The notes below the pieces were generated by a model, which was not told where the DNA came from, did no database searches, and worked only from the letters and a program-made list of their open reading frames with translations. Shown here in pieces: positions 1 to 64,000 of a stretch of 64,000 nucleotides of DNA; the first letter of the stretch is position 1, and each line of letters begins with the position of its first letter. This stretch comes from Candidatus Desulfofervidus auxilii. Its GTDB lineage: Bacteria; Desulfobacterota; Desulfofervidia; Desulfofervidales; Desulfofervidaceae. Both the position numbers and the translations under genes were made by a program. The stretch is taken from NCBI RefSeq assembly GCF_001577525.1, contig NZ_CP013015.1, positions 2,468,656 to 2,532,655 on the forward strand, written 5' to 3'.

Positions 1-1527
1 TAATCGCACCGGATTTTTAATGGGAGTAGTGCCTATTTTTTTCAAGACCTTGTTTATATGGGCCGTAGGATTTAATTTGATTTCTTCAAGTAATTTTAAT
101 GTTTTTTCAATGGCTTTTTTCTTCTCTAAAAACTTTTGGTAAGTTCCCTCGTCTATCAAACCCAATTCATATCCCAAGGGCATAAGACGTAAATCGGCAT
201 TATCCTCTCTCAATAACAACCGATATTCCGCCCTAGAAGTAAACATTCGATAAGGTTCATTTGTGCCCTTAGTAATGAGGTCATCTATCAGCACCCCAAT
301 ATAAGCCTGAGAACGGTCTAAAATAAGGGGGTCTTCACCTCGGATATATTTAACTGCATTGATACCAGCCATTATACCTTGTGCTGCTGCCTCTTCATAA
401 CCCGAAGTTCCATTAATCTGACCTGCAAAAAATAAGCCTTTAATTAACTTGGTTTCAAGGGAGGGTTTTAATTGAGTAGGATTAGCAAAGTCATATTCAA
501 TGGCATAGCCAGGACGGACAATTTCTACCTTTTCCAGTCCTTTAATGCTTCTTAACATTTTTAGCTGAACATCTATGGGCAAACTAGTAAATGTTCCGTT
601 TGGATAAACTTCGGTGGTATTTAGTCCCTCGGGTTCTAAAAATATTTGATGCCTTTCCTTTTCAGGGAACTTTATGATTTTCTCTTCAATAGAAGGGCAA
701 TATCTAGGTGACTTTCCAGAAACTTTACCTGAGATAAGAGGAGCATATTTTATATTTTTTCGGATTATTTCATGAGTCTCAGAGTTAGTATAAGTAAGAT
801 AACAAGGGATTTGCGGGCGGTCTATTTTTTCTGTAGAAAATGAAAATGGATGAGGGGGTTCGTCTCCATATTGAGGTTCTAATTTACTAAAATCAATGGT
901 TTTTCCATCTAACCTAGGGCAAGTGCATGTATTAAAACGGATAATTTCAAATCCAAGCCTTTTTAGACATATAGATAATTTGTTAGAAGGAAGGTCTCCC
1001 ATTCTTCCCCCAGGAAAATTATTAAGACCTATATGAATTAATCCTTTAAGAAATGTCCCTGGGGTGAGTATTACAGTTTTTCCTAGAAATATTTCAGAAG
1101 TACTGGTTTTTATCCCCTTAACCTCTTTATTTTCTGTTATAATTTCATCCACTATTGCTTGTTTTATAAATAAATTTGGTTGTTTTTCCAAAACAAACTT
1201 CATTTGTAAACGATAAAGTTCTCTATCTGCCTGAGCCCTAGATGACCACACCGCCGGTCCTTTTTGAGTATTTAAACGTCTAAATTGAATGCCAGTAGCA
1301 TCAATATTTTTGGCCATTTCTCCCCCTAACGCATCTATTTCCTTTACCAGATGCCCTTTGGCCAATCCCCCAATAGCTGGATTACAAGACATATGAGCAA
1401 TCCTATCTACATTAGTCGTGATTAAGAGTACAGCACAACCCATGCGTGCAGCCGCTAACGCCGCTTCACACCCAGCATGCCCTGCTCCAACTACAATAAC
1501 ATCAAACATTTCTGGATAAATAAGCAT
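1..1527 (-). CDS. mnmG: tRNA uridine-5-carboxymethylaminomethyl synthesis protein MnmG (5' part; runs off the left edge)
   Basis: The reading frame is open for 509 codons from 1527 to the window edge; roughly the last 110 residues of this ~620-residue family lie outside. MnmG is the FAD/NADH-binding partner of MnmE in modifying U34 of tRNAs. Visible: the dinucleotide motif VVGAGHAG near residue 12, GPAVWSSRAQAD near residue 90, PRLDGKTIDF and the AGQINGTSGYEEAAAQG signature. The usual TGTPPR segment reads TCTCPR here. ATG 1527 is preferred to the in-frame ATG 1509 because a promoter places transcription start at about 1527. No mnmE is present in the window. Confidence 0.95.
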   Translation of the reverse strand, partial: MLIYPEMFDVIVVGAGHAGCEAALAAARMGCAVLLITTNVDRIAHMSCNPAIGGLAKGHLVKEIDALGGEMAKNIDATGIQFRRLNTQKGPAVWSSRAQADRELYRLQMKFVLEKQPNLFIKQAIVDEIITENKEVKGIKTSTSEIFLGKTVILTPGTFLKGLIHIGLNNFPGGRMGDLPSNKLSICLKRLGFEIIRFNTCTCPRLDGKTIDFSKLEPQYGDEPPHPFSFSTEKIDRPQIPCYLTYTNSETHEIIRKNIKYAPLISGKVSGKSPRYCPSIEEKIIKFPEKERHQIFLEPEGLNTTEVYPNGTFTSLPIDVQLKMLRSIKGLEKVEIVRPGYAIEYDFANPTQLKPSLETKLIKGLFFAGQINGTSGYEEAAAQGIMAGINAVKYIRGEDPLILDRSQAYIGVLIDDLITKGTNEPYRMFTSRAEYRLLLREDNADLRLMPLGYELGLIDEGTYQKFLEKKKAIEKTLKLLEEIKLNPTAHINKVLKKIGTTPIKNPVRL

Positions 1528-1533
1528 AACCTA

Positions 1534-1561
1534 ATTTTAAACTTTTTAGTCTAGGTGTCAA
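1534..1561 (-). promoter_or_regulatory. Promoter of mnmG, probably leaderless
   Basis: On the minus strand a perfect -35 TTGACA (1556-1561) is followed by a 16-bp spacer and -10 TAAAAT (1534-1539). Only six bases separate the -10 from ATG 1527, so transcription should start at or next to the start codon. There is no room for a Shine-Dalgarno. Confidence 0.6.
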
Positions 1562-1730
1562 TGAAGTTTAGGTTTTCCCAGTATATAGTCCTTCTCCTTG
1601 ATGTAAAGAAAAGGGTTTATACCATTTTTTTCTGCTGAAAGGCTAGGATTTATCTGCAAAAAAGGCTACTTTTTCAACAGCCTGACAAGATTTGCCCCCT
1701 TATTGACCATTCAAACATGTCAAGGTAATA

Positions 1731-3200
1731 TTGGTTAAGCCTTATCCAATGAAAGTAACAATTTTTAAAAGACTTGTTATTAGTTATTTGGTAATTATTT
1801 TGTTGATTATTTTTCTGGGGGTTTATACTACTTTGAGACTAAATCGGCTTAATCAGATTATCAATTATATAATTTCTGTAGATACCGCTACAGTAAAAGT
1901 TGTAGGAGAACTGACTGATACAATATTTACACAGGTAGGATATGAAGAAAAATATTTAATTTCCAAAGACCAGGATTTCTATCAGCGTTTTTGGGAAATC
2001 GGAGATTATGTTAAAAAAAATATAAAGAAACTAGAAGAAATATCTGATACAGTTGAAAAGAAAAATCTGATTAAGAAAATTAAAAAAGCACACGAGTCTT
2101 ATATTTCATTATTTGAAAAAAAGGTTTTTTCTGCTGTGCAAAATACAAGTGATAAAGCTTATAGGGAATATAAGCAAAAAAAACAAAACATAATTAATGA
2201 AATAAGCCAAAATTTGAGAGAAATAGCTGAGATAGCTAAATTGGATAGGGACAAAAAAATGGAGATGGCTAGCGCTATAAGTCTCCAGGTTATTAAAGTA
2301 ACAACAATTACAGCCGGTATTGCTATAATGATGGTAGTTTTGATTTCGTTTTTAAATACAAGAAATATAAACCGTCCTATTCTTCTTTTGCAGGAAAAAA
2401 CAAAGCAAGTAGCTAAAGGCAAATTTGGCCCACCTGTGTATATTTCATCTCCGCCTGAAATTAAGGAATTGGCAAATGCATTTAATACTATGTGTGAACG
2501 ACTAAAAGAATTGGATGAGATGAAAATAGATTTTATCAGCCATTTGTCTCATGAGTTGCGGACTCCATTGACAGCTATAAAGGAAGCTTCTAGTATGCTA
2601 CTTGAAGGTGTTTTTACAGATATGCCGGAAAAACAATATGAGCTTTTCTCAATTATAAAAGAAGAGTGTGAAAGATTGATAAACGGAGTCAATAGAATTC
2701 TTGATCTTTCTCGTATGGAAGCAGGGATGATGAGTTACAAGTTCAGAACCTTTAGTCTCTTTCCAATCATTGAAAAAAGTACTTTAAAGTTGACACCTCT
2801 TGCTCAAAGAAAAAAAATTAAGATTGAAATGAATATAGAGGATAATCTTCCTTTAGTGAGAATAGATGAAGAAAGAATAACTCAAGTAATAGAAAACTTA
2901 TTAAGTAATGCAATAAAATTTACAGCAGATGGAGGTAAAATTTCCATCTCTGCAAACAAGAATGAGGGTAATATGATAACAGTATCTGTGACAGATACCG
3001 GTTGTGGCATTCCCCAGGAAGAACTAGAGAAGGTTTTTGAGAAATTTAAACGAATAGAGAGCGGATGGGTGGCGGTAAGAGGGACAGGACTTGGTCTTTC
3101 TATCGCTAAACACATCATAACCGCTCATGGGGGGCAAATATGGGTGGAAAGCGAACCAGGAAAGGGAAGCACCTTTTATTTTACTTTACCTGTATCATAA
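1731..3200 (+). CDS. Membrane sensor histidine kinase (QseE/GlrK-like)
   Basis: 489 residues. Two membrane segments (about 11-31 and 188-208) bracket a helical periplasmic sensor region. They are followed by a HAMP linker (about 213-262), a HisKA domain with the phospho-acceptor His274 in SHELRTP, and an HATPase_c domain with N box ENLLSNAIKFT, G1 DTGCGIP and G2 GTGLGLSIAKH. It should autophosphorylate and pass phosphate to the response regulator at 3717. TTG 1731 is chosen because AAGG at 1722-1725 is well spaced; ATG 1749 has no ribosome site. The 3' end overlaps the next gene by 61 bp in another frame, so the two are translationally linked. The kinase/lipoprotein/sigma-54-regulator order matches qseE-qseG-qseF. 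Confidence 0.92.
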   Translation: MVKPYPMKVTIFKRLVISYLVIILLIIFLGVYTTLRLNRLNQIINYIISVDTATVKVVGELTDTIFTQVGYEEKYLISKDQDFYQRFWEIGDYVKKNIKKLEEISDTVEKKNLIKKIKKAHESYISLFEKKVFSAVQNTSDKAYREYKQKKQNIINEISQNLREIAEIAKLDRDKKMEMASAISLQVIKVTTITAGIAIMMVVLISFLNTRNINRPILLLQEKTKQVAKGKFGPPVYISSPPEIKELANAFNTMCERLKELDEMKIDFISHLSHELRTPLTAIKEASSMLLEGVFTDMPEKQYELFSIIKEECERLINGVNRILDLSRMEAGMMSYKFRTFSLFPIIEKSTLKLTPLAQRKKIKIEMNIEDNLPLVRIDEERITQVIENLLSNAIKFTADGGKISISANKNEGNMITVSVTDTGCGIPQEELEKVFEKFKRIESGWVAVRGTGLGLSIAKHIITAHGGQIWVESEPGKGSTFYFTLPVS

Positions 3201-3700
3201 TAGTGTCTTTCCTTTTTGGTGAAGGATGTATTCCTCAAAAAAGGTATCAAGATAAACAACAAGAACAAATACAACAGTCATTAATGCAGGCAAAAAATCT
3301 TATGAAAAAGGGAAATTATAAAGTTGCACTAAAAAAGTACCAAGAAATAGCAAAATTATTTCCTCAGATAGAGGATAAAGCACTCTATGAGATAGGATTG
3401 ATTTATGCACATCCTAAAAACCCAGATAAAAATTTTGAGGAGTCTTTAAAGTATTTTCAAAAACTTGTAAGAGAATTCCCTAAAAGCAATTTAAGAAATC
3501 AGGCCGAGGTATGGATTCTTATTTTGCAAGGCATTAAAGAAAAAGAAAAGGCAATTAAGGCACTAAAAGAAAAAATTTCTGTTTTACAGAAAGAAAATAA
3601 GATAAAAAGTAAAAAAATAAATGACTTGGAAAAACAGATAGAAAAATTAAAGGAAATAGATTTAACTATTGAAGAAAAAAAGAGAGAATCTCTACCTTAA
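3140..3700 (+). CDS. Small outer-membrane lipoprotein with TPR-like repeat and coiled coil (QseG-position)
   Basis: 186 residues. A basic N-terminus, a hydrophobic stretch (about 12-26) and Cys30 in a loose lipobox (GEGC) suggest a lipoprotein. Residues 40-120 are helical and BamD/TPR-like (YKVALKKYQEIAKLFP, then a second repeat). Residues 125-180 form a Lys/Glu-rich coiled coil. The gene lies between a histidine kinase and a sigma-54 activator, the place of qseG in enterobacteria, but sequence kinship to QseG was not tested. ATG 3140 has a G-rich ribosome site at 3129-3134 inside the kinase gene. It may act as an envelope cofactor for the kinase. Confidence 0.7.
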   Translation: MGGKRTRKGKHLLFYFTCIIIVSFLFGEGCIPQKRYQDKQQEQIQQSLMQAKNLMKKGNYKVALKKYQEIAKLFPQIEDKALYEIGLIYAHPKNPDKNFEESLKYFQKLVREFPKSNLRNQAEVWILILQGIKEKEKAIKALKEKISVLQKENKIKSKKINDLEKQIEKLKEIDLTIEEKKRESLP

Positions 3701-3716
3701 TGGTTGAGGTTAAAAA

Positions 3717-5072
3717 ATGGATAAAATATTAGTAGTAGATGATGATTTAAATATTCTTAGAGTTTTAAAAATGAGGTTAGAAGCAGAAGGCTATTTGGTT
3801 ACCACTGTAGCTGAAGCCCATGAGGCAATAGAGATTGGAAAAGAAGAAGATTTTGATTTAGCAATAGTTGACCTTAAGCTTACCAAACAGAATGGAATTG
3901 AACTTATGGAAGATCTGCGTCAAATCAATTCAGAGATGCCTGTAATTATTCTTACTGCCTATGGCACGATTGAAAGTGCTGTAGAGGCTATGAGAAAAGG
4001 AGCTTATAGTTACTTGACTAAGCCTTTTGAACATCGTGAACTTCTTTTACAGATAAAAAATGGGATTGAAAAGTACCGACTTTCAAAAGAAGTAAAAAGA
4101 CTTAGAGGTATTGTAAGAGAAAGATATAAGTTTGAAAATATCATCGGTGAAAGCGAAAAGATGAAAAAAGTGCTGGAGTTAGTATCACGGGCAGCAGAAA
4201 CAGATTCTAATGTTTATATTCAAGGAGAAAGTGGGACAGGAAAGGAATTGATTGCTAAGGCATTACATTTAGCAAGTACAAGAAAAAATGGGCCATTTGT
4301 GGCTATAAACTGTGCAACTATCCCTGAGACATTATTAGAAAGTGAGTTATTTGGTTTTAAAAAAGGGGCATTTACAGGTGCTTTTTACACCAAAAAAGGA
4401 CTTTTTGCTCAAGCTGACGGTGGTTCTATCCTCTTGGATGAAATATCAGAAATTCCTTTATCAATGCAGGCAAAATTGTTACGAGTGATAGAAGAAAAGG
4501 AATTTTATCCCATAGGTTCAGAAAAAACCACAAAGGTAAATGTAAGGATAATAGCTGCTTCAAACAAAGACCTTGAAAAAGAAGTGAAGAAAGGTAATTT
4601 TCGCAATGACCTTTTCTATCGTATTCATGTCATTCCTTTCAAGTTACCTCCTTTAAGGGAAAGGAAAGAAGACATCCCTCTTTTAGCAGATTACTTCTTA
4701 AGAAAATTTTCAAAGAAGATGAAAAAGGAAATAAAGGGTTTTTCACCAGATGCACTCAAAAAAATGATGCTTTATTCCTGGCCGGGCAATGTTAGAGAGT
4801 TAGAAAATGTTATAGAATGTGCAGTGGCTATGTCCACACAGGATATAATTAGTGGAGATTTGATCTTCCCAACACAGGCAATAAAAGAAAGTATTTTGAA
4901 ACCACTAAAAAAAGCAAAAGTTGAATTTGAAAAGAGATATATTATTCAACTTATGGAACTTACACAAGGAAATGTGACACAAGCAGCTAAGTTAGCTGGA
5001 AAATATAGGGCAGACCTTTATAAACTTTTAGAAAAATATAACATAAATCCAGAAAATTTTAGGAAAAAGTAG
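3717..5072 (+). CDS. Sigma-54-dependent response regulator (QseF/GlrR-like)
   Basis: 451 residues in the classic NtrC layout. The receiver domain (1-115) has the acidic pocket DDD at 8-10 and phospho-acceptor Asp52. The AAA+ domain has Walker A GESGTGKE (170-177) and the sigma-54 contact loop GAFTGA (217-222). A short Fis-type helix-turn-helix lies at about 405-445. It should activate sigma-54 promoters on phosphorylation by the kinase at 1731; rpoN itself is at 10826. The gene starts 16 bp after the lipoprotein gene with GAGGT upstream of the ATG. Its targets cannot be read from this window. Confidence 0.95.
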   Translation: MDKILVVDDDLNILRVLKMRLEAEGYLVTTVAEAHEAIEIGKEEDFDLAIVDLKLTKQNGIELMEDLRQINSEMPVIILTAYGTIESAVEAMRKGAYSYLTKPFEHRELLLQIKNGIEKYRLSKEVKRLRGIVRERYKFENIIGESEKMKKVLELVSRAAETDSNVYIQGESGTGKELIAKALHLASTRKNGPFVAINCATIPETLLESELFGFKKGAFTGAFYTKKGLFAQADGGSILLDEISEIPLSMQAKLLRVIEEKEFYPIGSEKTTKVNVRIIAASNKDLEKEVKKGNFRNDLFYRIHVIPFKLPPLRERKEDIPLLADYFLRKFSKKMKKEIKGFSPDALKKMMLYSWPGNVRELENVIECAVAMSTQDIISGDLIFPTQAIKESILKPLKKAKVEFEKRYIIQLMELTQGNVTQAAKLAGKYRADLYKLLEKYNINPENFRKK

Positions 5073-5078
5073 CATTTT

Positions 5079-5166
5079 TGGTGCCGAAGGCGGGACTCGA
5101 ACCCGCACGGACTCAACGTCCACTGCCCCCTCAAGACAGCGTGTCTGCCAATTCCACCACTTCGGC
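5079..5166 (-). tRNA. tRNA-Leu (anticodon GAG)
   Basis: An 88-nt class II tRNA with encoded CCA (5079-5081). The acceptor arm pairs GCCGAAG with CTTCGGC. The anticodon stem CTGTC/GGCAG encloses loop TTGAGGG, giving GAG. There is a long variable arm and a T-arm with GGTTCGAGTCC. It lies 5 bp downstream of secG on the same strand and is probably cotranscribed with the glycolytic genes. Confidence 0.96.
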
Positions 5167-5171
5167 CTTAA

Positions 5172-5522
5172 TTATTTTTTATCTGATTTATTTTTCTCCG
5201 TCAAGCCCTTTGGTAATGGACTTTGCTTGGTATTTTGGGGTATTTGTTTTTCAGTAGTAGTTACAGGTGCTTTTTTTATTTCCGTTTCCACTTTCTTATG
5301 GGATGCCATATATGTCAATGAAATGGAAGTCAGAAAGAAAAGGATTGCTAAGACAGTAGTAACTTTATTCAATAAATTTAGGGAACCCCCAGGGCCAAAC
5401 AGAGTCTGACTGGCTCCTCCAAAGGCTGCTCCCATCTCTGCCCCCCGGCCCCTTTGTAGTAAAATGATAAAGATTAAGGCTAAACAAATTATTACATGTA
5501 AAATAACTATAAAAGTGAACAT
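5172..5522 (-). CDS. secG: Preprotein translocase subunit SecG
   Basis: 116 residues with two membrane segments (about 3-21 and 52-70) flanking the conserved cytoplasmic loop QRGRGAEMGAAFGGASQTLFG. It is the accessory subunit of SecYEG in the inner membrane. The Lys-rich tail after residue 75 is longer than in short SecGs but common. It follows tpiA by 1 bp, and the tpiA-secG-tRNA-Leu order is common in proteobacteria, so it is probably part of the long operon read leftward from lptC. Confidence 0.95.
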   Translation of the reverse strand: MFTFIVILHVIICLALIFIILLQRGRGAEMGAAFGGASQTLFGPGGSLNLLNKVTTVLAILFFLTSISLTYMASHKKVETEIKKAPVTTTEKQIPQNTKQSPLPKGLTEKNKSDKK

Positions 5523-5523
5523 T

Positions 5524-6273
5524 TTACGTTACTCCATAATTCATTATTTTAACAAAGGTCTCAGCCTTCAAGCTGGCTCCCCCTACTAAAGCTCCATCAA
5601 TATCCTCTTCTTGCATCAATTCATCAATATTTTCAGGCTTCACACTTCCTCCATAAAGAATTCTTATTTTTTCAGAATTTTCTCTCCCCCATTTTTCTTC
5701 CACCAAATGCCGAAGGTATTTATGGACTTCCTGGGCCTGGGCAGGAGAGGCTGTCTTTCCTGTCCCAATGGCCCATACAGGTTCATAGGCAATCACTATT
5801 TTTTGTATTTCTTGAATATTTCCTAAACCTCCTATTAATTGTTTTTTCACTATTTCAAATGTTTCCCCTTTTTCTCTTTCCTCCAATCTTTCTCCTACAC
5901 ATAAAATAGGTTTAAGTCCTTCTTCCAAAACGCTATTTACCTTTTTAGTGACTGTTTTATCTACTTCTCCAAAATATTGACGTCTTTCAGAATGCCCAAT
6001 AATTACATATTCACAGCCTACATCTTTAAGCATTAGCGGAGAAATTTCTCCGGTGTAAGCACCTTCTCTTTCCCAAAATACATTTTGGGCGGCTAATTTT
6101 AATGCTGTGCCCTTTATACAAGATGCTACTGAATAAAGGGCAGTAAAAGGAGGGGCTACTGCCACTTCTCTATCTTTGGGCAAATGCGGCAAAAGGGCTT
6201 TAACCAAGGCCAATGCCTCAGGTATGGTTTTATACATTTTCCAGTTACCGGCAATGAGAGGTGTTCTACTCAT
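5524..6273 (-). CDS. tpiA: Triosephosphate isomerase
   Basis: 249 residues. It interconverts dihydroxyacetone phosphate and glyceraldehyde 3-phosphate in the cytoplasm. Catalytic motifs are all present: GNWKM (Asn and Lys near the N-terminus), IIGHSERR (His electrophile), [11 protein letters not shown] (Glu base) and the phosphate loop YGGSVKPEN. The frame is open to 6291, but ATG 6273 has AAGGA six bases upstream and fits the family N-terminus. It overlaps the 3' end of pgk by 8 bp, implying translational coupling. Confidence 0.97.
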
Positions 6274-7468
6274 GTTTAATCCTTTTAGCACACTCTTCTA
6301 AAGCTGCCACACCAGGAAGGGTTTTTCCTTCCAATAGTTCCACAAATGCCCCACCTCCTGTAGAGATGTATGAAAATCTATCAGCAGCTCCAGCTTTATA
6401 AATAGCTACATCTGTATCCCCTCCACCAACAATTGTCAAGGCATAAGTATCAGCAATATTACTTACCATAGCCATTGTTCCACGACTAAAGGCATCCATC
6501 TCAAATGCCCCCATAGGACCATTCCAAATAATTGTCCTGGCATTTTGCAAGGCCTCCTTAAATAAGGCAGTAGTAGCTGGCCCAATATCCAAAATATACC
6601 ACTTAGGAGGCACTTCCTGAACAGGCACAATTTTTGTCTCAGCATGAGGTTCCATTGCTTCAGCTACTACACAATCTACTGGAAGGTATAATTTAACACT
6701 ATTATGTTTGGCCTTTTTTGCTAATTTTTTAGCTGTATCTAAAAGCTCATTTTCTACAAATGAGTTTCCTACATTATATCCGAATGCTTTTAAGAAGGTA
6801 TTGGCCATAGCCCCACCAATAATAAGTTTATCTACTCTGTTTAGCAAATTTTCTAAGGCGATTAATTTAGAAGAGACCTTACTCCCTCCAATTACTGCTA
6901 CCAAAGGGCGAGCCGGAGCTTCCAAGGCCCGATGGAAATAAGTCAATTCATCCTTTAAAAGAAAACCAGCAGCACATGTTTTAGTATACTTAGGCACTCC
7001 TACTACAGAGGCATGAGCCCGGTGACAAACAGCAAAGGCATCGTTTATATAAATATCGGTTAAGTTAGCTAGTTCCCTAGCAAATTCAGGGTCGTTGGCT
7101 GTTTCTCCAGGATGGAAACGGAGATTTTCCAAAAAAATTATATCACCTGGTTTCATTTCTTCCGCCATTTTTTCAACTTCATCTCCCACACAATCAGGGG
7201 CTAAAGTCACCTCCTTATGCAATAGTCGACGCAAACGCCTCACTACTGGTGCAAGACTCATTTCAGGCACTCTTTTGCCCTTGGGGCGATCTAGGTGAGA
7301 AGCCAGAATAATCATCGCATCTTCATCCAAGGCGTAGTTTATGGTAGGTAAAATCCGCCTAATACGAGTATCATCAGTGATATTGAGATTTTTATCTAAA
7401 GGAACATTACAATCTACCCGAATAAAAAGCCGTTTTTTAGCAATATCAATTTCATTGATATAAAGCAT
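6266..7468 (-). CDS. pgk: Phosphoglycerate kinase
   Basis: 400 residues, the full length for the family. It transfers phosphate between 1,3-bisphosphoglycerate and ADP. Motifs: RVDCNVPLD at the N-terminus, RRx[26 protein letters not shown], and the C-terminal nucleotide site GNGPMGAFE-type ([11 protein letters not shown]) with GGGDTDVAI and [13 protein letters not shown]. It starts 11 bp after gap and overlaps tpiA, so gap-pgk-tpiA form a contiguous triose-phosphate block. Confidence 0.97.
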
Positions 7469-7479
7469 GCGAACCTCCT

Positions 7480-8947
<1,468 letters not shown>

Positions 8948-8949
8948 TA

Positions 8950-9339
8950 TTAACCCAATTCCTCACTTCCTTGCACAATGGAAGTTATAGCCTTTTTTTT
9001 GACATATGTAGCTAAGGTCTTCAAATCATCATCCTGCTTGTTTATGGCGCTAAGAAACATAGGCAGATTTACTCCAGTAACCACTTCTATTTTTCCTGGC
9101 TCTAAGAAAGAAAAACTTAAATTAGAAGGAGTTCCTCCAAACATATCTGTCAAAATTAATACACCATCCCCTTCATCTACCTCTTGGAGAGCTTTAGTTA
9201 TCGCCCTGCGTAACGCCTCAGGGGGTTCATCCGTTATACTCACTGCCTTAATATTCTTCAAGTTACCACTAATAAAGTGAGCTGCTTCTATCAATGCCTT
9301 TCCTAAATTACAATGGGTTACCAAAACAATTCCTACCAT
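8950..9339 (-). CDS. PTS system mannose-family EIIA domain protein (regulatory)
   Basis: 129 residues, a stand-alone EIIA of the mannose family with the predicted phospho-His9 in VTHCNLG and the segments DMFGGTPSNLS and VTGVNLPM. No EIIB, EIIC or EIID gene is nearby, so sugar transport is unlikely. Its place after rapZ mirrors the nitrogen-PTS cluster of proteobacteria (rpoN-hpf-ptsN-rapZ-npr) and suggests a regulatory phosphorelay. ATG 9339 has AAAGGAAG upstream; the in-frame TTG 9354 would overlap rapZ more and has no better site. Confidence 0.9.
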   Translation of the reverse strand: MVGIVLVTHCNLGKALIEAAHFISGNLKNIKAVSITDEPPEALRRAITKALQEVDEGDGVLILTDMFGGTPSNLSFSFLEPGKIEVVTGVNLPMFLSAINKQDDDLKTLATYVKKKAITSIVQGSEELG

Positions 9340-9340
9340 T

Positions 9341-10210
9341 TTACTTCCTTTCAATGTCTCTATGTAATAAAGAAATGTAGAATTCTTTATTAAACTCCTG
9401 TTTTAATGTCTCTATTAATTTCTCTGCCACAAACACAGAACGATGTTTTCCTCCTGTACATCCAATAGCGATATTAAGGTAATGTTTTCCTTCTTGTTTA
9501 TAAAGAGGCATAAGAAATCTGAGTAAGTCTAGCAATTTCTCCATAAATATTTTTAGCTCTTTACTCTTTTCCATAAATATTTTTACTTGATTATGGCGTC
9601 CATTTAATTCTTTTAATTCAGAAACAAAATAAGGATTAGGTAAGAATCTTACGTCAAAGACCAGATCTGCTTCTAAGGGAATCCCAAATTTAAAGCTAAA
9701 AGAAATTACATGGATATTTATATGCCTTAACGCATTTTGAGCATATCTAGCCTCTATCCATCTTTTTAAATCGTGCACATTGAAAAAGGTGGTATCAATA
9801 ATTTGAGTAGCTGTTTTTCTTATCTCTTCTAAATACACCCTTTCTTCACCAATACTTTCCTTAAGACCTTTTCCTTTTTGAGTAAGCGGGTGTTTTCGCC
9901 GTGTTTCTTTGAAACGTCTAATCAAAACTTCATCTTGGGCATCTAGGAATAAAATATCCACATTACTTCCTAGTTGAAAGATATTCTGAAAAATTGGTTC
10001 CCCTTGGCTAGTAAACTCTCTTTCCCTGATGTCTATTCCTAACGCAATTTTTTCTGCCTGGCTATTTTGAGCTAATTCCAGAAACTTTGGTAAAAGAGAA
10101 GGAGGCAGGTTATCTACACAAAAAAAACCTAGATCTTCAAAGGTTTTTAAAGCGGTGGTCTTCCCTGACCCAGATGTTCCTGTAACCACAATTAATTTAG
10201 ATAAAGACAT
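9341..10210 (-). CDS. rapZ: RapZ family P-loop nucleotide-binding protein
   Basis: 289 residues. The N-terminal Walker A is GTSGSGKTTAL (about 11-21) and the C-terminal domain has the signature IGCTGGKHRSV. In E. coli RapZ is an RNA-binding adaptor steering RNase E to GlmZ. That role should not be transferred here without GlmZ evidence, and nucleotide/RNA binding is the safer statement. It lies between hpf (89 bp upstream) and the EIIA gene (1 bp downstream), the conserved neighbourhood of rapZ. Confidence 0.94.
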   Translation of the reverse strand: MSLSKLIVVTGTSGSGKTTALKTFEDLGFFCVDNLPPSLLPKFLELAQNSQAEKIALGIDIREREFTSQGEPIFQNIFQLGSNVDILFLDAQDEVLIRRFKETRRKHPLTQKGKGLKESIGEERVYLEEIRKTATQIIDTTFFNVHDLKRWIEARYAQNALRHINIHVISFSFKFGIPLEADLVFDVRFLPNPYFVSELKELNGRHNQVKIFMEKSKELKIFMEKLLDLLRFLMPLYKQEGKHYLNIAIGCTGGKHRSVFVAEKLIETLKQEFNKEFYISLLHRDIERK

Positions 10211-10299
10211 TGAATAAAGTTAAGGTAAATTGCCTTTAAACATTATTCACCGTCAAACTATTTACCTTTCCTGTTCAAATTTTGCGGTATTAAACATTA

Positions 10300-10815
10300 T
10301 CAAACACTAGCCTCAATCAACTCATAATTTCCGTCTTTCATTTTGTGGAGCACACATACAGCATTGGTCTCTGTATTTAAAAACACCAAAATATCTTCAT
10401 TAGAAAGCTGTAACTGATTTAAAGCCTCTTCCACATCCATGGGTTTTGGGTGAAAACGGTCGGTATTAATAATTTTTGGAGCTATTTCTTCACTTTCTTC
10501 GCCGAGAGAGGAACCTGATTCGGCTATCTTCCTTGCTCGTTTGTCTTTAAGTTTGCTAATCTGCCTTTCAATTTTGTCTACTACGGTATCAATAGCGGCA
10601 TATATATCCTCAGCTTCTTCTTTACCATAAAGTTTTTCCCCATCCACCCATAAACTCAATTCAGAAATATGTCTAAACTTTTCTACTGCTACTACTAAAT
10701 TTGCTTCTAAATTGTTGGTTTTTAAAAATCTTTCTAAACGTTTTATTTTTTTCTCAGCATAGTTTTTAATACTCTCTGAAGAACTAATATTCCGAAAGGT
10801 CACCGAAATTTGCAT
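10300..10815 (-). CDS. hpf: Long-form ribosome hibernation promoting factor
   Basis: 171 residues. The N-terminal S30AE domain (about 1-100) begins MQISVTFRN and contains KRLERFLK and the VEKFRH segment. A linker is followed by the C-terminal dimerization domain (about 115-170: FHPKPMDVEEAL ... ILVFLNTET). Long HPFs dimerize 70S ribosomes into 100S particles. ATG 10815 has the strong site AAGGAGG; the frame extends 17 codons upstream into the end of rpoN without a better start. It is separated from rpoN by 10 bp, as in many proteobacteria. Confidence 0.95.
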   Translation of the reverse strand: MQISVTFRNISSSESIKNYAEKKIKRLERFLKTNNLEANLVVAVEKFRHISELSLWVDGEKLYGKEEAEDIYAAIDTVVDKIERQISKLKDKRARKIAESGSSLGEESEEIAPKIINTDRFHPKPMDVEEALNQLQLSNEDILVFLNTETNAVCVLHKMKDGNYELIEASV

Positions 10816-10825
10816 AACTGCCTCC

Positions 10826-12214
10826 TTAAAGTAAACATTTTCTTTGATTAGATGGTAAAATGCCAATAGCCTCCCTATATTTAGCTACTGTCCGTCGTGC
10901 GATATTAATACCTTCTTTTCTTAAAAAACTTGCGATCTTTTGGTCACTATACGGTTTTGAAGGATCTTCTGAGGCAATGATTTCTCTAATTTTTGCCTTT
11001 ATACTTTCTGCAGCTAATACGTCACCAGAAACAGCACTAATTCCAGAATTAAAGAAAAACTTTAACTCAAAAAGACCATGAGGAGTTTGGACATATTTAT
11101 TGGTAGTAACTCTACTTACTGTAGATTCATGCAATCCGAGAGCTCTAGCTACATCTTTCAAAACTAAAGGACGTAGATACCCAACACCTTTTTCTAGAAA
11201 AGGCCTCTGAAATTCAAAAATGCTTGTGGCTACTCTGTATAGTGTTCTTTGGCGTTGATAAAGGCTTTTTATCAACCAAGTGGCAGACTTGAGCTTCTCA
11301 TGAATAAATTCTCTGGCCTTTAAAGGGAGGTCATTTTGATTCATTAGCTTCACATAATAGTTGTTAATACGCAAATTAGGAAATCCTTCTTCGTTTAAGG
11401 CAATCACAAAATTATCTTCTACGCGGTAAACATAAAGGTCTGGGATTATATAGATCACTGTTTCATCACTATACTGTCTACCTGGCTTGGGCTCTAATTG
11501 TAGAATAATTTCAACGGCCTCTCTTATTTTCTCTATAGGGACTTTGAGGTGATTGGCAATACCTTTTAAATCCTTCTTTTCCAAAAAATGAAGATAATCA
11601 GTTATTATGGTTTTTACTAAAGGATTTTTGACCTTAAAATATTTCAGTTGTAATAATAAACACTCCTTTAAATCTCTAGCGGCTATCCCTGGAGGGTCAA
11701 ATTCCTGAATTTTTTGTAATACTCTCTCTACTTCCTGGAGGTCAACCTTAGTTTGATTGGCAATTTCTTCTAAAGGATTTACCAAATAGCCATCTCCATT
11801 AAGGTTGCCTATAATAAATTGGGCAATTTGTTTTTCCTTTTGAGTCATCTCTGCGAATCGCAATTGCCATAGGAGATGCTCATCAAGAGAGGAAGACTTA
11901 ACACTGATATTTTCCAAAAAGGTATCTTCATGCTCTTCTCTCTCTTGCAATCCTCTTTCTTTTAAATATGAATCTTGGGCATACTGTTCCCAAAAATACC
12001 TTAAAAATTCTTCTTTCTCTTCCTCTTCTTCCTTTTTACCCTCGGATTCTATTGTTTGGAAACTGTCATCTTCTAAAACAGGATTAGTCTCTATTTCATT
12101 TTTAATGGTATTTAGCAACTCTAATCGAGATAATTGTAAGAGCTTAATGGCCTGTTGCAATTGAGGTGTGATTATTAACTGTTGAGAAAGGTGAAGTTGT
12201 TGTTTAAGTTCCAT
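10826..12214 (-). CDS. rpoN: RNA polymerase sigma-54 factor
   Basis: 462 residues. Region I is Gln/Leu-rich (QQLIITPQLQQAIKLLQ) and binds activators. An acidic linker follows at about 50-80. The core-binding domain and helix-turn-helix (LGLHESTVSRV) lead to the RpoN box (ARRTVAKYRE) near residue 445, which reads the -24 element. It needs AAA+ activators such as the regulator at 3717. AAAGAGG precedes ATG 12214. It lies directly between lptB and hpf, a conserved order. Confidence 0.97.
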   Translation of the reverse strand: MELKQQLHLSQQLIITPQLQQAIKLLQLSRLELLNTIKNEIETNPVLEDDSFQTIESEGKKEEEEEKEEFLRYFWEQYAQDSYLKERGLQEREEHEDTFLENISVKSSSLDEHLLWQLRFAEMTQKEKQIAQFIIGNLNGDGYLVNPLEEIANQTKVDLQEVERVLQKIQEFDPPGIAARDLKECLLLQLKYFKVKNPLVKTIITDYLHFLEKKDLKGIANHLKVPIEKIREAVEIILQLEPKPGRQYSDETVIYIIPDLYVYRVEDNFVIALNEEGFPNLRINNYYVKLMNQNDLPLKAREFIHEKLKSATWLIKSLYQRQRTLYRVATSIFEFQRPFLEKGVGYLRPLVLKDVARALGLHESTVSRVTTNKYVQTPHGLFELKFFFNSGISAVSGDVLAAESIKAKIREIIASEDPSKPYSDQKIASFLRKEGINIARRTVAKYREAIGILPSNQRKCLL

Positions 12215-12225
12215 AAAAACCTCTT

Positions 12226-12957
12226 TTAAAGAGTAAAATCTGCTCCCAAATAAAACTCTTTTGCTAAAGCACTATTTGCAATTTCAAGTGGAGTCCCAGC
12301 TTCTAATATTTTACCTTTATTTAAAATATATGCCCGGTCGCAAATTCTTAATGTCTCTCTAACATTATGGTCAGAAATAAGAATGCCTATATTTTGACTT
12401 TTAAGGCGACAAACGATTTCTTTAATTTCACTAACCGCAATAGGGTCAATACCAGCAAATGGTTCATCCAAAATCATAAAAATAGGTGAGGTAACCAGTG
12501 CTCTCGTGATCTCCAAACGTCTTCTTTCACCCCCTGAAAGGGTAGAAGCCCGGTTTTTGGCTAGTGGCTCAAGGCAGAGCTCTTTTAATAAACTTTGTAG
12601 TTTTTCCTTCATTTGTTCAGGTGAGATACCCAATGTTTCTAAAATAGCCAGAATGTTTTCCTCAACACTCATTTTGCGAAACACAGAGGCCTCTTGCGGG
12701 AGATAATTTAGCCCTTTTCTGGCTCTAATATACATAGGCTGGGAAGTAATATCTTCATCATCCAAATAAACCTTTCCTTTCTCTGGATTAATAATACCAA
12801 TAATCATATAAAAAGTAGTAGTCTTTCCCGCACCATTAGGTCCTAATAGGCCTACAATTTCTCCTGATTGAACCGAAAGAGATAGATTATCAACTATTCT
12901 TTTTCCATGATATGTCTTGGTCAAATTGTTTACTCTTAAAACATGCTTCATGTTCAT
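12226..12957 (-). CDS. lptB: LPS export ABC transporter ATP-binding protein LptB
   Basis: 243 residues. All ABC ATPase motifs are visible: Walker A GPNGAGKTT, Q-loop at YLPQEASVFRKM, signature LSGGERRR, Walker B FMILDEPFAGID and switch His in SDHNVRE. It powers LptFG-driven extraction of LPS from the inner membrane. lptFG are not in the window. ATG 12957 overlaps the lptA stop as ATGA, which suggests coupling; ATG 12951 is an alternative. Confidence 0.96.
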   Translation of the reverse strand: MNMKHVLRVNNLTKTYHGKRIVDNLSLSVQSGEIVGLLGPNGAGKTTTFYMIIGIINPEKGKVYLDDEDITSQPMYIRARKGLNYLPQEASVFRKMSVEENILAILETLGISPEQMKEKLQSLLKELCLEPLAKNRASTLSGGERRRLEITRALVTSPIFMILDEPFAGIDPIAVSEIKEIVCRLKSQNIGILISDHNVRETLRICDRAYILNKGKILEAGTPLEIANSALAKEFYLGADFTL

Positions 12958-13445
12958 TGTTGAAAAGTTCTGGGGTAAATTGTTGCTTTTACAGGTGTTC
13001 CTTTTATTACCATTTTCTTTTCTTTTAATAAAATAGTGATTTCTTCTCCTAAAATCAAGTTTTTTAGGTCTTCTATTCGGGCATTTCCAGTAAGAATTAT
13101 TTTTTCTTCTGGGAAGCGGTAAAAAACAGCTTTTTCTCCTAATGCCTTTCTATCCTCTTGTATTATAACCACATGTCCCTCCGCTTCCACCCGCTCAACT
13201 ACTTTACCAAAATCTTTCTGAGAATTGGATTTTTGGGATTTTGTATAAAAAACCTTCATCAAGTCTGCATAAAGTTTTACACCATTTTGGCTGGCTTTCA
13301 CATTACCTTTAAAAACCACTAAATTTTGATTTTGAAAGGCCTCCATAGTATCTGCTTGAATATACAATGGTTTAACTTCTGCCCAACAGAAGGTAGAAGT
13401 AATAATTATCAATCCTAAAATAATTTTAACCAGTTTAGCTATCAT
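12954..13445 (-). CDS. lptA: Periplasmic LPS transport protein LptA (OstA-like)
   Basis: 163 residues with a signal peptide (hydrophobic about 6-22, cleavage near CWA) and an OstA beta-jellyroll: repeated strands with PLYIQADTMEAF, NLVVFKGNVKASQNG and NARIEDLKNLILGEEI. It bridges LptC to LptD in the periplasm. It overlaps lptC by 11 bp and lptB by 4 bp, fitting a co-translated lptCAB set. Confidence 0.92.
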   Translation of the reverse strand: MIAKLVKIILGLIIITSTFCWAEVKPLYIQADTMEAFQNQNLVVFKGNVKASQNGVKLYADLMKVFYTKSQKSNSQKDFGKVVERVEAEGHVVIIQEDRKALGEKAVFYRFPEEKIILTGNARIEDLKNLILGEEITILLKEKKMVIKGTPVKATIYPRTFQQ

Positions 13446-13980
13446 TTGAAGTAATAAATGTCGTCTTTACTTTTTGACATAAAACAAACTTATTTTCTTT
13501 TATAAAATACTGCATCCCTTTAGCTATGACTAAGATATTATTTCCTTTAATCTTTACTGGAGCATCAGTAAAAAGAAGATTTTGGTGGTTTTTATAATCA
13601 AGATGAGAGGTAATAAACACATACCCATCTTTCTGCCAGATGCGGACATTACCTTCTAATTTTATATCCTTGGTATTTAAATCTATTTCACCTTGATCCG
13701 CAGTGAGATAAATAGGTGAATTATTTTCTGAAAAAAAAGTAGTTTTTATAGTTTTTAAAATTACCTTTTGTCCTTGGGGCATGTTCACTTGTTCAGCGAC
13801 TAATTCCCAAGATTTGGCGCCATTTTTAACCTCAGTGTAACAAACCTTCTTCAGGTGAGAAAAGGAACTCAATCTTAAATGAGGGGAGTTAGGTCTTCGT
13901 GTATATATGTAAATTCCTATTATCACTACTAAATTTATTACTAAACCTATGGTTAAAAAACACCAAAATTTGCTTTTCAT
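13435..13980 (-). CDS. lptC: LPS export protein LptC
   Basis: 181 residues. There is one N-terminal membrane anchor (about 4-24), then a periplasmic beta-jellyroll with YLTADQGEIDLNTKDIKLEGNVRI, the LptC signature region. The frame stays open upstream to 14181, but that part only translates GC-rich palindromes. ATG 13980 fits the family and lies 7 bases after a good -10, with no Shine-Dalgarno, so the transcript may be leaderless. It is the first gene of the long minus-strand unit ending at tRNA-Leu. Confidence 0.9.
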   Translation of the reverse strand: MKSKFWCFLTIGLVINLVVIIGIYIYTRRPNSPHLRLSSFSHLKKVCYTEVKNGAKSWELVAEQVNMPQGQKVILKTIKTTFFSENNSPIYLTADQGEIDLNTKDIKLEGNVRIWQKDGYVFITSHLDYKNHQNLLFTDAPVKIKGNNILVIAKGMQYFIKENKFVLCQKVKTTFITSNDS

Positions 13981-13987
13981 TGATTTT

Positions 13988-14016
13988 AATATACCATTAA
14001 GAAGAAAAGATGTAAA
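13988..14016 (-). promoter_or_regulatory. lptC promoter (with GGATTTTGGG box upstream)
   Basis: On the minus strand: -35 TTTACA (14011-14016), 17-bp spacer, -10 TATATT (13988-13993), and ATG 7 bases further. An upstream box GGATTTTGGGC (14028-14038) ends 11 bp before the -35. The same box and spacing occur at the promoters near 29691 and 38822. Confidence 0.6.
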
Positions 14017-14066
14017 GCAAAAATAATGCCCAAAATCCGTGATTGCTCTAAAAGAAAACCGTAAGT

Positions 14067-14144
14067 GTGTCTGTCCCCGCCTGCCTGTCGGCAGACACGG
14101 CCGTCGGGCAGGCCCGCCTGCCGTCGGGCAGGGAACAGGCAGGT
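14067..14144. repeat. GC-rich palindromic element array
   Basis: A GC-rich patch in AT-rich DNA. GTGTCTG (14067-14073) pairs with CAGACAC (14092-14098). CCGTCGGGCAGG occurs twice (14101-14112 and 14121-14132) and CCTGCC/GGCAGG forms a second hairpin at 14117-14132. The core TGCCTGTCGGCAGACA recurs with one base inserted inside the CDS at 35719-35735. It resembles REP/RPE-type mini-palindromes. Confidence 0.75.
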
Positions 14145-14216
14145 GTGGTAAAATAAGGTAATTTTTAAAAAAGCAGCCCACTTGTGCCAGTTCTATGGGA
14201 AATGATCTAGTTCCCT

Positions 14217-14507
14217 CTATTGCTGTGCCCAGAAAATAGATCCTGATGCTACCATCAATAAAAAAGCGAAAAAGTTTTTGTCCCTGGAGATTAGGGGTGT
14301 ATGGCGGTAAAGGTTTTTGAGGTCTGGTTTTGGTGTTTCAGCAAAGGCAGTTATAGTATTTGCTTCTGCGTCTACTAAAATATCTTCTATTTCCTCTTGA
14401 TCTGGCCTTTGTAAATCCTCTACTGCCCCACCTGTGGCTGGCAAAATTTTGAGCCCCTTCCCTAAGAAGTCTAAAATAGGTGTGATCTGAATAAGTGGAT
14501 TAGCCAT
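14217..14507 (-). CDS. Hypothetical protein, 96 aa
   Basis: I do not recognise this protein. It is acidic in the middle (EEIEDILVDAEANTITAF) and ends in a short hydrophobic stretch (FFAFLLMVASGSIF). A weak promoter (TTGTTA, 16 bp, TAAATT) ends six bases before ATG 14507, the spacing seen at other likely leaderless genes here, which slightly supports a real gene. It lies in the decayed region between lptC and the HEPN-like gene and could itself be a fragment. Confidence 0.4.
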   Translation of the reverse strand: MANPLIQITPILDFLGKGLKILPATGGAVEDLQRPDQEEIEDILVDAEANTITAFAETPKPDLKNLYRHTPLISRDKNFFAFLLMVASGSIFWAQQ

Positions 14508-14578
14508 AGCTTTAATTTAACGTTTGTGTCCCATCTAACAATATCTGCCTTGGATATTAAAAAGTGTTTACCTAAAAA

Positions 14579-15271
14579 CTATAAACATCTCTTGACATAA
14601 TCAGTTAGTTCGTTTTTGTAGATGTATCGATCAAAATTTCCGTTGAAAAGATTAACCCAACGTCTGCAAAGGTCAAAGCATTCCCAAGAATCTGGTAACA
14701 ATATAAGCTGAGTAGTTTCTGAAATGCCTCTGTGTGCTATTTCATTTCTCGCCTTAGCAATTTGAAGGAGACCTTCCCACCATGTATTTGCTTTAAAATT
14801 TGACTTATAATCCACAGGAAAATGTCCTGGCTCAAATTTATCAATGTGAATGCCAATAAAATCTGTGTAATTCTTCTTTATTTCTTTAAGGTCTCGGAAA
14901 CGTATCATCTTCAATATGGCTTCTTTTATACCTTGAGGACAATTCTTCATACGAAATGATAGGTACTCTTTGAATTTATTAACTAAATAAACCTCAAGAG
15001 CCGTGTATGAAGCCAATACTATTTGACAGGCAATAGACCGAAGTCGAGGTTCACGTTTTAAGTCTTCGATTTCTTTTTGCGAATATGAATCTCTGAATAT
15101 AACAAAACTGCTTATTTTTCCTTTTGTAAGTAAATCTTTTATAAGGTTCTTTGCAAAATCAGTTCCTCTCCGCAATTGTACTAGCTCTATTGTAAAAATA
15201 TCAGCTGCTCTTATGATTTCTAAAATGCCTTTTTCTAATTCATTAAATTTATCTATTGCCTTATAATTCAT
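14579..15271 (-). CDS. HEPN-like domain protein, function unknown
   Basis: 230 residues, mostly helical, with no signal peptide. Arg175-Asn-Glu-Ile-Ala-His180 fits the R-x4-H motif of HEPN RNases, in a region (WWEGLLQIAKARNEIAHRG) typical of helix 4 of that fold. A helix with Glu and Tyr (TALEVYLVNKF, about 90-100) could be the partner helix. HEPN proteins are common in toxin-antitoxin and defence modules, but no MNT nucleotidyltransferase or other partner lies beside it. It starts 3 bp from a recN remnant inside a mosaic island. The domain call is inference from motif and helix pattern. Confidence 0.6.
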   Translation of the reverse strand: MNYKAIDKFNELEKGILEIIRAADIFTIELVQLRRGTDFAKNLIKDLLTKGKISSFVIFRDSYSQKEIEDLKREPRLRSIACQIVLASYTALEVYLVNKFKEYLSFRMKNCPQGIKEAILKMIRFRDLKEIKKNYTDFIGIHIDKFEPGHFPVDYKSNFKANTWWEGLLQIAKARNEIAHRGISETTQLILLPDSWECFDLCRRWVNLFNGNFDRYIYKNELTDYVKRCL

Positions 15272-15274
15272 GGC

Positions 15275-15508
15275 CTAAAACCTATTTAAATTATATAGAC
15301 ATACCATCTCCCTTGCATGCTCTATTGCTGCCTTACCACCCCCTAGCATCCTTGCAATCTCATCTATCCTCTCATCTCCCTCTAGCACCTTTACCCTTGT
15401 AACTGTCCTTTTATCCCTTATCTCCTTTTTAACAAAAAAGTGCCTGTCTGCAAGGGCTGCAACCTGCCCCAGTCTCACCTGTGATTATGTTTAGGTGAGG
15501 GCAAAGTT
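15275..15508 (-). pseudogene. recN: recN remnant with internal deletions
   Basis: The last 63 residues match the C-terminus of DNA repair ATPase RecN (QVAALADRHFFVKKE ... RIDEIARMLGG ... AIEHAREM). Immediately upstream, in the next frame, the bases encode LNIITGETGAG (about 15462-15494), the Walker A region from the N-terminus of RecN. A third frame just before that gives NFAL, also an N-terminal RecN segment. About 480 residues including the coiled coil are missing. It is a deleted, frameshifted relic and no functional recN is visible here. Confidence 0.8.
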
Positions 15509-15712
15509 AAATAAAAATGAGTGATTTTTCAATGAGCCTTGTTAAAAGTTGATGCCACATAACATACATGCTAAGATAGCCTCAAGTAAAATATAAGTAA
15601 AATAAAAAATAACATAGCAATCGGCCAGATTTGGGAGTATATCCGAAATAGTAAGATATGAATGAGTTATCTGCTCATTGTTGTGGGCAGGAAAGGAGGT
15701 GAATAAAAAATA

Positions 15713-15725
15713 ATAGAACCGTCCC
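15713..15725 (+). repeat. Left inverted repeat flanking the hydrolase gene
   Basis: ATAGAACCGTCCC is the exact inverse of 17190-17202. Similarity continues inward (AAAATGGGA) if a 7-base duplication in the left copy is allowed. The pair spans 1490 bp and encloses only the hydrolase gene. Confidence 0.75.
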
Positions 15726-15761
15726 AAATCCCATTTTTTGACTTGAAAGGAGGAGGAAAGG

Positions 15762-17159
15762 ATGAAAAGGAAGATCTTTGGCCTTAGGATTCCAATGGTA
15801 CTCATATGTATCGTTTTTTTGGTTTTGGGTACTAGATTAGTCTGGGCTTCAAACGAAGTGACACGGGGTACAGAGGCAGTTCAATTATTTACACAGGAAA
15901 CTGGAACTAATGCCAGTTTAATCTCATTTGACAGAAAACAATTGGTGGATAATATCTACAAATATACTTGGATATTGAAAGTAGGCTTTGGTGAATTTGA
16001 CAAGATAGGTGTCTACAGGGTGATAAAAGAAAGAGCGCCATGGGTTCCGATTGTAGCACCAAAAGCGGTGATGATGATTCATGGTGACGCAACAAACTTT
16101 GACAATTCCTTCTTGGGTAGCACAGTATCTAATAAGGTATCTGTGGACCAATCCTTGGGCATCTTTCTGGCACAGAACAATGTAGATGTCTGGGGCGTAG
16201 ACCTTAGATGGACATTTGTGCCGGATTACTACCCTGGGACAGCATATCCATACTGCTATATTGATGGCTGCACATTTATGAAAAACTGGAACACTGCGTT
16301 GCATGTTAGTGACATCATGGTAGGCGTGAAAATTGCCAGGACAGTGAGAGGTTTGACCGGCAGCGGTTTTGGCAAGCTGCTTATGCTGGGGCACAGCCGG
16401 GGTGGTCAGTTTTCCTTAGCCTACGCTAACAGAGAGACGCAGATACCGGTGTTTTTTCGTGACCTGAAAGGAATCATCATAGTGGATATGGTCTACAAGT
16501 TTTCCCCAGAGAATCAGGAGTTAAGAGATGCCGCTTATGAAAGGTACCTCGCAGTAAAGGCAAAGTACGATTCAGGGATATATTACAGCGATGAGGGAAC
16601 AGTTATGAAGTATATAGCCTATTTAGCGGCTACATCTCCAGATGACCCATCACCAATCATTCCAGGGTTTACAAACAAACAAGCAGCTCTATTCGTCTTG
16701 TCCGCAACGTATGCCACATTTGAACCACCACTCAAGCCATACGTGCCATTCTACCACTATCTTGCTGGAATATTTGATCAAGTCGGAATCCCACAAGGAC
16801 TGCAGTTCACAAACCCTGACTACACCCTCGACATTGGCCTTGCAACACCAGGTTTCCAGAGCATTGGGGAAGATATCGATGGAGAAGCGCTAATGTCTGA
16901 CGAGGTTGAAGTGCCTTACGACGACTACTTAAGTGAGATAAATATTCCGGTCTTTTATGTGGGTGCAGCAGGCGGGTTTGGCGAATACGGCATATACACC
17001 GTAACACTCCTTGGAAGCACTGATAAGAAGACATTAATTGTTCAGCTATATCCGCCGGAAGCTGTGGCACTGGATTACGGACACTCCGATCTCCTGTGGG
17101 CGGACAATGCAAAATCTCTTGTCTGGCAGCCGATATACGACTGGATAAAGACCCATTAA
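15762..17159 (+). CDS. Secreted alpha/beta hydrolase (lipase/esterase-like)
   Basis: 465 residues. A signal peptide spans about 1-29 (hydrophobic core LICIVFLVLGT, cleavage near VWA). The alpha/beta-hydrolase signs are an oxyanion strand MMIHGDA, the nucleophile elbow GHSRGG, and a C-terminal His in DYGHSDLLW with an acid likely before it. It is probably periplasmic or exported, acting on an ester; substrate unknown. The ribosome site GGAGGAAAGG precedes ATG 15762. The gene looks richer in GC than its neighbours and is enclosed by 13-bp inverted repeats, which suggests acquisition as a cassette. Confidence 0.8.
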   Translation: MKRKIFGLRIPMVLICIVFLVLGTRLVWASNEVTRGTEAVQLFTQETGTNASLISFDRKQLVDNIYKYTWILKVGFGEFDKIGVYRVIKERAPWVPIVAPKAVMMIHGDATNFDNSFLGSTVSNKVSVDQSLGIFLAQNNVDVWGVDLRWTFVPDYYPGTAYPYCYIDGCTFMKNWNTALHVSDIMVGVKIARTVRGLTGSGFGKLLMLGHSRGGQFSLAYANRETQIPVFFRDLKGIIIVDMVYKFSPENQELRDAAYERYLAVKAKYDSGIYYSDEGTVMKYIAYLAATSPDDPSPIIPGFTNKQAALFVLSATYATFEPPLKPYVPFYHYLAGIFDQVGIPQGLQFTNPDYTLDIGLATPGFQSIGEDIDGEALMSDEVEVPYDDYLSEINIPVFYVGAAGGFGEYGIYTVTLLGSTDKKTLIVQLYPPEAVALDYGHSDLLWADNAKSLVWQPIYDWIKTH

Positions 17160-17189
17160 AAGAAAGGAACTCGAAAAAGAGGAGAAAAT

Positions 17190-17202
17190 GGGACGGTTCT
17201 AT
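17190..17202 (-). repeat. Right inverted repeat flanking the hydrolase gene
   Basis: GGGACGGTTCTAT is the perfect inverse of 15713-15725. It lies 31 bp after the hydrolase stop. Similar GGGACGGTTCTAT ends are familiar from REP-associated and MITE-like elements, but no transposase is present between the ends. Confidence 0.75.
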
Positions 17203-17262
17203 CTAAAGAATGCCTGCAACAGGCAGATAACAGCAGATAAAAGGAAAATCACAGATCCCCCC

Positions 17263-17288
17263 AAATTGCCTTCGGCAATTTCTTTTAT
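17263..17288 (+). terminator. Hairpin terminator candidate after the hydrolase gene
   Basis: AAATTGCC (17263-17270), a TTC loop and GGCAATTT (17274-17281) form a perfect 8-bp stem, followed by CTTTTATC. The T-run is short and interrupted, so termination strength is uncertain. Confidence 0.5.
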
Positions 17289-17343
17289 CCGCAAAACGTC
17301 AGGTACAATACCAAGCAACCAATGTTTATTAAAAAGGCTATAA

Positions 17344-17850
17344 CTACCAGACTGGCCTAAACTGCTTATCATTTAGTATTCTTACTGTCTCACCACTTTG
17401 GCCTATGACAAAGAGGCCATGGCGTAGGCATATTTATCTGTATCCTCTTCTATTGTTATGCCTGCCACTGTCCCAACTACCTTTCTGTCACTGTATTCTG
17501 GAAAGAATATCTTAAATGCCTTAAGCCTTTCAATGTGTTCATTTACATTGGATATGCTAAGGCTACTTTTTGCCTCAATAAGGATGGCATACTCTTTGTT
17601 TATAGCTAGTATATCTATCTCTATTTCCTTTCCATCCTTGTGTGCCTTTACCCTTTGGAAGACCTTTTCTACCTCTATTCCCCTCTCTTTAAACATGGAT
17701 ATTGTGCCAGGAGCAATTAGCCCTTCAACAAACCTTCCCCACTTTCCTGTAAGGGCAACTCCGGATCTGCTTACCTCTGCAATCTTTTTGTCTGTCTCTT
17801 TAAACAGTGTCCATACTTCTTGAATGGCCCTCTCTAGCTCTTGCTGGGTC
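17344..17850 (-). pseudogene. Broken PD-(D/E)XK nuclease-like gene (DUF3782-type)
   Basis: Minus-strand reading gives a continuous domain: QQELERAIQEVWTLFKET, KWGRFVEGLIAPGTI, then EIDILAINKEYAILIEAKSS. The D ... ExK arrangement in the last segment fits a PD-(D/E)XK nuclease core. Two defects are visible. There is no start codon after the in-frame TAG near 17850. Near 17410 the frame breaks, and the expected tail (GLFVIGQSGETVRILND, then FRPVW and stop at 17344) continues in another frame. The main open part, 17403-17696, starts at an internal Met and is not a complete protein. The family name is from memory of the pattern. Confidence 0.65.
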
Positions 17851-17961
17851 TAGGTTTGCAAGTGCATCACCAGGTGGTATTAGCCTCCTTGCACCTTTGC
17901 AGTCCATTACCTTCTTATCCCTTGCACCTGCAAGGCATTTTGCAGCGTGCTCCTGAAAAAC

Positions 17962-18028
17962 TAAGGTTGGCGAGAAAGAAAAAACTTTTTTCCTTTCCAC
18001 CTAAAAAATCAATCGCGGATTTTGGGAA
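17962..18028 (+). repeat. Dispersed spacer repeat, copy 1 (AAGGTTGGC ... GGATTTTGGGAA)
   Basis: It begins TAAGGTTGGCGAGAAAGAAAA and ends AATCAATCGCGGATTTTGGG. The same start and end, with a longer middle, occur at 38714-38811. Both copies lie just upstream of a plus-strand gene. Confidence 0.65.
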
Positions 18029-18067
18029 TGCCAGAATTCCTGCTTTCTTAATGTGAGGTTGAGATTT

Positions 18068-18110
18068 CAAGAGTTAAACTCTTGACTGTTTTCTTTTTTT
18101 TGGGAATAAA
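18068..18110 (+). promoter_or_regulatory. Palindrome overlapping a likely leaderless promoter
   Basis: CAAGAGTT-A-AACTCTTG (18068-18084) is a perfect 8+1+8 palindrome. It overlaps the -35 TTGACT (18082-18087). A 17-bp spacer leads to AATAAA (18105-18110), six bases before ATG 18117. The palindrome could be an operator; with the following T-rich run it could also terminate upstream transcription. Confidence 0.45.
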
Positions 18111-18116
18111 CAAGTT

Positions 18117-19550
18117 ATGCGAAAAAGATTCCTCTGTCTTTGTCTTATCATATTTGGTGATTTAATTACATTTTATGTTTCTTTGACAATAGCCTATTTT
18201 TTTAGAATAAAAATATTACCTTATATTATTTCCACCCCGGAATTCATTTATGATTTTAAACACTTTTTATATCTCTGGTGGTTACCTGTGATATTTTTAT
18301 CCTTTTTTGCTTTTGAAGGCCTTTATATCAAAAGATTTTCCTTTTCAGAAGAATTGAAGCATCTTTCAAAGGCCATCTTCTTAAGCATTATTGTTATTTT
18401 CTCTATTGTTTCTTTAGGGAAAATGAGTCCTAGAGTATCACGGACTGTTTTGGCAGGAACAGGTGTGATAGCCTGTTTTCTCTTTCCCTTCACTCGATTT
18501 TGGTACAAGAAATTGCTTTATACATTAGGCTTATATCAAGAAAATGCACTCATTGTAGGTGCCGGTCGGGCAGGACAATTGATAGCCTGTGGCCTGGAAA
18601 GAGACAGACATTATGGGTATAAATTGGTAGGATATGTGGACGATGATATAACTAAAAAAGCAGTTCAGGTTAATGGTCATTATTATCCTGTTTTAGGCAC
18701 TTTTAAAGACCTTCCGGCCATCTGTAAAGATAAACATATTCAGACTATTATCTTAGCTGTTCCTTCTCTGGGAAGCGAAAGAATAAAGTCACTTTTCATG
18801 GAAATAAGACAACTTGCTAAACATATTTTAATTGTTCCTGAACTTAGGGGAATTTCTCTTCTTAGTGCGGATCTGGATTATTTATTTTACGAGGAACTCT
18901 TTATCTTACATACCAGGAATAACCTCAATTCTCCTGTAAACAAAATAATTAAACAAATCTTTGATTGGATTGGGGGAATACTCCTTTTCATCCTAACCTT
19001 GCCTTTTTTAGGAATAATTGCCTGTTTGATAAAAATATCTTCACCAGGACCTATATTTTACACTCAATGTCGAGTAGGAAAGAAGGGGAAATTATTTAAG
19101 ATTTATAAATTCCGCACTATGTATGTAGATGCAGAAGAAAGATTACCCAAGATTTTAGCTCAAGATCGTGAGCTTAAAGAAGTTTATCTCAAAAGACGAA
19201 AAATTCCTAATGATCCTCGTATAACACCTATTGGACATTTTCTCAGAAAGACTTCTTTAGACGAACTTCCTCAAATATTTAATGTCTTAAAAGGAGAAAT
19301 GAGTTTGGTAGGACCAAGACCTGCCTTACCCGAAGAGCTAGAGAGATATTATAAAGAAGAAGCACAATATTATCTTCAAGTAAAACCTGGTATTACTGGA
19401 TTATGGCAAGTGAGCGGGAGAAATAAAACTGATTTTTACTTTCGGGTAAAAATTGAGAGTTGGTATGTTCAAAATTGGTGTCTATGGCTAGATATCATAA
19501 TCCTTCTCCAAACTGTGAAGGCGGTGATTAAAATGGAAGGTGCCTGTTAA
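18117..19550 (+). CDS. Polyprenyl-phosphate hexose-1-phosphate transferase (WbaP/EpsE-like)
   Basis: 477 residues. Four or five membrane segments fill residues 1-135. A Rossmann-like CoA-binding region follows (ALIVGAGRAGQLIA, YVDDD, about 140-240). The C-terminal bacterial sugar transferase domain has its own membrane helix (about 285-305), then SSPGPIFYTQCRVGKKG, KFRTM, the catalytic Asp-Glu pair in TSLDELPQ, GEMSLVGPRP and KPGITGLWQVSGR. It loads the first sugar phosphate onto undecaprenyl phosphate for exopolysaccharide or O-antigen. No other glycan genes adjoin it, apart from a wecB relic 39 kb away. Confidence 0.92.
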   Translation: MRKRFLCLCLIIFGDLITFYVSLTIAYFFRIKILPYIISTPEFIYDFKHFLYLWWLPVIFLSFFAFEGLYIKRFSFSEELKHLSKAIFLSIIVIFSIVSLGKMSPRVSRTVLAGTGVIACFLFPFTRFWYKKLLYTLGLYQENALIVGAGRAGQLIACGLERDRHYGYKLVGYVDDDITKKAVQVNGHYYPVLGTFKDLPAICKDKHIQTIILAVPSLGSERIKSLFMEIRQLAKHILIVPELRGISLLSADLDYLFYEELFILHTRNNLNSPVNKIIKQIFDWIGGILLFILTLPFLGIIACLIKISSPGPIFYTQCRVGKKGKLFKIYKFRTMYVDAEERLPKILAQDRELKEVYLKRRKIPNDPRITPIGHFLRKTSLDELPQIFNVLKGEMSLVGPRPALPEELERYYKEEAQYYLQVKPGITGLWQVSGRNKTDFYFRVKIESWYVQNWCLWLDIIILLQTVKAVIKMEGAC

Positions 19551-19551
19551 C

Positions 19552-19580
19552 TTGACACCCGTCTCTCTTTGAAGTAAAAA
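19552..19580 (+). promoter_or_regulatory. Promoter of the carboxylase operon, possibly leaderless
   Basis: -35 TTGACA (19552-19557), 17-bp spacer, -10 TAAAAA (19575-19580). ATG 19590 lies 9 bases after the -10 and has no Shine-Dalgarno. The promoter begins directly after the stop of the preceding gene. Confidence 0.5.
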
Positions 19581-19589
19581 CCATGAGTT

Positions 19590-21041
19590 ATGGAAAGGAA
19601 GAGATTTAAAAAGGTGTTAGTAGCCAATCGTGGAGAAATTGCCCTAAGGATTATTAGGGCTATAAAGGAATGGGGCAGTGAAGCGGTGGCTGTGTATGAA
19701 ACCCCAGATGCAGAAGCCCGTCATGTAGTCCAAGCAGACCAGGCAGTATGGATAGGAGACGGCCCCTGCAGAGATTATCTTAATATTGAAAAAATGATTA
19801 TAGCTGCCCAAAAAAGTGGAGCAGAGGCTATTCATCCTGGATATGGTTTTTTAGCCGAGAATCCCGAATTGGCTCGTGCCTGTCGGGAAGCGGGTTTGGT
19901 CTTTATTGGTCCTCCTACGCAGGTGCTTAAGTGGTTAGGAGATAAAGTAATGGCTAGAAGGTTAGCCGAAGAGGCAGGTATTCCAGTAGTTCCAGGCACT
20001 TATCCATTGCCAGCAAATGAAGAAGGAAAAGAAATCGCCTTGGAATTTTCACGGAAGGTTGGATTTCCCATTTGTATTAAAGCAGTGGCTGGTGGTGGGG
20101 GACGCGGGATTCGGATGGTAAATACAGAAGAGGAACTGCTTAAACAACTCCCAATGGCTCAATCTGAAGCCGCTACAGCCTTTGGAGACCCGCGGGTTTA
20201 CTTAGAAAAATTTTTGCCCTCTCCCAAACATATTGAAGTCCAAATTCTGGGAGATGAATATGGAAATATCATTCATTTGGGCACCAGAGATTGTTCTATT
20301 CAAAGACGGCATCAAAAACTGGTAGAAATAGCTCCAGATATGCTTAAGGATGCCAAACTAACAAACGAAATTTGTGAGGCAGCTTTAAAAGTAGCTAAAA
20401 AAGTGGGATATATTAATGCTGGCACTGTTGAGTTCCTAGTAAAAGATAAAAAGTTTTATTTTTTAGAGATAAATACCCGTTTACAAGTTGAACATACGGT
20501 AACAGAAATGGTCACAGGCATAGATATTGTTCAAACCCAACTAGACATTGCTGCTGGCAATCCTATACCCTTTACCCAAAAGGATGTTATATTAAGAGGT
20601 TATGCTATTGAAATGCGGATTAATGCTGAAGACCCCCAAAATAATTTTATGCCTGAGGCAGGCAAAAAAGTGCTTGTTTACTACTCTCCTGGGGGATTGG
20701 GTGTGAGATTGGATGGTTGTGTGTATGCTGGTTATGTAGTTCCCCAGGCCTATGATTCATTATTAGTCAAACTCACAGTATTTGGGCTGACATGGGAAGA
20801 AGTTGTTGCCCGTCTCAAAAGGGCTTTAACTAATTTTATTATTCTTGGACCTAAAACTACTATTCCCTTTTATCTCCAAATAGTGAAAGACCCTGATTTT
20901 CGGTCAGGTTTTTTTGATACCAGTTATTTAGATACCCATCCTCAGCTTTTTAAATACAAAGAAGAAGAACAGGAAGTCTCAAAAATTGCTAAATTAATTA
21001 CTGAAATTCACCACCGGGGTTTTAACCCCTATGCTATATAA
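19590..21041 (+). CDS. pycA: Biotin carboxylase subunit (pyruvate carboxylase subunit A / AccC-like)
   Basis: 483 residues. It carboxylates biotin using ATP and bicarbonate. Motifs: VLVANRGEIALRI, the glycine loop AVAGGGGRGI, HIEVQILGDEYGN, RDCSIQRRHQKLVE, the catalytic ExNTRLQVEH segment (FLEINTRLQVEHTVTE) and INAEDP. It is paired with the carboxyltransferase/BCCP gene 11 bp downstream, so it is more likely PycA than fatty-acid AccC. ATG 19590 has no ribosome site; GTG 19614 with GGAAGAG upstream is an alternative start (shortening by 8 residues). Confidence 0.93.
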   Translation: MERKRFKKVLVANRGEIALRIIRAIKEWGSEAVAVYETPDAEARHVVQADQAVWIGDGPCRDYLNIEKMIIAAQKSGAEAIHPGYGFLAENPELARACREAGLVFIGPPTQVLKWLGDKVMARRLAEEAGIPVVPGTYPLPANEEGKEIALEFSRKVGFPICIKAVAGGGGRGIRMVNTEEELLKQLPMAQSEAATAFGDPRVYLEKFLPSPKHIEVQILGDEYGNIIHLGTRDCSIQRRHQKLVEIAPDMLKDAKLTNEICEAALKVAKKVGYINAGTVEFLVKDKKFYFLEINTRLQVEHTVTEMVTGIDIVQTQLDIAAGNPIPFTQKDVILRGYAIEMRINAEDPQNNFMPEAGKKVLVYYSPGGLGVRLDGCVYAGYVVPQAYDSLLVKLTVFGLTWEEVVARLKRALTNFIILGPKTTIPFYLQIVKDPDFRSGFFDTSYLDTHPQLFKYKEEEQEVSKIAKLITEIHHRGFNPYAI

Positions 21042-21052
21042 AGGAAGAAAAA

Positions 21053-22948
21053 ATGAGAATTACACGTAGCATGTCAGTAAATGAAATTCTAAGTGCCCTT
21101 CGGGAAGCAAAAGGTTACTATATCACCAATACGCAGAGGGACCTCTCGCAATCTGATTTTAAGAATCGTATTTTACTCCATACCGATTTATTAGCTGCCC
21201 CTTATCGGGAAAAAGCAGGGTATTTTTCTCTAGAAATTTCAGGAGGGGCATCGGTTCATGTGGATATGTTGCGCAAACAAGTCAATCCTTTTCTTAAGTT
21301 GCAATTACTGCGTGAAGAAATGCCTAATACTATGTTCCAAACCCTTTGTAGAGGAGTAAATCTGTTTGGTTATCGCCCTTACCCTGAAAATGCCATTCGT
21401 CTTACTGTGAGAGAATTTGCTAAATATTTAGAAGTCTGGAGAGTATTTGATTTTCTCAATTACATTCCTAATATGATCTCTGTATTTGAGGAAGTAAAAA
21501 AGGCAGATAAACTTTTAGAACCATGTATCTGCTTTTCTACTGGTCCTGAACATACAGATGAATATTATGTCAGTAAAGTGAGAGAGATTTTAGAAGTCAC
21601 AGGGGAAGATATTATCCTTTGTATCAAAAACCACGGAGGACTGGGTACTCCAGCTAGAATAGGCAGGTTAGTAGCGGCCATTAAACAAACCTTCCCTGAT
21701 TTAATTATCCATTATCATGGCCACAATACCGATGGCAATGATATTGGTCGTATCCTAGAGGCCGTGAAAAATGGCGCAAAAATTGTAGATGCAGGTGACC
21801 ATGCCTTCACCGGATTTTATGGACCTCCTCCTATCTTGACGGTAATAGATACCTTAGAGGCATACGGATTTAAGGCAGAGGGTATTGATAGAGATGCAGT
21901 TATTGCCACCTCACATGTATTGAGAAAAGAACGTTTGGCTTACGCTGATTTTGAATCTCAATATAAGGGATTTGACTCTACTGTTCAGATCCATAAACTT
22001 CCTGGAGGGGCAATGGGAAGTAGTTTGGAACAGGCAGAGAAGGGAGGATTTTTGCACCTAATGCCTAAAATTCTTTTAGAAGAGCTCCCAAAGGTGCAAA
22101 GGGAATTAGGAAATTGGTGGAGTGTCACGCCTGGCTCACAGATTCTTTGGACGACAGCGGTGGATAATGTTTTGTCAGGAGAGCGTTATGCTAATCCTAG
22201 TGGAGATTTAAAAAACCTCTTGTTAGAACGATATGGCTCTTTCCCCTTTTATCGTCCTAAAGATGAGATTTATAAAAAAGTCTTTGGTCCGGATTGGAAA
22301 AAAATTCTAGAAAAAGAAGGTGGTTTGCAAAAAATAGAGCCAGTGGATTTGAACCAAGAAAAAAAGACATTAGAAGAAAAATTGGGTAGAGAGGTCACTA
22401 CCGAAGAGCTAGTCCTCTATTTACAGCATCCTACAGATGCTGTAGCCTTTTTTAAGTTTGAAGAAAAGTTTGGCCATACTTATGTCTTACCTCCACAAAT
22501 TTGGTTTAGGCGAGGAGGTTTTGAGTTAGGAGAAAAGATTTCTTTTATTGATTACAAAGGAAAGTCTCATATTATAGAAGTTGGTCCTACTCATTATACA
22601 GATGGGAAAAAGGCCACTTATTTTGTCATTGATTTTCATCCCGTGGTGCTTGTTTCTGAAGAAAAAGAAAAGAAAGAAGTTTCAGCCGCCCCTGCCTTGA
22701 CTAAAGAAGAAATTGAGGCCTTGGCTCAAGTGGGCGATATACGCTCTCCTTTTAATGGCTCGGTGCAAAAGATTGAGGTAAAAATTGGGGATGAAGTAAA
22801 ATCTGGAGATGTGATTGTTATCATTGAGGCCATGAAGATGCAAACACCTTTAAAAAGCGAAGTGGAAGGAAAAGTGGAGAGGATTTTTGTGAAAGAAGGT
22901 GACCAGATTAAGACCGGTGATCGTTTGGTTTTTATCAAGAAAAAGTAG
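21053..22948 (+). CDS. pycB: Divergent biotin-dependent carboxyltransferase with BCCP domain (pyruvate carboxylase subunit B-like)
   Basis: 631 residues. A TIM-barrel carboxyltransferase (about 20-310), a PYC/OadA-type middle region (about 330-530) and a C-terminal biotinyl domain with Lys595 in EAMKM. The fold alignment is clear (ISGGAS, LCRGVNLFGYRPY, VWRVFDFLN), but key motifs differ. The usual RDAHQS reads RDLSQS at 29-34. The KDMAG around the catalytic Lys reads KNHGG (Lys192 kept). The metal-site HTHDTSGN reads HYHGHNTDGN. The partner is the biotin carboxylase just upstream. The acceptor may be pyruvate (making oxaloacetate) or another 2-oxoacid. Confidence 0.85.
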   Translation: MRITRSMSVNEILSALREAKGYYITNTQRDLSQSDFKNRILLHTDLLAAPYREKAGYFSLEISGGASVHVDMLRKQVNPFLKLQLLREEMPNTMFQTLCRGVNLFGYRPYPENAIRLTVREFAKYLEVWRVFDFLNYIPNMISVFEEVKKADKLLEPCICFSTGPEHTDEYYVSKVREILEVTGEDIILCIKNHGGLGTPARIGRLVAAIKQTFPDLIIHYHGHNTDGNDIGRILEAVKNGAKIVDAGDHAFTGFYGPPPILTVIDTLEAYGFKAEGIDRDAVIATSHVLRKERLAYADFESQYKGFDSTVQIHKLPGGAMGSSLEQAEKGGFLHLMPKILLEELPKVQRELGNWWSVTPGSQILWTTAVDNVLSGERYANPSGDLKNLLLERYGSFPFYRPKDEIYKKVFGPDWKKILEKEGGLQKIEPVDLNQEKKTLEEKLGREVTTEELVLYLQHPTDAVAFFKFEEKFGHTYVLPPQIWFRRGGFELGEKISFIDYKGKSHIIEVGPTHYTDGKKATYFVIDFHPVVLVSEEKEKKEVSAAPALTKEEIEALAQVGDIRSPFNGSVQKIEVKIGDEVKSGDVIVIIEAMKMQTPLKSEVEGKVERIFVKEGDQIKTGDRLVFIKKK

Positions 22949-23112
22949 GTTAAATCAGCTTTGTGTTATTGAAGGATATTATTAGGGCTGGGGTTTAAAA
23001 GAAAATGGGGAATTATCTTTCCCTTCTCTAATGAAAGATTAAGTTGAGTTACACAAAGAGTTTAACATAAAAAATAGGTTGGCATGAAGTAACATAATAA
23101 AAGGGGGCAAAG

Positions 23113-23304
23113 ATGACTGTTAAAGAGATACAAACCATGGCCAAAAATATGGGATTAAAGGTAGGAAGATTGAAAAAAGCAGAAATAATAAGAAAGATTC
23201 AGACTGCTGAAGGCAACATTCCCTGCTTTGGCACAGAAAGGGTGCATTATTGCCATGAAGAAATGTGTCTTTGGCGTGAAGATTGTTTAAAAGCTAATAA
23301 GTAA
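23113..23304 (+). CDS. SAP-domain mini-protein with C-terminal cysteines
   Basis: 63 residues. The N-terminal half (MTVKEIQTMAKNMGLKVGRLKKAEIIRKIQ in outline, residues 1-30) is a SAP/Rho-N-like helix-loop-helix that usually binds nucleic acid. The second half carries four Cys and two His (CFGT..VHYCHEEMC....DC) that could hold a metal. GGGGGC lies upstream of ATG 23113. It ends 1 bp before glgA's GTG start, so the two are cotranscribed; a functional link to glycogen is not established. Confidence 0.7.
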   Translation: MTVKEIQTMAKNMGLKVGRLKKAEIIRKIQTAEGNIPCFGTERVHYCHEEMCLWREDCLKANK

Positions 23305-23305
23305 G

Positions 23306-24760
23306 GTGGAAGTCCTTTTTGTCTCTCCTGAAGTGGCTCCGTTGGCCAAAACTGGAGGATTGGCTGATGTGTGTAGTTCTTTGCCCCTGGCTTTAGCTAA
23401 ACTGGGTATAAAAGTAGATATAATTCTGCCTCTTTACCGCTGTATAAAAGAAGGAAACTTTCCTTTAGAGTTGGTAGTTAAAGATTTACCCCTTACCTTT
23501 GGCTGGCGTAACCTTAAGACCAATATATATCAAACTAAATTAGAAAAAGGCATCCGTGCATTTTTAATAGAATGTGATGAGTTCTTTGACCGTTCGTCTC
23601 TTTATGGAAAAGATAATGGTTATTTTGACAATGGAGAACGCTTTATTTTTTTTACTAAGGCCGTTTTGGCCTTTGGTGAGAACTTTGAAGAATATTGGGA
23701 TATTTTTCATTGTCATGAATGGCAAACCGCCTTGGTGCCTGTTTATCTTAAAACTCTATCTGCTTTCTATCACAAGCTTTGTTCTGTGAAAACTATTTTA
23801 ACCTTACACAATTTGGGTTATCAGGGTGTTTTTCCTCCAGAAATTTTTCCCTTTACCAATTTACCTTCAGAAATATTTTATCCCAACTTGGAATTTTGGG
23901 GGCAGATTAATTTTTTAAAAGGGGGTATTATATTTAGTGACTTTTTGACCACTGTTAGTCCCACTTATGCCCAAGAAATTCAGACCCTGGAATATGGCTT
24001 CGGCTTGGATGGATTATTAAGAACACAAGCTCATAAATTAAAAGGAATTTTGAATGGAGTGGACTATAGTGAGTGGAATCCAGAGACAGACCCTTATATT
24101 GCTACCCATTATTCAACTTTTGACCTCAAAGGGAAAGAAATATGCAAACAAGATTTGTTAAAGACCTGTGGCCTTCCTTTAGAGTTTATGGGAAGACCTA
24201 TTTTAGGAATGGTCACTAGATTGGCTGAACAAAAGGGAATAGACATTTTACTGCCTATTATAGAAAAGATCATTCGGAAAGGGGGGGCTTTAGTGATTTT
24301 AGGAGATGGAGAAAAAAGATATAAAGATGCCTTAAAAAGCATTGCTGCCTGTTGTTCTAATCAGATGTTTTTAAAAATAGGCTTTGATAACATCCTGGCT
24401 CATAAAATTATAGCCGGAGCAGATATGTTTCTAATGCCTTCCAGATATGAGGCCTGTGGCCTAACACAGATTTACAGTTTAAAATATGGCACTTTACCTA
24501 TAGTGCATCATACTGGAGGACTAGCAGACACTGTAGAAGATGCCGACTTAGAAAAAGCCCAGGGTAATGGTTTTAAATTTTATAGTTATACTCCCCAAGC
24601 CTTCTTTGAAGCTATAGAAAAGGCCCTCTTTTGCTTTGAGCAAAAAAAGGAACTCTGGCTTAAATTAATACAACAAGCTATGGCCTGCGATTTCTCATGG
24701 GAAAAATCAGCTCAGGAATATGTCTCACTTTATGAAGAAATATTAAAGAATAACCATTAA
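23306..24760 (+). CDS. glgA: Glycogen synthase (GT5)
   Basis: 484 residues. It extends alpha-1,4-glucan from ADP- or UDP-glucose. The N-terminal KTGGLADV substrate motif (15-22), FHCHEWQTALVP, NGVDYSEWNP, the GT-B hinge region VTRLAEQKGID, and the C-terminal EACGLTQIYSLKYG and HHTGGLADTVED motifs are present. It starts with GTG 23306, 1 bp after the SAP mini-protein. No other glg genes are in the window. Confidence 0.95.
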   Translation: MEVLFVSPEVAPLAKTGGLADVCSSLPLALAKLGIKVDIILPLYRCIKEGNFPLELVVKDLPLTFGWRNLKTNIYQTKLEKGIRAFLIECDEFFDRSSLYGKDNGYFDNGERFIFFTKAVLAFGENFEEYWDIFHCHEWQTALVPVYLKTLSAFYHKLCSVKTILTLHNLGYQGVFPPEIFPFTNLPSEIFYPNLEFWGQINFLKGGIIFSDFLTTVSPTYAQEIQTLEYGFGLDGLLRTQAHKLKGILNGVDYSEWNPETDPYIATHYSTFDLKGKEICKQDLLKTCGLPLEFMGRPILGMVTRLAEQKGIDILLPIIEKIIRKGGALVILGDGEKRYKDALKSIAACCSNQMFLKIGFDNILAHKIIAGADMFLMPSRYEACGLTQIYSLKYGTLPIVHHTGGLADTVEDADLEKAQGNGFKFYSYTPQAFFEAIEKALFCFEQKKELWLKLIQQAMACDFSWEKSAQEYVSLYEEILKNNH

Positions 24761-24836
<76 letters not shown>

Positions 24837-24935
24837 ACGCAAGCAATTTTAACAAATTCTATATTTAATGTCAATCTATCTCCAGGAGGGTTTAGGACTT
24901 CGTCAAAGTAATTTTAACGGAGATCCAAATGATAA

Positions 24936-25010
24936 GCGCAATGGCTCAATGCAGAATGCAAATTGAAAAATGCAAAATCGCCTTCTGTTAAATTGGAATG
25001 TTAGCACGTT
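24936..25010 (+). repeat. 75-bp dispersed repeat, copy 1
   Basis: It starts GCGCAATGGCTCAATGCAG and ends CACGTT. It matches 50128-50202 at 73 of 75 positions, with differences only in the last 15 bases. Both copies are in spacers on the same strand, 25 kb apart. Confidence 0.9.
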
Positions 25011-25324
25011 TACACGTTTGCACGATGGGACGTCCTTAGTGCGTGGTGCTTAGTCTCTCTAGTTTTCTTTTTGATTGAGGCAATGAAGTTGTTTAATTTG
25101 ACGCCTAGCTTATCAAGGTTTGGCATTACTAAAGTTGCAAGTTGGAAAGTTTGCAAGTTAACACGTTGGAATTGGGAAATGGAAATTGGGAATTTCTATT
25201 TTCTATTTTCTGTTTCCTATTTTCTGTTTCCCGTTTCCCTTTCCTTCTTTTCCTTCTTTATGCGCGTTAACACGTTTACACATTGACACGTTTACATGTT
25301 AGAAATGGGAACTGGGAATTTCTG

Positions 25325-25377
25325 TTTTCCGTTTTCTATTTTCTTAACTGTATTTTGTAGGTTCGACCCCAATTCCA
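25325..25377 (+). repeat. TGTATTTTGTAGGTT spacer repeat, copy 1
   Basis: TTTTCCGTTTTCTATTTTCT followed by TAACTGTATTTTGTAGGTTC and GACCCCAATTCCA. A near copy lies at 51244-51295 and an inverted partial copy at 58233-58256. Confidence 0.8.
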
Positions 25378-25518
25378 CTACATTTGGCTATTTCATTCCC
25401 TCACTATTTCACTACTCACTGATTTAATGTTTTGGCATTTGGATTCCATTTGAAATTTGGATTTTTTAGACCATATTTAAACGTTTGTTCTTTTTGTTAA
25501 ATTACTTATGGCCTGACT

Positions 25519-25549
25519 TTGACGTAGCCCTGCAGGAGGGTTATGTCAA
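25519..25549. promoter_or_regulatory. Long hairpin upstream of the AOR operon
   Basis: TTGACGTAGCCCT (25519-25531), loop GCAGG, then AGGGTTATGTCAA (25537-25549). All 13 positions pair if two G-U pairs are allowed. There is no T-run on the plus strand, so it is more likely a repeat end or an operator than a terminator. Confidence 0.5.
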
Positions 25550-25562
25550 GATTGGGAAAATA

Positions 25563-25589
25563 TTGACTTTAGACCTCAAATAATATAAC
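25563..25589 (+). promoter_or_regulatory. Promoter candidate for the AOR operon
   Basis: TTGACT (25563-25568), 15-bp spacer, TATAAC (25584-25589). The spacer is shorter than ideal. ATG 25632 follows 42 bp later with TGGGAGG upstream. Confidence 0.4.
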
Positions 25590-25631
25590 AATACCTCCGT
25601 TTTTTAAATATGAAATTTTGGGAGGTAAACG

Positions 25632-27197
25632 ATGTCTTTAAGTAAACCAAATCACAGTGCAGCCACGCTCACGGTTACCCGGGTTACACCAGTTCCCTCT
25701 TCTGGTATTTGTGTAACTTGTGTGGAAGGATGTGAAGGTCCTTGTGAAATCGGGAGGTCAGCCCTTAAAGGAGAAGCTGCTATCTATCCCCTTCCATTTG
25801 GAGCCATTAGTGCAGGAGCAGAAAAGGATTATCCTGTTGATTTTTCCCATTTTAACATTCAGGGCACCTGTGTGGGGGCCGTTGGGATAGAACCAGACCC
25901 TGACAAAGCCACTTTTCCTGTAGTGGATGTTACTACTGAAATTGGCTTCAAAGATAAAATAAAAATTAGATTCCCAGCATTTGCAGGAGCACTGGGATCT
26001 ACCGAGATTGCCAGAAAATATTGGGACACTATGGCTATAGGAGCTGCTATTTGTGGAACACTAGTTATAGCAGGTGAAAATATCTGTGGGATGGATCCTG
26101 AAGCAGAGATAAAAAATGGAAGAATTGTGCGAGCTCCAGAAATGGAAAAACGCATTAATTTATTCAAACGCTGGTGCGAGGGATATGGGGATGTAGTAGT
26201 GCAATTGAATGTAGAAGATACCAGATTAGGGGTGGCTGAATATGTAGTTGATAAATTAGGTGTGGACTTTATAGAGCTCAAATGGGGACAGGGAGCAAAA
26301 AATATAGGTGGTGAGGTAAAATTACCCACTTTAGAAAGGGCATTACAGTTAAAAAGAAGAGGCTATATTGTCCTCCCAGACCCTGAAAACCCTTCTGTGC
26401 AAGAGGCCTTTAAAAGAAGGAGTTTTAAAGAGTTTGAAAGGCACTCCCGCTTGGGTATGGTGAGTGAAGAAGCCTTTTTAAAAGAGGTAGAAAGATTAAG
26501 GAGTTTGGGAGTAAAATTTATTTCTCTTAAAACAGGCGCTTATAGACCGGCTGATTTGGCTAGGGCAGTTAAGTTTTCCTCAGAGGCCAAGATTGATTTA
26601 TTAACGGTAGACGGAGCTGGAGGAGGAACAGGAATGAGTCCTTGGAGGATGATGAATGAATGGGGTATTCCTACAGTTTATATTGAAAGTTTATTGTATA
26701 ACTACTGTAAACGGCTGGAGGAAAAAGGGGAATATATCCCAACCTGTGCTATTGCTGGGGGGCTTTCTTTAGAAGACCATATTTTTAAAGCACTTGCCTT
26801 AGGGGCTCCTTATGTAAAACTAGTATGTATGGGCAGAGCAATCATGACAGCAGCTATGGTAGCCCATACCCATGGTCGGTTGTTAAAAGAAAAGGTAGAA
26901 ATGGAAGGAGAGGATTTAGAAGATAAGGTATTGGAGCTATTTTCTGGTGCTTATAAATTGAAACAAAAATATGGTGATGCCTTTGCAGAGATTCCACCAG
27001 GAGCGATAGGGATGTATACTTATTTTTTAAGGTTAAAACAAGGCTTACAGCAGCTTATGGCAGGAGCAAGAAAGTTTGCCTTAAAATATATCTCCCGCGA
27101 AGACTTAATGGCATTAACTAGGGAGGCTTCTGAAGTTTCTGGTATACCTTACCTCATGGATGCAGATGCAGAAGAAGTAGAAAAAATTTTAGGTTAA
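25632..27197 (+). CDS. FMN-binding glutamate synthase-like barrel protein with N-terminal Cys4 motif
   Basis: 521 residues. The body (about 150-470) is the FMN/synthase TIM barrel of the GltB family: KWGQGAKNIGGE, FISLKTGAYRPADLA, TVDGAGGGTGMSP and CAIAGGLSLEDHI. There is no glutaminase (GATase) domain and no 3Fe-4S cysteine set of GltB. Instead residues 27-38 carry C-x2-C-x3-C-x3-C (CVTC..GC.GPC), a probable Fe-S site. It heads a four-gene operon with two ferredoxins and an AOR, so it may be a flavin electron-transfer partner instead of a glutamate-forming enzyme. The reaction is unknown. Confidence 0.8.
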   Translation: MSLSKPNHSAATLTVTRVTPVPSSGICVTCVEGCEGPCEIGRSALKGEAAIYPLPFGAISAGAEKDYPVDFSHFNIQGTCVGAVGIEPDPDKATFPVVDVTTEIGFKDKIKIRFPAFAGALGSTEIARKYWDTMAIGAAICGTLVIAGENICGMDPEAEIKNGRIVRAPEMEKRINLFKRWCEGYGDVVVQLNVEDTRLGVAEYVVDKLGVDFIELKWGQGAKNIGGEVKLPTLERALQLKRRGYIVLPDPENPSVQEAFKRRSFKEFERHSRLGMVSEEAFLKEVERLRSLGVKFISLKTGAYRPADLARAVKFSSEAKIDLLTVDGAGGGTGMSPWRMMNEWGIPTVYIESLLYNYCKRLEEKGEYIPTCAIAGGLSLEDHIFKALALGAPYVKLVCMGRAIMTAAMVAHTHGRLLKEKVEMEGEDLEDKVLELFSGAYKLKQKYGDAFAEIPPGAIGMYTYFLRLKQGLQQLMAGARKFALKYISREDLMALTREASEVSGIPYLMDADAEEVEKILG

Positions 27198-27209
27198 GGA
27201 GAGCAAGCG

Positions 27210-27419
27210 ATGCTAAAATTAATTTGTCCTCAAAATTGTAAAAGGTGTTTTTGTGAACCTATTTGCGTCCTAGGGGCCATTATTGCCCAAGCAGGTTCAA
27301 TTTATGTAGAAACAGATAAGTGCATTGGTTGTGGTACCTGTAGAAGAATATGTATTACTTTCAGCTTAGATAAAGCCCTCAAAGACAAAACAGAAGATTG
27401 GTTGAAAGGTGTGGCTTAA
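27210..27419 (+). CDS. Small ferredoxin-like Fe-S protein
   Basis: 69 residues, cytoplasmic. The C-terminal half has a standard CIGCGTCRRIC cluster motif. The N-terminal half has five Cys (CPQNCKRCFCEPIC) that could hold a second cluster in a non-standard spacing. GGAGAGC lies upstream of the ATG. Its stop codon runs directly into the AOR start, so it is likely an electron carrier or subunit for the AOR at 27420. Confidence 0.85.
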   Translation: MLKLICPQNCKRCFCEPICVLGAIIAQAGSIYVETDKCIGCGTCRRICITFSLDKALKDKTEDWLKGVA

Positions 27420-29210
27420 ATGGAAGTCTGGAAGGGACAATTCGCACGAATAGATCTGACTCATAAGTCCTTTAAAATAGACACCTTACCTGAGAGCCTC
27501 TTAAAAGTCTATTTGGGTGGCCGAGGTTTAGGTGTAAAGTTATATTTTGATGAAGTAAATCCTGAAATTGACCCTTTGGATGAGGATAATAAGATAGTAA
27601 TTGCCGCTGGGGCACTTTGTGGCACTGGGGCCTCAGGTGCAAGCATGGCTAGTGTGGTCACTAAGTCGCCCCTCACTAATACTATTTGCTGTGGAAGAAT
27701 TAGAGGATATTTTGGGACAGAGTTAAAATTTGCTGGTTTTGATGCAGTTATTATTGAAGGTAAGGCAGAACATCCGGTCATTATATTTATCTCTCATCAA
27801 CGTATTTCCATCAAACCTGCTTTAGAATATGGACAGCAAGTTACTTCAAAAACAGAAAAGATGATTAAAGAAGAATTGAATGATAGATGGAAGGCGCTAG
27901 AGTCTTTTATTCTATCTGTTGGTCCAGCAGGAGAAAATAAAGCAAATTTGGCTACGCTGGTAAGTGATGGCCTTCTCTTAGACGGAGGGGCCGGAATTGG
28001 GGCTATTTTTGGAGCAAAAAATCTTAAGGCTATTGTTATTAGTGGTTCCCAAGATGTTACTGTAAATCAAGGAGAAAAGTGCCTGCAGTCTATTCTTACC
28101 TTAAAAAATAAATTTAACACTTCACCTTATACTAAAGAATATCTGCCTAATATAGGCAATGGATTTTTGTTGGACATTTGTTTAGATAAAAAGGCCTTAC
28201 CAGCAAATAATTTTAAGTCATCTGCCCAAAAGATACCCAATCTAGATGGGGACGGGATTAAAAATTTTACTCAGAGGAGGAGGGCTTGTTTTTCTTGTCC
28301 TATAGGGTGTATCCGGTTTAGTTTAGAAAAACAAAGGATGTTGTATCTTGATTATGAAAGTATGGCTGGTTTTGGTTATCTTTGTGGAATAAAGACAATT
28401 GATAAGATTGCTGAATTGAGGTATCTGTGCACTGAACTTGGGCTTGATGTCTTAAATACTGCTTCAACTATAGCTTGTGCGATGGAATTAAGTGAAGAAG
28501 GGATTTTAAAAGATGTCTCACTTTCTTTTGGTAGTGAAGACATAGAAAAAATCATAAAACAAATAGGAAAAAATAAAGGATTTGGAGCAGAGATAGCCAA
28601 AGGAGGAGCACATCTGGCTAAAGCCCTAAATAGACCAGATAGGTTTATGGGGGTAAAAAATAGTGCCATCCCTCCCTTTGAACCAAGAAAATTATGGGGT
28701 TTTGGGCTTCATTTAGCTACTTCTAACAGTGGGGCTTATCATCTAAATGGATTCACTATTATAGAAGAGCTTTTAGGCATCCACCAGGTAGTGGAGCCTT
28801 TTAAATATCAAGATAAACCAGCCCTAGTAAAGCAAATCCAGGATACCATGGCTGTATTAGATGCCCTGGGATATTGTGTTTATATCTTATTGGCCCTTAA
28901 ATTAAACAATATTTTGCCATTTTATAAATTTTGTTTTAATACTGAGGTAAATATTCAAGAATTACTTAATCTTGGAGAAAGAATCTGGAATTTAGAAAGG
29001 ATTTTTAACATAAAGGCAGGCATTGATTATAACGATGATGTTTTGCCTAAAAGGTTTACCCAAGAAGCCTTAGAAGGAAATGTTTGTCCTTTAGACCAAA
29101 TGCTTCCTGTTTATTATCAGGAAAGAGGATGGGATAAATGGGGGAAACCAAAGGAAGAGATATTAAATAGATTGGGATTAAAAGATGCAAAGGATAAAGA
29201 TAGACCCTAA
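27420..29210 (+). CDS. aor: Aldehyde ferredoxin oxidoreductase family protein (tungsten/molybdenum-pterin)
   Basis: 596 residues, full length. The N-terminal pterin domain begins with YLGGRGLGVKLYFDE and has SPLTNTICCGRIRGYFG. The middle domain has the cluster motif ACFSCPIGC (about 291-299), and the fourth Cys is in DALGYC (about 485-490), where most AORs have GLC. DYESMAGFG carries the conserved Glu region and TELGLD is the other pterin loop. The family oxidizes aldehydes to acids, or the reverse, with ferredoxin. Substrate is unknown. It sits between two ferredoxin genes. Confidence 0.92.
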   Translation: MEVWKGQFARIDLTHKSFKIDTLPESLLKVYLGGRGLGVKLYFDEVNPEIDPLDEDNKIVIAAGALCGTGASGASMASVVTKSPLTNTICCGRIRGYFGTELKFAGFDAVIIEGKAEHPVIIFISHQRISIKPALEYGQQVTSKTEKMIKEELNDRWKALESFILSVGPAGENKANLATLVSDGLLLDGGAGIGAIFGAKNLKAIVISGSQDVTVNQGEKCLQSILTLKNKFNTSPYTKEYLPNIGNGFLLDICLDKKALPANNFKSSAQKIPNLDGDGIKNFTQRRRACFSCPIGCIRFSLEKQRMLYLDYESMAGFGYLCGIKTIDKIAELRYLCTELGLDVLNTASTIACAMELSEEGILKDVSLSFGSEDIEKIIKQIGKNKGFGAEIAKGGAHLAKALNRPDRFMGVKNSAIPPFEPRKLWGFGLHLATSNSGAYHLNGFTIIEELLGIHQVVEPFKYQDKPALVKQIQDTMAVLDALGYCVYILLALKLNNILPFYKFCFNTEVNIQELLNLGERIWNLERIFNIKAGIDYNDDVLPKRFTQEALEGNVCPLDQMLPVYYQERGWDKWGKPKEEILNRLGLKDAKDKDRP

Positions 29211-29565
29211 TAAGTGCACAGGCTGTCGCCAGTGTGAATTGGCTTGTTCCTTAAAACATAAAGAAAATACGGTTAATCCAAGGCGGGCACGGATTAGGGT
29301 GTTTAAAGTAAATGGCTATTTTATTCCTGTAATTGCTGGACAGTATACTGATGCTGCCTGTAACACCAAATGTGTGGTTGATACCCAGTGGGGATTGATT
29401 GACTTATGCGTAATCTGTAGGGCTTCCTGTCCTCAAAAACCTGTTTTTTACGAGCCTGATACTGGTTTTCACTTAAAATGTGATTTTTGTGGAACACCGC
29501 CTAATCCTACTTGTGTTAAGACTTGCAATTCCGGGGCATTAGAACTTATTGAATGGCCTGAATAA
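29185..29565 (+). CDS. Multi-cluster 4Fe-4S ferredoxin (AorA/HycB-like)
   Basis: 126 residues with many Cys: CTGCRQCELAC near the start, a single pair in AACNTKC, CVICRASC, then CDFCGTPPNPTC..TC. The pattern resembles four-cluster electron-transfer subunits that accompany AOR and molybdenum enzymes. ATG 29185 overlaps the AOR gene by 26 bp, implying coupling and probably a complex. A terminator follows. Confidence 0.88.
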   Translation: MQRIKIDPNKCTGCRQCELACSLKHKENTVNPRRARIRVFKVNGYFIPVIAGQYTDAACNTKCVVDTQWGLIDLCVICRASCPQKPVFYEPDTGFHLKCDFCGTPPNPTCVKTCNSGALELIEWPE

Positions 29566-29595
29566 ATAAAATATCAAGGCATAAAACTCATTAGA

Positions 29596-29658
29596 GGTAT
29601 TTCTCATTTAGAAGAGAGCAAAAATCACCTTTTGCCCTCAGAGATACCCATTTTTTTT
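29596..29658 (+). terminator. Terminator of the AOR operon
   Basis: Outer arms GGTATTTCTC (29596-29605) and GAGATACC (29641-29648) enclose an inner hairpin GAGAGCAAAA/TTTTGCCCTC (29614-29623, 29630-29639). Eight T residues follow (29651-29658). Confidence 0.7.
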
Positions 29659-29668
29659 AAAAAATGCT

Positions 29669-29718
29669 GGATTTTGGGCTATATTTTTTCTTGACAAATT
29701 CCACTCTCACTGTAATGA
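29669..29718 (+). promoter_or_regulatory. Promoter with GGATTTTGGG box (Yip1-like gene)
   Basis: Box GGATTTTGGGC (29669-29679), 11 bp, -35 TTGACA (29691-29696), 16-bp spacer, -10 TAATGA (29713-29718). Box to -35 matches the lptC promoter at 24 of 28 positions. Unlike lptC, this gene has a short leader with AAGGAGG. Confidence 0.55.
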
Positions 29719-29746
29719 TAAAAAATATTAAAAAGGAGGAATAACA

Positions 29747-30274
29747 ATGAATGGCTTAACCCAACGGATTTTCAGGGCAATGAAATTAGAAGCTAGTCTT
29801 TATGAAGAAGTAGAGGCAGATACAGATGCTTTAAAACAGGCGGTGATAGTAGTGGTGCTTTCTAGTCTAGCTGCTGGTTTAGGTAGTGCTACTCAAGGTT
29901 TTGGAATTTTATTAGGAGGAACAATAGTAGCTTTATTAAGCTGGCTTATTTGGGCATATCTTATTTATTTGGTAGGAACCAAATTGCTGCCTGAACCACA
30001 AACTGAATCGAATCCAAAAGAGTTGTTGCGAGTATTAGGTTTTGCCAGTGCACCTGGATTAATACGTATATTAGGGGTTATACCTCCTTTAAGAATGATT
30101 ATTTTTTTTATTGCCGCCGTTTGGTCATTAATGGCCATGATAATTGCAGTGAGACAGGCCCTTGATTATACTAGCACTGGCCGGGCCGTAGTTGTGTGTC
30201 TTATTACTTTTTTTATTCAAGTCTTAATCTCTGCGCTTCTAATTTTTCTTCTCGGACCACCGGTTAAGGCTTAA
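29747..30274 (+). CDS. Yip1-domain integral membrane protein
   Basis: 175 residues with about four or five hydrophobic helices (about 38-80, 112-135, 148-172). It fits the Yip1/YIPF1-type bacterial family (FRAMKLEASLYEEVEAD at the N-terminus, GFASAPGLIRILGVIPPLR in the centre). Function in bacteria is not established. A strong ribosome site (AAGGAGG) precedes ATG 29747. It is monocistronic, and its 3' end overlaps prmA by 4 bp, convergently. Confidence 0.8.
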   Translation: MNGLTQRIFRAMKLEASLYEEVEADTDALKQAVIVVVLSSLAAGLGSATQGFGILLGGTIVALLSWLIWAYLIYLVGTKLLPEPQTESNPKELLRVLGFASAPGLIRILGVIPPLRMIIFFIAAVWSLMAMIIAVRQALDYTSTGRAVVVCLITFFIQVLISALLIFLLGPPVKA

Positions 30275-31098
30275 ACCTTTTGCAAAACCGCTACACTCCA
30301 TTGTTCATCATAATAACGCACAGATTCTCTTAAGCCATAAGGAGTAAAGGTAGAAATAACCAATTCATCATCTGGAATAATCATTCCTCCTAGGACAATC
30401 CAGCCTTTAGGAGCTAATAGCCTTACCATGGTTGGGGCAATTTTTTTGAGAAGAACACCATACAGGTTAGCAAAGATTAAATCAAACTGTCCTTTTGTCT
30501 CTGTTACTGAAGAAGACAATATAGTAATTTCCTTAGTTACTTTATTTAATTTAACATTTTCTTGAGCTTCTTTTACAGCCTCAGGACTTATTTCCACACC
30601 AATTATATTTTTCACTCCCAACCTGGCCGCTGCTATAGCCAGAATACCTGTTCCAGTGCCTGCATCCAAAATCCGCTTGAGCTGTCTCCTTCCAAATTTC
30701 CCATCAAAAATCTCCTTTAAGGCCTGTAAACAATAAATAGTGCACGGATGATTACCTGTGCCAAATGCCCTTCCTCTTTGCACTAAAATAGGAATACCAA
30801 AATTAGGCACACAAGTAGTGGGGAAAGGAACAATAATAAACACCTTTTTTAAAAAGGTATTCAGAGGCGTTATTACCGGAGGGGAAAAATCTACTTGAAA
30901 ACTCCGGGCGAGCATATTTAACACATTATTAAGTCTGTTAAGCAACTTATCTGGAAACGAAGAAAATACATAGCTTTCAAGTAAAAAACCATTCTCTGTC
31001 CTTTCTACCCTTAACCCATTTACATAATCCCATAAAAAATTATAAGTGGATTCTAACAAGGATAGAGGCAATTGAATTTTTATCTGATACCATTGCAT
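30271..31098 (-). CDS. prmA: Ribosomal protein L11 methyltransferase
   Basis: 275 residues. The C-terminal half is a class I SAM methyltransferase with motif I LDAGTGTGILAIAAARLG, GVEISPEAV, and IFANLYGVLL in the catalytic NPPY-like position typical of PrmA. RGRAFGTGNHPCT is the PrmA-specific segment. The N-terminal L11-recognition domain is short and diverged. ATG 31098 has no Shine-Dalgarno but follows a near-perfect promoter by 7 bases. Confidence 0.92.
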   Translation of the reverse strand: MQWYQIKIQLPLSLLESTYNFLWDYVNGLRVERTENGFLLESYVFSSFPDKLLNRLNNVLNMLARSFQVDFSPPVITPLNTFLKKVFIIVPFPTTCVPNFGIPILVQRGRAFGTGNHPCTIYCLQALKEIFDGKFGRRQLKRILDAGTGTGILAIAAARLGVKNIIGVEISPEAVKEAQENVKLNKVTKEITILSSSVTETKGQFDLIFANLYGVLLKKIAPTMVRLLAPKGWIVLGGMIIPDDELVISTFTPYGLRESVRYYDEQWSVAVLQKV

Positions 31099-31105
31099 TT
31101 TTGTC

Positions 31106-31133
31106 TTTATAAGGTAATTATGATTTTAGTCAA
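31106..31133 (-). promoter_or_regulatory. prmA promoter, leaderless architecture
   Basis: Minus strand: -35 TTGACT (31128-31133), 16-bp spacer, -10 TATAAA (31106-31111), then GACAAAA and ATG 31098. Transcription should begin at or within a base or two of the start codon. Confidence 0.65.
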
Positions 31134-31141
31134 GGAGATAA

Positions 31142-31942
31142 TTGATGCTGGGTTATTTTATAATATGTCTTCTTATTATTTTACAAGGCTGTGCAAAACC
31201 TATTTCTAAAGGAGAGATAAAAGGAAATCTAATAGAGGTTTTAGACAACATCCATACTTATAGTTATGAAATGGAAATGGAGATGGAAACTTCTGCAACT
31301 GGAGAAGACATAAAGGACGTGGTCAAAGCAAATGCCCAAGCTGACATAGATGTGAAGAACAGAAAAATAAAAATATTTATCCATATCAATGAGCGCAATA
31401 AGAGAAGCAAATCAACTCAAACAAAAATTTATATCCTGGATACTATGGAATATATTCAATCTGAGAAAGACAGTGAGTGGATAAAATTTGAGGTACCCAG
31501 GCATAAATTAGATAGTGAAAATCAGCTCAAGAAACAGATGAAGTTAGTTATGACTTCTAAGATAAAAAATTTAAAAGAGGAAACTTTCAAAAATATTGAT
31601 TGCTATTTGCTTAGTATAGAACCTGATAAACGGTCTTTCTGGGAGGTAATAATGGAGCAGGATGAAGAACATCCTCTTATGAGGTTGCTCAATCTGGACT
31701 ATGAAGACGTAGTTAAACGAATAAATATGGAAATGTGGATAGAAAAAAAGACATTTTTTCCTCTAAAGTGTATTATGAAAATGCAGGCAGTCATAGAAAA
31801 AGAAATTATGAAACAGCCATTTAAGATGACAATTGATATAAAAAAGACTTATTGTTATTATAATTATAATAGACCGCTGGTTATTAAACTACCTGATCAG
31901 GCAAAAAGGGCCAAAGTTTACCAAAAAGAATGGGAAGATTAG
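31142..31942 (+). CDS. Lipoprotein of unknown function (LolA/LppX-like beta fold suspected)
   Basis: 266 residues. The N-terminal signal ends in the lipobox LQGC (Cys18). The rest alternates short strands: NIHTYSYEMEMEMETS, KIKIFIHINE, TKIYILDTMEYIQ, YLLSIEPD, MEMWIEKKTFFPLKCIMKMQ. This is the pattern of LolA/LppX-type half-barrels that measure or carry lipids, with residues reading like a DUF of that superfamily. AAGGAG precedes ATG 31142. It is divergent from prmA, sharing a 43-bp spacer, and ends in a clear terminator. Confidence 0.65.
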   Translation: MMLGYFIICLLIILQGCAKPISKGEIKGNLIEVLDNIHTYSYEMEMEMETSATGEDIKDVVKANAQADIDVKNRKIKIFIHINERNKRSKSTQTKIYILDTMEYIQSEKDSEWIKFEVPRHKLDSENQLKKQMKLVMTSKIKNLKEETFKNIDCYLLSIEPDKRSFWEVIMEQDEEHPLMRLLNLDYEDVVKRINMEMWIEKKTFFPLKCIMKMQAVIEKEIMKQPFKMTIDIKKTYCYYNYNRPLVIKLPDQAKRAKVYQKEWED

Positions 31943-31974
31943 CAGCCCTCTAGTCTCCCAGAGGGCTGTTTTTT
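31943..31974 (+). terminator. Rho-independent terminator
   Basis: CAGCCCTCT (31943-31951), 8-base loop, AGAGGGCTG (31960-31968), then six T. It lies between two convergent genes and may serve both. Confidence 0.85.
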
Positions 31975-31978
31975 GTTA

Positions 31979-32686
31979 TTATTTAGCCATATACAACCAG
32001 ATTTTATCTTTATCCACCGTTTGGGTCATAGGGAGGCCACTATCCATCCAGGAGACTGAATCACTCGCATCGCCTATTTCAGAACTATATTTTGCTACAC
32101 AAGGGTGTTCTGTGGTTTCAGAACAAAAAGGTAGCCTTTCAGGATATCCCCTGTAACCTTTGTCATTGGGGTCTACACTACTACTTCCCTGAAATCCTCC
32201 ACTACCACCCTTACCATTTTCTGCATTTTTAAGGGGATTATCAATCTCGTAAATGGTATAATAATCTTCTCCTAATTGTTCTTCTAAATATTCTGCCGCA
32301 AAGGTGCTTCTGTGTCCACTTCTGCACATAAGCACAAGGATTGAGCCTTCAGGAAATGTCCTCTTTACCAGTGAAAGGAATAATTCTTTAACTACTATCC
32401 CACCTGCTTTGACTTTTCCATCTGTTTCTGAAAATTCATATCCCCAAAGTTTCCATGGAATATTCCAAGGAGTGCTTCCATCAGGCAGTTCGCATGTGCC
32501 TACCCACAAGAACTCTTCAGTGGTCCTGACATCTATAAAGTAGGCTCCGTTATTAATTATCTCTGGAGCATTTTCTGCAGCTTCGTATACCTCCCAAGCA
32601 GTGATTGTTTCATAAGCCTTTACATTTCCTCCAAATAACATTGATACTACGAACATTGCTACAGCTAAAATTGCTAATCTTTTCAT
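31979..32686 (-). CDS. Exported rhodanese-domain protein
   Basis: 235 residues. A signal peptide spans about 1-24 (LAILAVAMFVVSMLFGG, cleavage near VKA). The rhodanese domain has YFIDVRTTEEF and the active-site loop MCRSGHRS with the sulfur-accepting Cys. The C-terminal 90 residues are Gly/Ser-rich with two more Cys and end KIWLYMAK. It probably handles sulfane sulfur in the periplasm. ATG 32686 is chosen for the strong GAAAGGAGGG site; the frame opens at 32719. Confidence 0.85.
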   Translation of the reverse strand: MKRLAILAVAMFVVSMLFGGNVKAYETITAWEVYEAAENAPEIINNGAYFIDVRTTEEFLWVGTCELPDGSTPWNIPWKLWGYEFSETDGKVKAGGIVVKELFLSLVKRTFPEGSILVLMCRSGHRSTFAAEYLEEQLGEDYYTIYEIDNPLKNAENGKGGSGGFQGSSSVDPNDKGYRGYPERLPFCSETTEHPCVAKYSSEIGDASDSVSWMDSGLPMTQTVDKDKIWLYMAK

Positions 32687-32764
32687 CCTTCCCTCCTTTC
32701 TTAGTTTTTTGCCCTTCATCCTAAATAAATCCTAATCCCTGCTTTTATATCACCTCCTTTCTCT

Positions 32765-33322
32765 CTAATCTTCAAATGGCTCAACCCTTCCTTTCATAAT
32801 ATCCTTTATTATCGCCCCACGTGTCTCCTCATCAAGTTCATTCAGCATAGGTGTTATAGTCTTAATAATGGCCTCTCTTTGTGCTTCTCCTATTTCCTTC
32901 CTGGGAACTTCTTTAGCCTTTTTCTCCGCTTTTGGTATAGAACCAGCCTCTGTATTCATTAGTATCAACTTAATTTTTGGTTCACCTGGCTTGGCTTTCT
33001 CTCTAAATACAATCAAGTAGTTCCTAATACCACAGAGATGCATCAGTTTCTTGATTCCTTCTTCTATTTTTAAATCTTTAAATTTTATACTGACTTTTTT
33101 ATCTGGTAGGATTTTTTTATTAAAAATTTCTATCTTACCTTTTTCTTCTAATATTTTAAAAACTGTCTTAGTATCTGTATCTTTTATATCTACAGAAAAC
33201 GTCCCTTTATTAAACTCAATATTGATGTTTTCCTTTATAAAATTTGTGGCAGGAGCATTTGACCACAATATGAAAAAAATAATCGCCACCCAAATAAGTG
33301 AAAATGCCTTTTTCCCAATCAT
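32765..33322 (-). CDS. Exported protein with secretin/STN-like domain
   Basis: 185 residues. Signal peptide about 1-25. Residues 30-110 read like an STN domain (short domain of secretins and TonB receptors): FSVDIKDTDTKTVFKILEEKGKIEI, VSIKFKDLKIEEGIKKLMHLCG. The C-terminal third is charged and helical. There is no secretin pore domain, so it may be a pilotin/accessory or solitary STN protein. Its promoter is 29 bp upstream and no Shine-Dalgarno is evident. Confidence 0.6.
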   Translation of the reverse strand: MIGKKAFSLIWVAIIFFILWSNAPATNFIKENINIEFNKGTFSVDIKDTDTKTVFKILEEKGKIEIFNKKILPDKKVSIKFKDLKIEEGIKKLMHLCGIRNYLIVFREKAKPGEPKIKLILMNTEAGSIPKAEKKAKEVPRKEIGEAQREAIIKTITPMLNELDEETRGAIIKDIMKGRVEPFED

Positions 33323-33350
33323 TTCAATAAATCAAATTTCATAACAAATT

Positions 33351-33379
33351 ACTTTAGGATAAAGTTAAAAATATGTCAA
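33351..33379 (-). promoter_or_regulatory. Promoter of the STN-like gene
   Basis: Minus strand: perfect -35 TTGACA (33374-33379), 17-bp spacer, -10 TAAAGT (33351-33356), giving a leader of about 22 bases before ATG 33322. Confidence 0.5.
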
Positions 33380-33548
33380 GATTTTTTTAACCCAAGTTTC
33401 CTTTTTTAAGACAAAAATCCTGATTTTTTGGGAAGTGGTATTGAGGTTAATCCAAGTTTTGATTTTTAGGTGTCAAAGTTGAGTTTGAGGCCTTGATGGC
33501 GAGAAGATAGCGCCTTTTTCAAAAAAGATAAAGGAACTCACAATTTAT

Positions 33549-36500
33549 TTATATATGAAGTTCTTTTACTTGATGCATAAAGGCTTCTAATCTGGTTTGG
33601 GTATTAGTTTGCTCCTGTCCATCAAAGGCTAGATGTAAACAAGGAAAGTTTCTCTTTTCTCTTTGCAACCTGGTAAACACGGCTTGAGCAATAGTCCCTG
33701 GCATGCAAGTAAAGGGCATAACATTAATAATGCCTTTAGTGCCTTTTTTCAGAAAATCAATGGCCTTACCAATAGTAAGCACAGCTTCTCCTTCAAAAGC
33801 AGGGTGTAAATAGGGTTTTGCCCAATGAAGCAATTGTAAAATCAGGGGCTCATGAGCGTGTTTTAATACAGACTTAACTCGCCTTACAAGACGCCATTCT
33901 TCTTTGTATTGAATGATGGCTGCAATGAGTAACCTTAAGGCCCGCCTCAAATAAAGACGACGCCAGTCTCGCAAAAAAGCAGTATGGTTGGTATAAAAAA
34001 TCCACTCCCCCATAGGTGGAAGCCAAACTTCTGCACCCATGGATTCCAATCGTTGCACTAGATATTCATTGGCAAAGGGATTGCTACGAAGATAAATTTC
34101 ACCTACTATTCCTACCATAGGTTTGGACAACTCTTTCTTTTTGATTCTTTCAAAATCCTTTACTGCTTTAACCAATAAAAGCAAAGGTTCCTGTTTATTT
34201 CGCAAATATATACAAATTTTTTCCAAATATTTTTGATAAAGTTTATTAGTTTCCCCAGAGATCGCTTCATAAGGTCTAGTCTGTCTCAATAATTTTTCCA
34301 AAATATCCACCGCTACCAAACCACGCCAGGCCCAGAGAATAAAGTCATTAGCCACCATCCCTAATTTTTCATAGTGTTCTCCATCTTGATTAGGTGAAAA
34401 AATAGGAATTTCTGGATATCCCCATTCATCTAATACCCGACGGTGAAAATGGGCATATTGACCAAACCGACAAGGACCGCTTCCTGTAGGCATAAAAAAG
34501 GCTGCATATTTGGGGTCAAATTCTGGGAGTTTCAAGGTCTTCAGCATATCACCTGCGGTAAGCAGACAGGGATAACATTCCTTACCTGAAACAGCCTGTC
34601 TGCCCAAGATAAAACTTTCTTTATCTGAAGGTGGCATTACTTTTGCTCTTACCCCACATCCCTCAAATACCGCAGCCAGGGCATAACAATGGTCGCACAT
34701 ATAAGGAATGTAAACATAGGAGTCCCGGTAGTGTTTTTTAAACACAAAATAGCGCTTTGGTGGGGTAGCAGTTATTTTTTTGCCTTTGATACTATCTAAA
34801 AAAGCCTCAAGACGAGTAATTATTCCCGCGTCTGCACTGTGTTCATCTATTTCTATTTCTAAAAATGGTTTTTTCCCTAATTCTTCTTTAAAAAAGTGTA
34901 AAATAAAAGAATCCGGCCCGCAGGCAAAGTTGGTAATATACACAGGATAAAGCTGGGGATGTTCACGCACCAGAGCAGCCGCACAGAGGATGTGCTGTCC
35001 ATAACGCCAATACATATTTTGCCAAACATTAGAAAGCCTGGCTGTTTTTAAAGGTAATGCATCTAAAGGAATAACACTTACTCCTCGATGGGCTAGTTTT
35101 TGGGGAATACGTAAATTAACACCACTATCAAAACTATTATATGCCCGTCCCACAATGACTATAGCTATTTCATCAGGCTTGAGAGCAGCTAATATCTCTT
35201 TTGCCTTTTCTTGGAGGCTAGATTCAAATTCCTCTTGAGCCGCCTTTGCCTTTTTCCATGCCTTTTCTACAGCATATTTGGAGACTTTGAGACTTTTACT
35301 TAGATTTTTAACACTTTGCCGATAATACCAATCACCTCGCCCTAGATAAATCACAGGATGGATAAAATTTATCCCTCTCTTTTTAAAGTCAAAGGCTGAT
35401 GCTAACATATAAGGCAATCCTTGGACATAAGGACATACCATCCCCCAATCACATGAAGGATGGCGAGAAGGAAGGTCTATCACATTAGGGAAAAAAATGT
35501 GTTTATGTCCATTATTAAACAAAAAGGCGGTGTGACCATGAGCAACCTTAACCGGATAACAAGTTTCGGCTAAAACAGTCTCCACACCTGCCTGAATAAT
35601 CTCTTTAGTGGTAGGAAAAGAAAGGACTACCTTAAAGCCCAATTCCTGTAATAAAGTGGCAAAAAATGGGAAGTAATCTTGCATAAAAAAGGCATAAGGA
35701 ATAGCAATTTCGCCTCTATGCCTGTTCGGCAGACAGGTTTTCCCTTTTTTTTCTGGTTCAAGATATTTTAAAAGTAATCTCTCTCTTTCTTTGACCAAGT
35801 CCACCCCAAGGGGTTTTCTTTGAACGGAAACCTCATATTTTTCACAGCGACCTCCATAGTATAATACACCCTTTTTATCTCCTATAGTAATCCTTTTGAT
35901 TTCGCATTGATTAGGGCAGGCCTTACAAATAAAGCTACTTATTTTATAATTAATGTGTGCTAAATCAAAACCCTTAAATTGACTCCTTTTCCAATTTCTT
36001 TCATCCCTAGCCAATAAAGCTGCTCCAATGGCCCCAGTAACTTCATGATGAGGAGGAACAGTGATGGGTTTTCCCAACAACTGTTCAAAGGCGGCTACCA
36101 CGCCTTTATTGGCAGCCACTCCTCCCTGAAAAAATATGCGTTGGCCAATAGAACGCCCTGCCACTACTTTATTGAGAAAGTTATAAGCAATGGCATAGCA
36201 AAGACCGGCCACTAAATCTGGCTTGGATAGGCCTTTTTGCTGATAATGGACCAAATCAGATTTCATGAATACAGTACAACGTTCCCCCAAAGGAGCTGGA
36301 TGTTGAGCAGAGAGAGCTATATTGGCAAATTGTTCATAGATGGAAATACCTAAACTATCTGCTTGCTCTTCTAAAAAAGACCCTGTGCCAGCGGCACACA
36401 CCTTGTTCATTTCAAAATCTATAATGGCTCCATTCTCTAAACGAATGAACTTGGAATCCTGCCCTCCAATTTCAATAATAGTATCTACTTCTGGGTCTAT

Positions 36501-37727
36501 GGCTGCCGCCGCCTTTGCCTGGGCAGTAATCTCATTTTTAATGATATCAGCGCCCACAAAGTCTCCTACTAAAAAGCGGCCTGAACCTGTAGTGGCAGCA
36601 CCTAAAATTTCTACTTTATTCCCCCATTCTGTTTGTAAAGCTTTTAAACCCTGTTTTACTGCCTCTAATGGTCTGCCAGCGGTCATTAAATATTGCTTGG
36701 CAAGCAACGCTCCCTGCTCATCTATCAACACCAAATTGGTACTCACTGAACCCACATCAATGCCTAAATACACAGGGATTTTTTTATGCTTATGCTCAAA
36801 TAAAGTGGACATTTCAAAACGGGATTTCAATAACCTCAAAGGAGGGTAAAAGTGTTTTACCTCTTTTTCTTCAACAATGGCTTGTTTTAGTTTTTCCAGG
36901 CCTGAAAAGTGATAGTTATTTATTTGTCTTTCTTTGGCATCCAAGGCAGCCCCAATGGCTCCCATGGTTAAGTAATGTTTGGGTATAATCAATTCTTCTG
37001 GCTTTAACTTCAAAATGTCACAAAAGGCCCGACGCATCCCTAAATTAGCTGCTACCCCACCTTGGAAGGCAATAGGTTTATGAAAAGGCTTGCCCCGACC
37101 AATATTGCCCCGGAGATTACGAGCTAGAGCATAACAAAGTCCTGCTACAATTTCTGACAAAGGTGTGCCTTCTTGCTGAAGATGAATCATATCTGACTTA
37201 GCAAATACAGCACAACGTCCGGCAATCCGAGGCACATTTTTGGCCTCTAAAGCCAGGCGACTGAATTCTTCTATCTTTAATCCCAAACGATGAGCTTGTT
37301 GGTCTAAAAAAGCACCTGTGCCTGCTGCACAGAGGGTATTCATAGCAAAGTCCAAGATGCGAGAACCCCCTCCTGGCTTAGGGGTAAGAAAGATGAGTTT
37401 GCTATCTTCACCGCCAATTTCAATGACAGTCCTTACTTCAGGATGAAAATGGGCTACAGCCTTGCCATGGGCAATAATTTCATTGATGAATTCTCCACCT
37501 AAAAGGGGCAGGAAGCTCTTTCCTCCAGAGCCAGTAAAAGAAAGAGAAGTAATTTCAGTAAGCCTGATTTGACGGTCAATTTCTTCTAAGACATTTAAAA
37601 CAACACTTAATGGCTGACCATAGGTGCGGCGATAATCTTCATATAAAATATGCGCTTGCCCATCCAAAAGGACTGTACAAACACTGGTTGAACCAACATC
37701 TATCCCTAAATAGATTTTATCTTTCAC
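33549..37727 (-). CDS. Giant acyl-CoA dehydratase activase (two BadF/BcrA ATPase domains + DUF2229 + HgdB-like region)
   Basis: 1392 residues. Two ASKHA ATPase domains occupy about 1-270 and 318-590. Each has GIDVGS, a [4Fe-4S] Cys in CAAGTG (Cys133 in the first) and a second Cys in the RC.VF.KSD motif (Cys172). A Cys-rich joint (CKACPNQCEI, about 610) leads to DUF2229 (about 670-870) and a 2-hydroxyacyl-CoA dehydratase-like region (about 880-1390). Small relatives inject an electron into 2-hydroxyacyl-CoA dehydratases at ATP cost; the role of these giant fusions is not settled. Residues 664-671 come from an in-frame palindromic insert. It overlaps the radical SAM gene by 11 bp. Confidence 0.88.
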   Translation of the reverse strand: MKDKIYLGIDVGSTSVCTVLLDGQAHILYEDYRRTYGQPLSVVLNVLEEIDRQIRLTEITSLSFTGSGGKSFLPLLGGEFINEIIAHGKAVAHFHPEVRTVIEIGGEDSKLIFLTPKPGGGSRILDFAMNTLCAAGTGAFLDQQAHRLGLKIEEFSRLALEAKNVPRIAGRCAVFAKSDMIHLQQEGTPLSEIVAGLCYALARNLRGNIGRGKPFHKPIAFQGGVAANLGMRRAFCDILKLKPEELIIPKHYLTMGAIGAALDAKERQINNYHFSGLEKLKQAIVEEKEVKHFYPPLRLLKSRFEMSTLFEHKHKKIPVYLGIDVGSVSTNLVLIDEQGALLAKQYLMTAGRPLEAVKQGLKALQTEWGNKVEILGAATTGSGRFLVGDFVGADIIKNEITAQAKAAAAIDPEVDTIIEIGGQDSKFIRLENGAIIDFEMNKVCAAGTGSFLEEQADSLGISIYEQFANIALSAQHPAPLGERCTVFMKSDLVHYQQKGLSKPDLVAGLCYAIAYNFLNKVVAGRSIGQRIFFQGGVAANKGVVAAFEQLLGKPITVPPHHEVTGAIGAALLARDERNWKRSQFKGFDLAHINYKISSFICKACPNQCEIKRITIGDKKGVLYYGGRCEKYEVSVQRKPLGVDLVKERERLLLKYLEPEKKGKTCLPNRHRGEIAIPYAFFMQDYFPFFATLLQELGFKVVLSFPTTKEIIQAGVETVLAETCYPVKVAHGHTAFLFNNGHKHIFFPNVIDLPSRHPSCDWGMVCPYVQGLPYMLASAFDFKKRGINFIHPVIYLGRGDWYYRQSVKNLSKSLKVSKYAVEKAWKKAKAAQEEFESSLQEKAKEILAALKPDEIAIVIVGRAYNSFDSGVNLRIPQKLAHRGVSVIPLDALPLKTARLSNVWQNMYWRYGQHILCAAALVREHPQLYPVYITNFACGPDSFILHFFKEELGKKPFLEIEIDEHSADAGIITRLEAFLDSIKGKKITATPPKRYFVFKKHYRDSYVYIPYMCDHCYALAAVFEGCGVRAKVMPPSDKESFILGRQAVSGKECYPCLLTAGDMLKTLKLPEFDPKYAAFFMPTGSGPCRFGQYAHFHRRVLDEWGYPEIPIFSPNQDGEHYEKLGMVANDFILWAWRGLVAVDILEKLLRQTRPYEAISGETNKLYQKYLEKICIYLRNKQEPLLLLVKAVKDFERIKKKELSKPMVGIVGEIYLRSNPFANEYLVQRLESMGAEVWLPPMGEWIFYTNHTAFLRDWRRLYLRRALRLLIAAIIQYKEEWRLVRRVKSVLKHAHEPLILQLLHWAKPYLHPAFEGEAVLTIGKAIDFLKKGTKGIINVMPFTCMPGTIAQAVFTRLQREKRNFPCLHLAFDGQEQTNTQTRLEAFMHQVKELHI
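35718..35738. repeat. Palindromic element inside the CoA-activase CDS
   Basis: CCTGTTCGGCAGACAGG (35721-35737) matches the core of the intergenic palindrome at 14081-14097 except for one extra T. On the coding strand it reads TCLPNRHR and leaves the frame intact, between KKGK and GEIAIPY. Confidence 0.7.
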
Positions 37728-38655
37728 CTTTTCTTATTAAATAATACCTTTTTCCATTATGTAAATAGGCATCAACTAAATTTTCTTTTTGTAAACCATC
37801 CATCATTTTAATTACCGTATTAATGTGAGCACCTAAAGCATGAACTATATCTTCTAAAACACAAGGGCGACGGGATAATAAAGCAATTATCTCTTCTCTC
37901 AAGTTTAATAATTCTGCTCTTTCCTCAATAGGGCGTTTAAAGTCAACCACAATTTCAGCCTTTGGGCCTAGTTTTTCCTTAATTTCTTCTAAATCCTTTT
38001 TTGTCAATGGCTCAACTCCTCTTTCAGCAGGCGGTCGCACAACCGTATTTAACTGAATTTTCTCAGGGGATATTTCTTCTAATACCCTATGTAAGGCTTC
38101 TATTTCAACCTCAGTATCATTTACACCTCTAACAAATAAGATTTCTAGCCAAATTTGCCCTTTATATTTTCTTCTAAATCCTTTAAGGCCATTAATAATA
38201 GTCTCTAATTTTAATAATGGATGTGGACGGTTTATCTTCTTCCAGGTTTTTATAAAGACTGTATCTAAGGATGGTAAAACCACATCTGCTTTAAGTAAGG
38301 CATTGACTATTTCTTCTCTCCATAATAAAGAACCATTGGTTAAAACAGCCAAAGGTGCCTTATTTAAATTTTTCACAATTTCCACAATTTGGGCCAAATT
38401 AGCATTTAAAGTGGGTTCACCTGAGCCACCAAGAGTAATAAAGTCCACAGGAGGATGATGGTTAGCAAAAAATGTATCTAATTCTGCCTTTATTTCCTTT
38501 GCACTCATATAGGCAGCTGGTTTATCCTTTAAATGTGTTGTGCGTCCTAATTCACAATAAATACAATCATAGGTGCAGGTCTTAAAGGGTATTAAATCTA
38601 TTCCCAATGAATGACCCAATCGCCGTGAAGGCACAGGTCCAAAAAGGTATTTCAT
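37717..38655 (-). CDS. Radical SAM protein with C-terminal winged helix (COG0731-like)
   Basis: 312 residues. The radical SAM cluster motif is CTYDCIYC (27-34, C-x3-C-x2-C), followed by GGSGEPTLN and VLTNGSLL as in the wyosine-enzyme-like COG0731 family. The N-terminus YLFGPVPSRRLGHSLGID is diagnostic of the bacterial subgroup. Residues 240-310 form a winged-helix region (ILSRRPCVLEDIVHALG-type). The substrate is unknown. The 11-bp overlap with the activase gene downstream indicates one transcript. Confidence 0.85.
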   Translation of the reverse strand: MKYLFGPVPSRRLGHSLGIDLIPFKTCTYDCIYCELGRTTHLKDKPAAYMSAKEIKAELDTFFANHHPPVDFITLGGSGEPTLNANLAQIVEIVKNLNKAPLAVLTNGSLLWREEIVNALLKADVVLPSLDTVFIKTWKKINRPHPLLKLETIINGLKGFRRKYKGQIWLEILFVRGVNDTEVEIEALHRVLEEISPEKIQLNTVVRPPAERGVEPLTKKDLEEIKEKLGPKAEIVVDFKRPIEERAELLNLREEIIALLSRRPCVLEDIVHALGAHINTVIKMMDGLQKENLVDAYLHNGKRYYLIRKGER

Positions 38656-38713
38656 TTAACTTTTTATAAAACAACCCATAAGACTTGTCAATTATAAAAA
38701 ATAAAACGAAAAA

Positions 38714-38811
38714 TTAAGGTTGGCAAGAAAGAAAACTTCTTTTTTCGCCTTCTTCAATTAAAATAAAAATTGATCGAAATTTTATCCAAAAATCAATCCG
38801 GATTTTGGGAA
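38714..38811 (+). repeat. Dispersed spacer repeat, copy 2
   Basis: It begins TTAAGGTTGGCAAGAAAGAA and ends AATCAATCCGGATTTTGGGA, like 17962-18028 but with about 30 extra bases in the middle. Its right end is the GGATTTTGGG box of the tsaE promoter. Confidence 0.65.
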
Positions 38812-38850
38812 ACAGGTGACATTGAAAAATCTTATATTTTTGTTTAAGTT
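38800..38850 (+). promoter_or_regulatory. tsaE operon promoter with GGATTTTGGG box
   Basis: Box GGATTTTGGGA (38800-38810), 11 bp, -35 TTGAAA (38822-38827), 17-bp spacer, weak -10 TAAGTT (38845-38850), ATG 8 bases later. The -10 alone is poor, but the box-to--35 spacing is identical to lptC and the Yip1-like gene. Confidence 0.45.
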
Positions 38851-38858
38851 AATACTAT

Positions 38859-39335
38859 ATGAAAAAACTCTTTAAGTTTAGGTATCATAGCCCTTCAGCC
38901 CAGGATACTTTAAGAATAGGCAAGAAGATAGGCGAACTTGCTCAAAAAGGGGATGTGATTCTCCTTTGTGGTGATTTAGGAACAGGAAAGACTTGGTTGA
39001 CTAAGGGGATAGCTAAGGGATTAGGGGTGCCTAAAAATTATCCCATTACTAGCCCTAGTTTTGTCTTTGTGCATGTTTATCCGGGGTGTTTTCCCCTTTA
39101 TCATATTGATTTATATCGGTTGGAAAAAGATGTAGATTGGTCATTGTTGGGTTTAGAAGAATACATTTTCTCTGAAGGAGTAACTGTTATAGAATGGGCT
39201 GAGAAAATGCCTGCTTCGCTTTTGCCTCCTCAGTATTTAAAAATTTATATCTATTTTAGTAATGAAGGGAGAGATTTAGAGTTTGTTACTAATATTGCAT
39301 ACTTCAAACAGATAGGTTACTATCTAAAAAATTGA
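38859..39335 (+). CDS. tsaE: tRNA threonylcarbamoyladenosine biosynthesis ATPase TsaE
   Basis: 158 residues. Walker A is GDLGTGKTW (about 41-49). TSPSFVFVHVYPG, YHIDLYRL and VIEWAEKMP are the family motifs. TsaE drives the TsaB-TsaD complex making t6A37 in tRNAs; those partners are not here. It is the first gene of a seven-gene run to gatC. The ATG has no clear ribosome site. Confidence 0.94.
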   Translation: MKKLFKFRYHSPSAQDTLRIGKKIGELAQKGDVILLCGDLGTGKTWLTKGIAKGLGVPKNYPITSPSFVFVHVYPGCFPLYHIDLYRLEKDVDWSLLGLEEYIFSEGVTVIEWAEKMPASLLPPQYLKIYIYFSNEGRDLEFVTNIAYFKQIGYYLKN

Positions 39336-39348
39336 GGAAGGTTGAAAA

Positions 39349-40566
39349 ATGCTAGTTGTGCAGAAATACGGGGGCACTTCGGTAGGTAGTATTGAGCGGA
39401 TTAAAAATGTGGCTAGAAAGTTGGCCCGATTTTATCAGGAAGGACATCAATTGGTAGTAGTGGTTTCTGCTATGGCTGGTGAGACCGATAGATTGATAAA
39501 TCTTGCTTATCAAATGACAAACAACCCTGATCCTAGAGAATTGGATGTCTTGTTGGCTACTGGAGAACAAAGCTCTGCTGCCCTTTTGGCTATGGCTCTT
39601 AAAGATATGGGTTATCCTGCTACTTCTTTGGTAGCCTTTCAAGCTAGGATTTTTACAGATGATGCTTTTGGGCGAGCACGCATAGATGAAATTGACTGTG
39701 CTCGGTTAAAAAAAGAATTGGAAACAGGTAATATTGTGATTGTTGCTGGTTTTCAAGGTATTGATAGACATGGAGATATTACTACTTTGGGACGAGGAGG
39801 TTCAGATACTACTGCCGTAGCTTTAGCCGCTGCCTTAAAAGCAGATATATGTGAGATTTATACTGATGTGGAGGGTGTGTTTACCGCAGACCCAAGGATA
39901 TGTTCAGATGCCAAAAAAATTAATAAAATTTCTTATGATGAAATGATGGAACTGGCTAGTCTTGGGGCTAAAGTGCTTCAAATTCGCTCAGTGGATGTAG
40001 CCAAAAAATATAAAGTCCCAGTTCATGTCCGTTCATCTTTTATAGAACAGGAGGGAACGATGGTGGTAGATACCGATGCTGAAATGGAGAAGGTAATTGT
40101 GACCGCGGTAACTTACAATAAAGACGAGGCTAGAATTACAGTAAGGGGTGTTCCAGATAGACCTGGCATTGCTGCCCAGCTTTTTAAACCTATTGGAGAA
40201 GCAGGTATTGTGGTAGATATGATTATTCAGAATACGAGTGAAGAGGGCATTACTGATATGACTTTTACTGTGCCTAAGATAGATTTTAAAAAAGCCTTAG
40301 AGATTGCGCGTCAGGCAGCCAATAAGATTGGTGCTGAAAGAGTGCTAGGAGATGAACATATTGGTAAAGTTTCTATTGTAGGAGTGGGTATGCGGAATCA
40401 TCCTGGAGTGGCCGCCAGAATGTTTCAATCTTTAGCTAATGCTGGTATTAATATTCTTATGATTAGCACTTCAGAAATAAAAGTTTCTTGTGTAATTGAT
40501 GAGAAAGAGGTAGAAAGAGCAGTGCAAGTATTACATAAAGCCTTTGATTTAGGGGAAAATGTCTAA
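39349..40566 (+). CDS. lysC: Aspartate kinase
   Basis: 405 residues. It phosphorylates aspartate, the entry to lysine, methionine and threonine. The kinase domain has [11 protein letters not shown] (4-14), [13 protein letters not shown] and [12 protein letters not shown]. Two C-terminal ACT repeats (about 265-400) form the feedback site. GAGGAAGG lies upstream of the ATG. It overlaps cimA by 8 bp. The next enzymes of the threonine branch are at 52.5-55 kb. Confidence 0.96.
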
Positions 40567-42142
40567 AGTAGAAATTTACGATACTACCTTAAGGGACGGA
40601 ACACAGGCAGAAAATTTTAATTTGCAATTAGAAGATAAGTTAAAAATCGCCCAAAAACTGGATGAAATAGGAGTAGATTACATTGAAGGAGGTTGGCCTG
40701 GGTCTAACCCCAAAGATATTCATTTTTTTAGTAGAATTAAAAATTATCATTTTAAAAAGGCCCAAATTGTGGCCTTTGGTAGCACTCACCATCCCCAAAA
40801 AATACCTCAAACAGACCCTAATCTTAAAACATTAATAGAGGCAAAAACTGAAGTAGTAACTATCTTTGGAAAAAGCTGGGATTTGCATGTAAAAGATGCC
40901 TTAAGAATTTCTTTAGAGCGAAATTTAGAGATTATTTCTGACTCCCTGGCCTATCTGCGGTCACATGTAAAAAAACTTTTTTATGATGCTGAACACTTTT
41001 TTGATGGGTTTAAAGATAATCCTGAATATGCTTTAGCCACTATCAAAAAAGCCATAGAGGCTGGTGCTGATTGTATTATTTTTTGTGATACCAATGGAGG
41101 AACGCTTCCCTTTGAATTAGAAACTATTATATCTCAAGTGAAGTCAAAATTTCCCAATATTTCTTGGGGAATCCACGCTCACAATGATGCTGGGACAGCA
41201 GTGGCCAATAGCCTTATGGCAGTTCATTTAGGAGCCACTCAAGTGCAAGGCACTATTAATGGTGTGGGTGAAAGATGTGGCAATGCTGATTTATGTTCTA
41301 TTATTCCTGCTTTAAAACTCAAAATGGGTATTGATTGTGTTACTGATGAACAATTAGCTAAACTCACCTCTGTTTCCAGATATATAACAGAATTACTCAA
41401 CATTGCTCATCCTCCTTATCTCCCCTATGTAGGCCGTAGTGCCTTTGCTCATAAAGGTGGTGTTCACGTCAGTGCAGTAAAGAGAAATCCTCAAACTTAT
41501 GAACATATTCCTCCTCAAAAGGTGGGAAATATAAGGCGTATTCTCATCTCTGAGCTTTCAGGAAAAAGCACTATTTTAAGTAAGGCCAAGGAATGGGGTA
41601 TTGATTTAGAGAGTGAAGACCCAGAAGTTCAAAAAATTTTGCAAGAATTAAAAGACTTAGAAAATCAAGGATTTCAGTTTGATGTAGCTGAAGAATCCTT
41701 TAAACTGAGAATTTATAAGGCACGAGGGGAATTAAAAAAACATTATTTCCGGCTTCTCACTTATAGAGTGCATGACTATAATACTTTAGATGGGAGACCT
41801 ATTGCTGAAGCAGAAGTTTGGGTGGAGGTAAAGGGGAGAGAAAGGCATGCTATTTCTTTAGGTATGGGGCCGGTAAATGCCTTAGATAGGGCATTGAGAA
41901 ATGCCTTAGAGGAGTTTTATCCAAGGTTAAAGGAAATGAGTTTGATTGATTATAGAGTGCGGGTTTTACCTGAAACATCTGGCACTGAAGCTAAAGTTAG
42001 GGTGTTGATTGAATCAAGGGATAAAGAATGTGTATGGCGGACAGTAGGAGTATCACATGATATTTTAGAAGCTAGTCTCCAAGCCTTATTAGATAGTATT
42101 GTCTATAAACTTTTCCTAGATGAACGTAGAGAAAAGTGTTAA
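40559..42142 (+). CDS. cimA: (R)-citramalate synthase
   Basis: 527 residues. It condenses acetyl-CoA and pyruvate to citramalate, the start of the pyruvate route to isoleucine. The catalytic barrel begins [14 protein letters not shown], typical of CimA, then [10 protein letters not shown] and the metal site [13 protein letters not shown], with [13 protein letters not shown] LeuA-type allosteric dimer domain is at about 390-525. It overlaps lysC by 8 bp. The close amino-acid-biosynthesis linkage supports CimA over 2-isopropylmalate synthase. Confidence 0.92.
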
Positions 42143-42174
42143 CTATTTAATCGTTACCTTTAATTAATTTAAAC

Positions 42175-44505
42175 ATGGACCCCAAAACTTTACAGGATTT
42201 GGGTTTTTTCCAGATACTTGAATGTATTTCTACCTATACCCATTCTGCCCCTGGAAGGGCTGTGATAGGTTCCTTAAGACCTATTGTGGATATGGATATA
42301 CTTAAACAGAGGCTTGAATGTGTGAGAGAAATTAAGGGCTTGCTCTGGGATAAAAATTTGCCCCGTCCTAGCATTCCGGATATTTCTTTTATATTACCAA
42401 AAACTAAAGTGGAAAATGATTTCCTTTCCCCTGCAGAAATCCTTTTGGTAGCTGAGCATTTAAGCATGGTAAATAAAATTTATAGTTATTGGCAACAAAA
42501 GGAAAAGGAGTGTCCTAAAATAAATACTCTTATTAGTCAACTTCACTTATTGCCAGAGGTTTTACATCAAATAAAAAAGACCATTGATGTTCAAGGAGAG
42601 ATAATAGATACTGCCAGTATTACCTTAAAGAAAATAAGGAAGAGCATTCAAAGATTAAAAACAAAGATAAAAAATCTCCTCCATGAGCTTTTGAATACAG
42701 CCCAATACAGTTCATATTGGCAAGAAAAAATCATTTCCGTGCATAATAATCGTTATCTAGTCTCTGTTAAAAGCAAATATCAATCTTTTATCAAGGCCAT
42801 TGTGCATGATTATTCTCGCAGTAAGGCTACTTGTTTTGTAGAGCCATTGGAGATATTACCGTTGAATAATCAGTTGCAACTTCTTATAGAAGAAGAACAA
42901 GAAGAGAAAAAAAGAATTTTGTTGGAACTTACACACACTATTGGTCATCATTGTGAAAGTCTTTTGCAAAACCAAAAATTGATAGCCTTATTGGATACTT
43001 ATATGGCTATTGCTCAGTATGCTTTAGAATTTGACGGTGCGTTTCCTAGATTTACTGATAAAATTTATTTTAAAAAGGCTTATCATCCTATCCTTCTTTG
43101 GAAAGAAAGAAAAGAAAGGCAGGGTAGGGCAGTTCCTGTTGATTTAAAACTTTCTCCTCCTGCTAAAGTCTTAATTATTTCTGGTCCAAATGCTGGAGGA
43201 AAAACCATGGCTTTAAAAACCATGGGTATCTTGGTTTTGATGTTGCAAACAGGGATCCCTGTGCCTACTGAGGAAGCTTCTTTACCTATTTTTAACAAAA
43301 TTTTTAGTGATATAGGGGATGACAAGGCGTTAGAATATCAGATGAGCACCTTTTCAGCCCATTTAAAGCGCCTCCAAGAGATTTTAAATGCCATACAAGA
43401 CCATACCTTAATATTGATTGATGAAATAGGAAGAGGAACAAATCCTAGTGAAGGTAGTGCCTTGGCTATGTCCTTTTTGGATACCTTCAAGGCAAAGAAG
43501 GCATGGACTATAGTAACTACCCATTATGAAGGATTAAAGGCCTATGCCCTTCAGAAGAAGGATGCCCTAAATGTGGCTGTAGGTATTGAGTCTAAAACCC
43601 TAAGGCCTACTTATCAGTTATTATATAACACTATGGGCATGAGCTGTGCTTTAAAAATAGCAGAGAGAATGGGAATAGAAAAAGAGATTTTAGAAAAGGC
43701 TCAAGGGTATTTAAGGGAATGGGATGGGAATATATATTTTTCACTCCAAGAAATATTAAAAAGTAAAGAGGAATTGATGACCAGAAAGGAGTATCTTTTA
43801 AAACTTCTTTCTGGCCTTGTGGCATTGAAAGAGAAAGAGAAGAGGTTGCTTAAGGAAATAGAAGAAAAGAAGTGGGAAATTTATCTTAAAAAAGAAAAAA
43901 ATATTAATTCCCTATTGCAAGAGGTGGAGCAAACAGTTAAAGTTATCCGTAGGCAAAAAAGGGATAAAGAAGAAGATATAAAGCTACTAGAGGCACAAAG
44001 ACAGCGTTTAATACAGGTTAAAAAAAGTTTTTTGACTTTTCCTCCATCTAGAACAGAATTAGAGCCAAAACCAAATGATTGGGTAAAGCTTTCTTATCGT
44101 TTCAATCATAAAATAGCTCAGGTAAAACGGGTAGAAGGAGAAATGGTTGAAGCAATTGTAGGGACGTTACGGTGTCAGGTGCCTAAGTATGAAATAGAAG
44201 AAATTATTGGCAAAGCTCCTCTTTTGTCCCAAGGTATAAATATACATGCTCATACTAAGCCTAAAACAGAGCTAAACTTGTTGGGTAAACGGGTAGATGA
44301 GGCCTTATGGGAAGTAGAAAAGGCTATTGACAAAGCTGCTTTATATGGTTTAAAGCAAATGCGGATTGTGCATGGTTTAGGGAGCGGACAGTTACGGGCT
44401 GCTATTCGTAAGTATTTAGAGACACATCCTCAAGTGGCAGTTTTCAAAGATGCCTTGCCTAAAGAAGGTGGTCAAGGAGTGACCATTGTGGAAATAGAAA
44501 CATGA
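42175..44505 (+). CDS. mutS2: Endonuclease MutS2
   Basis: 776 residues. It lacks the mismatch-recognition domain of MutS1. Core and lever helices come first, then the ABC ATPase with Walker A GPNAGGKT (about 340), LILIDEIGRGTNPSEG (Walker B) and TTHYEGLKAYA. A long coiled coil spans about 510-620. The C-terminal Smr nuclease domain begins LNLLGKRVDEAL and has RIVHGLGSGQLR. Family roles are suppressing recombination or rescuing collided ribosomes. It lies between cimA and dnaG. Confidence 0.95.
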   Translation: MDPKTLQDLGFFQILECISTYTHSAPGRAVIGSLRPIVDMDILKQRLECVREIKGLLWDKNLPRPSIPDISFILPKTKVENDFLSPAEILLVAEHLSMVNKIYSYWQQKEKECPKINTLISQLHLLPEVLHQIKKTIDVQGEIIDTASITLKKIRKSIQRLKTKIKNLLHELLNTAQYSSYWQEKIISVHNNRYLVSVKSKYQSFIKAIVHDYSRSKATCFVEPLEILPLNNQLQLLIEEEQEEKKRILLELTHTIGHHCESLLQNQKLIALLDTYMAIAQYALEFDGAFPRFTDKIYFKKAYHPILLWKERKERQGRAVPVDLKLSPPAKVLIISGPNAGGKTMALKTMGILVLMLQTGIPVPTEEASLPIFNKIFSDIGDDKALEYQMSTFSAHLKRLQEILNAIQDHTLILIDEIGRGTNPSEGSALAMSFLDTFKAKKAWTIVTTHYEGLKAYALQKKDALNVAVGIESKTLRPTYQLLYNTMGMSCALKIAERMGIEKEILEKAQGYLREWDGNIYFSLQEILKSKEELMTRKEYLLKLLSGLVALKEKEKRLLKEIEEKKWEIYLKKEKNINSLLQEVEQTVKVIRRQKRDKEEDIKLLEAQRQRLIQVKKSFLTFPPSRTELEPKPNDWVKLSYRFNHKIAQVKRVEGEMVEAIVGTLRCQVPKYEIEEIIGKAPLLSQGINIHAHTKPKTELNLLGKRVDEALWEVEKAIDKAALYGLKQMRIVHGLGSGQLRAAIRKYLETHPQVAVFKDALPKEGGQGVTIVEIET

Positions 44506-44525
44506 ATATTACCTAAGGGGATAAT

Positions 44526-46283
44526 ATGTCCCATATTCCTCCACAATTTATAGAAGAGGTTAAAAATGTAGCTAGTATTGTAGAAATAATAGGTGAATAT
44601 GTTTCTTTACGTAAAAGAGGTAAGAATTATGTTGGTCTATGTCCTTTTCACCAAGAAACAGCACCTTCTTTTACGGTAAGTGAAGAAAAACAGCTTTTTT
44701 ATTGTTTTGGTTGTGGGACAGGAGGCAATGTCTTTACCTTCTTGATGAAGTATAAACAGTGTAGTTTTTATGAAGCAATAGAAGAAGTAGCTCAGCATTA
44801 CGGTATTCCCTTACCCAAAGAGAAGGTTTCACCCGAAGAAGATATTTATTACAAAAAGAGAAAAAACCTCTTGACCCTCTATCAATGGGTGGCAGAGTTT
44901 TATCATCACTGTCTCCTTCAAAATCCTGAGGCTCAAAGGGCAAGAGAATACCTTTCAAAAAGGGATATTGGCAAAGATACCGTAGTTACCTACCTTTTAG
45001 GTTATGCTCCTCCCCGATGGGATGCCCTTACCAACTTTTTGCAACAAAAAGAAATAGATTTATCTTTAGCTATAGAGGGGGGGTTACTCGGTAAGTCAGA
45101 GAGTGGGAAAATCTATGATAGATTTAGAGGGCGCATTATTTTCCCCATCTTTGACCTGCGAGGTAATGTCATTGCTTTTGGGGGTAGGGTTTTGGATGAT
45201 ACCCTACCTAAGTATATCAACTCTCCTGAAACCCTGATTTATAAAAAGGGATTTAACCTTTATGGTGCCCATGTGGCTAAACAATGGTCTCAAAGGGAAG
45301 AAAAAGTATTATTAGTAGAAGGCTATTTTGATTTATTAAGTTTACACGCCTGCGGTATTAGATATGCAGTGGCGAGCTTAGGAACAGCCTTGACCACACA
45401 TCAAGCAAAAATTTTGAAAAGCTTGGCTCCTAAAGTGATTTTGGTCTATGACGCAGACGCTGCAGGTCAAAAGGCGGCTATTAGAAGTCTGTCTATTTTG
45501 CTTAAGGAAGATTTAGAAACAGATATATTATTGTTACCAGCAGGGGATGACCCTGATAGCTTTGTGCAGAGAGAAGGCAAAGAGGCAATGCTTTTACTAT
45601 TACAACAAACCCAGGGGCTTTTAGACTGGTATTTAAAAAAAGGTGAAAAAGAAACTAAAAAAGACTTAAATCAAAGGTATCAATTTATCCAAGAGGCCTT
45701 AAATATAATTTCTCTTATAAAAAATCCTTTAACTCAATCTTATTATAAAGATAAAATTTGCCAACTATTCCATATAGAACCTTCTTTATTGCTAAATTTG
45801 AATAAAAAAAGCAAATCTTCTGGAGCTATGCAAGAAACATTTAATTTAGAAGAGACCCTACCTATTTTTGAAAAAAATGTAGTCAAATTCTTACTTCATT
45901 ACCCTCAGTATATTTCTTGGTTTGACTTAGATAAATTATCCTCAGAGATTAAACATTCTGAGCTGGCTTTGCTTTTAGAAAAGATAGTAAAATCTTACCA
46001 AGAGAAGGGTAAGGTGGATGTTAAAGATTTGATGTTAGAATTAGATCCATCACTCCAAAAGTTCATAGCACGCTGGGTTTTAGAAAGAGATAAATCTGCT
46101 AATCCTGAAGAAATAGCCCATGGTCTTTTACGTCAACTCCAAGAGAGAGAGTTTAAAGGACTATTGAAAGATATAAAAGAAGCCGAAGAAAATGGAGATT
46201 GGCAGAGATTGTCTCTGCTTTTAAGACAAAAAAATAAATTTGCTTGTAATTTAAAAAAGGGTAGGGAGCCTCTTTATGAATAA
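44526..46283 (+). CDS. dnaG: DNA primase DnaG
   Basis: 585 residues. The CHC2 zinc finger (about 38-64) has CPFH ... FYCFGCG. The catalytic core includes [20 protein letters not shown], and the TOPRIM domain has [12 protein letters not shown] and [12 protein letters not shown]. The C-terminal helicase-interacting region is about 430-585. AAGGGG precedes ATG 44526. The dnaG-rpoD pair is the conserved macromolecular-synthesis arrangement, with an 8-bp overlap here. Confidence 0.97.
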
Positions 46284-48054
46284 AGAAAAAGATTTATTTC
46301 AAAAGATTAAAAGCTTAATTTCTCAGGGTAAAGAAAAGGGGTATCTTACCTATGAAGAATTGAATAAAGTTTTGCCCCAAGACATGGGTTCTGAGAGTTT
46401 CCAAGATGCCCTGATGGTTTTTGATGAAATGGAGATTGACATAGTAGAGATCCCTCCACTGCCGCCAAATGGGTTATCTCAAAACCAACCTCCTGAGGAT
46501 CAAGAATTCAGATTTTTCACTGAAGAGAAAATGATGCCTGATCTTTTATCTATTGAGAGGACATCCTCCATGGATCCCGAAAGATTATACTTAAAAGAAA
46601 TGTCAGAAATTCCCTTATTAAGTAGAGAAGAAGAGATAAAAATAGCCAAGGAATGTGAAAAAGGAGAAGAGGAGGTTTTAAAGGCGTTAGCGGATTTTCC
46701 CATAGCCCTTCAACAGATTTTGAAATTAAGGGAATGGTTAAAAAGAGGAGATAAAACGATCAAGGAGGTAGTAAGGGATTTAGATGAAGATGAAGAAAGA
46801 GAGGAAGAAATAGAGAAGAAAAGACAAGAAGTGATTACCATATTAAATGAAATAGCAGCTACTGAGAAACAAAATGAAAAATTAAGGCGATTTTTAAGAA
46901 ATAATGAGCTTAATGAAGAAAAACGTTTGCATATAGAGCAAAGACTGAAATATAACAAAAAGTGCCTGTGTCTGTATTTGAGGGCCCTCAGATTAAATAG
47001 GAAACAGCTTTACAACATTGTTAATCAATTAAAACAAATTATGCATGAGATAGAAGTTTATGAGACTGAGATAGCCCAGTGCATTTTAAAGACCGGTCTA
47101 TCGAGAGAAAAATTGAAAAAACTTGTGGGATACTTAAAAAAATATCCCTATAAGAGAAAAGAAATTGCAGAGAATTTAAATGTAAGTTTGAATGAGTTGG
47201 AAATTATAGAACAGAAAGTTAAGAAATGGCAAAGAGGGTTGAGGCGGATAGGGAATGAACAGGCAGGCACTTCAATTAAGAAGTTAAGAGTAGTTTTACG
47301 ACGGATTAAGAAAGGAGAGCAAAGGATCCAAGAGGCAAGGAGAAAACTTGTAGAAGCTAATTTACGCCTAGTGGTGAGTATTGCCAAAAAATATACTAAT
47401 CGAGGTTTACATCTCTTGGATTTAATTCAAGAAGGAAATATTGGTTTAATGAAGGCAGTAGAGAAATTTGAATATCAGCGGGGTTACAAATTTAGCACTT
47501 ATGCTACCTGGTGGATTAGACAAGCCATTACTAGGGCTATTGCTGACCAAGCTAGAACAATTCGTGTTCCTGTGCATATGATTGAGACCATAAATAGATT
47601 AATTAAAGTTACTAGGTTACTAATTCAAGAAAAGGGACGTGAGCCTACTCCTGAAGAAATTGCAGAAAAGATGGAATTCCCTTTAGAAAAAGTGAACAAA
47701 ATTTTAAGAATTGCTAAAGAACCTATTTCTTTGGAAACACCAGTGGGTGAAGGTGAAGATACCTTTTTAGAAAGTTTTATTGAAGATAAAAGAACAATAC
47801 CTCCGGAAGAAGCAGTAATTAAGATGGATTTAGCCCAGCATACACGGCAAGTTCTTTCTACCTTGACTCCCAGGGAGGAGAAGGTTTTAAGAATGCGTTT
47901 TGGCATTGGAGAGAGAGCAGACCACACTTTAGAAGAAGTAGGAAGGTTTTTTGCGGTAACCAGAGAAAGGATTAGGCAGATAGAAGCAAAAGCCTTGCGC
48001 AAGATAAAACACCCTAGCCGGAGTAAATTCTTAAAAAGTTTTTTAGAGAGGTAA
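46276..48054 (+). CDS. rpoD: Housekeeping sigma factor RpoD
   Basis: 592 residues. Region 1.1 is at the N-terminus ([22 protein letters not shown] is the typical helix set). Region 1.2 starts [22 protein letters not shown] long charged non-conserved region follows. Region 2 has [27 protein letters not shown] and the -10-reading [10 protein letters not shown]. Region 4 has [22 protein letters not shown] for the -35. The -35/-10 sequences seen in this window suit it. Confidence 0.97.
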
Positions 48055-48055
48055 G

Positions 48056-48340
48056 ATGAAGATCACCAAAAAAGAAGTGGCGCATATTGCTGAGTTGGCA
48101 CGGCTTTCTTTTTCTGGAAAAGAAATGGAATTATTCACGGAACAGCTTAATCAGATTTTGGTTTATATGGAGAAACTAAATGAAATAGATACTAGTGAAA
48201 TAAAACCTACTTATCATGCCCTGGATTTAATAAATGTATTTCGTGATGACCAGATAGAACCTTCATTAAGCACTCAAAAGGTGTTATTCAATGCCCCCCA
48301 ATCAGATAAAGATATGGTGACTGTACCTAGGATAATTTAA
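48056..48340 (+). CDS. gatC: Aspartyl/glutamyl-tRNA amidotransferase subunit C
   Basis: 94 residues, standard length. The motifs ITKKEVAHIAELARLSF, LNQILVYMEKLNEIDT and the Asp-rich LRDD-like VFRDDQ plus APQSDKDMVTVPRII are typical. It stabilizes GatA-GatB in transamidation of Glu-tRNA-Gln or Asp-tRNA-Asn. gatA and gatB do not follow, unlike in many genomes. It begins 1 bp after the rpoD stop with AGAGAGG upstream. Confidence 0.95.
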   Translation: MKITKKEVAHIAELARLSFSGKEMELFTEQLNQILVYMEKLNEIDTSEIKPTYHALDLINVFRDDQIEPSLSTQKVLFNAPQSDKDMVTVPRII

Positions 48341-48468
48341 ACATAATAGCTTCTTCTAGATACTATATTAAATTCTTATTTTGCATAAATCACAGAATAC
48401 TTAATTTGATTATTATTCTTGAGCATCTTCTCAAATAGAAGCATAAGTAGTAAATTAAAATTACAATA

Positions 48469-49551
48469 ATGCAAAAGACAGGAATTGCCCATTTACCACT
48501 TCATGGCGGAAAAGCACCGGCCTGGTTGTTTCAACGTATGGTTAAGCTGGCGCGAGAGATTTTATATATTCTTTGCTTAGAATATGGCAGGAAAGAGGTT
48601 TTACACCGTATTTCTGACCCCTTTTGGTTTCAGGCCTTAGGTTGTGTTCTTGGTTTTGATTGGCACAGCAGTGGTATCACTACCACGGTATGTGGGGCTA
48701 TAAAGGAGGCTTTAAAGGATGTAGGTAAGGAGTTGGGGATATTTGCCGTTGGAGGGAAGGGTAAAACAGCTATTAAGACGCCTATTGAATTAGATAGGAT
48801 TGGCAATTTCTTCAGCTTAAATGTTTTCCCTTTGATTTATGCCAGTAGACTGACAGCCAAGGTAGATAATGTGGCCTTACAAGATGGGTATCAACTTTAT
48901 CATCATAGCTTGTTTTTTACTATAGAAGGTCAATGGTGTGTGGTCCAGCAAGGGATGAATCCCATGTTAAAATATGCTCGCCGCTATCACTGGTTAGGTG
49001 AAAGAGTAAAAAGTTTTGTTTGTGAACCCCACTATGCTATTTGTGCGGAAAAAAAAGAAGCGTTTGTATTAAATTTAGTGGCCAAACGAAGTGAAGCTAC
49101 GCGCCAAAATAGCGTAGTTTTATCTCAAGAAAATCCAGAAAAGATTTATAAACAATGGGAAAAAATTAGTGTGCTTAAATTACCTTCTAGGCACTATCTT
49201 TTAACAAAGGATATCAATCCTCAAAGATTGAAAAGAAACTTAATAAAGGTTTACCATGCTTCTCCAAAAGATTTTGAAACTTTATTGAGTATAAAAGGGG
49301 TAGGTCCTAAAACTATACGTGCTCTAGCCTTGATTTCAGAAATTATCTATGGAGCCAAACCTAGTTTTAAAGATCCCGCTCGTTTTGCCTTTGCTCACGG
49401 TGGAAAGGATGGACATCCTTACCCCGTAAACAGAAAAATTTATGACCAAAGTATTGAGATTTTAAAAGAAGCTGTTAATTTATCCAAGATTGGATATTCA
49501 GAAAAAATAAAGGCATTAAAAAGATTACACAATTTTTATAGGGGGATGTAA
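48469..49551 (+). CDS. DUF763 family protein
   Basis: 360 residues. The N-terminus (TGIAHLPLHGGKAPAWLFQRM) is the signature of DUF763, a family frequent in thermophilic bacteria and archaea with no firmly known function. Notable segments are FGFDWHSSGITTTVCGAIKEAL-like (LGFDWHSSGITTTV), GKGKTAIKTP and DNVALQDGYQLYHHSLFF. A helix-hairpin-helix-like part (LLSIKGVGPKTIRALALISEI, about 270-290) hints at DNA binding. No Shine-Dalgarno; TAAAAT lies 7 bases before the ATG but lacks a good -35. It abuts the TPR gene. Confidence 0.85.
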   Translation: MQKTGIAHLPLHGGKAPAWLFQRMVKLAREILYILCLEYGRKEVLHRISDPFWFQALGCVLGFDWHSSGITTTVCGAIKEALKDVGKELGIFAVGGKGKTAIKTPIELDRIGNFFSLNVFPLIYASRLTAKVDNVALQDGYQLYHHSLFFTIEGQWCVVQQGMNPMLKYARRYHWLGERVKSFVCEPHYAICAEKKEAFVLNLVAKRSEATRQNSVVLSQENPEKIYKQWEKISVLKLPSRHYLLTKDINPQRLKRNLIKVYHASPKDFETLLSIKGVGPKTIRALALISEIIYGAKPSFKDPARFAFAHGGKDGHPYPVNRKIYDQSIEILKEAVNLSKIGYSEKIKALKRLHNFYRGM

Positions 49552-50042
49552 TGAATGAATGGATTGGAAAGGGGAAAGAATATTTAGCCCAAAAAGACTA
49601 CCATAAAAGTATTGATGCCTTTTCTAAAGCGATTGAAGAAGGAGAAAATACACCAGAAGTGCATTTAAGTAGAGGAATAGCCTATTTTATGATTTCAGAT
49701 TATGAAAAGGCCAAGGCCGATTTTGATCAGGCTATTGAGTTAAATCCAGATTATTTTCGTGCCTATTATAATCGGGGATTAGTCTTCTACAGCCTCAAGG
49801 AATATTGGAGGGCCATTAGCGATTTTAATAAAGCGGTGAAACTCAATCCTAAATACACAGCGGCATATTTGGCTAGGGCTAAGGTTTATATGGCCTTAGG
49901 TAAGGAAGAAAAGGTGGATGAAAATCTAAAAATGGTCATAAGGTTAGGAGAGGCCCGGTTCCAAACTTCCTGGAATGTATATGATTCCCGGACAATAGAA
50001 GAAAAAGTTCAGGAGATCAAAGAGAGTTTGAAGAAAGATTGA
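49551..50042 (+). CDS. TPR repeat protein
   Basis: 163 residues, no signal peptide. About three and a half tetratricopeptide repeats are visible: GKEYLAQKDYHKSIDAFSKAIEEG, a second ending in QAIELNPDYFRAYYNRGLVF, and a third ending in KAVKLNPKYTAAYLARAKVYMALG. It is likely a cytoplasmic scaffold for protein contacts. It overlaps the DUF763 stop by one base, so the two are coupled, and repeats follow downstream. Confidence 0.85.
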   Translation: MNEWIGKGKEYLAQKDYHKSIDAFSKAIEEGENTPEVHLSRGIAYFMISDYEKAKADFDQAIELNPDYFRAYYNRGLVFYSLKEYWRAISDFNKAVKLNPKYTAAYLARAKVYMALGKEEKVDENLKMVIRLGEARFQTSWNVYDSRTIEEKVQEIKESLKKD

Positions 50043-50386
50043 GGAATATTTTTGAAAAACTCCTTTAACCAAAAATTTTTAGGACTTTTGCAGGAGCTTT
50101 TTTGATGTTTGTCGTTTCACCATTTAGGCGCAATGGCTCAATGCAGAATGCAAATTGAAAAATGCAAAATCGCCTTCTGTTAAATTGGAACGTTAACACG
50201 TTAGAATTGGGAATTAGGAACTGGGAATTGGGAATTTCTATTTCCTGTTTCCCGTTTCCCTTTCCTTCTTTATGCACATTTACAAAGTTGTAAGTTAGAA
50301 AGTTTGCAAGTTAGAAAGTTATGAGTTGTTTTTCAAAGACTTAAGGTATTTAATAAAGCCGTTAACACGTTTACACGTTAGAACGT
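50043..50386. other. 344-bp gene-free spacer made of repeats
   Basis: It contains the second 75-bp repeat (50128-50202), GGGAATTGGGAATT-type purine tracts, the CCTGTTTCCCGTTTCCCTTTCCTTC pyrimidine tract in part, and AAGTTAGAAAGTT/ACACGTTTACACGTTAG repeats. The 70-codon minus frame at 50065-50277 is only repeat translation. Confidence 0.7.
50128..50202 (+). repeat. 75-bp dispersed repeat, copy 2
   Basis: It matches 24936-25010 at 73 of 75 positions. Both copies are followed by pieces built from CACGTT, GAATTGGGAA and TTTCCTTCTTTATGC sequence. Confidence 0.9.
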
Positions 50387-50866
50387 TTATTGAGAAGGAG
50401 TTTTAATTATAAGGTTTTTGAAATAATCTTTGTAAAATCCTCTATCCCTGGTGAGGAATATATTAGATTGAAGCAATGCAAATGCACCAATGATAAAATC
50501 GGTTATAATATGCTGTCTATTAGAAATTTTGGTTCCACATCGTTCACAAAAAACTTCTTGAATTTTACCACAGTTGGAACACTGTAATCCTTTTTTCTTT
50601 CTTCTAAAATAAAGTTTCCACATCTCACCAGCTAAATAAAGTGCTTTTTTATTGGTAGGAATAAGTTTTACACCAGTATCTTCTAAAAAAAATTCTAGGT
50701 CTTCATATTTTTTAAATTGAGAGGAAAGCTCTGCGTAAACTACTTCGTTAATTATAATAGAACCCTTTTGAATAGCTTCATCTAATAATTGTTTGGATTT
50801 TAAACAAAATTTTGTTTTAGGAATTAGTATATCTAAAAGTATGTTAGTGTCTACTGAAGTAATCAT
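50387..50866 (-). CDS. VapC-like PIN-domain toxin with inserted four-cysteine knuckle
   Basis: 159 residues. The PIN acidic residues are Asp6 (VDTN), Glu46 (YAEL), Asp123 (ITDF) and Asp141 (TRDRGFY). Between the third and fourth secondary-structure blocks, residues 96-110 read CSNCG ... CERCG, a zinc-ribbon-like C-x2-C-x7-C-x2-C. It would be a Mg-dependent RNase toxin neutralized by the AbrB-type partner whose gene overlaps it by 4 bp upstream. Confidence 0.85.
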   Translation of the reverse strand: MITSVDTNILLDILIPKTKFCLKSKQLLDEAIQKGSIIINEVVYAELSSQFKKYEDLEFFLEDTGVKLIPTNKKALYLAGEMWKLYFRRKKKGLQCSNCGKIQEVFCERCGTKISNRQHIITDFIIGAFALLQSNIFLTRDRGFYKDYFKNLIIKTPSQ

Positions 50867-51093
50867 CTTCCTCTTAGGTTTTCTATAATTTCATCAGGAG
50901 ATTGCCCTTTTTTATCTTTTAAATATCCTATCCATTTATCAAAAGGAGATTTTTCTATACTTTTTTTAATGTAGATAAGACCATCTTTTTCCTCAAAATA
51001 GACTTCTTTCCCTGGTTCAAGGCCTATTTTTTCCCTTATTTCCTTAGGAATAGTTAACTGCCCTTTGGATGTTATTTTTGCTTTTAGTCTCAT
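50863..51093 (-). CDS. AbrB/SpoVT-type antitoxin (VapB)
   Basis: 76 residues. The N-terminal swapped-hairpin DNA-binding domain has [23 protein letters not shown] (4-26 region), the hallmark of AbrB/MazE folds. The C-terminal 35 residues ([25 protein letters not shown]) would wrap the toxin. It is the first gene of a two-gene unit with its own promoter and palindromic operators directly upstream, fitting autorepression. Confidence 0.88.
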
Positions 51094-51096
51094 TTT

Positions 51097-51127
51097 CTTA
51101 CTCCAAAGTAAGAATTAAATTTCTTAC
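51097..51127. promoter_or_regulatory. Tandem palindromes, likely VapBC operator
   Basis: Two overlapping inverted repeats share a middle arm: CTTAC (51097-51101) with GTAAG (51108-51112), and GTAAGAA (51108-51114) with TTCTTAC (51121-51127). They cover the likely transcription start of vapB and its leader. Confidence 0.65.
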
Positions 51128-51131
51128 ATCT

Positions 51132-51159
51132 ATTTTAAATAAAATTATCTTTTTGTCAA
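51132..51159 (-). promoter_or_regulatory. vapBC promoter
   Basis: Minus strand: perfect -35 TTGACA (51154-51159), 16-bp spacer, -10 TAAAAT (51132-51137). The operator palindromes start just downstream of the -10. Confidence 0.7.
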
Positions 51160-51176
51160 GTGGAACGTTAGAATGT

Positions 51177-51295
51177 TGGAAATGGGAATTGGGAATTGGA
51201 AATTGGGAAATGGGAATTGGGAATTGGGAATTTCTATTTTCTATTTTCCGTTTCTATTTTCTTAACTGTATTTTGTAGGTTTGAACCTAATTCCA
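51177..51295 (+). repeat. GGGAATTGGGAA tract and TGTATTTTGTAGGTT repeat, copy 2
   Basis: A purine tract with repeated GGGAATTGGGAAT units (51184-51234) is followed by TTTCTATTTTCTATTTTCCG and then TAACTGTATTTTGTAGGTTT (51262-51281). The last part matches 25341-25363. It lies directly before the aminotransferase promoter. Confidence 0.8.
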
Positions 51296-51304
51296 TATTA
51301 CCTT

Positions 51305-51332
51305 TTGACAATTATTACAAAGGAGTTATAAT
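51305..51332 (+). promoter_or_regulatory. Consensus promoter of the threonine-branch operon
   Basis: TTGACA (51305-51310), 16-bp spacer, TATAAT (51327-51332), both hexamers perfect. GAAGGAGG (51351-51358) precedes ATG 51363. Confidence 0.75.
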
Positions 51333-51362
51333 CTCTATCTATTTCGGGTTGAAGGAGGATTA

Positions 51363-52541
51363 ATGGGGAGTTTAGAAGATACCTTTCCACGTATTAAGAG
51401 ATTACCACCCTATGTATTTGCGGTGGTAGATCAGTTGAAAATGGAGGCCAGACGCCGCGGAGAGGATATTATTGATTTAGGGATGGGAAATCCCGATTTG
51501 CCTACTCCTAAACATATTGTGGATAAGCTTATAGATGCAGCCCAAAAACCTCGTAACCATCGCTATTCTGCCTCAAGAGGTATTACTAAACTTAGAGAGG
51601 CTATCGCTAATTGGTATAAAAGGCGTTATGATGTAAATATTGACCCAGAATCTGAGGCGGTAGTGACCATTGGAGTTAAGGAAGGTTATTCCCATCTTAT
51701 GTTGGTTTTACTAGGGCCAGGTGATATGGCCTTGGTTCCTAATCCCACTTATCCTATCCATAGTTATGCAGTGGTGATTGCCAATGCAGATGTGCGAAGT
51801 ATTCCCTTAACCGAGGAACATGACTTTTTTGAAGAGGTTGTGCGGGCAACCAAAGAGGCCTGGCCTCGTCCTAAGTTGTTGGTGCTTTCTTTTCCTCATA
51901 ATCCAACCACGCGTATAGTAGATTTGGCTTTTTTTCAAAAAGTAGTGGATTTTGCTAGAGAGCATAAAATATGGGTCATTCACGATTTTGCTTATGCAGA
52001 CTTAGCTTTTGACGGCTATATACCTCCCAGTTTTTTACAGGCAAAGGGAGCAAAGAGAGTAGGGGTAGAGTTTTTTAGTATGTCAAAAAGTTACAATATG
52101 CCTGGTTGGAGAGTAGGTTTTTGTGTGGGAAATAAAAAGATTATTTCTGCTTTAACCCGGATTAAGAGTTATTTGGATTATGGTATTTTTCAACCTATCC
52201 AAATTGCTTCTATTATTGCTTTAAGAGATTCCCAAGAGTGTGTTCAAGAAACTGTGAGGATTTATAAACAAAGACGGGATGTCTTAATAGAAGGACTAAA
52301 CCGCATTGGTTGGAAGATAGAAAAACCAAAGGCAACTATGTTTGTCTGGGCTAAAATTCCTGAAAGATTTCAACATTTAGGCTCAGTGGAATTTTCTTTA
52401 AAATTGATTCGAGAAGCTCAGGTGGCCGTATCTCCAGGTGTGGGTTTTGGCGAATATGGAGATGGATATGTGCGTTTTGCCTTGGTGGAGAATCCGCAAC
52501 GCATCCGTCAGGCCATTCGTGGACTGAGGAAAGTCATTTAA
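51363..52541 (+). CDS. Class I/II PLP aminotransferase (AlaC / LL-DAP aminotransferase-like)
   Basis: 392 residues, PLP-dependent fold type [15 protein letters not shown] and [16 protein letters not shown] start the domain; [13 protein letters not shown] and [12 protein letters not shown] follow. [15 protein letters not shown] contains the PLP Lys (about 237). The sequence resembles AlaC-type glutamate-pyruvate aminotransferases and LL-diaminopimelate aminotransferases. It lies 11 bp before homoserine dehydrogenase, so it may feed the aspartate-family pathway. The exact substrate cannot be read. Confidence 0.88.
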
Positions 52542-52552
52542 AGAGGATAAAG

Positions 52553-53866
52553 GTGGATGCTATTAATATTGGTTTGATTGGATTAGGTACAGTAGGCACA
52601 GGAGTGGTCAAGATACTTAGGAAAAATAGAGACTTATTATTAAAAAAATTAAATGTGCCCTTAATATTAAAGAAAGTGGCATATAAAAACCTCTCCCGCC
52701 CCAGGACGGTAGATTTAAGCGGTATAGAAATAACAAATGCTGAAGAAATAATTAATGACCCTGAAATTAATATTGTCATAGAACTCATAGGGGGATATGA
52801 GCCTGCCAAAACTTATATTTTAACGGCCATTAAGAAGAGAAAGCATGTGGTTACTGCTAATAAGGCATTACTTGCCTTATATGGTGAAGAGATTTTTAAA
52901 ACCGCTATGGAATATGGAGTAGATGTGGCCTTTGAAGCCAGTGTCGGTGGGGGTATTCCTTTGATTAATGGAATAAAAGAGGGTCTAGTAGGAAATAACA
53001 TTCTTTGTATGTTTGGCATTTTAAATGGAACAGCCAACTATATTCTTACCAAGATGACCAAAGAAGGAGTGGCTTTCAAAGAGGCACTGAAGGAGGCTCA
53101 GGAAAAGGGATTTGCGGAGGCTGATCCCACCTTTGATATAGAAGGGATTGATACCGCTCATAAATTGACTATTTTACTCAGTTTGGTTTATGGCATTCCT
53201 ATAAACTTTGAACAGATTTATATTGAAGGTATAGGTAATATTGACCCCCTAGATATCCAGTTTGCTCAGGAATTTGGTTATAGGATTAAACTATTGGCTG
53301 TTTCTCGCCAGACAGCCAAAGGGATTGAAAGTAGAGTCCACCCTACGATGATTCCGATTGAACACTTATTAGCTAATGTTAATGGCGCTTATAATGCCCT
53401 TTTAGTCCGAGGAGATGCCGTAGGAAATATCCTTTTTTATGGTTTGGGGGCAGGAATGATGCCAGCAGGGAGTGCAGTAGTAAGTGATGTGGTAAGTTTA
53501 TCCCGAAACTTAATCAAGGGTATTACTCAGAGAGTGCCGCTACTTTCTTATTTACCAGAAAAAAGAGAAAAAAAACCTATTTTATCCATAGATGAGCTGA
53601 TTTGTAAGTATTATTTTCGTTTTTCCGCGGTAGATAAGCCAGGCGTGCTTTCTAAAATTTCAGGTATATTAGGTAATTATGACATTAGTATTGAATCAGT
53701 GATGCAGAAGGGAAGAAAGATAAATGGACAAGTGCCGATTGTGATGTTGACCCATGAAGCAAAGGAGGCCAATGTTAAGGCGGCCCTTAATGAGATAGAG
53801 AAAATAGAGGTAGTGAAAGCAAAACCAGTTTTTATAAGAATTGAAAATGACTTAAGGATAGAGTGA
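52553..53866 (+). CDS. hom: Homoserine dehydrogenase
   Basis: 437 residues. It reduces aspartate semialdehyde to homoserine. The Rossmann motif is GLIGLGTVGTGV (8-19). EASVGGGIPLINGIK, LNGTANYILTKM, GFAEADPTFDIEGIDTAHK and GLGAGMMPAGSAVVSD are the catalytic-domain motifs. A C-terminal ACT domain (about 350-425) gives feedback control. GTG 52553 is the start, 11 bp after the aminotransferase. It is followed by the PGM-like gene with a TGATG overlap. Confidence 0.95.
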   Translation: MDAINIGLIGLGTVGTGVVKILRKNRDLLLKKLNVPLILKKVAYKNLSRPRTVDLSGIEITNAEEIINDPEINIVIELIGGYEPAKTYILTAIKKRKHVVTANKALLALYGEEIFKTAMEYGVDVAFEASVGGGIPLINGIKEGLVGNNILCMFGILNGTANYILTKMTKEGVAFKEALKEAQEKGFAEADPTFDIEGIDTAHKLTILLSLVYGIPINFEQIYIEGIGNIDPLDIQFAQEFGYRIKLLAVSRQTAKGIESRVHPTMIPIEHLLANVNGAYNALLVRGDAVGNILFYGLGAGMMPAGSAVVSDVVSLSRNLIKGITQRVPLLSYLPEKREKKPILSIDELICKYYFRFSAVDKPGVLSKISGILGNYDISIESVMQKGRKINGQVPIVMLTHEAKEANVKAALNEIEKIEVVKAKPVFIRIENDLRIE

Positions 53867-55059
53867 TGTCTAAATATATTGTTTTAGTGGGTGATGGTAT
53901 GGGAGACTACCCTTTAGAGACACTGGGTGGAAAAACACCATTAGAGGCTGCCCATACACCCAATATGGACTTTATAGCCTCTAATGGAGTATTGGGGTTA
54001 GTAGAGACGGTTCCAGATGGAATGCCTCCAGGAAGTGATATCGCTAATATGAGTCTTTTGGGTTTTGACCCCAAAAAATATCATACTGGGAGAGGACCTA
54101 TTGAAGCAGCCAGTTTGGGCATAAAGGTCAATCCAGAAGACATCATTTTCAGATGCAATCTTGTTAGCTTAGGTAAGAAAGAGGGCGCTATTTTTATGGA
54201 AGACTATAGTGCTGGACATATTTCTTCTGAAGAAGCAAAGGAGTTGATTTTAACCCTTAACAAATATTTAGGTTCAGAAAGATTTCATTTTTATCCTGGG
54301 GTAAGTTATAGACACATCTTAGTTTGGCATAATGGAAAGAACGAATTTACTACTATCCCACCCCATGAAATTCCGGGTCAAGAAGTAACAGACTATTTAA
54401 ATAATCTGCCTTCTGAAATAAGGGAATTAGTGATAAATGCAAAAAAAATTTTAGTCAATCATCCTGTTAATCAGCAAAGAGTGAAAGAAGGCAAAAAAAT
54501 GGCTAACAGTATCTGGCCTTGGGGTCAGGGAAGAATGACTAATATGCCTAGTTTCAAAGAGCGATTTGGATTAAAAGGAGGAGTGATTTCTGCTGTTGAC
54601 CTTATTAAAGGTATTGGTATATTAGCGGGGTTAAAGGTAATAAACGTACCTGGGGCCACAGGTTATTTTGATACCAATTATAAAGGTAAAGTCCAATATG
54701 CCCTTGATGCTTTGAAAGAACTAGACTTTGTTTATGTCCACGTAGAAGCACCAGATGAGGCTGGCCATGAGGGAAACTTGGCTGAAAAGATCAAGGCAAT
54801 AGAGGCCTTTGATCAGCAAGTAGTGGGATCGGTTTTAAATGCAGCTAAGAGAGAAAATATTAAAGTGATGGTAACTATGGACCATTATACCCCTGTTGCT
54901 GTTAGAACTCATATAGGAGAACCTGTGCCTTTTGCTATTTTTTTGAAAAGAAAAATCCCAGCTTCTTTTAGGCTTTTTTGTGAACGTATAGCCAATGAAA
55001 GTGGTATTCTGGTTAAACCAGGGTATAAACTTATGGAGTGTTTCTTAAGAGTTGACTAA
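53866..55059 (+). CDS. Archaeal-type cofactor-independent phosphoglycerate mutase homologue, proposed homoserine kinase
   Basis: 397 residues of the ApgM/alkaline-phosphatase superfamily. Metal and substrate motifs: VLVGDGMGDYP (5-15), AAHTPNMD, PPGSDIANMSLLGFD with the nucleophile Ser, SYRHILVW, HVEAPDEAGHEG and TMDHYTPV. Relatives beside hom and thrC have been proposed as homoserine kinases, replacing ThrB; the tight TGATG overlap with hom supports that here. The alternative is 2,3-bisphosphoglycerate-independent PGM in glycolysis. ATG 53866 is preferred to GTG 53863. No thrB or thrC is visible. Confidence 0.88.
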   Translation: MSKYIVLVGDGMGDYPLETLGGKTPLEAAHTPNMDFIASNGVLGLVETVPDGMPPGSDIANMSLLGFDPKKYHTGRGPIEAASLGIKVNPEDIIFRCNLVSLGKKEGAIFMEDYSAGHISSEEAKELILTLNKYLGSERFHFYPGVSYRHILVWHNGKNEFTTIPPHEIPGQEVTDYLNNLPSEIRELVINAKKILVNHPVNQQRVKEGKKMANSIWPWGQGRMTNMPSFKERFGLKGGVISAVDLIKGIGILAGLKVINVPGATGYFDTNYKGKVQYALDALKELDFVYVHVEAPDEAGHEGNLAEKIKAIEAFDQQVVGSVLNAAKRENIKVMVTMDHYTPVAVRTHIGEPVPFAIFLKRKIPASFRLFCERIANESGILVKPGYKLMECFLRVD

Positions 55060-55103
55060 GGTAGAGTTTTTTGTTATCAAAAAGCAAATCTAGAGGGAGA
55101 TAA

Positions 55104-55211
55104 ATGGGTAGACACAAAAAGATTGAACGACGAAGAGAGATAGAAAGAAGGAGAAGGAGGCGTTTAAAACGCCTAAAAATGAGAGCTAAACAATTGGAGG
55201 AGAAGAAGTAA
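55104..55211 (+). CDS. 35-residue Arg/Lys-rich small protein upstream of rpmH
   Basis: The frame starts MGRHKKIERRREIERRRR and ends QLEEKK, with more than half the residues Arg, Lys or Glu; it should form one charged helix. GAGGGAGA (55093-55100) is a proper ribosome site, and rpmH starts 3 bp after its stop. It may bind RNA or the ribosome. I do not recognise a named family. Confidence 0.6.
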   Translation: MGRHKKIERRREIERRRRRRLKRLKMRAKQLEEKK

Positions 55212-55214
55212 AGG

Positions 55215-55355
55215 ATGAAAAGGACTTATCAACCACACATCAAGAAGGGCAAGAGGGTGCATGGATTTTTGGCCCGCAAAAAAACCAAAGCAGGGAGAGA
55301 GATTTTAAATCGCCGTAGGGCTAAAGGCAGAAAAAGGCTCACTGTATTTAGCTAA
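55215..55355 (+). CDS. rpmH: 50S ribosomal protein L34
   Basis: 46 residues, essentially the whole protein diagnostic: [18 protein letters not shown], then KTKAGREIL and [12 protein letters not shown]. It is part of the 50S subunit. It heads the conserved rpmH-rnpA-yidD-yidC-jag cluster. No dnaA precedes it, unlike in many bacteria. Confidence 0.97.
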
Positions 55356-55360
55356 AATGA

Positions 55361-55702
55361 ATGAAATTATTTGGTTTTTCAAAGAAAGAGCACATTCGCA
55401 AAAGAAAAGATTTTCTAGCTGTTATAGCCAGCGGGCAAAAATTACAAACAGAACATTTTATTATTTACATGAAAGTAAACTCTCAACCATTTTCCAGGTT
55501 GGGAATAACTGTGAGCCGTCAGGTAGGAAAAGCGGTGCAAAGAAATCGGGTAAAGCGTTTATTGCGGGAATTTTTTCGGCTGCACAAAAAAGACTTTTAT
55601 CGCGGGCTAGACTTGGTTATTATTGCTAAAAAAGGGGCAGCCGATTTAACTTATCAGCAGGTAAGTGGAGAATTAAGTAAAGTATTAAGATGCAAAGATT
55701 AA
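55361..55702 (+). CDS. rnpA: Ribonuclease P protein component
   Basis: 113 residues. The basic RNR motif reads [16 protein letters not shown], preceded by [13 protein letters not shown]. It binds RNase P RNA for tRNA 5' maturation. ATG 55361 gives the family N-terminus ([11 protein letters not shown]); a second frame from 55357 is a shadow. It overlaps yidD by 13 bp. Confidence 0.96.
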
Positions 55703-55899
55703 TTATTTTTCTTATAAAATTATATCAAAGAATAATTTCTCCCTTATTCCCACCTTCTTGCCGTTTTTATCCTTCTTGTTCGGCCTATGCCATTGAGGCT
55801 ATTGGTCGTTATGGTCTTATAAAAGGAGGACTGAAGGCTATCTTAAGATTGGCTAAGTGTCATCCTTTTCATCCTGGTGGTTATGACCCTGTAAAGTAA
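55690..55899 (+). CDS. yidD: Membrane protein insertion efficiency factor YidD
   Basis: 69 residues. The signature [20 protein letters not shown]...A and the C-terminal [13 protein letters not shown] are complete. It is an inner-face membrane-associated helper for YidC-mediated insertion. It overlaps rnpA and precedes yidC by 20 bp. Confidence 0.96.
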
Positions 55900-55919
55900 A
55901 AATTTTTTTAGGAGAAGAA

Positions 55920-57521
55920 ATGGCTTATCGTGCTCTTTTAGCCTTTGTTATTTCTATATTAATACTGGTTTTGTATAATTATTTTTTCCCACCGCAGAGA
56001 CCAGTGGTAAAAAAATCTACACCTCCAAGTGCTTCCCTTCAGAAACAGGAAGATAAGTCAGAAGAAAAAAATATTGTTTTGCCTAGCTCCCTAGAAAAAT
56101 CATACAAAGTAAAGAATTTGGGAAGAGAAATTACTGTTTCTACTCCTCTTTACCAAACCATTTTTTATGAATCAGGGGCAGTGATAAAAAGTTTTATTTT
56201 AAAAAAATATCGCCAAAATGTGGCTCCTGATTCACCGCTTCAGGAAATTATAGAAGCTAAGCCACCTTATTTGCCTTTAAGCATTGATTTCTTACAACAT
56301 AAAGATTTTTTAAAAGATGTTAAATTTCAAGCAGACAAACACACAATGAATCTTACTTCCCAAGACACTCCCCAATCACTTACCTTTACGGCTGAAGTAA
56401 ATGGTATAATAATAAAAAAGACCTTTGTTTTTTACCCTGATAGTTATGAGATTGATTTTGATCTGAGCTTGATAAATCGAACTCAGAGGCCATTTCAAGA
56501 TAACTTGGCTATCTCTTTAGCGAATAAATGGCCTAAAAGAGAACGTTATGGTTTTTATGGTGGGATTGTTTTAATAAATGGTCAATTTGAAGAGATAAAG
56601 TGGAAAAAAATCAAATCCCAAGTGGTAAAATCAGGAAATATTCAGTGGGCAGGTCTAAGTGATAAATACTTTGCTACCATTATTGTTAATAAAGATGCCC
56701 CAAAGGCTTCTTTTATAGTGAATAAACAAAAAGAGCACCTTGTAGCCAACTTACTAATTCCTCCTGTAGAAGTAGAGTCCCAAAAAGAAAAAACAGCTTC
56801 TTTTCTCCTCTATTTTGGGCCTAAAGAGTTAGAAAGATTAAAAAAACTGGATTTTCATTTAGATAAAGCAGTCGATTTTGGTTTTTTTGATATTATTGCT
56901 AAACCCTTACTTTATATTTTGAGATGGTTTTATAAATATGTTCATAACTATGGAATAGCTATTATCTTACTCACAGTAGTGATTAAGGTCCTTTTTTGGC
57001 CTTTAACACATACCAGTTATAAATCTATGCAAGAAATGCAAAAGTTGCAGCCTCATATTAATCGGCTTAGGGAAAAATATAAAGATGATAAGGAACGGCT
57101 AAACAAAGAGTTGATGAATATATATAAAACTTACAAGGTTAACCCCTTAGGTGGATGTTTACCCATAATTCTCCAAATCCCTGTGTTTTTTGCTTTATAT
57201 AAGGCATTACTTTATGCTATTGAGCTCAGACATGCCAATTTTATCACTTATTTGCCTTTTACTGATAAAATCTGGTTGGCCGATTTATCGGCTAAAGACC
57301 CATATTATATTACCCCTATTTTAATGGGTATTTCTATGGTGATACAGCAAAAAATGACGCCCAGTGCTATGGGACCGGGACAATCTAAATTCATGCTTCT
57401 GATGCCTGTGTTTTTTACTTTTCTCTTTCTCAACTTTCCTTCTGGTTTAGTGATTTATTGGCTGGTAAACAATCTGTTATCTATTGTGCAACAATTTTAC
57501 ATTAACCGAAAAATGCAATAA
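55920..57521 (+). CDS. yidC: Membrane protein insertase YidC
   Basis: 533 residues, Gram-negative type. N-terminal membrane anchor (4-20), large periplasmic P1 domain (about 60-310), and the five-helix 60KD insertase core from about 330 (NYGIAIILLTVVIKVLFWPLT, QKLQPHINRLREKYKDD, NPLGGCLPIILQIPVFFALYKAL). AGGAGAAG precedes the ATG. The tail after the last helix is short (YINRKMQ). Confidence 0.96.
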   Translation: MAYRALLAFVISILILVLYNYFFPPQRPVVKKSTPPSASLQKQEDKSEEKNIVLPSSLEKSYKVKNLGREITVSTPLYQTIFYESGAVIKSFILKKYRQNVAPDSPLQEIIEAKPPYLPLSIDFLQHKDFLKDVKFQADKHTMNLTSQDTPQSLTFTAEVNGIIIKKTFVFYPDSYEIDFDLSLINRTQRPFQDNLAISLANKWPKRERYGFYGGIVLINGQFEEIKWKKIKSQVVKSGNIQWAGLSDKYFATIIVNKDAPKASFIVNKQKEHLVANLLIPPVEVESQKEKTASFLLYFGPKELERLKKLDFHLDKAVDFGFFDIIAKPLLYILRWFYKYVHNYGIAIILLTVVIKVLFWPLTHTSYKSMQEMQKLQPHINRLREKYKDDKERLNKELMNIYKTYKVNPLGGCLPIILQIPVFFALYKALLYAIELRHANFITYLPFTDKIWLADLSAKDPYYITPILMGISMVIQQKMTPSAMGPGQSKFMLLMPVFFTFLFLNFPSGLVIYWLVNNLLSIVQQFYINRKMQ

Positions 57522-57532
57522 AGGAGGGTAAG

Positions 57533-58213
57533 ATGGAAACGTTCGAGTTTGAGGGTAAAACCGTAGAGGAAGCCATTAATATTGCTTGTGAAACCCTCAA
57601 GGTTAATAAAGAAGATTTAGAAATAGAAGTCCTTTCTGAGGATTCTGGGGGCTTTTTGAGAATGATAGGAGTTAAAAAAGCCAAAATCAGGGTTAGTCTC
57701 AAAAAAACCAGAGAAGAGGCCATAAGGCTTGTCCAAGAAATGTTAGAAAAAATGCTTTCTTATTTTCCCATGCCTACCAAGATAGAAACCGAAATTTTGC
57801 CAAAAGAGGTTAGATTAAATATCATAGGTGATGGCTCAGGAATTTTAATTGGAAAGCAGGGACAAACCCTCATGGAACTGGACTACCTTTTCAAAAGGAT
57901 GGTGCAAAAACAATGGGGTGGAATATTACCTATAAGAATTATTTTAGATGCCGAAGGTTATCGCAAAAAGAAAATTAACACCCTTAAAGAACTAGCTAAA
58001 AAACTAGCAGCACGTGTGAAAAAAACAGGTAAGGTTTTTTCTACTTCACCTCTCTCTGCAAGAGAACGTAAAATTATTCACCTTACCTTACAAAAAGATC
58101 AGGAGGTCAAGACGCAAAGTGTGGGTGAAGGGGAATTAAAGCGGGTAAACATCATTCCACTACATCCTAAAACTGCTAAATGGGAAGGAGAGCAAGCAGT
58201 AAATAAAGATTAA
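57533..58213 (+). CDS. jag: Jag/KhpB RNA-binding protein
   Basis: 226 residues. The Jag-N domain (1-50) begins FEFEGKTVEEAINIAC. It is followed by a KH domain (about 75-150: NIIGDGSGILIGKQGQTLMELDYLF) and an R3H domain (about 155-212). It partners with KhpA in RNA binding in other bacteria; khpA is at 60590. AAAGGAGGG precedes the ATG. mnmE usually follows jag; here a repeat and a wecB fragment follow. Confidence 0.93.
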   Translation: METFEFEGKTVEEAINIACETLKVNKEDLEIEVLSEDSGGFLRMIGVKKAKIRVSLKKTREEAIRLVQEMLEKMLSYFPMPTKIETEILPKEVRLNIIGDGSGILIGKQGQTLMELDYLFKRMVQKQWGGILPIRIILDAEGYRKKKINTLKELAKKLAARVKKTGKVFSTSPLSARERKIIHLTLQKDQEVKTQSVGEGELKRVNIIPLHPKTAKWEGEQAVNKD

Positions 58214-58232
58214 CTGTGCTAGCTAGGGGTCA

Positions 58233-58256
58233 GGGTCAAACCTACAAAATACAATT
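58233..58256 (-). repeat. TGTATTTTGTAGGTT repeat, inverted partial copy 3
   Basis: Read on the minus strand it gives TTAATTGTATTTTGTAGGTT then TGAC, matching 25344-25366 and 51264-51282. It lies between jag and the wecB remnant. Confidence 0.7.
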
Positions 58257-58287
58257 AAACCATCTTAATCCAAATGTTAAGAGGTGA

Positions 58288-58547
58288 GACCCTGGAGGTG
58301 TTCAAGAAAAAGTGCCTTCATTTAGGAAGCCTGTTTCGGTTATGCGTAAAATAACTGAGCGACCAGAAGGGATTGAAGCTGGAACAGCGAAATTGGTTGG
58401 TTTTGAAAATGAAAAGATTTACTCAGAAACGATGAGGCTACTGGAAGATAAAACTTATATCAGAGTATGGCCAAGGCAAAAAATCCCTATGCCGACGGCA
58501 AAGCAACAGAAAGGATTGTAGATATCTTGGAAGAGGTGTTACATTAA
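58288..58547 (+). pseudogene. wecB: wecB (UDP-GlcNAc 2-epimerase) C-terminal remnant with frameshift
   Basis: The frame from 58288 reads DPGGVQEKVPSF, then KITERPEGIEAGTAKLVG and a helix ending LLEDKTYI, which is the UDP-GlcNAc 2-epimerase C-terminus. After about 58466 the proper tail continues in another frame (MAKAKNPYADGKATERIVDI ... LEEVLH, stop 58545-58547). About 270 N-terminal residues are absent. The relic's stop TAA overlaps the ATG of the next gene. The 69-codon frame at 58312-58521 is part of this relic. Confidence 0.85.
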
Positions 58548-58840
58548 TGGATTTAGTAATCAGGGTTAAAGAAATTATAGGCCATTGCCCCGTCTATAAA
58601 GTAGGGGATATATTTGTTTTAGAGGAAGGCTATAAGATCAATCCTAAAAAATCCTGCACTATTTGTATGCATTCCTTATCAGCTATCATGCCCTATCATG
58701 TGGCATTAAGTCATGGTATAGAACCAAGGCAAATTGGGTTAGCTAAGGAAGGCAATAAAGCCTATGTCCAATGTCTAGACCCATGCAAGTATACTGGTGG
58801 TGGCACGGTAATCTTTGAAATTTTAATTAAATCAGATTAA
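58547..58840 (+). CDS. TIGR04076-family small protein
   Basis: 97 residues with six Cys: a KCPVG-like GHCPVYKVGD, CTICMHS and VQCLDPCKYTGGG. The layout VRVKEIIGHCPVYKVGDIFVLEEGYKINP fits the TIGR04076 family of small proteins of unknown function, which may bind metal. Its ATG overlaps the stop of the wecB relic (TAATG); GAAGAGG lies upstream. It may now depend on read-through transcription from the jag region. Confidence 0.75.
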   Translation: MDLVIRVKEIIGHCPVYKVGDIFVLEEGYKINPKKSCTICMHSLSAIMPYHVALSHGIEPRQIGLAKEGNKAYVQCLDPCKYTGGGTVIFEILIKSD

Positions 58841-58971
58841 CTAGTTCACTGTCTATAAAATGAAAGAGCCTTTTCTGGGGAAAGTCCTGTGTTAGAAACT
58901 AAAATTATATTGCTAAAACCTACAGATTGTGTAAAATGCTGTAAAACTATTTGAGATTTAAAGGTGAAACT

Positions 58972-60309
58972 ATGTTTGATAACTTGAGTGAAAAGTTAAA
59001 CACCATTTTCAAAAAGTTGAAAGGGCATGGGCATCTTACAGAGGAACATATCAATAAGGCCTTGAAAGAAGTGAAATTAGCTCTATTAGAAGCAGATGTT
59101 AACTATAAAGTGGTCAAGGAATTTCTAAACCGCGTTAAGGAAAAGGCTATAGGGCAGGAAGTAATGCGTAGTCTGACCCCAGCTCAACAGGTGATAAAAA
59201 TAGTTAGAGATGAATTGACAACCTTAATGGGAGGAAGTGGAGCTGAGCTAAACCTTAAAGGTATGCCAAGTATTATCATGTTAGTTGGTCTCCAAGGGTC
59301 TGGAAAGACCACAACATGTGCTAAATTAGCCAAATTTCTTAAAGAAAAGGGAGGAAAGTCTTCTTATTTAGTCCCAGCCGATACTTATCGTCCTGCTGCT
59401 ATTGAACAACTTCAGAAACTGGGACAACAGTTGGGAATAGAAGTATTCCCTGCCCAAAACTCACAAACTCCTATGGAGATTTGTATTAATGCACTCACAG
59501 AAGCAAGGCGACGCGGTTATGATGCAATTATTATTGATACAGCAGGTAGGCTACATATTGATGAAAAAATGATGGATGAGCTGAAACAACTTAAAGAGCG
59601 ACTTATGCCCCAAGAAATCCTTCTGGTGGCTGATGCCATGACCGGTCAAGATGCGGTAAACATAGCTAAGACTTTTAATCAAGCTTTGGGTATCACAGGC
59701 GTTATTCTTACTAAGATGGAAGGAGATGCCAGAGGAGGTGCGGCCCTTTCTATTAAAGCAGTTACCCAAAAACCTATCAAGTTTGTGGGTGTAGGAGAAA
59801 AATTGAATGCCCTTGAGGTATTTTATCCGGACCGAGTAGCTTCACGCATTTTGGGTATGGGAGATATCCTTTCTTTAATTGAAAAAGCAGAAGAAACCAT
59901 GGATGTCCAAAAAGCAAAGGAGTTAGAGCGAAAGATTAGAAAGAGTGAATTTACCTTAGAGGATTTTCGGGACCAATTGAGGCGAATCCGCAAAATGGGT
60001 TCACTAGAGCAAATTTTGAGTATGATACCTGGCCTTTCTCAAATGAAACAATTTAAAAATTTGCAAATAGATGAAAGGGAATTGGTAAGAATAGAAGCTA
60101 TTATTAATTCTATGACCAAAGAAGAAAGGTTGAGGCCAGAAATTATTAATGGGAAACGGCGGAAACGCATTGCTTATGGTAGTGGGACTACCGTGCAAGA
60201 AATAAACAGGTTACTTAAAAACTATAATGAAACTAAAAAAATGATTAAAAGCTTTACAAAAAAAGGAAAAAAGGGTAAAAGAATAAATTTAATAGATTTT
60301 TTTCATTAA
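58972..60309 (+). CDS. ffh: Signal recognition particle protein Ffh
   Basis: 445 residues. The N domain (1-85) starts MFDNLSEKLN. The G domain has GLQGSGKTTTCAKLAKFL (G1), DTYRPAAIEQL, DTAGRLHID (G3) and TKMEGDARGGAALS (G4/G5). The M domain (about 295-440) has the RNA-binding SMIPGLSQMK and GSGT. ATG 58972 with AAAGGTG upstream is chosen; the frame opens at 58951. The ffh-rpsP-khpA-rimM order is conserved. Confidence 0.96.
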   Translation: MFDNLSEKLNTIFKKLKGHGHLTEEHINKALKEVKLALLEADVNYKVVKEFLNRVKEKAIGQEVMRSLTPAQQVIKIVRDELTTLMGGSGAELNLKGMPSIIMLVGLQGSGKTTTCAKLAKFLKEKGGKSSYLVPADTYRPAAIEQLQKLGQQLGIEVFPAQNSQTPMEICINALTEARRRGYDAIIIDTAGRLHIDEKMMDELKQLKERLMPQEILLVADAMTGQDAVNIAKTFNQALGITGVILTKMEGDARGGAALSIKAVTQKPIKFVGVGEKLNALEVFYPDRVASRILGMGDILSLIEKAEETMDVQKAKELERKIRKSEFTLEDFRDQLRRIRKMGSLEQILSMIPGLSQMKQFKNLQIDERELVRIEAIINSMTKEERLRPEIINGKRRKRIAYGSGTTVQEINRLLKNYNETKKMIKSFTKKGKKGKRINLIDFFH

Positions 60310-60332
60310 AAAGGAGGTGATAGTAAAAGTAG

Positions 60333-60575
60333 ATGGCAGTGAAAATACGACTTATGCGGATGGGAGCGAAGAAGAGGCCATTTTATAGGATTGTGGCTAC
60401 AGAAGCAAGAAGGGCTCGTGATGGGAAGTATTTGGAAGTAGTGGGATTTTACAACCCTCTTACTGATCCTGCTGAGGTAAAAGTGAATAAAGAAACATTA
60501 CAAAAATGGATGGGACTGGGAGCCCAAATTACAGAAACCGTGAAGGCTTTGTTAAAAAGGCAAGGAATTTTATAA
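60333..60575 (+). CDS. rpsP: 30S ribosomal protein S16
   Basis: 80 residues with [20 protein letters not shown] at the N-terminus and [20 protein letters not shown] lies upstream of ATG 60333. It is in the conserved place between ffh and khpA. Confidence 0.97.
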
Positions 60576-60589
60576 AGTGGAGGTGCGAG

Positions 60590-60823
60590 ATGCTGAGAGA
60601 ATTAGTAGAATTTATTGCTAAATCTTTAGTAGACAATCCTAATGCGGTAGAAGTGAGGGAAATAGAAGGAGAGCAGACCTCAGTTATAGAGTTAAAGGTA
60701 GCAAAACAAGATTTGGGAAAAGTGATAGGCAAACAAGGTCGTACTGCACGAGCGATGCGCACCATTTTGAATGCTGCCTCTACTAAAGTCAAAAAAAGGG
60801 CAGTTTTAGAAATTATTGAATAA
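60590..60823 (+). CDS. khpA: KH-domain RNA-binding protein KhpA
   Basis: 77 residues. A single KH domain with the GxxG loop in [19 protein letters not shown] 60590 has GTGGAGG upstream; an earlier frame opening inside rpsP is not used. In Gram-positives KhpA pairs with KhpB/Jag, and both are present in this window. It lies 14 bp after rpsP and 9 bp before rimM. Confidence 0.95.
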
Positions 60824-60832
60824 AATAGACCG

Positions 60833-61357
60833 ATGAGGAAAGAATTTCTCCTCATTGGTAAAATAGTTAACACTCACGGTATAAAGGGCAAAATAAGGGT
60901 AATCCCTTATGCGGATTCCACAGAGAGTTTTAGGGTGGGGGGAGAGGTGTTTTTAAAGCAGAAAAGCGGTCCTCTGCGGTTATATCATCTTCGTGGAATA
61001 AAGTCCCATAAAAAATTTTACATTCTCTCCTTGGCTGAAATTGACCATATTAATGAAGCTGAGACATTAATAGGTGCTGACATATATATTAAAAAATCTA
61101 GTCTTCCCCCTTTGAATAAAGAGAGCGAATATTACTGGTATCAGGTTTTAGGATTAAAGGTGTGTCTGAAGAATGCAGAAAAATGTTTGGGCAAAATAAA
61201 ATACGTTTTTAACACTGGGAGTAATGATATTTTTGTGGTTCACAATAAGAAAGAAAAAAAAGAATATCTCATTCCTTCTATTGAGGATGTAATAGAAAAG
61301 TTTGATTGGACCCATGGAGTATTGTGGATTAAGCCTATGCCAGGGCTTTTAGAATGA
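60833..61357 (+). CDS. rimM: Ribosome maturation factor RimM
   Basis: 174 residues. The N-terminal barrel reads IGKIVNTHGIKGKIRV; the PRC-barrel part has YYWYQVLGLKV, NTGSNDIFVV and LIPSIEDVI. It assists 30S head assembly, contacting S19. trmD and rplS, which usually follow, are absent; a convergent aminotransferase ends 17 bp beyond the stop. Confidence 0.94.
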   Translation: MRKEFLLIGKIVNTHGIKGKIRVIPYADSTESFRVGGEVFLKQKSGPLRLYHLRGIKSHKKFYILSLAEIDHINEAETLIGADIYIKKSSLPPLNKESEYYWYQVLGLKVCLKNAEKCLGKIKYVFNTGSNDIFVVHNKKEKKEYLIPSIEDVIEKFDWTHGVLWIKPMPGLLE

Positions 61358-61374
61358 ATATGAGAAGGACAGAT

Positions 61375-62520
61375 TTAACCTCCATATTGGTTCACATAGT
61401 TTTTGAGACGGTTCAAACCCTCTTTAATATTTTTTAAGGAATTGGCATAAGAAATACGCAAGAATCCTTCTCCTTCACTGCCAAAATCAATACCTGGTGT
61501 TACAGCCACTTTTATCTTTTCTAGAATATCAAAGGCTAAAGTATAGCTGTCTTGACTGAGATGTTTGACATTGATAAAGAAATAAAAGGCTCCTTGAGGA
61601 GGTGTTTTTAAAGAAAACCCTAGTTCCTTTAAAGCCTTGTAAAGATAAAGACGCCTTTGGTTATAAATTTGGCGCATTTTTAATACTTCAGGCTGGGCCT
61701 TTTTTAAGGCTGCCAAGGCTGCATATTGAGCAAAAGATGGAGCACAAATAAAGAAATTTTGTTGAATTTTTTGCATGGGACGAACAAAAGACGAAGGTAC
61801 AATGAGATAACCCAAACGCCATCCTGTCATAGCATATGCCTTAGAAAAACCATTTAAAACAAAGGCATTATCAGTAAATTCTAAAGCTGAATGTTCCACC
61901 TCTTCATAAACAAGTTGGTGATAGATTTCGTCTGAGATAATAGATATTCCAAGTTCAGCTATGGCTTGCATTATTTCGCCTGGGGTGAGCATGCCTGTGG
62001 GATTGGCAGGTGAATTGACAATGATGCCCTTTGTCCGAGGAGAGATGGCTTTTTTTATCTGGTCTACATCATAGATAAAATTATTCTCTTCCCTTACAGG
62101 AATAAAAATAGGTTTTCCTCCCAAGAAACGAATAAAATTAGGATAACAAGCATAATGAGGATTTGGCAAAATGATTTCATCCCCTGGTTCTAAAAGGCTA
62201 GAAAAGATAAGAAACATGGCAGGAGAAGTACCTGCAGTAATAATAATATTCTCCGGAGAAATGGCCACTCCATATTTTTGTTGATAGTGCTCTGCAATTG
62301 TCTCTCTTAATTCAAAAATGCCAAGACTATGAGTGTAATGGGTTTTACCTGCTTTAAGAGCCTTTTTTGCTGCTTCTTTAATACACGAGGGAGTGGCAAA
62401 ATCAGGTTCACCTACTTCAAGATGGATAATATTTTCTCCCTGTTTTTCCAGAATTTGGGCCCTTTCTAATACATCCATGACCAGAAAGGGAGGCATTTCT
62501 TGTGCTCGTTTAGCAATCAT
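61375..62520 (-). CDS. Class I PLP aminotransferase (aspartate/aromatic-like)
   Basis: 381 residues. IIHLEVGEPDFATP and THYTHSLGIFELRETI start the domain; NSPANPTGM and SDEIYHQLVYE follow; LNGFSKAYAMTGWRLGYL holds the PLP Lys (about 231). A C-terminal Arg in FLRISYANS binds substrate carboxylate. It overlaps the TPR lipoprotein gene by 4 bp (ATGA). Downstream of hisG on the same transcript, a histidinol-phosphate role is possible but the sequence is closer to the AspC-like group. Confidence 0.88.
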   Translation of the reverse strand: MIAKRAQEMPPFLVMDVLERAQILEKQGENIIHLEVGEPDFATPSCIKEAAKKALKAGKTHYTHSLGIFELRETIAEHYQQKYGVAISPENIIITAGTSPAMFLIFSSLLEPGDEIILPNPHYACYPNFIRFLGGKPIFIPVREENNFIYDVDQIKKAISPRTKGIIVNSPANPTGMLTPGEIMQAIAELGISIISDEIYHQLVYEEVEHSALEFTDNAFVLNGFSKAYAMTGWRLGYLIVPSSFVRPMQKIQQNFFICAPSFAQYAALAALKKAQPEVLKMRQIYNQRRLYLYKALKELGFSLKTPPQGAFYFFINVKHLSQDSYTLAFDILEKIKVAVTPGIDFGSEGEGFLRISYANSLKNIKEGLNRLKNYVNQYGG

Positions 62521-63257
62521 TGAAGGTCTTTCAACATTTTTTGAGCATGTTGACGGAGCCCACCCTGATCTAATTGAATAACCCTTTTAAAATATTCCTT
62601 GGCCTTTTCTTTCTCACCTTTGAGAAAATAAATAAGAGCCATACGGTAGTAAAGAGGGGCCGCTTCAGGTAGATATTGAATACCTTCTTGATAAACATTA
62701 AGAGCCCTATCATATTGCTTTTGTATTTCCCATGCTCTCCCTAATCCCAAATAAGCAGGAAGATAAAGGAGATTAACCTCTATTGCGTGTCTAAAGGCAT
62801 TTTGGGCCTCGCTATACTTCTTTTGAAGAATGTAGCAAGAACCAAGATTAGTATAAGCTACTTCAGGTGTAGGATAGACATAAATATTTATAGCCTTTTT
62901 AAAACATCTTTCTGCTTCTCTCAACTTTTTTTGGCGTAAGTATAATAATCCAAGATTATTATAAGCCGCCCCATATTCTGGGTTTAATTGAATACTCTTT
63001 TTAAACTGAGCCTCAGCCTTGTCCAAATCTCCTCGGGCCATGTAAGCCAAGCCAAGGTCTAAATAAATGTCAGGATTTTGAGGGTCAAGTTTTTGTGCCT
63101 GAACTAATTCTCTTAGAGCAAATCCTGGTTTTCCTTGTCTAAGATAAGAATCTCCTAAGCGAAAGTGAATTTCTGCCTCCTTTTTTTTATTTAAAGCATT
63201 AGAGGCACAGCTTATCATAAAAATAAATATCCAGAGATAAATAAACCACCGCATCAA
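62517..63257 (-). CDS. TPR lipoprotein (PilF/PilW-like)
   Basis: 246 residues. The signal has lipobox MISC (Cys17). Six TPRs fill the rest, including DIYLDLGLAYMARGDLDKAE, AAYNNLGLLYLRQKKLREAE, VAYTNLGSCYILQKKYSEAQ and PLYYRMALIYFLKGEKEKA. The layout matches type IV pilus biogenesis lipoproteins PilF/PilW, but no pilus genes are near, so only the repeat class is secure. Its ATG overlaps the hisG stop and its stop overlaps the aminotransferase start. Confidence 0.8.
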   Translation of the reverse strand: MMRWFIYLWIFIFMISCASNALNKKKEAEIHFRLGDSYLRQGKPGFALRELVQAQKLDPQNPDIYLDLGLAYMARGDLDKAEAQFKKSIQLNPEYGAAYNNLGLLYLRQKKLREAERCFKKAINIYVYPTPEVAYTNLGSCYILQKKYSEAQNAFRHAIEVNLLYLPAYLGLGRAWEIQKQYDRALNVYQEGIQYLPEAAPLYYRMALIYFLKGEKEKAKEYFKRVIQLDQGGLRQHAQKMLKDLQ

Positions 63258-64000
63258 ATTACCTTATGTAAGGGATATTCAATAATTCCTTCAGCTCCAG
63301 CCTTTTTTAACTTGGGGATTAAATCACGAACTGTTTTATTATTGACTACGGTCTCCACTGCACACCACTCTTGATTATGTAAGGAAGAAATGGTTGGGGC
63401 ATTAAGGCTAGGAAGCAATTTAATTACTGCCCCCAATTTTTGTTTAAGGACATTCATTTTCAACCCTACCATGTGATAGCCTTGTAAGGCGCCCTTTAAC
63501 AATAGAGCAATCTGCTCTATTTTTTCTCGTTTCCATGGGTCTTCCCAACTCTTAGGATGGGCAATGAGTTGAGGATTAGAAACCATTAATTCCTTAAGGA
63601 TTTTCAATCCATGTGTCTTTAAAGTTGTGCCTGTCTCTGTGACTTCAACAATGGCATCTGCTAAACCAGAGACTATTTTGGCCTCTGTAGCCCCCCAGGA
63701 AAATTCCACTATAACATTTATTCCCTGGCTGGCAAAATATTTTTTGGTAAAATTAACCAATTCAGTGGCCACTTTTTTCCCTTCCAAATCTTTAACATCC
63801 TTAATAGTAGAATCCCCAGCTACTGCTAAACACCATTTAGTAGGATGCATACTAGTTTTAGAATAAATTAAATCAGCAATTACTACCACTTGAGAATCAT
63901 TTTCTAAAATCCAATCCTTGCCTGTAATTCCTACATCCAGGGTTCCATTTTCAACGTATCTTGACATTTCCTGTGCTCTGCACATACTACATTCTATTTC
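63254..64000 (-). CDS. hisG: ATP phosphoribosyltransferase, long form (3' part; runs off the right edge)
   Basis: 248 codons are present; the N-terminal ~40 residues lie beyond the window. HisG couples ATP and PRPP in the first step of histidine synthesis. Seen: RYVENGTLDVGITGKDW near the start, GATEAKIVSGLADAIVEVTETG in the centre, and a C-terminal ACT-like HisG_C domain (MNVLKQKLGAV ... PTISSLHNQEW ... GAEGIIEYPLHKVI), which marks the long, feedback-controlled form. It overlaps the TPR lipoprotein gene by 4 bp. Confidence 0.93.
   Translation of the reverse strand, partial: EIECSMCRAQEMSRYVENGTLDVGITGKDWILENDSQVVVIADLIYSKTSMHPTKWCLAVAGDSTIKDVKDLEGKKVATELVNFTKKYFASQGINVIVEFSWGATEAKIVSGLADAIVEVTETGTTLKTHGLKILKELMVSNPQLIAHPKSWEDPWKREKIEQIALLLKGALQGYHMVGLKMNVLKQKLGAVIKLLPSLNAPTISSLHNQEWCAVETVVNNKTVRDLIPKLKKAGAEGIIEYPLHKVI

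Follow-up and report, generated by a model that had tools for sequence, protein, structure and literature searches.

A glutamate synthase-like FMN protein encoded beside an AOR in Candidatus Desulfofervidus auxilii, and its possible role in nitrogen metabolism

The genome of Candidatus Desulfofervidus auxilii (contig NZ_CP013015.1), a bacterium of the sulfate-reducer type, harbours four adjacent genes coding for an FMN-barrel oxidoreductase related to glutamate synthase (GltS), an AOR and two ferredoxins. The question raised by this locus is whether such proteins work together and, if so, what the FMN protein does with the electrons it may receive. The stretch of DNA analysed as a whole, 64,000 nt in length, is referred to as the window, and all coordinates are positions within it.

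Organization of the operon

All four ORFs lie on the forward strand and are tightly packed. The gene of the FMN protein (25632..27197, 521 aa), which is preceded by a ribosome-binding site, is separated by 12 nt from that of a 69-aa ferredoxin, Fd69 (27210..27419). The AOR gene (27420..29210, 596 aa) follows with no intervening nucleotide, and its 3' end is overlapped by 26 nt by the gene of the second ferredoxin, Fd4 (29185..29565, 126 aa), a putative AOR small subunit of the WorS/BamC type. The compact four-gene arrangement described in the original prediction is thus confirmed by the ORFs and the Pfam families of their products. No riboswitch scoring above the gathering score was detected 5' of the operon.

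The FMN protein

The Pfam family Glu_synthase (PF01645) matches the FMN protein with 60.6 bits (cut-off 20.4) over residues 276-397 only. Profile comparison with the FMN subunits of true split GltS (GltB2) extended the similarity to residues 109-405 (probability 98%, E 1.1e-13), and the GltS signature is kept, comprising E215-x-K217-x-x-Q220-G-A-K223...GG, DGxGGTGxxP and GG376-377. Judged by these matches, the protein is distantly related to the FMN domain of glutamate synthase. Its AlphaFold (AF2) model is a barrel (pLDDT 79.6, pTM 0.83) whose structural neighbours are FMN-type TIM barrels (Z about 24). The fold search with this model returned hydroxyacid oxidases, IDI-2 and IMPDH; GltS was off the list, which excludes nothing. 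Searched with the family profile, the solved structures yielded low-value matches to de novo TIM barrels only, and no name or characterised member of the family was found in the literature.

Across 33 homologues, with a mean column identity of 76%, the only invariant cysteines are those of the N-terminal motif C27-x2-C30-x3-C34-x3-C38, which probably ligate a [4Fe-4S] cluster. No cysteine occurs beyond residue 399 to serve as a [3Fe-4S] ligand; in true GltB2 the [3Fe-4S] loop contains the invariant C417, C420 and C426, and the profile alignment of the two proteins ends just ahead of it. Neither the glutaminase (GATase) nor the GXGXG domain was detected in the FMN protein (by Pfam) or elsewhere in the operon. 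The predicted FMN barrel with a cysteine motif of its own and no glutaminase domain therefore stands. Since the homology to GltS is remote and the [3Fe-4S] site is missing, the chemistry of the FMN protein may differ from that of GltS.

The AOR and the ferredoxins

The AOR matches AFOR_N and AFOR_C of Pfam with 205 and 318 bits, respectively, and aligns with the Pyrococcus AOR (1aor) at E 3e-118 and with BamB at 3.5e-45. All of its cluster ligands (Cys 290/293/297/486, CxxCxxxC...C) are present, and the catalytic residues Glu313 and His441 are kept. Together with its position on a tree, these features place the protein in the AOR/WOR family as a predicted WorL-type W(Mo)-bis-pterin oxidoreductase, for which aldehyde oxidation at the W/Mo bis-pterin is predicted. 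In the AORs of relatives, the position of Glu313 is mostly occupied by Leu, Met, Trp or Thr, hence these enzymes may not all act on one substrate. The original prediction correctly recorded a full-length AOR with its fourth cluster cysteine in GYC, but this is not a special feature, as GLC, GIC, GFC and GYC all occur among homologues. An in-frame TGA in the AOR of one relative (locus L015) was considered as a selenocysteine codon and ruled out because it falls on a non-Cys position.

Fd69, also anticipated in the original prediction, is a Fer4 protein (Pfam) with 9 Cys, giving room for two [4Fe-4S] clusters. The best solved relative of Fd4, for which Pfam likewise reports a ferredoxin fold, is BamC (4z3w_E, 6e-28); AorA also matches (8c0z_C, 2e-17). 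BamC is a three-cluster subunit (PMC13328260), and the 13 Cys of Fd4 would likewise suffice for at most three [4Fe-4S] clusters. Its previous description as a four-cluster ferredoxin is consequently an overcount, whereas its overlap with the AOR gene is real.

Conservation of the gene neighbourhood

Relatives of the FMN protein are numerous: at least 583 were confirmed among candidate stretches of the genome collection. Within the phylum, as many as 203 of the 297 genomes sampled gave a match at E<=0.001, the weakest of these matches falling outside this family, and four members of the family to which the host belongs have no close homologue. In all 11 phylum genomes with an Fd69 match (E<=1e-8), it is encoded directly beside the FMN gene; Fd69 is thus the constant partner of the FMN gene wherever it occurs.

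The neighbourhood of 111 FMN loci was surveyed. The AOR set was present in 18 of them (two being second copies from the same genome), and NuoE/NuoF in 20, mostly in place of the AOR. The order FMN-Fd69-AOR-Fd4 is fixed, along with orientation, in 17 genomes, that is, the window and 16 further ones, which shows that the association of the FMN gene with the AOR is not due to chance. In a phylogeny of 110 FMN proteins, all 17 AOR-linked members, including that of the window, fall within one 46-member clade (support 96), inside which the AOR linkage requires several gains or losses; AOR-linked and NuoE/F-linked loci are each clustered on this tree. Among phylum genomes, AORs at least 53% identical to the AOR of locus L024 lie beside the FMN gene in five cases out of five, and the only less similar AORs found there are those of the window and of genome G136. 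The two genes are therefore conserved neighbours within a subclade, as the original prediction required, but the AOR is not a constant member of the set. It is an optional partner of the FMN-Fd69 pair, and in other lineages NuoEF(G) takes its place. The culturable Desulfacinum infernum (L009), for instance, carries the pair with no AOR.

Nitrogen-related genes at FMN loci

One or more genes of nitrogen or glutamine metabolism were found at 65 of the 111 FMN loci (59%), which are mutually related, so that these counts do not represent independent events. The set counted comprised NrpR, GlnA, GDH, the GltS GATase, PurF, NadE, CarA/B, HisF, Amt and PII, of which NrpR, GlnA, GDH and HisF were identified by Pfam and the others were read from the sequences. 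NrpR was the most frequent (26 loci), followed by GlnA (15), HisF (11), the GltS GATase (9), PurF and NadE (8 each), GDH and CarB (7 each); Amt and PII occurred as well. A control within the loci compared gene slots by their distance from the FMN gene, and the frequency amounted to 16-21% in each slot at one or two genes on either side versus 4-7% at three or four. Slot +5 is also nitrogen-rich, because NrpR comes after NuoEFG operons.

The nitrogen partner depends on the lineage, being NrpR or HisF in Chloroflexota, GlnA or NadE in family f30, CarAB in Aerophobota and family f26, and Amt, PII or GltS in family f68. This change of partners argues against the simple inheritance of one arrangement. 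In the nearest relative of the window (L008) the order is NrpR-FMN-Fd69-AOR-Fd4, with NrpR immediately upstream, its family identification having been made on locus L033. In the host genome NrpR is not adjacent to the operon but 0.5 Mb away, and the known NrpR operator GGAA-N6-TTCC was not found upstream of the operon. The nitrogen context, missing from the original prediction, is the strongest contextual signal of the locus.

Proposed function

The reading we favour, with a probability of roughly 0.45, sees in the FMN protein a GltS-like FMN reductase under nitrogen regulation, fed through Fd69 by interchangeable donors, represented here by the AOR and its three-cluster small subunit. An aldehyde would be oxidised at the W/Mo-pterin of the AOR, and the electrons would pass via its [4Fe-4S] cluster to the three clusters of Fd4, then to the two of Fd69, the N-terminal [4Fe-4S] cluster of the FMN protein, FMN and, finally, a substrate of nitrogen metabolism, most likely an imino or 2-oxo acid such as 2-iminoglutarate. 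The NADH module NuoE-NuoF-NuoG would serve this FMN-Fd69 pair in other lineages.

This proposal builds on the observed gene order, protein families, cluster ligands, Fd69 partnership, swappable donor genes and nitrogen context. From these we infer the direction of electron flow, a physical complex, the substrate, and nitrogen regulation in the host genome. Counted in its favour were the occurrence of Fd69 only beside the FMN gene, the variation of donors while FMN and Fd69 stay, the nitrogen neighbours, the gene order of L008, and the preservation of the GltS signature and of the AOR Glu and His residues. Counted against it were the remoteness of the GltS homology and the missing [3Fe-4S] site, the host's own split GltS near NrpR, the lack of a known NrpR operator upstream, the variable Glu313 position, loose spacing in relatives, and the four family genomes without a close FMN homologue.

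The main rival to this proposal is that the operon merely places two separate enzymes on one nitrogen-regulated transcript, with FMN-Fd69 performing nitrogen chemistry and AOR-Fd4 delivering electrons from aldehydes to the general ferredoxin pool without forming a complex. Most FMN genes indeed lack an AOR, related AORs are located elsewhere in many genomes, and AOR-Fd4-HdrA lacking an FMN gene beside it is found in the same genome (L128). The genes are also spaced by 100-460 bp in several relatives, so that co-transcription is not certain there. We nevertheless regard two separate enzymes as less likely, given the fixed order and orientation in 17 genomes and the invariable location of the L024-like AORs beside the FMN gene.

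In line with the flavin-based coupling raised as a possibility in the original prediction, the four proteins could form one bifurcating complex in which the flavin of the FMN barrel would couple ferredoxin, the W-pterin and a further carrier. At AOR loci the set is often followed by HdrA (in the six HdrA copies checked, one UGA is read through at NDC(A/S)xU), with HdrC and NuoE added in L013, L015/L161 and L156 and NuoF seen in L156, and such operons resemble those of Bam-type class IV WORs. However, HdrA or NuoF could be the bifurcating part in those relatives, and neither is found after Fd4 in the window, which, like L008, has no Hdr/Nuo tail. Moreover, no nucleotide-binding domain was detected in the FMN protein by Pfam, and most members of its family have no AOR, HdrA or NuoF nearby. 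Coupling by the FMN barrel thus receives no support, and a bifurcating complex of this kind is very unlikely.

That the FMN protein is an ordinary split GltS minus its glutaminase subunit is extremely improbable, since, despite the PF01645 match and the GltS genes adjoining the FMN gene in some genomes (L027, L033, L141, L147), it lacks the [3Fe-4S] cysteines and GXGXG, retrieved no PDB GltS by phmmer (E about 1e-52 for the host's own GltB2), and coexists with a complete split GltS (454, 493 and 867 aa) encoded about 0.5 Mb off near NrpR, where the 867-aa protein, which carries GXGXG, is found together with the real GltB2.

If the favoured FMN reductase does assimilate nitrogen, it would provide a route beside GDH and GltS in which donors are exchanged like plug-in modules. 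The link to the FMN protein would also give a group of AOR-Hdr operons a partner that can be tested and a physiological context, namely nitrogen limitation, and the family extends to hundreds of genomes beyond the phylum sample. The broader claim that it constitutes a new ferredoxin-linked, glutaminase-free family of ammonia- or amino-nitrogen-reducing flavoenzymes, widespread in anaerobes and in one lineage drawing electrons directly from a tungsten AOR, where aldehyde oxidation would pay for nitrogen assimilation, we consider unlikely.

Comparison with known systems

Papers that connect NrpR, GltS and AOR did not turn up in a literature search covering few subscription papers, so that their absence is weak evidence; glutamate synthase is not mentioned in PMC13328260. 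By definition (PMC8097209), GltS combines FMN with a [3Fe-4S] cluster, a beta-helix and a glutaminase, and of these parts the FMN protein appears to have the FMN part alone. With GltS alpha and split GltB2 it shares the FMN TIM barrel, the ExKxxQGAK...GG and DGxGGTGxxP motifs and a nitrogen gene context. It differs from them in lacking the [3Fe-4S] ligands, glutaminase and GXGXG, and in having its own N-terminal cysteine motif and its own 69-aa ferredoxin.

Among tungsten enzymes, class II (WorLS) is characterised by a WorS with four [4Fe-4S] clusters, class III by an FAD subunit and class IV by NuoE/F/G-like subunits (PMC13328260). As sequence analysis suggests, the set of the window fits none of these classes as defined there. 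The small subunit is adjacent to the AOR, as in WorLS, but Fd4 would carry three clusters rather than four; no class III FAD/NAD WorN gene was found in 25.3-29.9 kb, nor NuoE/F/G-like (WorABC, class IV) genes after Fd4 within the window. The class III AorABC of Aromatoleum likewise combines an AOR with a ferredoxin-like small subunit, the AorA matched by Fd4, whereas the operon has no FAD/NAD subunit and its flavin would sit in a TIM barrel belonging to a different family. The set shares with WorLS and Bam-type class IV enzymes an AOR large subunit joined by a ferredoxin-like small one, with three clusters as in BamC, and the operons of relatives with an HdrA, HdrC, NuoE and NuoF tail resemble the Bam-type complexes further. 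The AOR of the window is set apart from these enzymes by the FMN-Fd69 pair ahead of it and by being closer to the Pyrococcus AOR than to BamB.

Possible regulatory sites upstream of the FMN genes

The palindrome TTAG-N5-CTAA, a possible operator, precedes the genes for the GltS-like FMN-barrel oxidoreductase in nine loci (L042, L055, L058, L061, L067, L070, L074, L079 and L138), often adjoined by a gene for a RecA-like/HTH/cupin regulator. Altogether 21 such sites were counted in the 978 kb scanned, the nearest gene being the FMN gene in the case of 11 and the regulator in the case of 3. The palindrome was not found 5' of the FMN gene of the window.

Redox genes of the host and of related loci

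The complete split glutamate synthase of the host lies in a single same-strand run (L123:5872-15276, genome position 1.970-1.979 Mb) together with NrpR, HdrC-like, FlpD/MvhD-like and MetF-like proteins, a composition which suggests that this enzyme receives electrons from a supply of the Hdr type. Elsewhere in the host genome, a 401-aa gene resembling IS110-type transposases is present in two apparently identical copies (L124:8040-9245 and L129:8044-9249), the first 110 residues being the same.

Seven AOR-family N-terminal domains were detected in the 2.54 Mb host genome. A second AOR system (L128:7139-18001, 1.557-1.568 Mb) comprises genes for an AOR, a small subunit, HdrA-like proteins, 2-oxoacid oxidoreductase and a second, shortened AOR (448 aa), followed by HdrC/HdrB-like genes; the 448-aa protein lacks the conserved His region and is a degenerate AOR within an oxidoreductase operon.

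HdrA genes belonging to AOR operons contain an in-frame UGA, probably encoding selenocysteine, at NDC(A/S)xU in six loci (L013:7938, L015:4957, L021:6067, L023:4397, L024:12449 and L031:4620). The AOR gene of L015 (genome G120) is itself split by an in-frame TGA at a non-Cys position, probably an assembly error or the mark of a broken gene.

The AOR of the window keeps the Glu equivalent to Glu313 of Pyrococcus AOR. This position is occupied by Leu, Met, Trp or Thr in the AORs of L010-L013, L020-L024, L031, L052 and L154-L157, a difference hinting that these enzymes may act on a different substrate.
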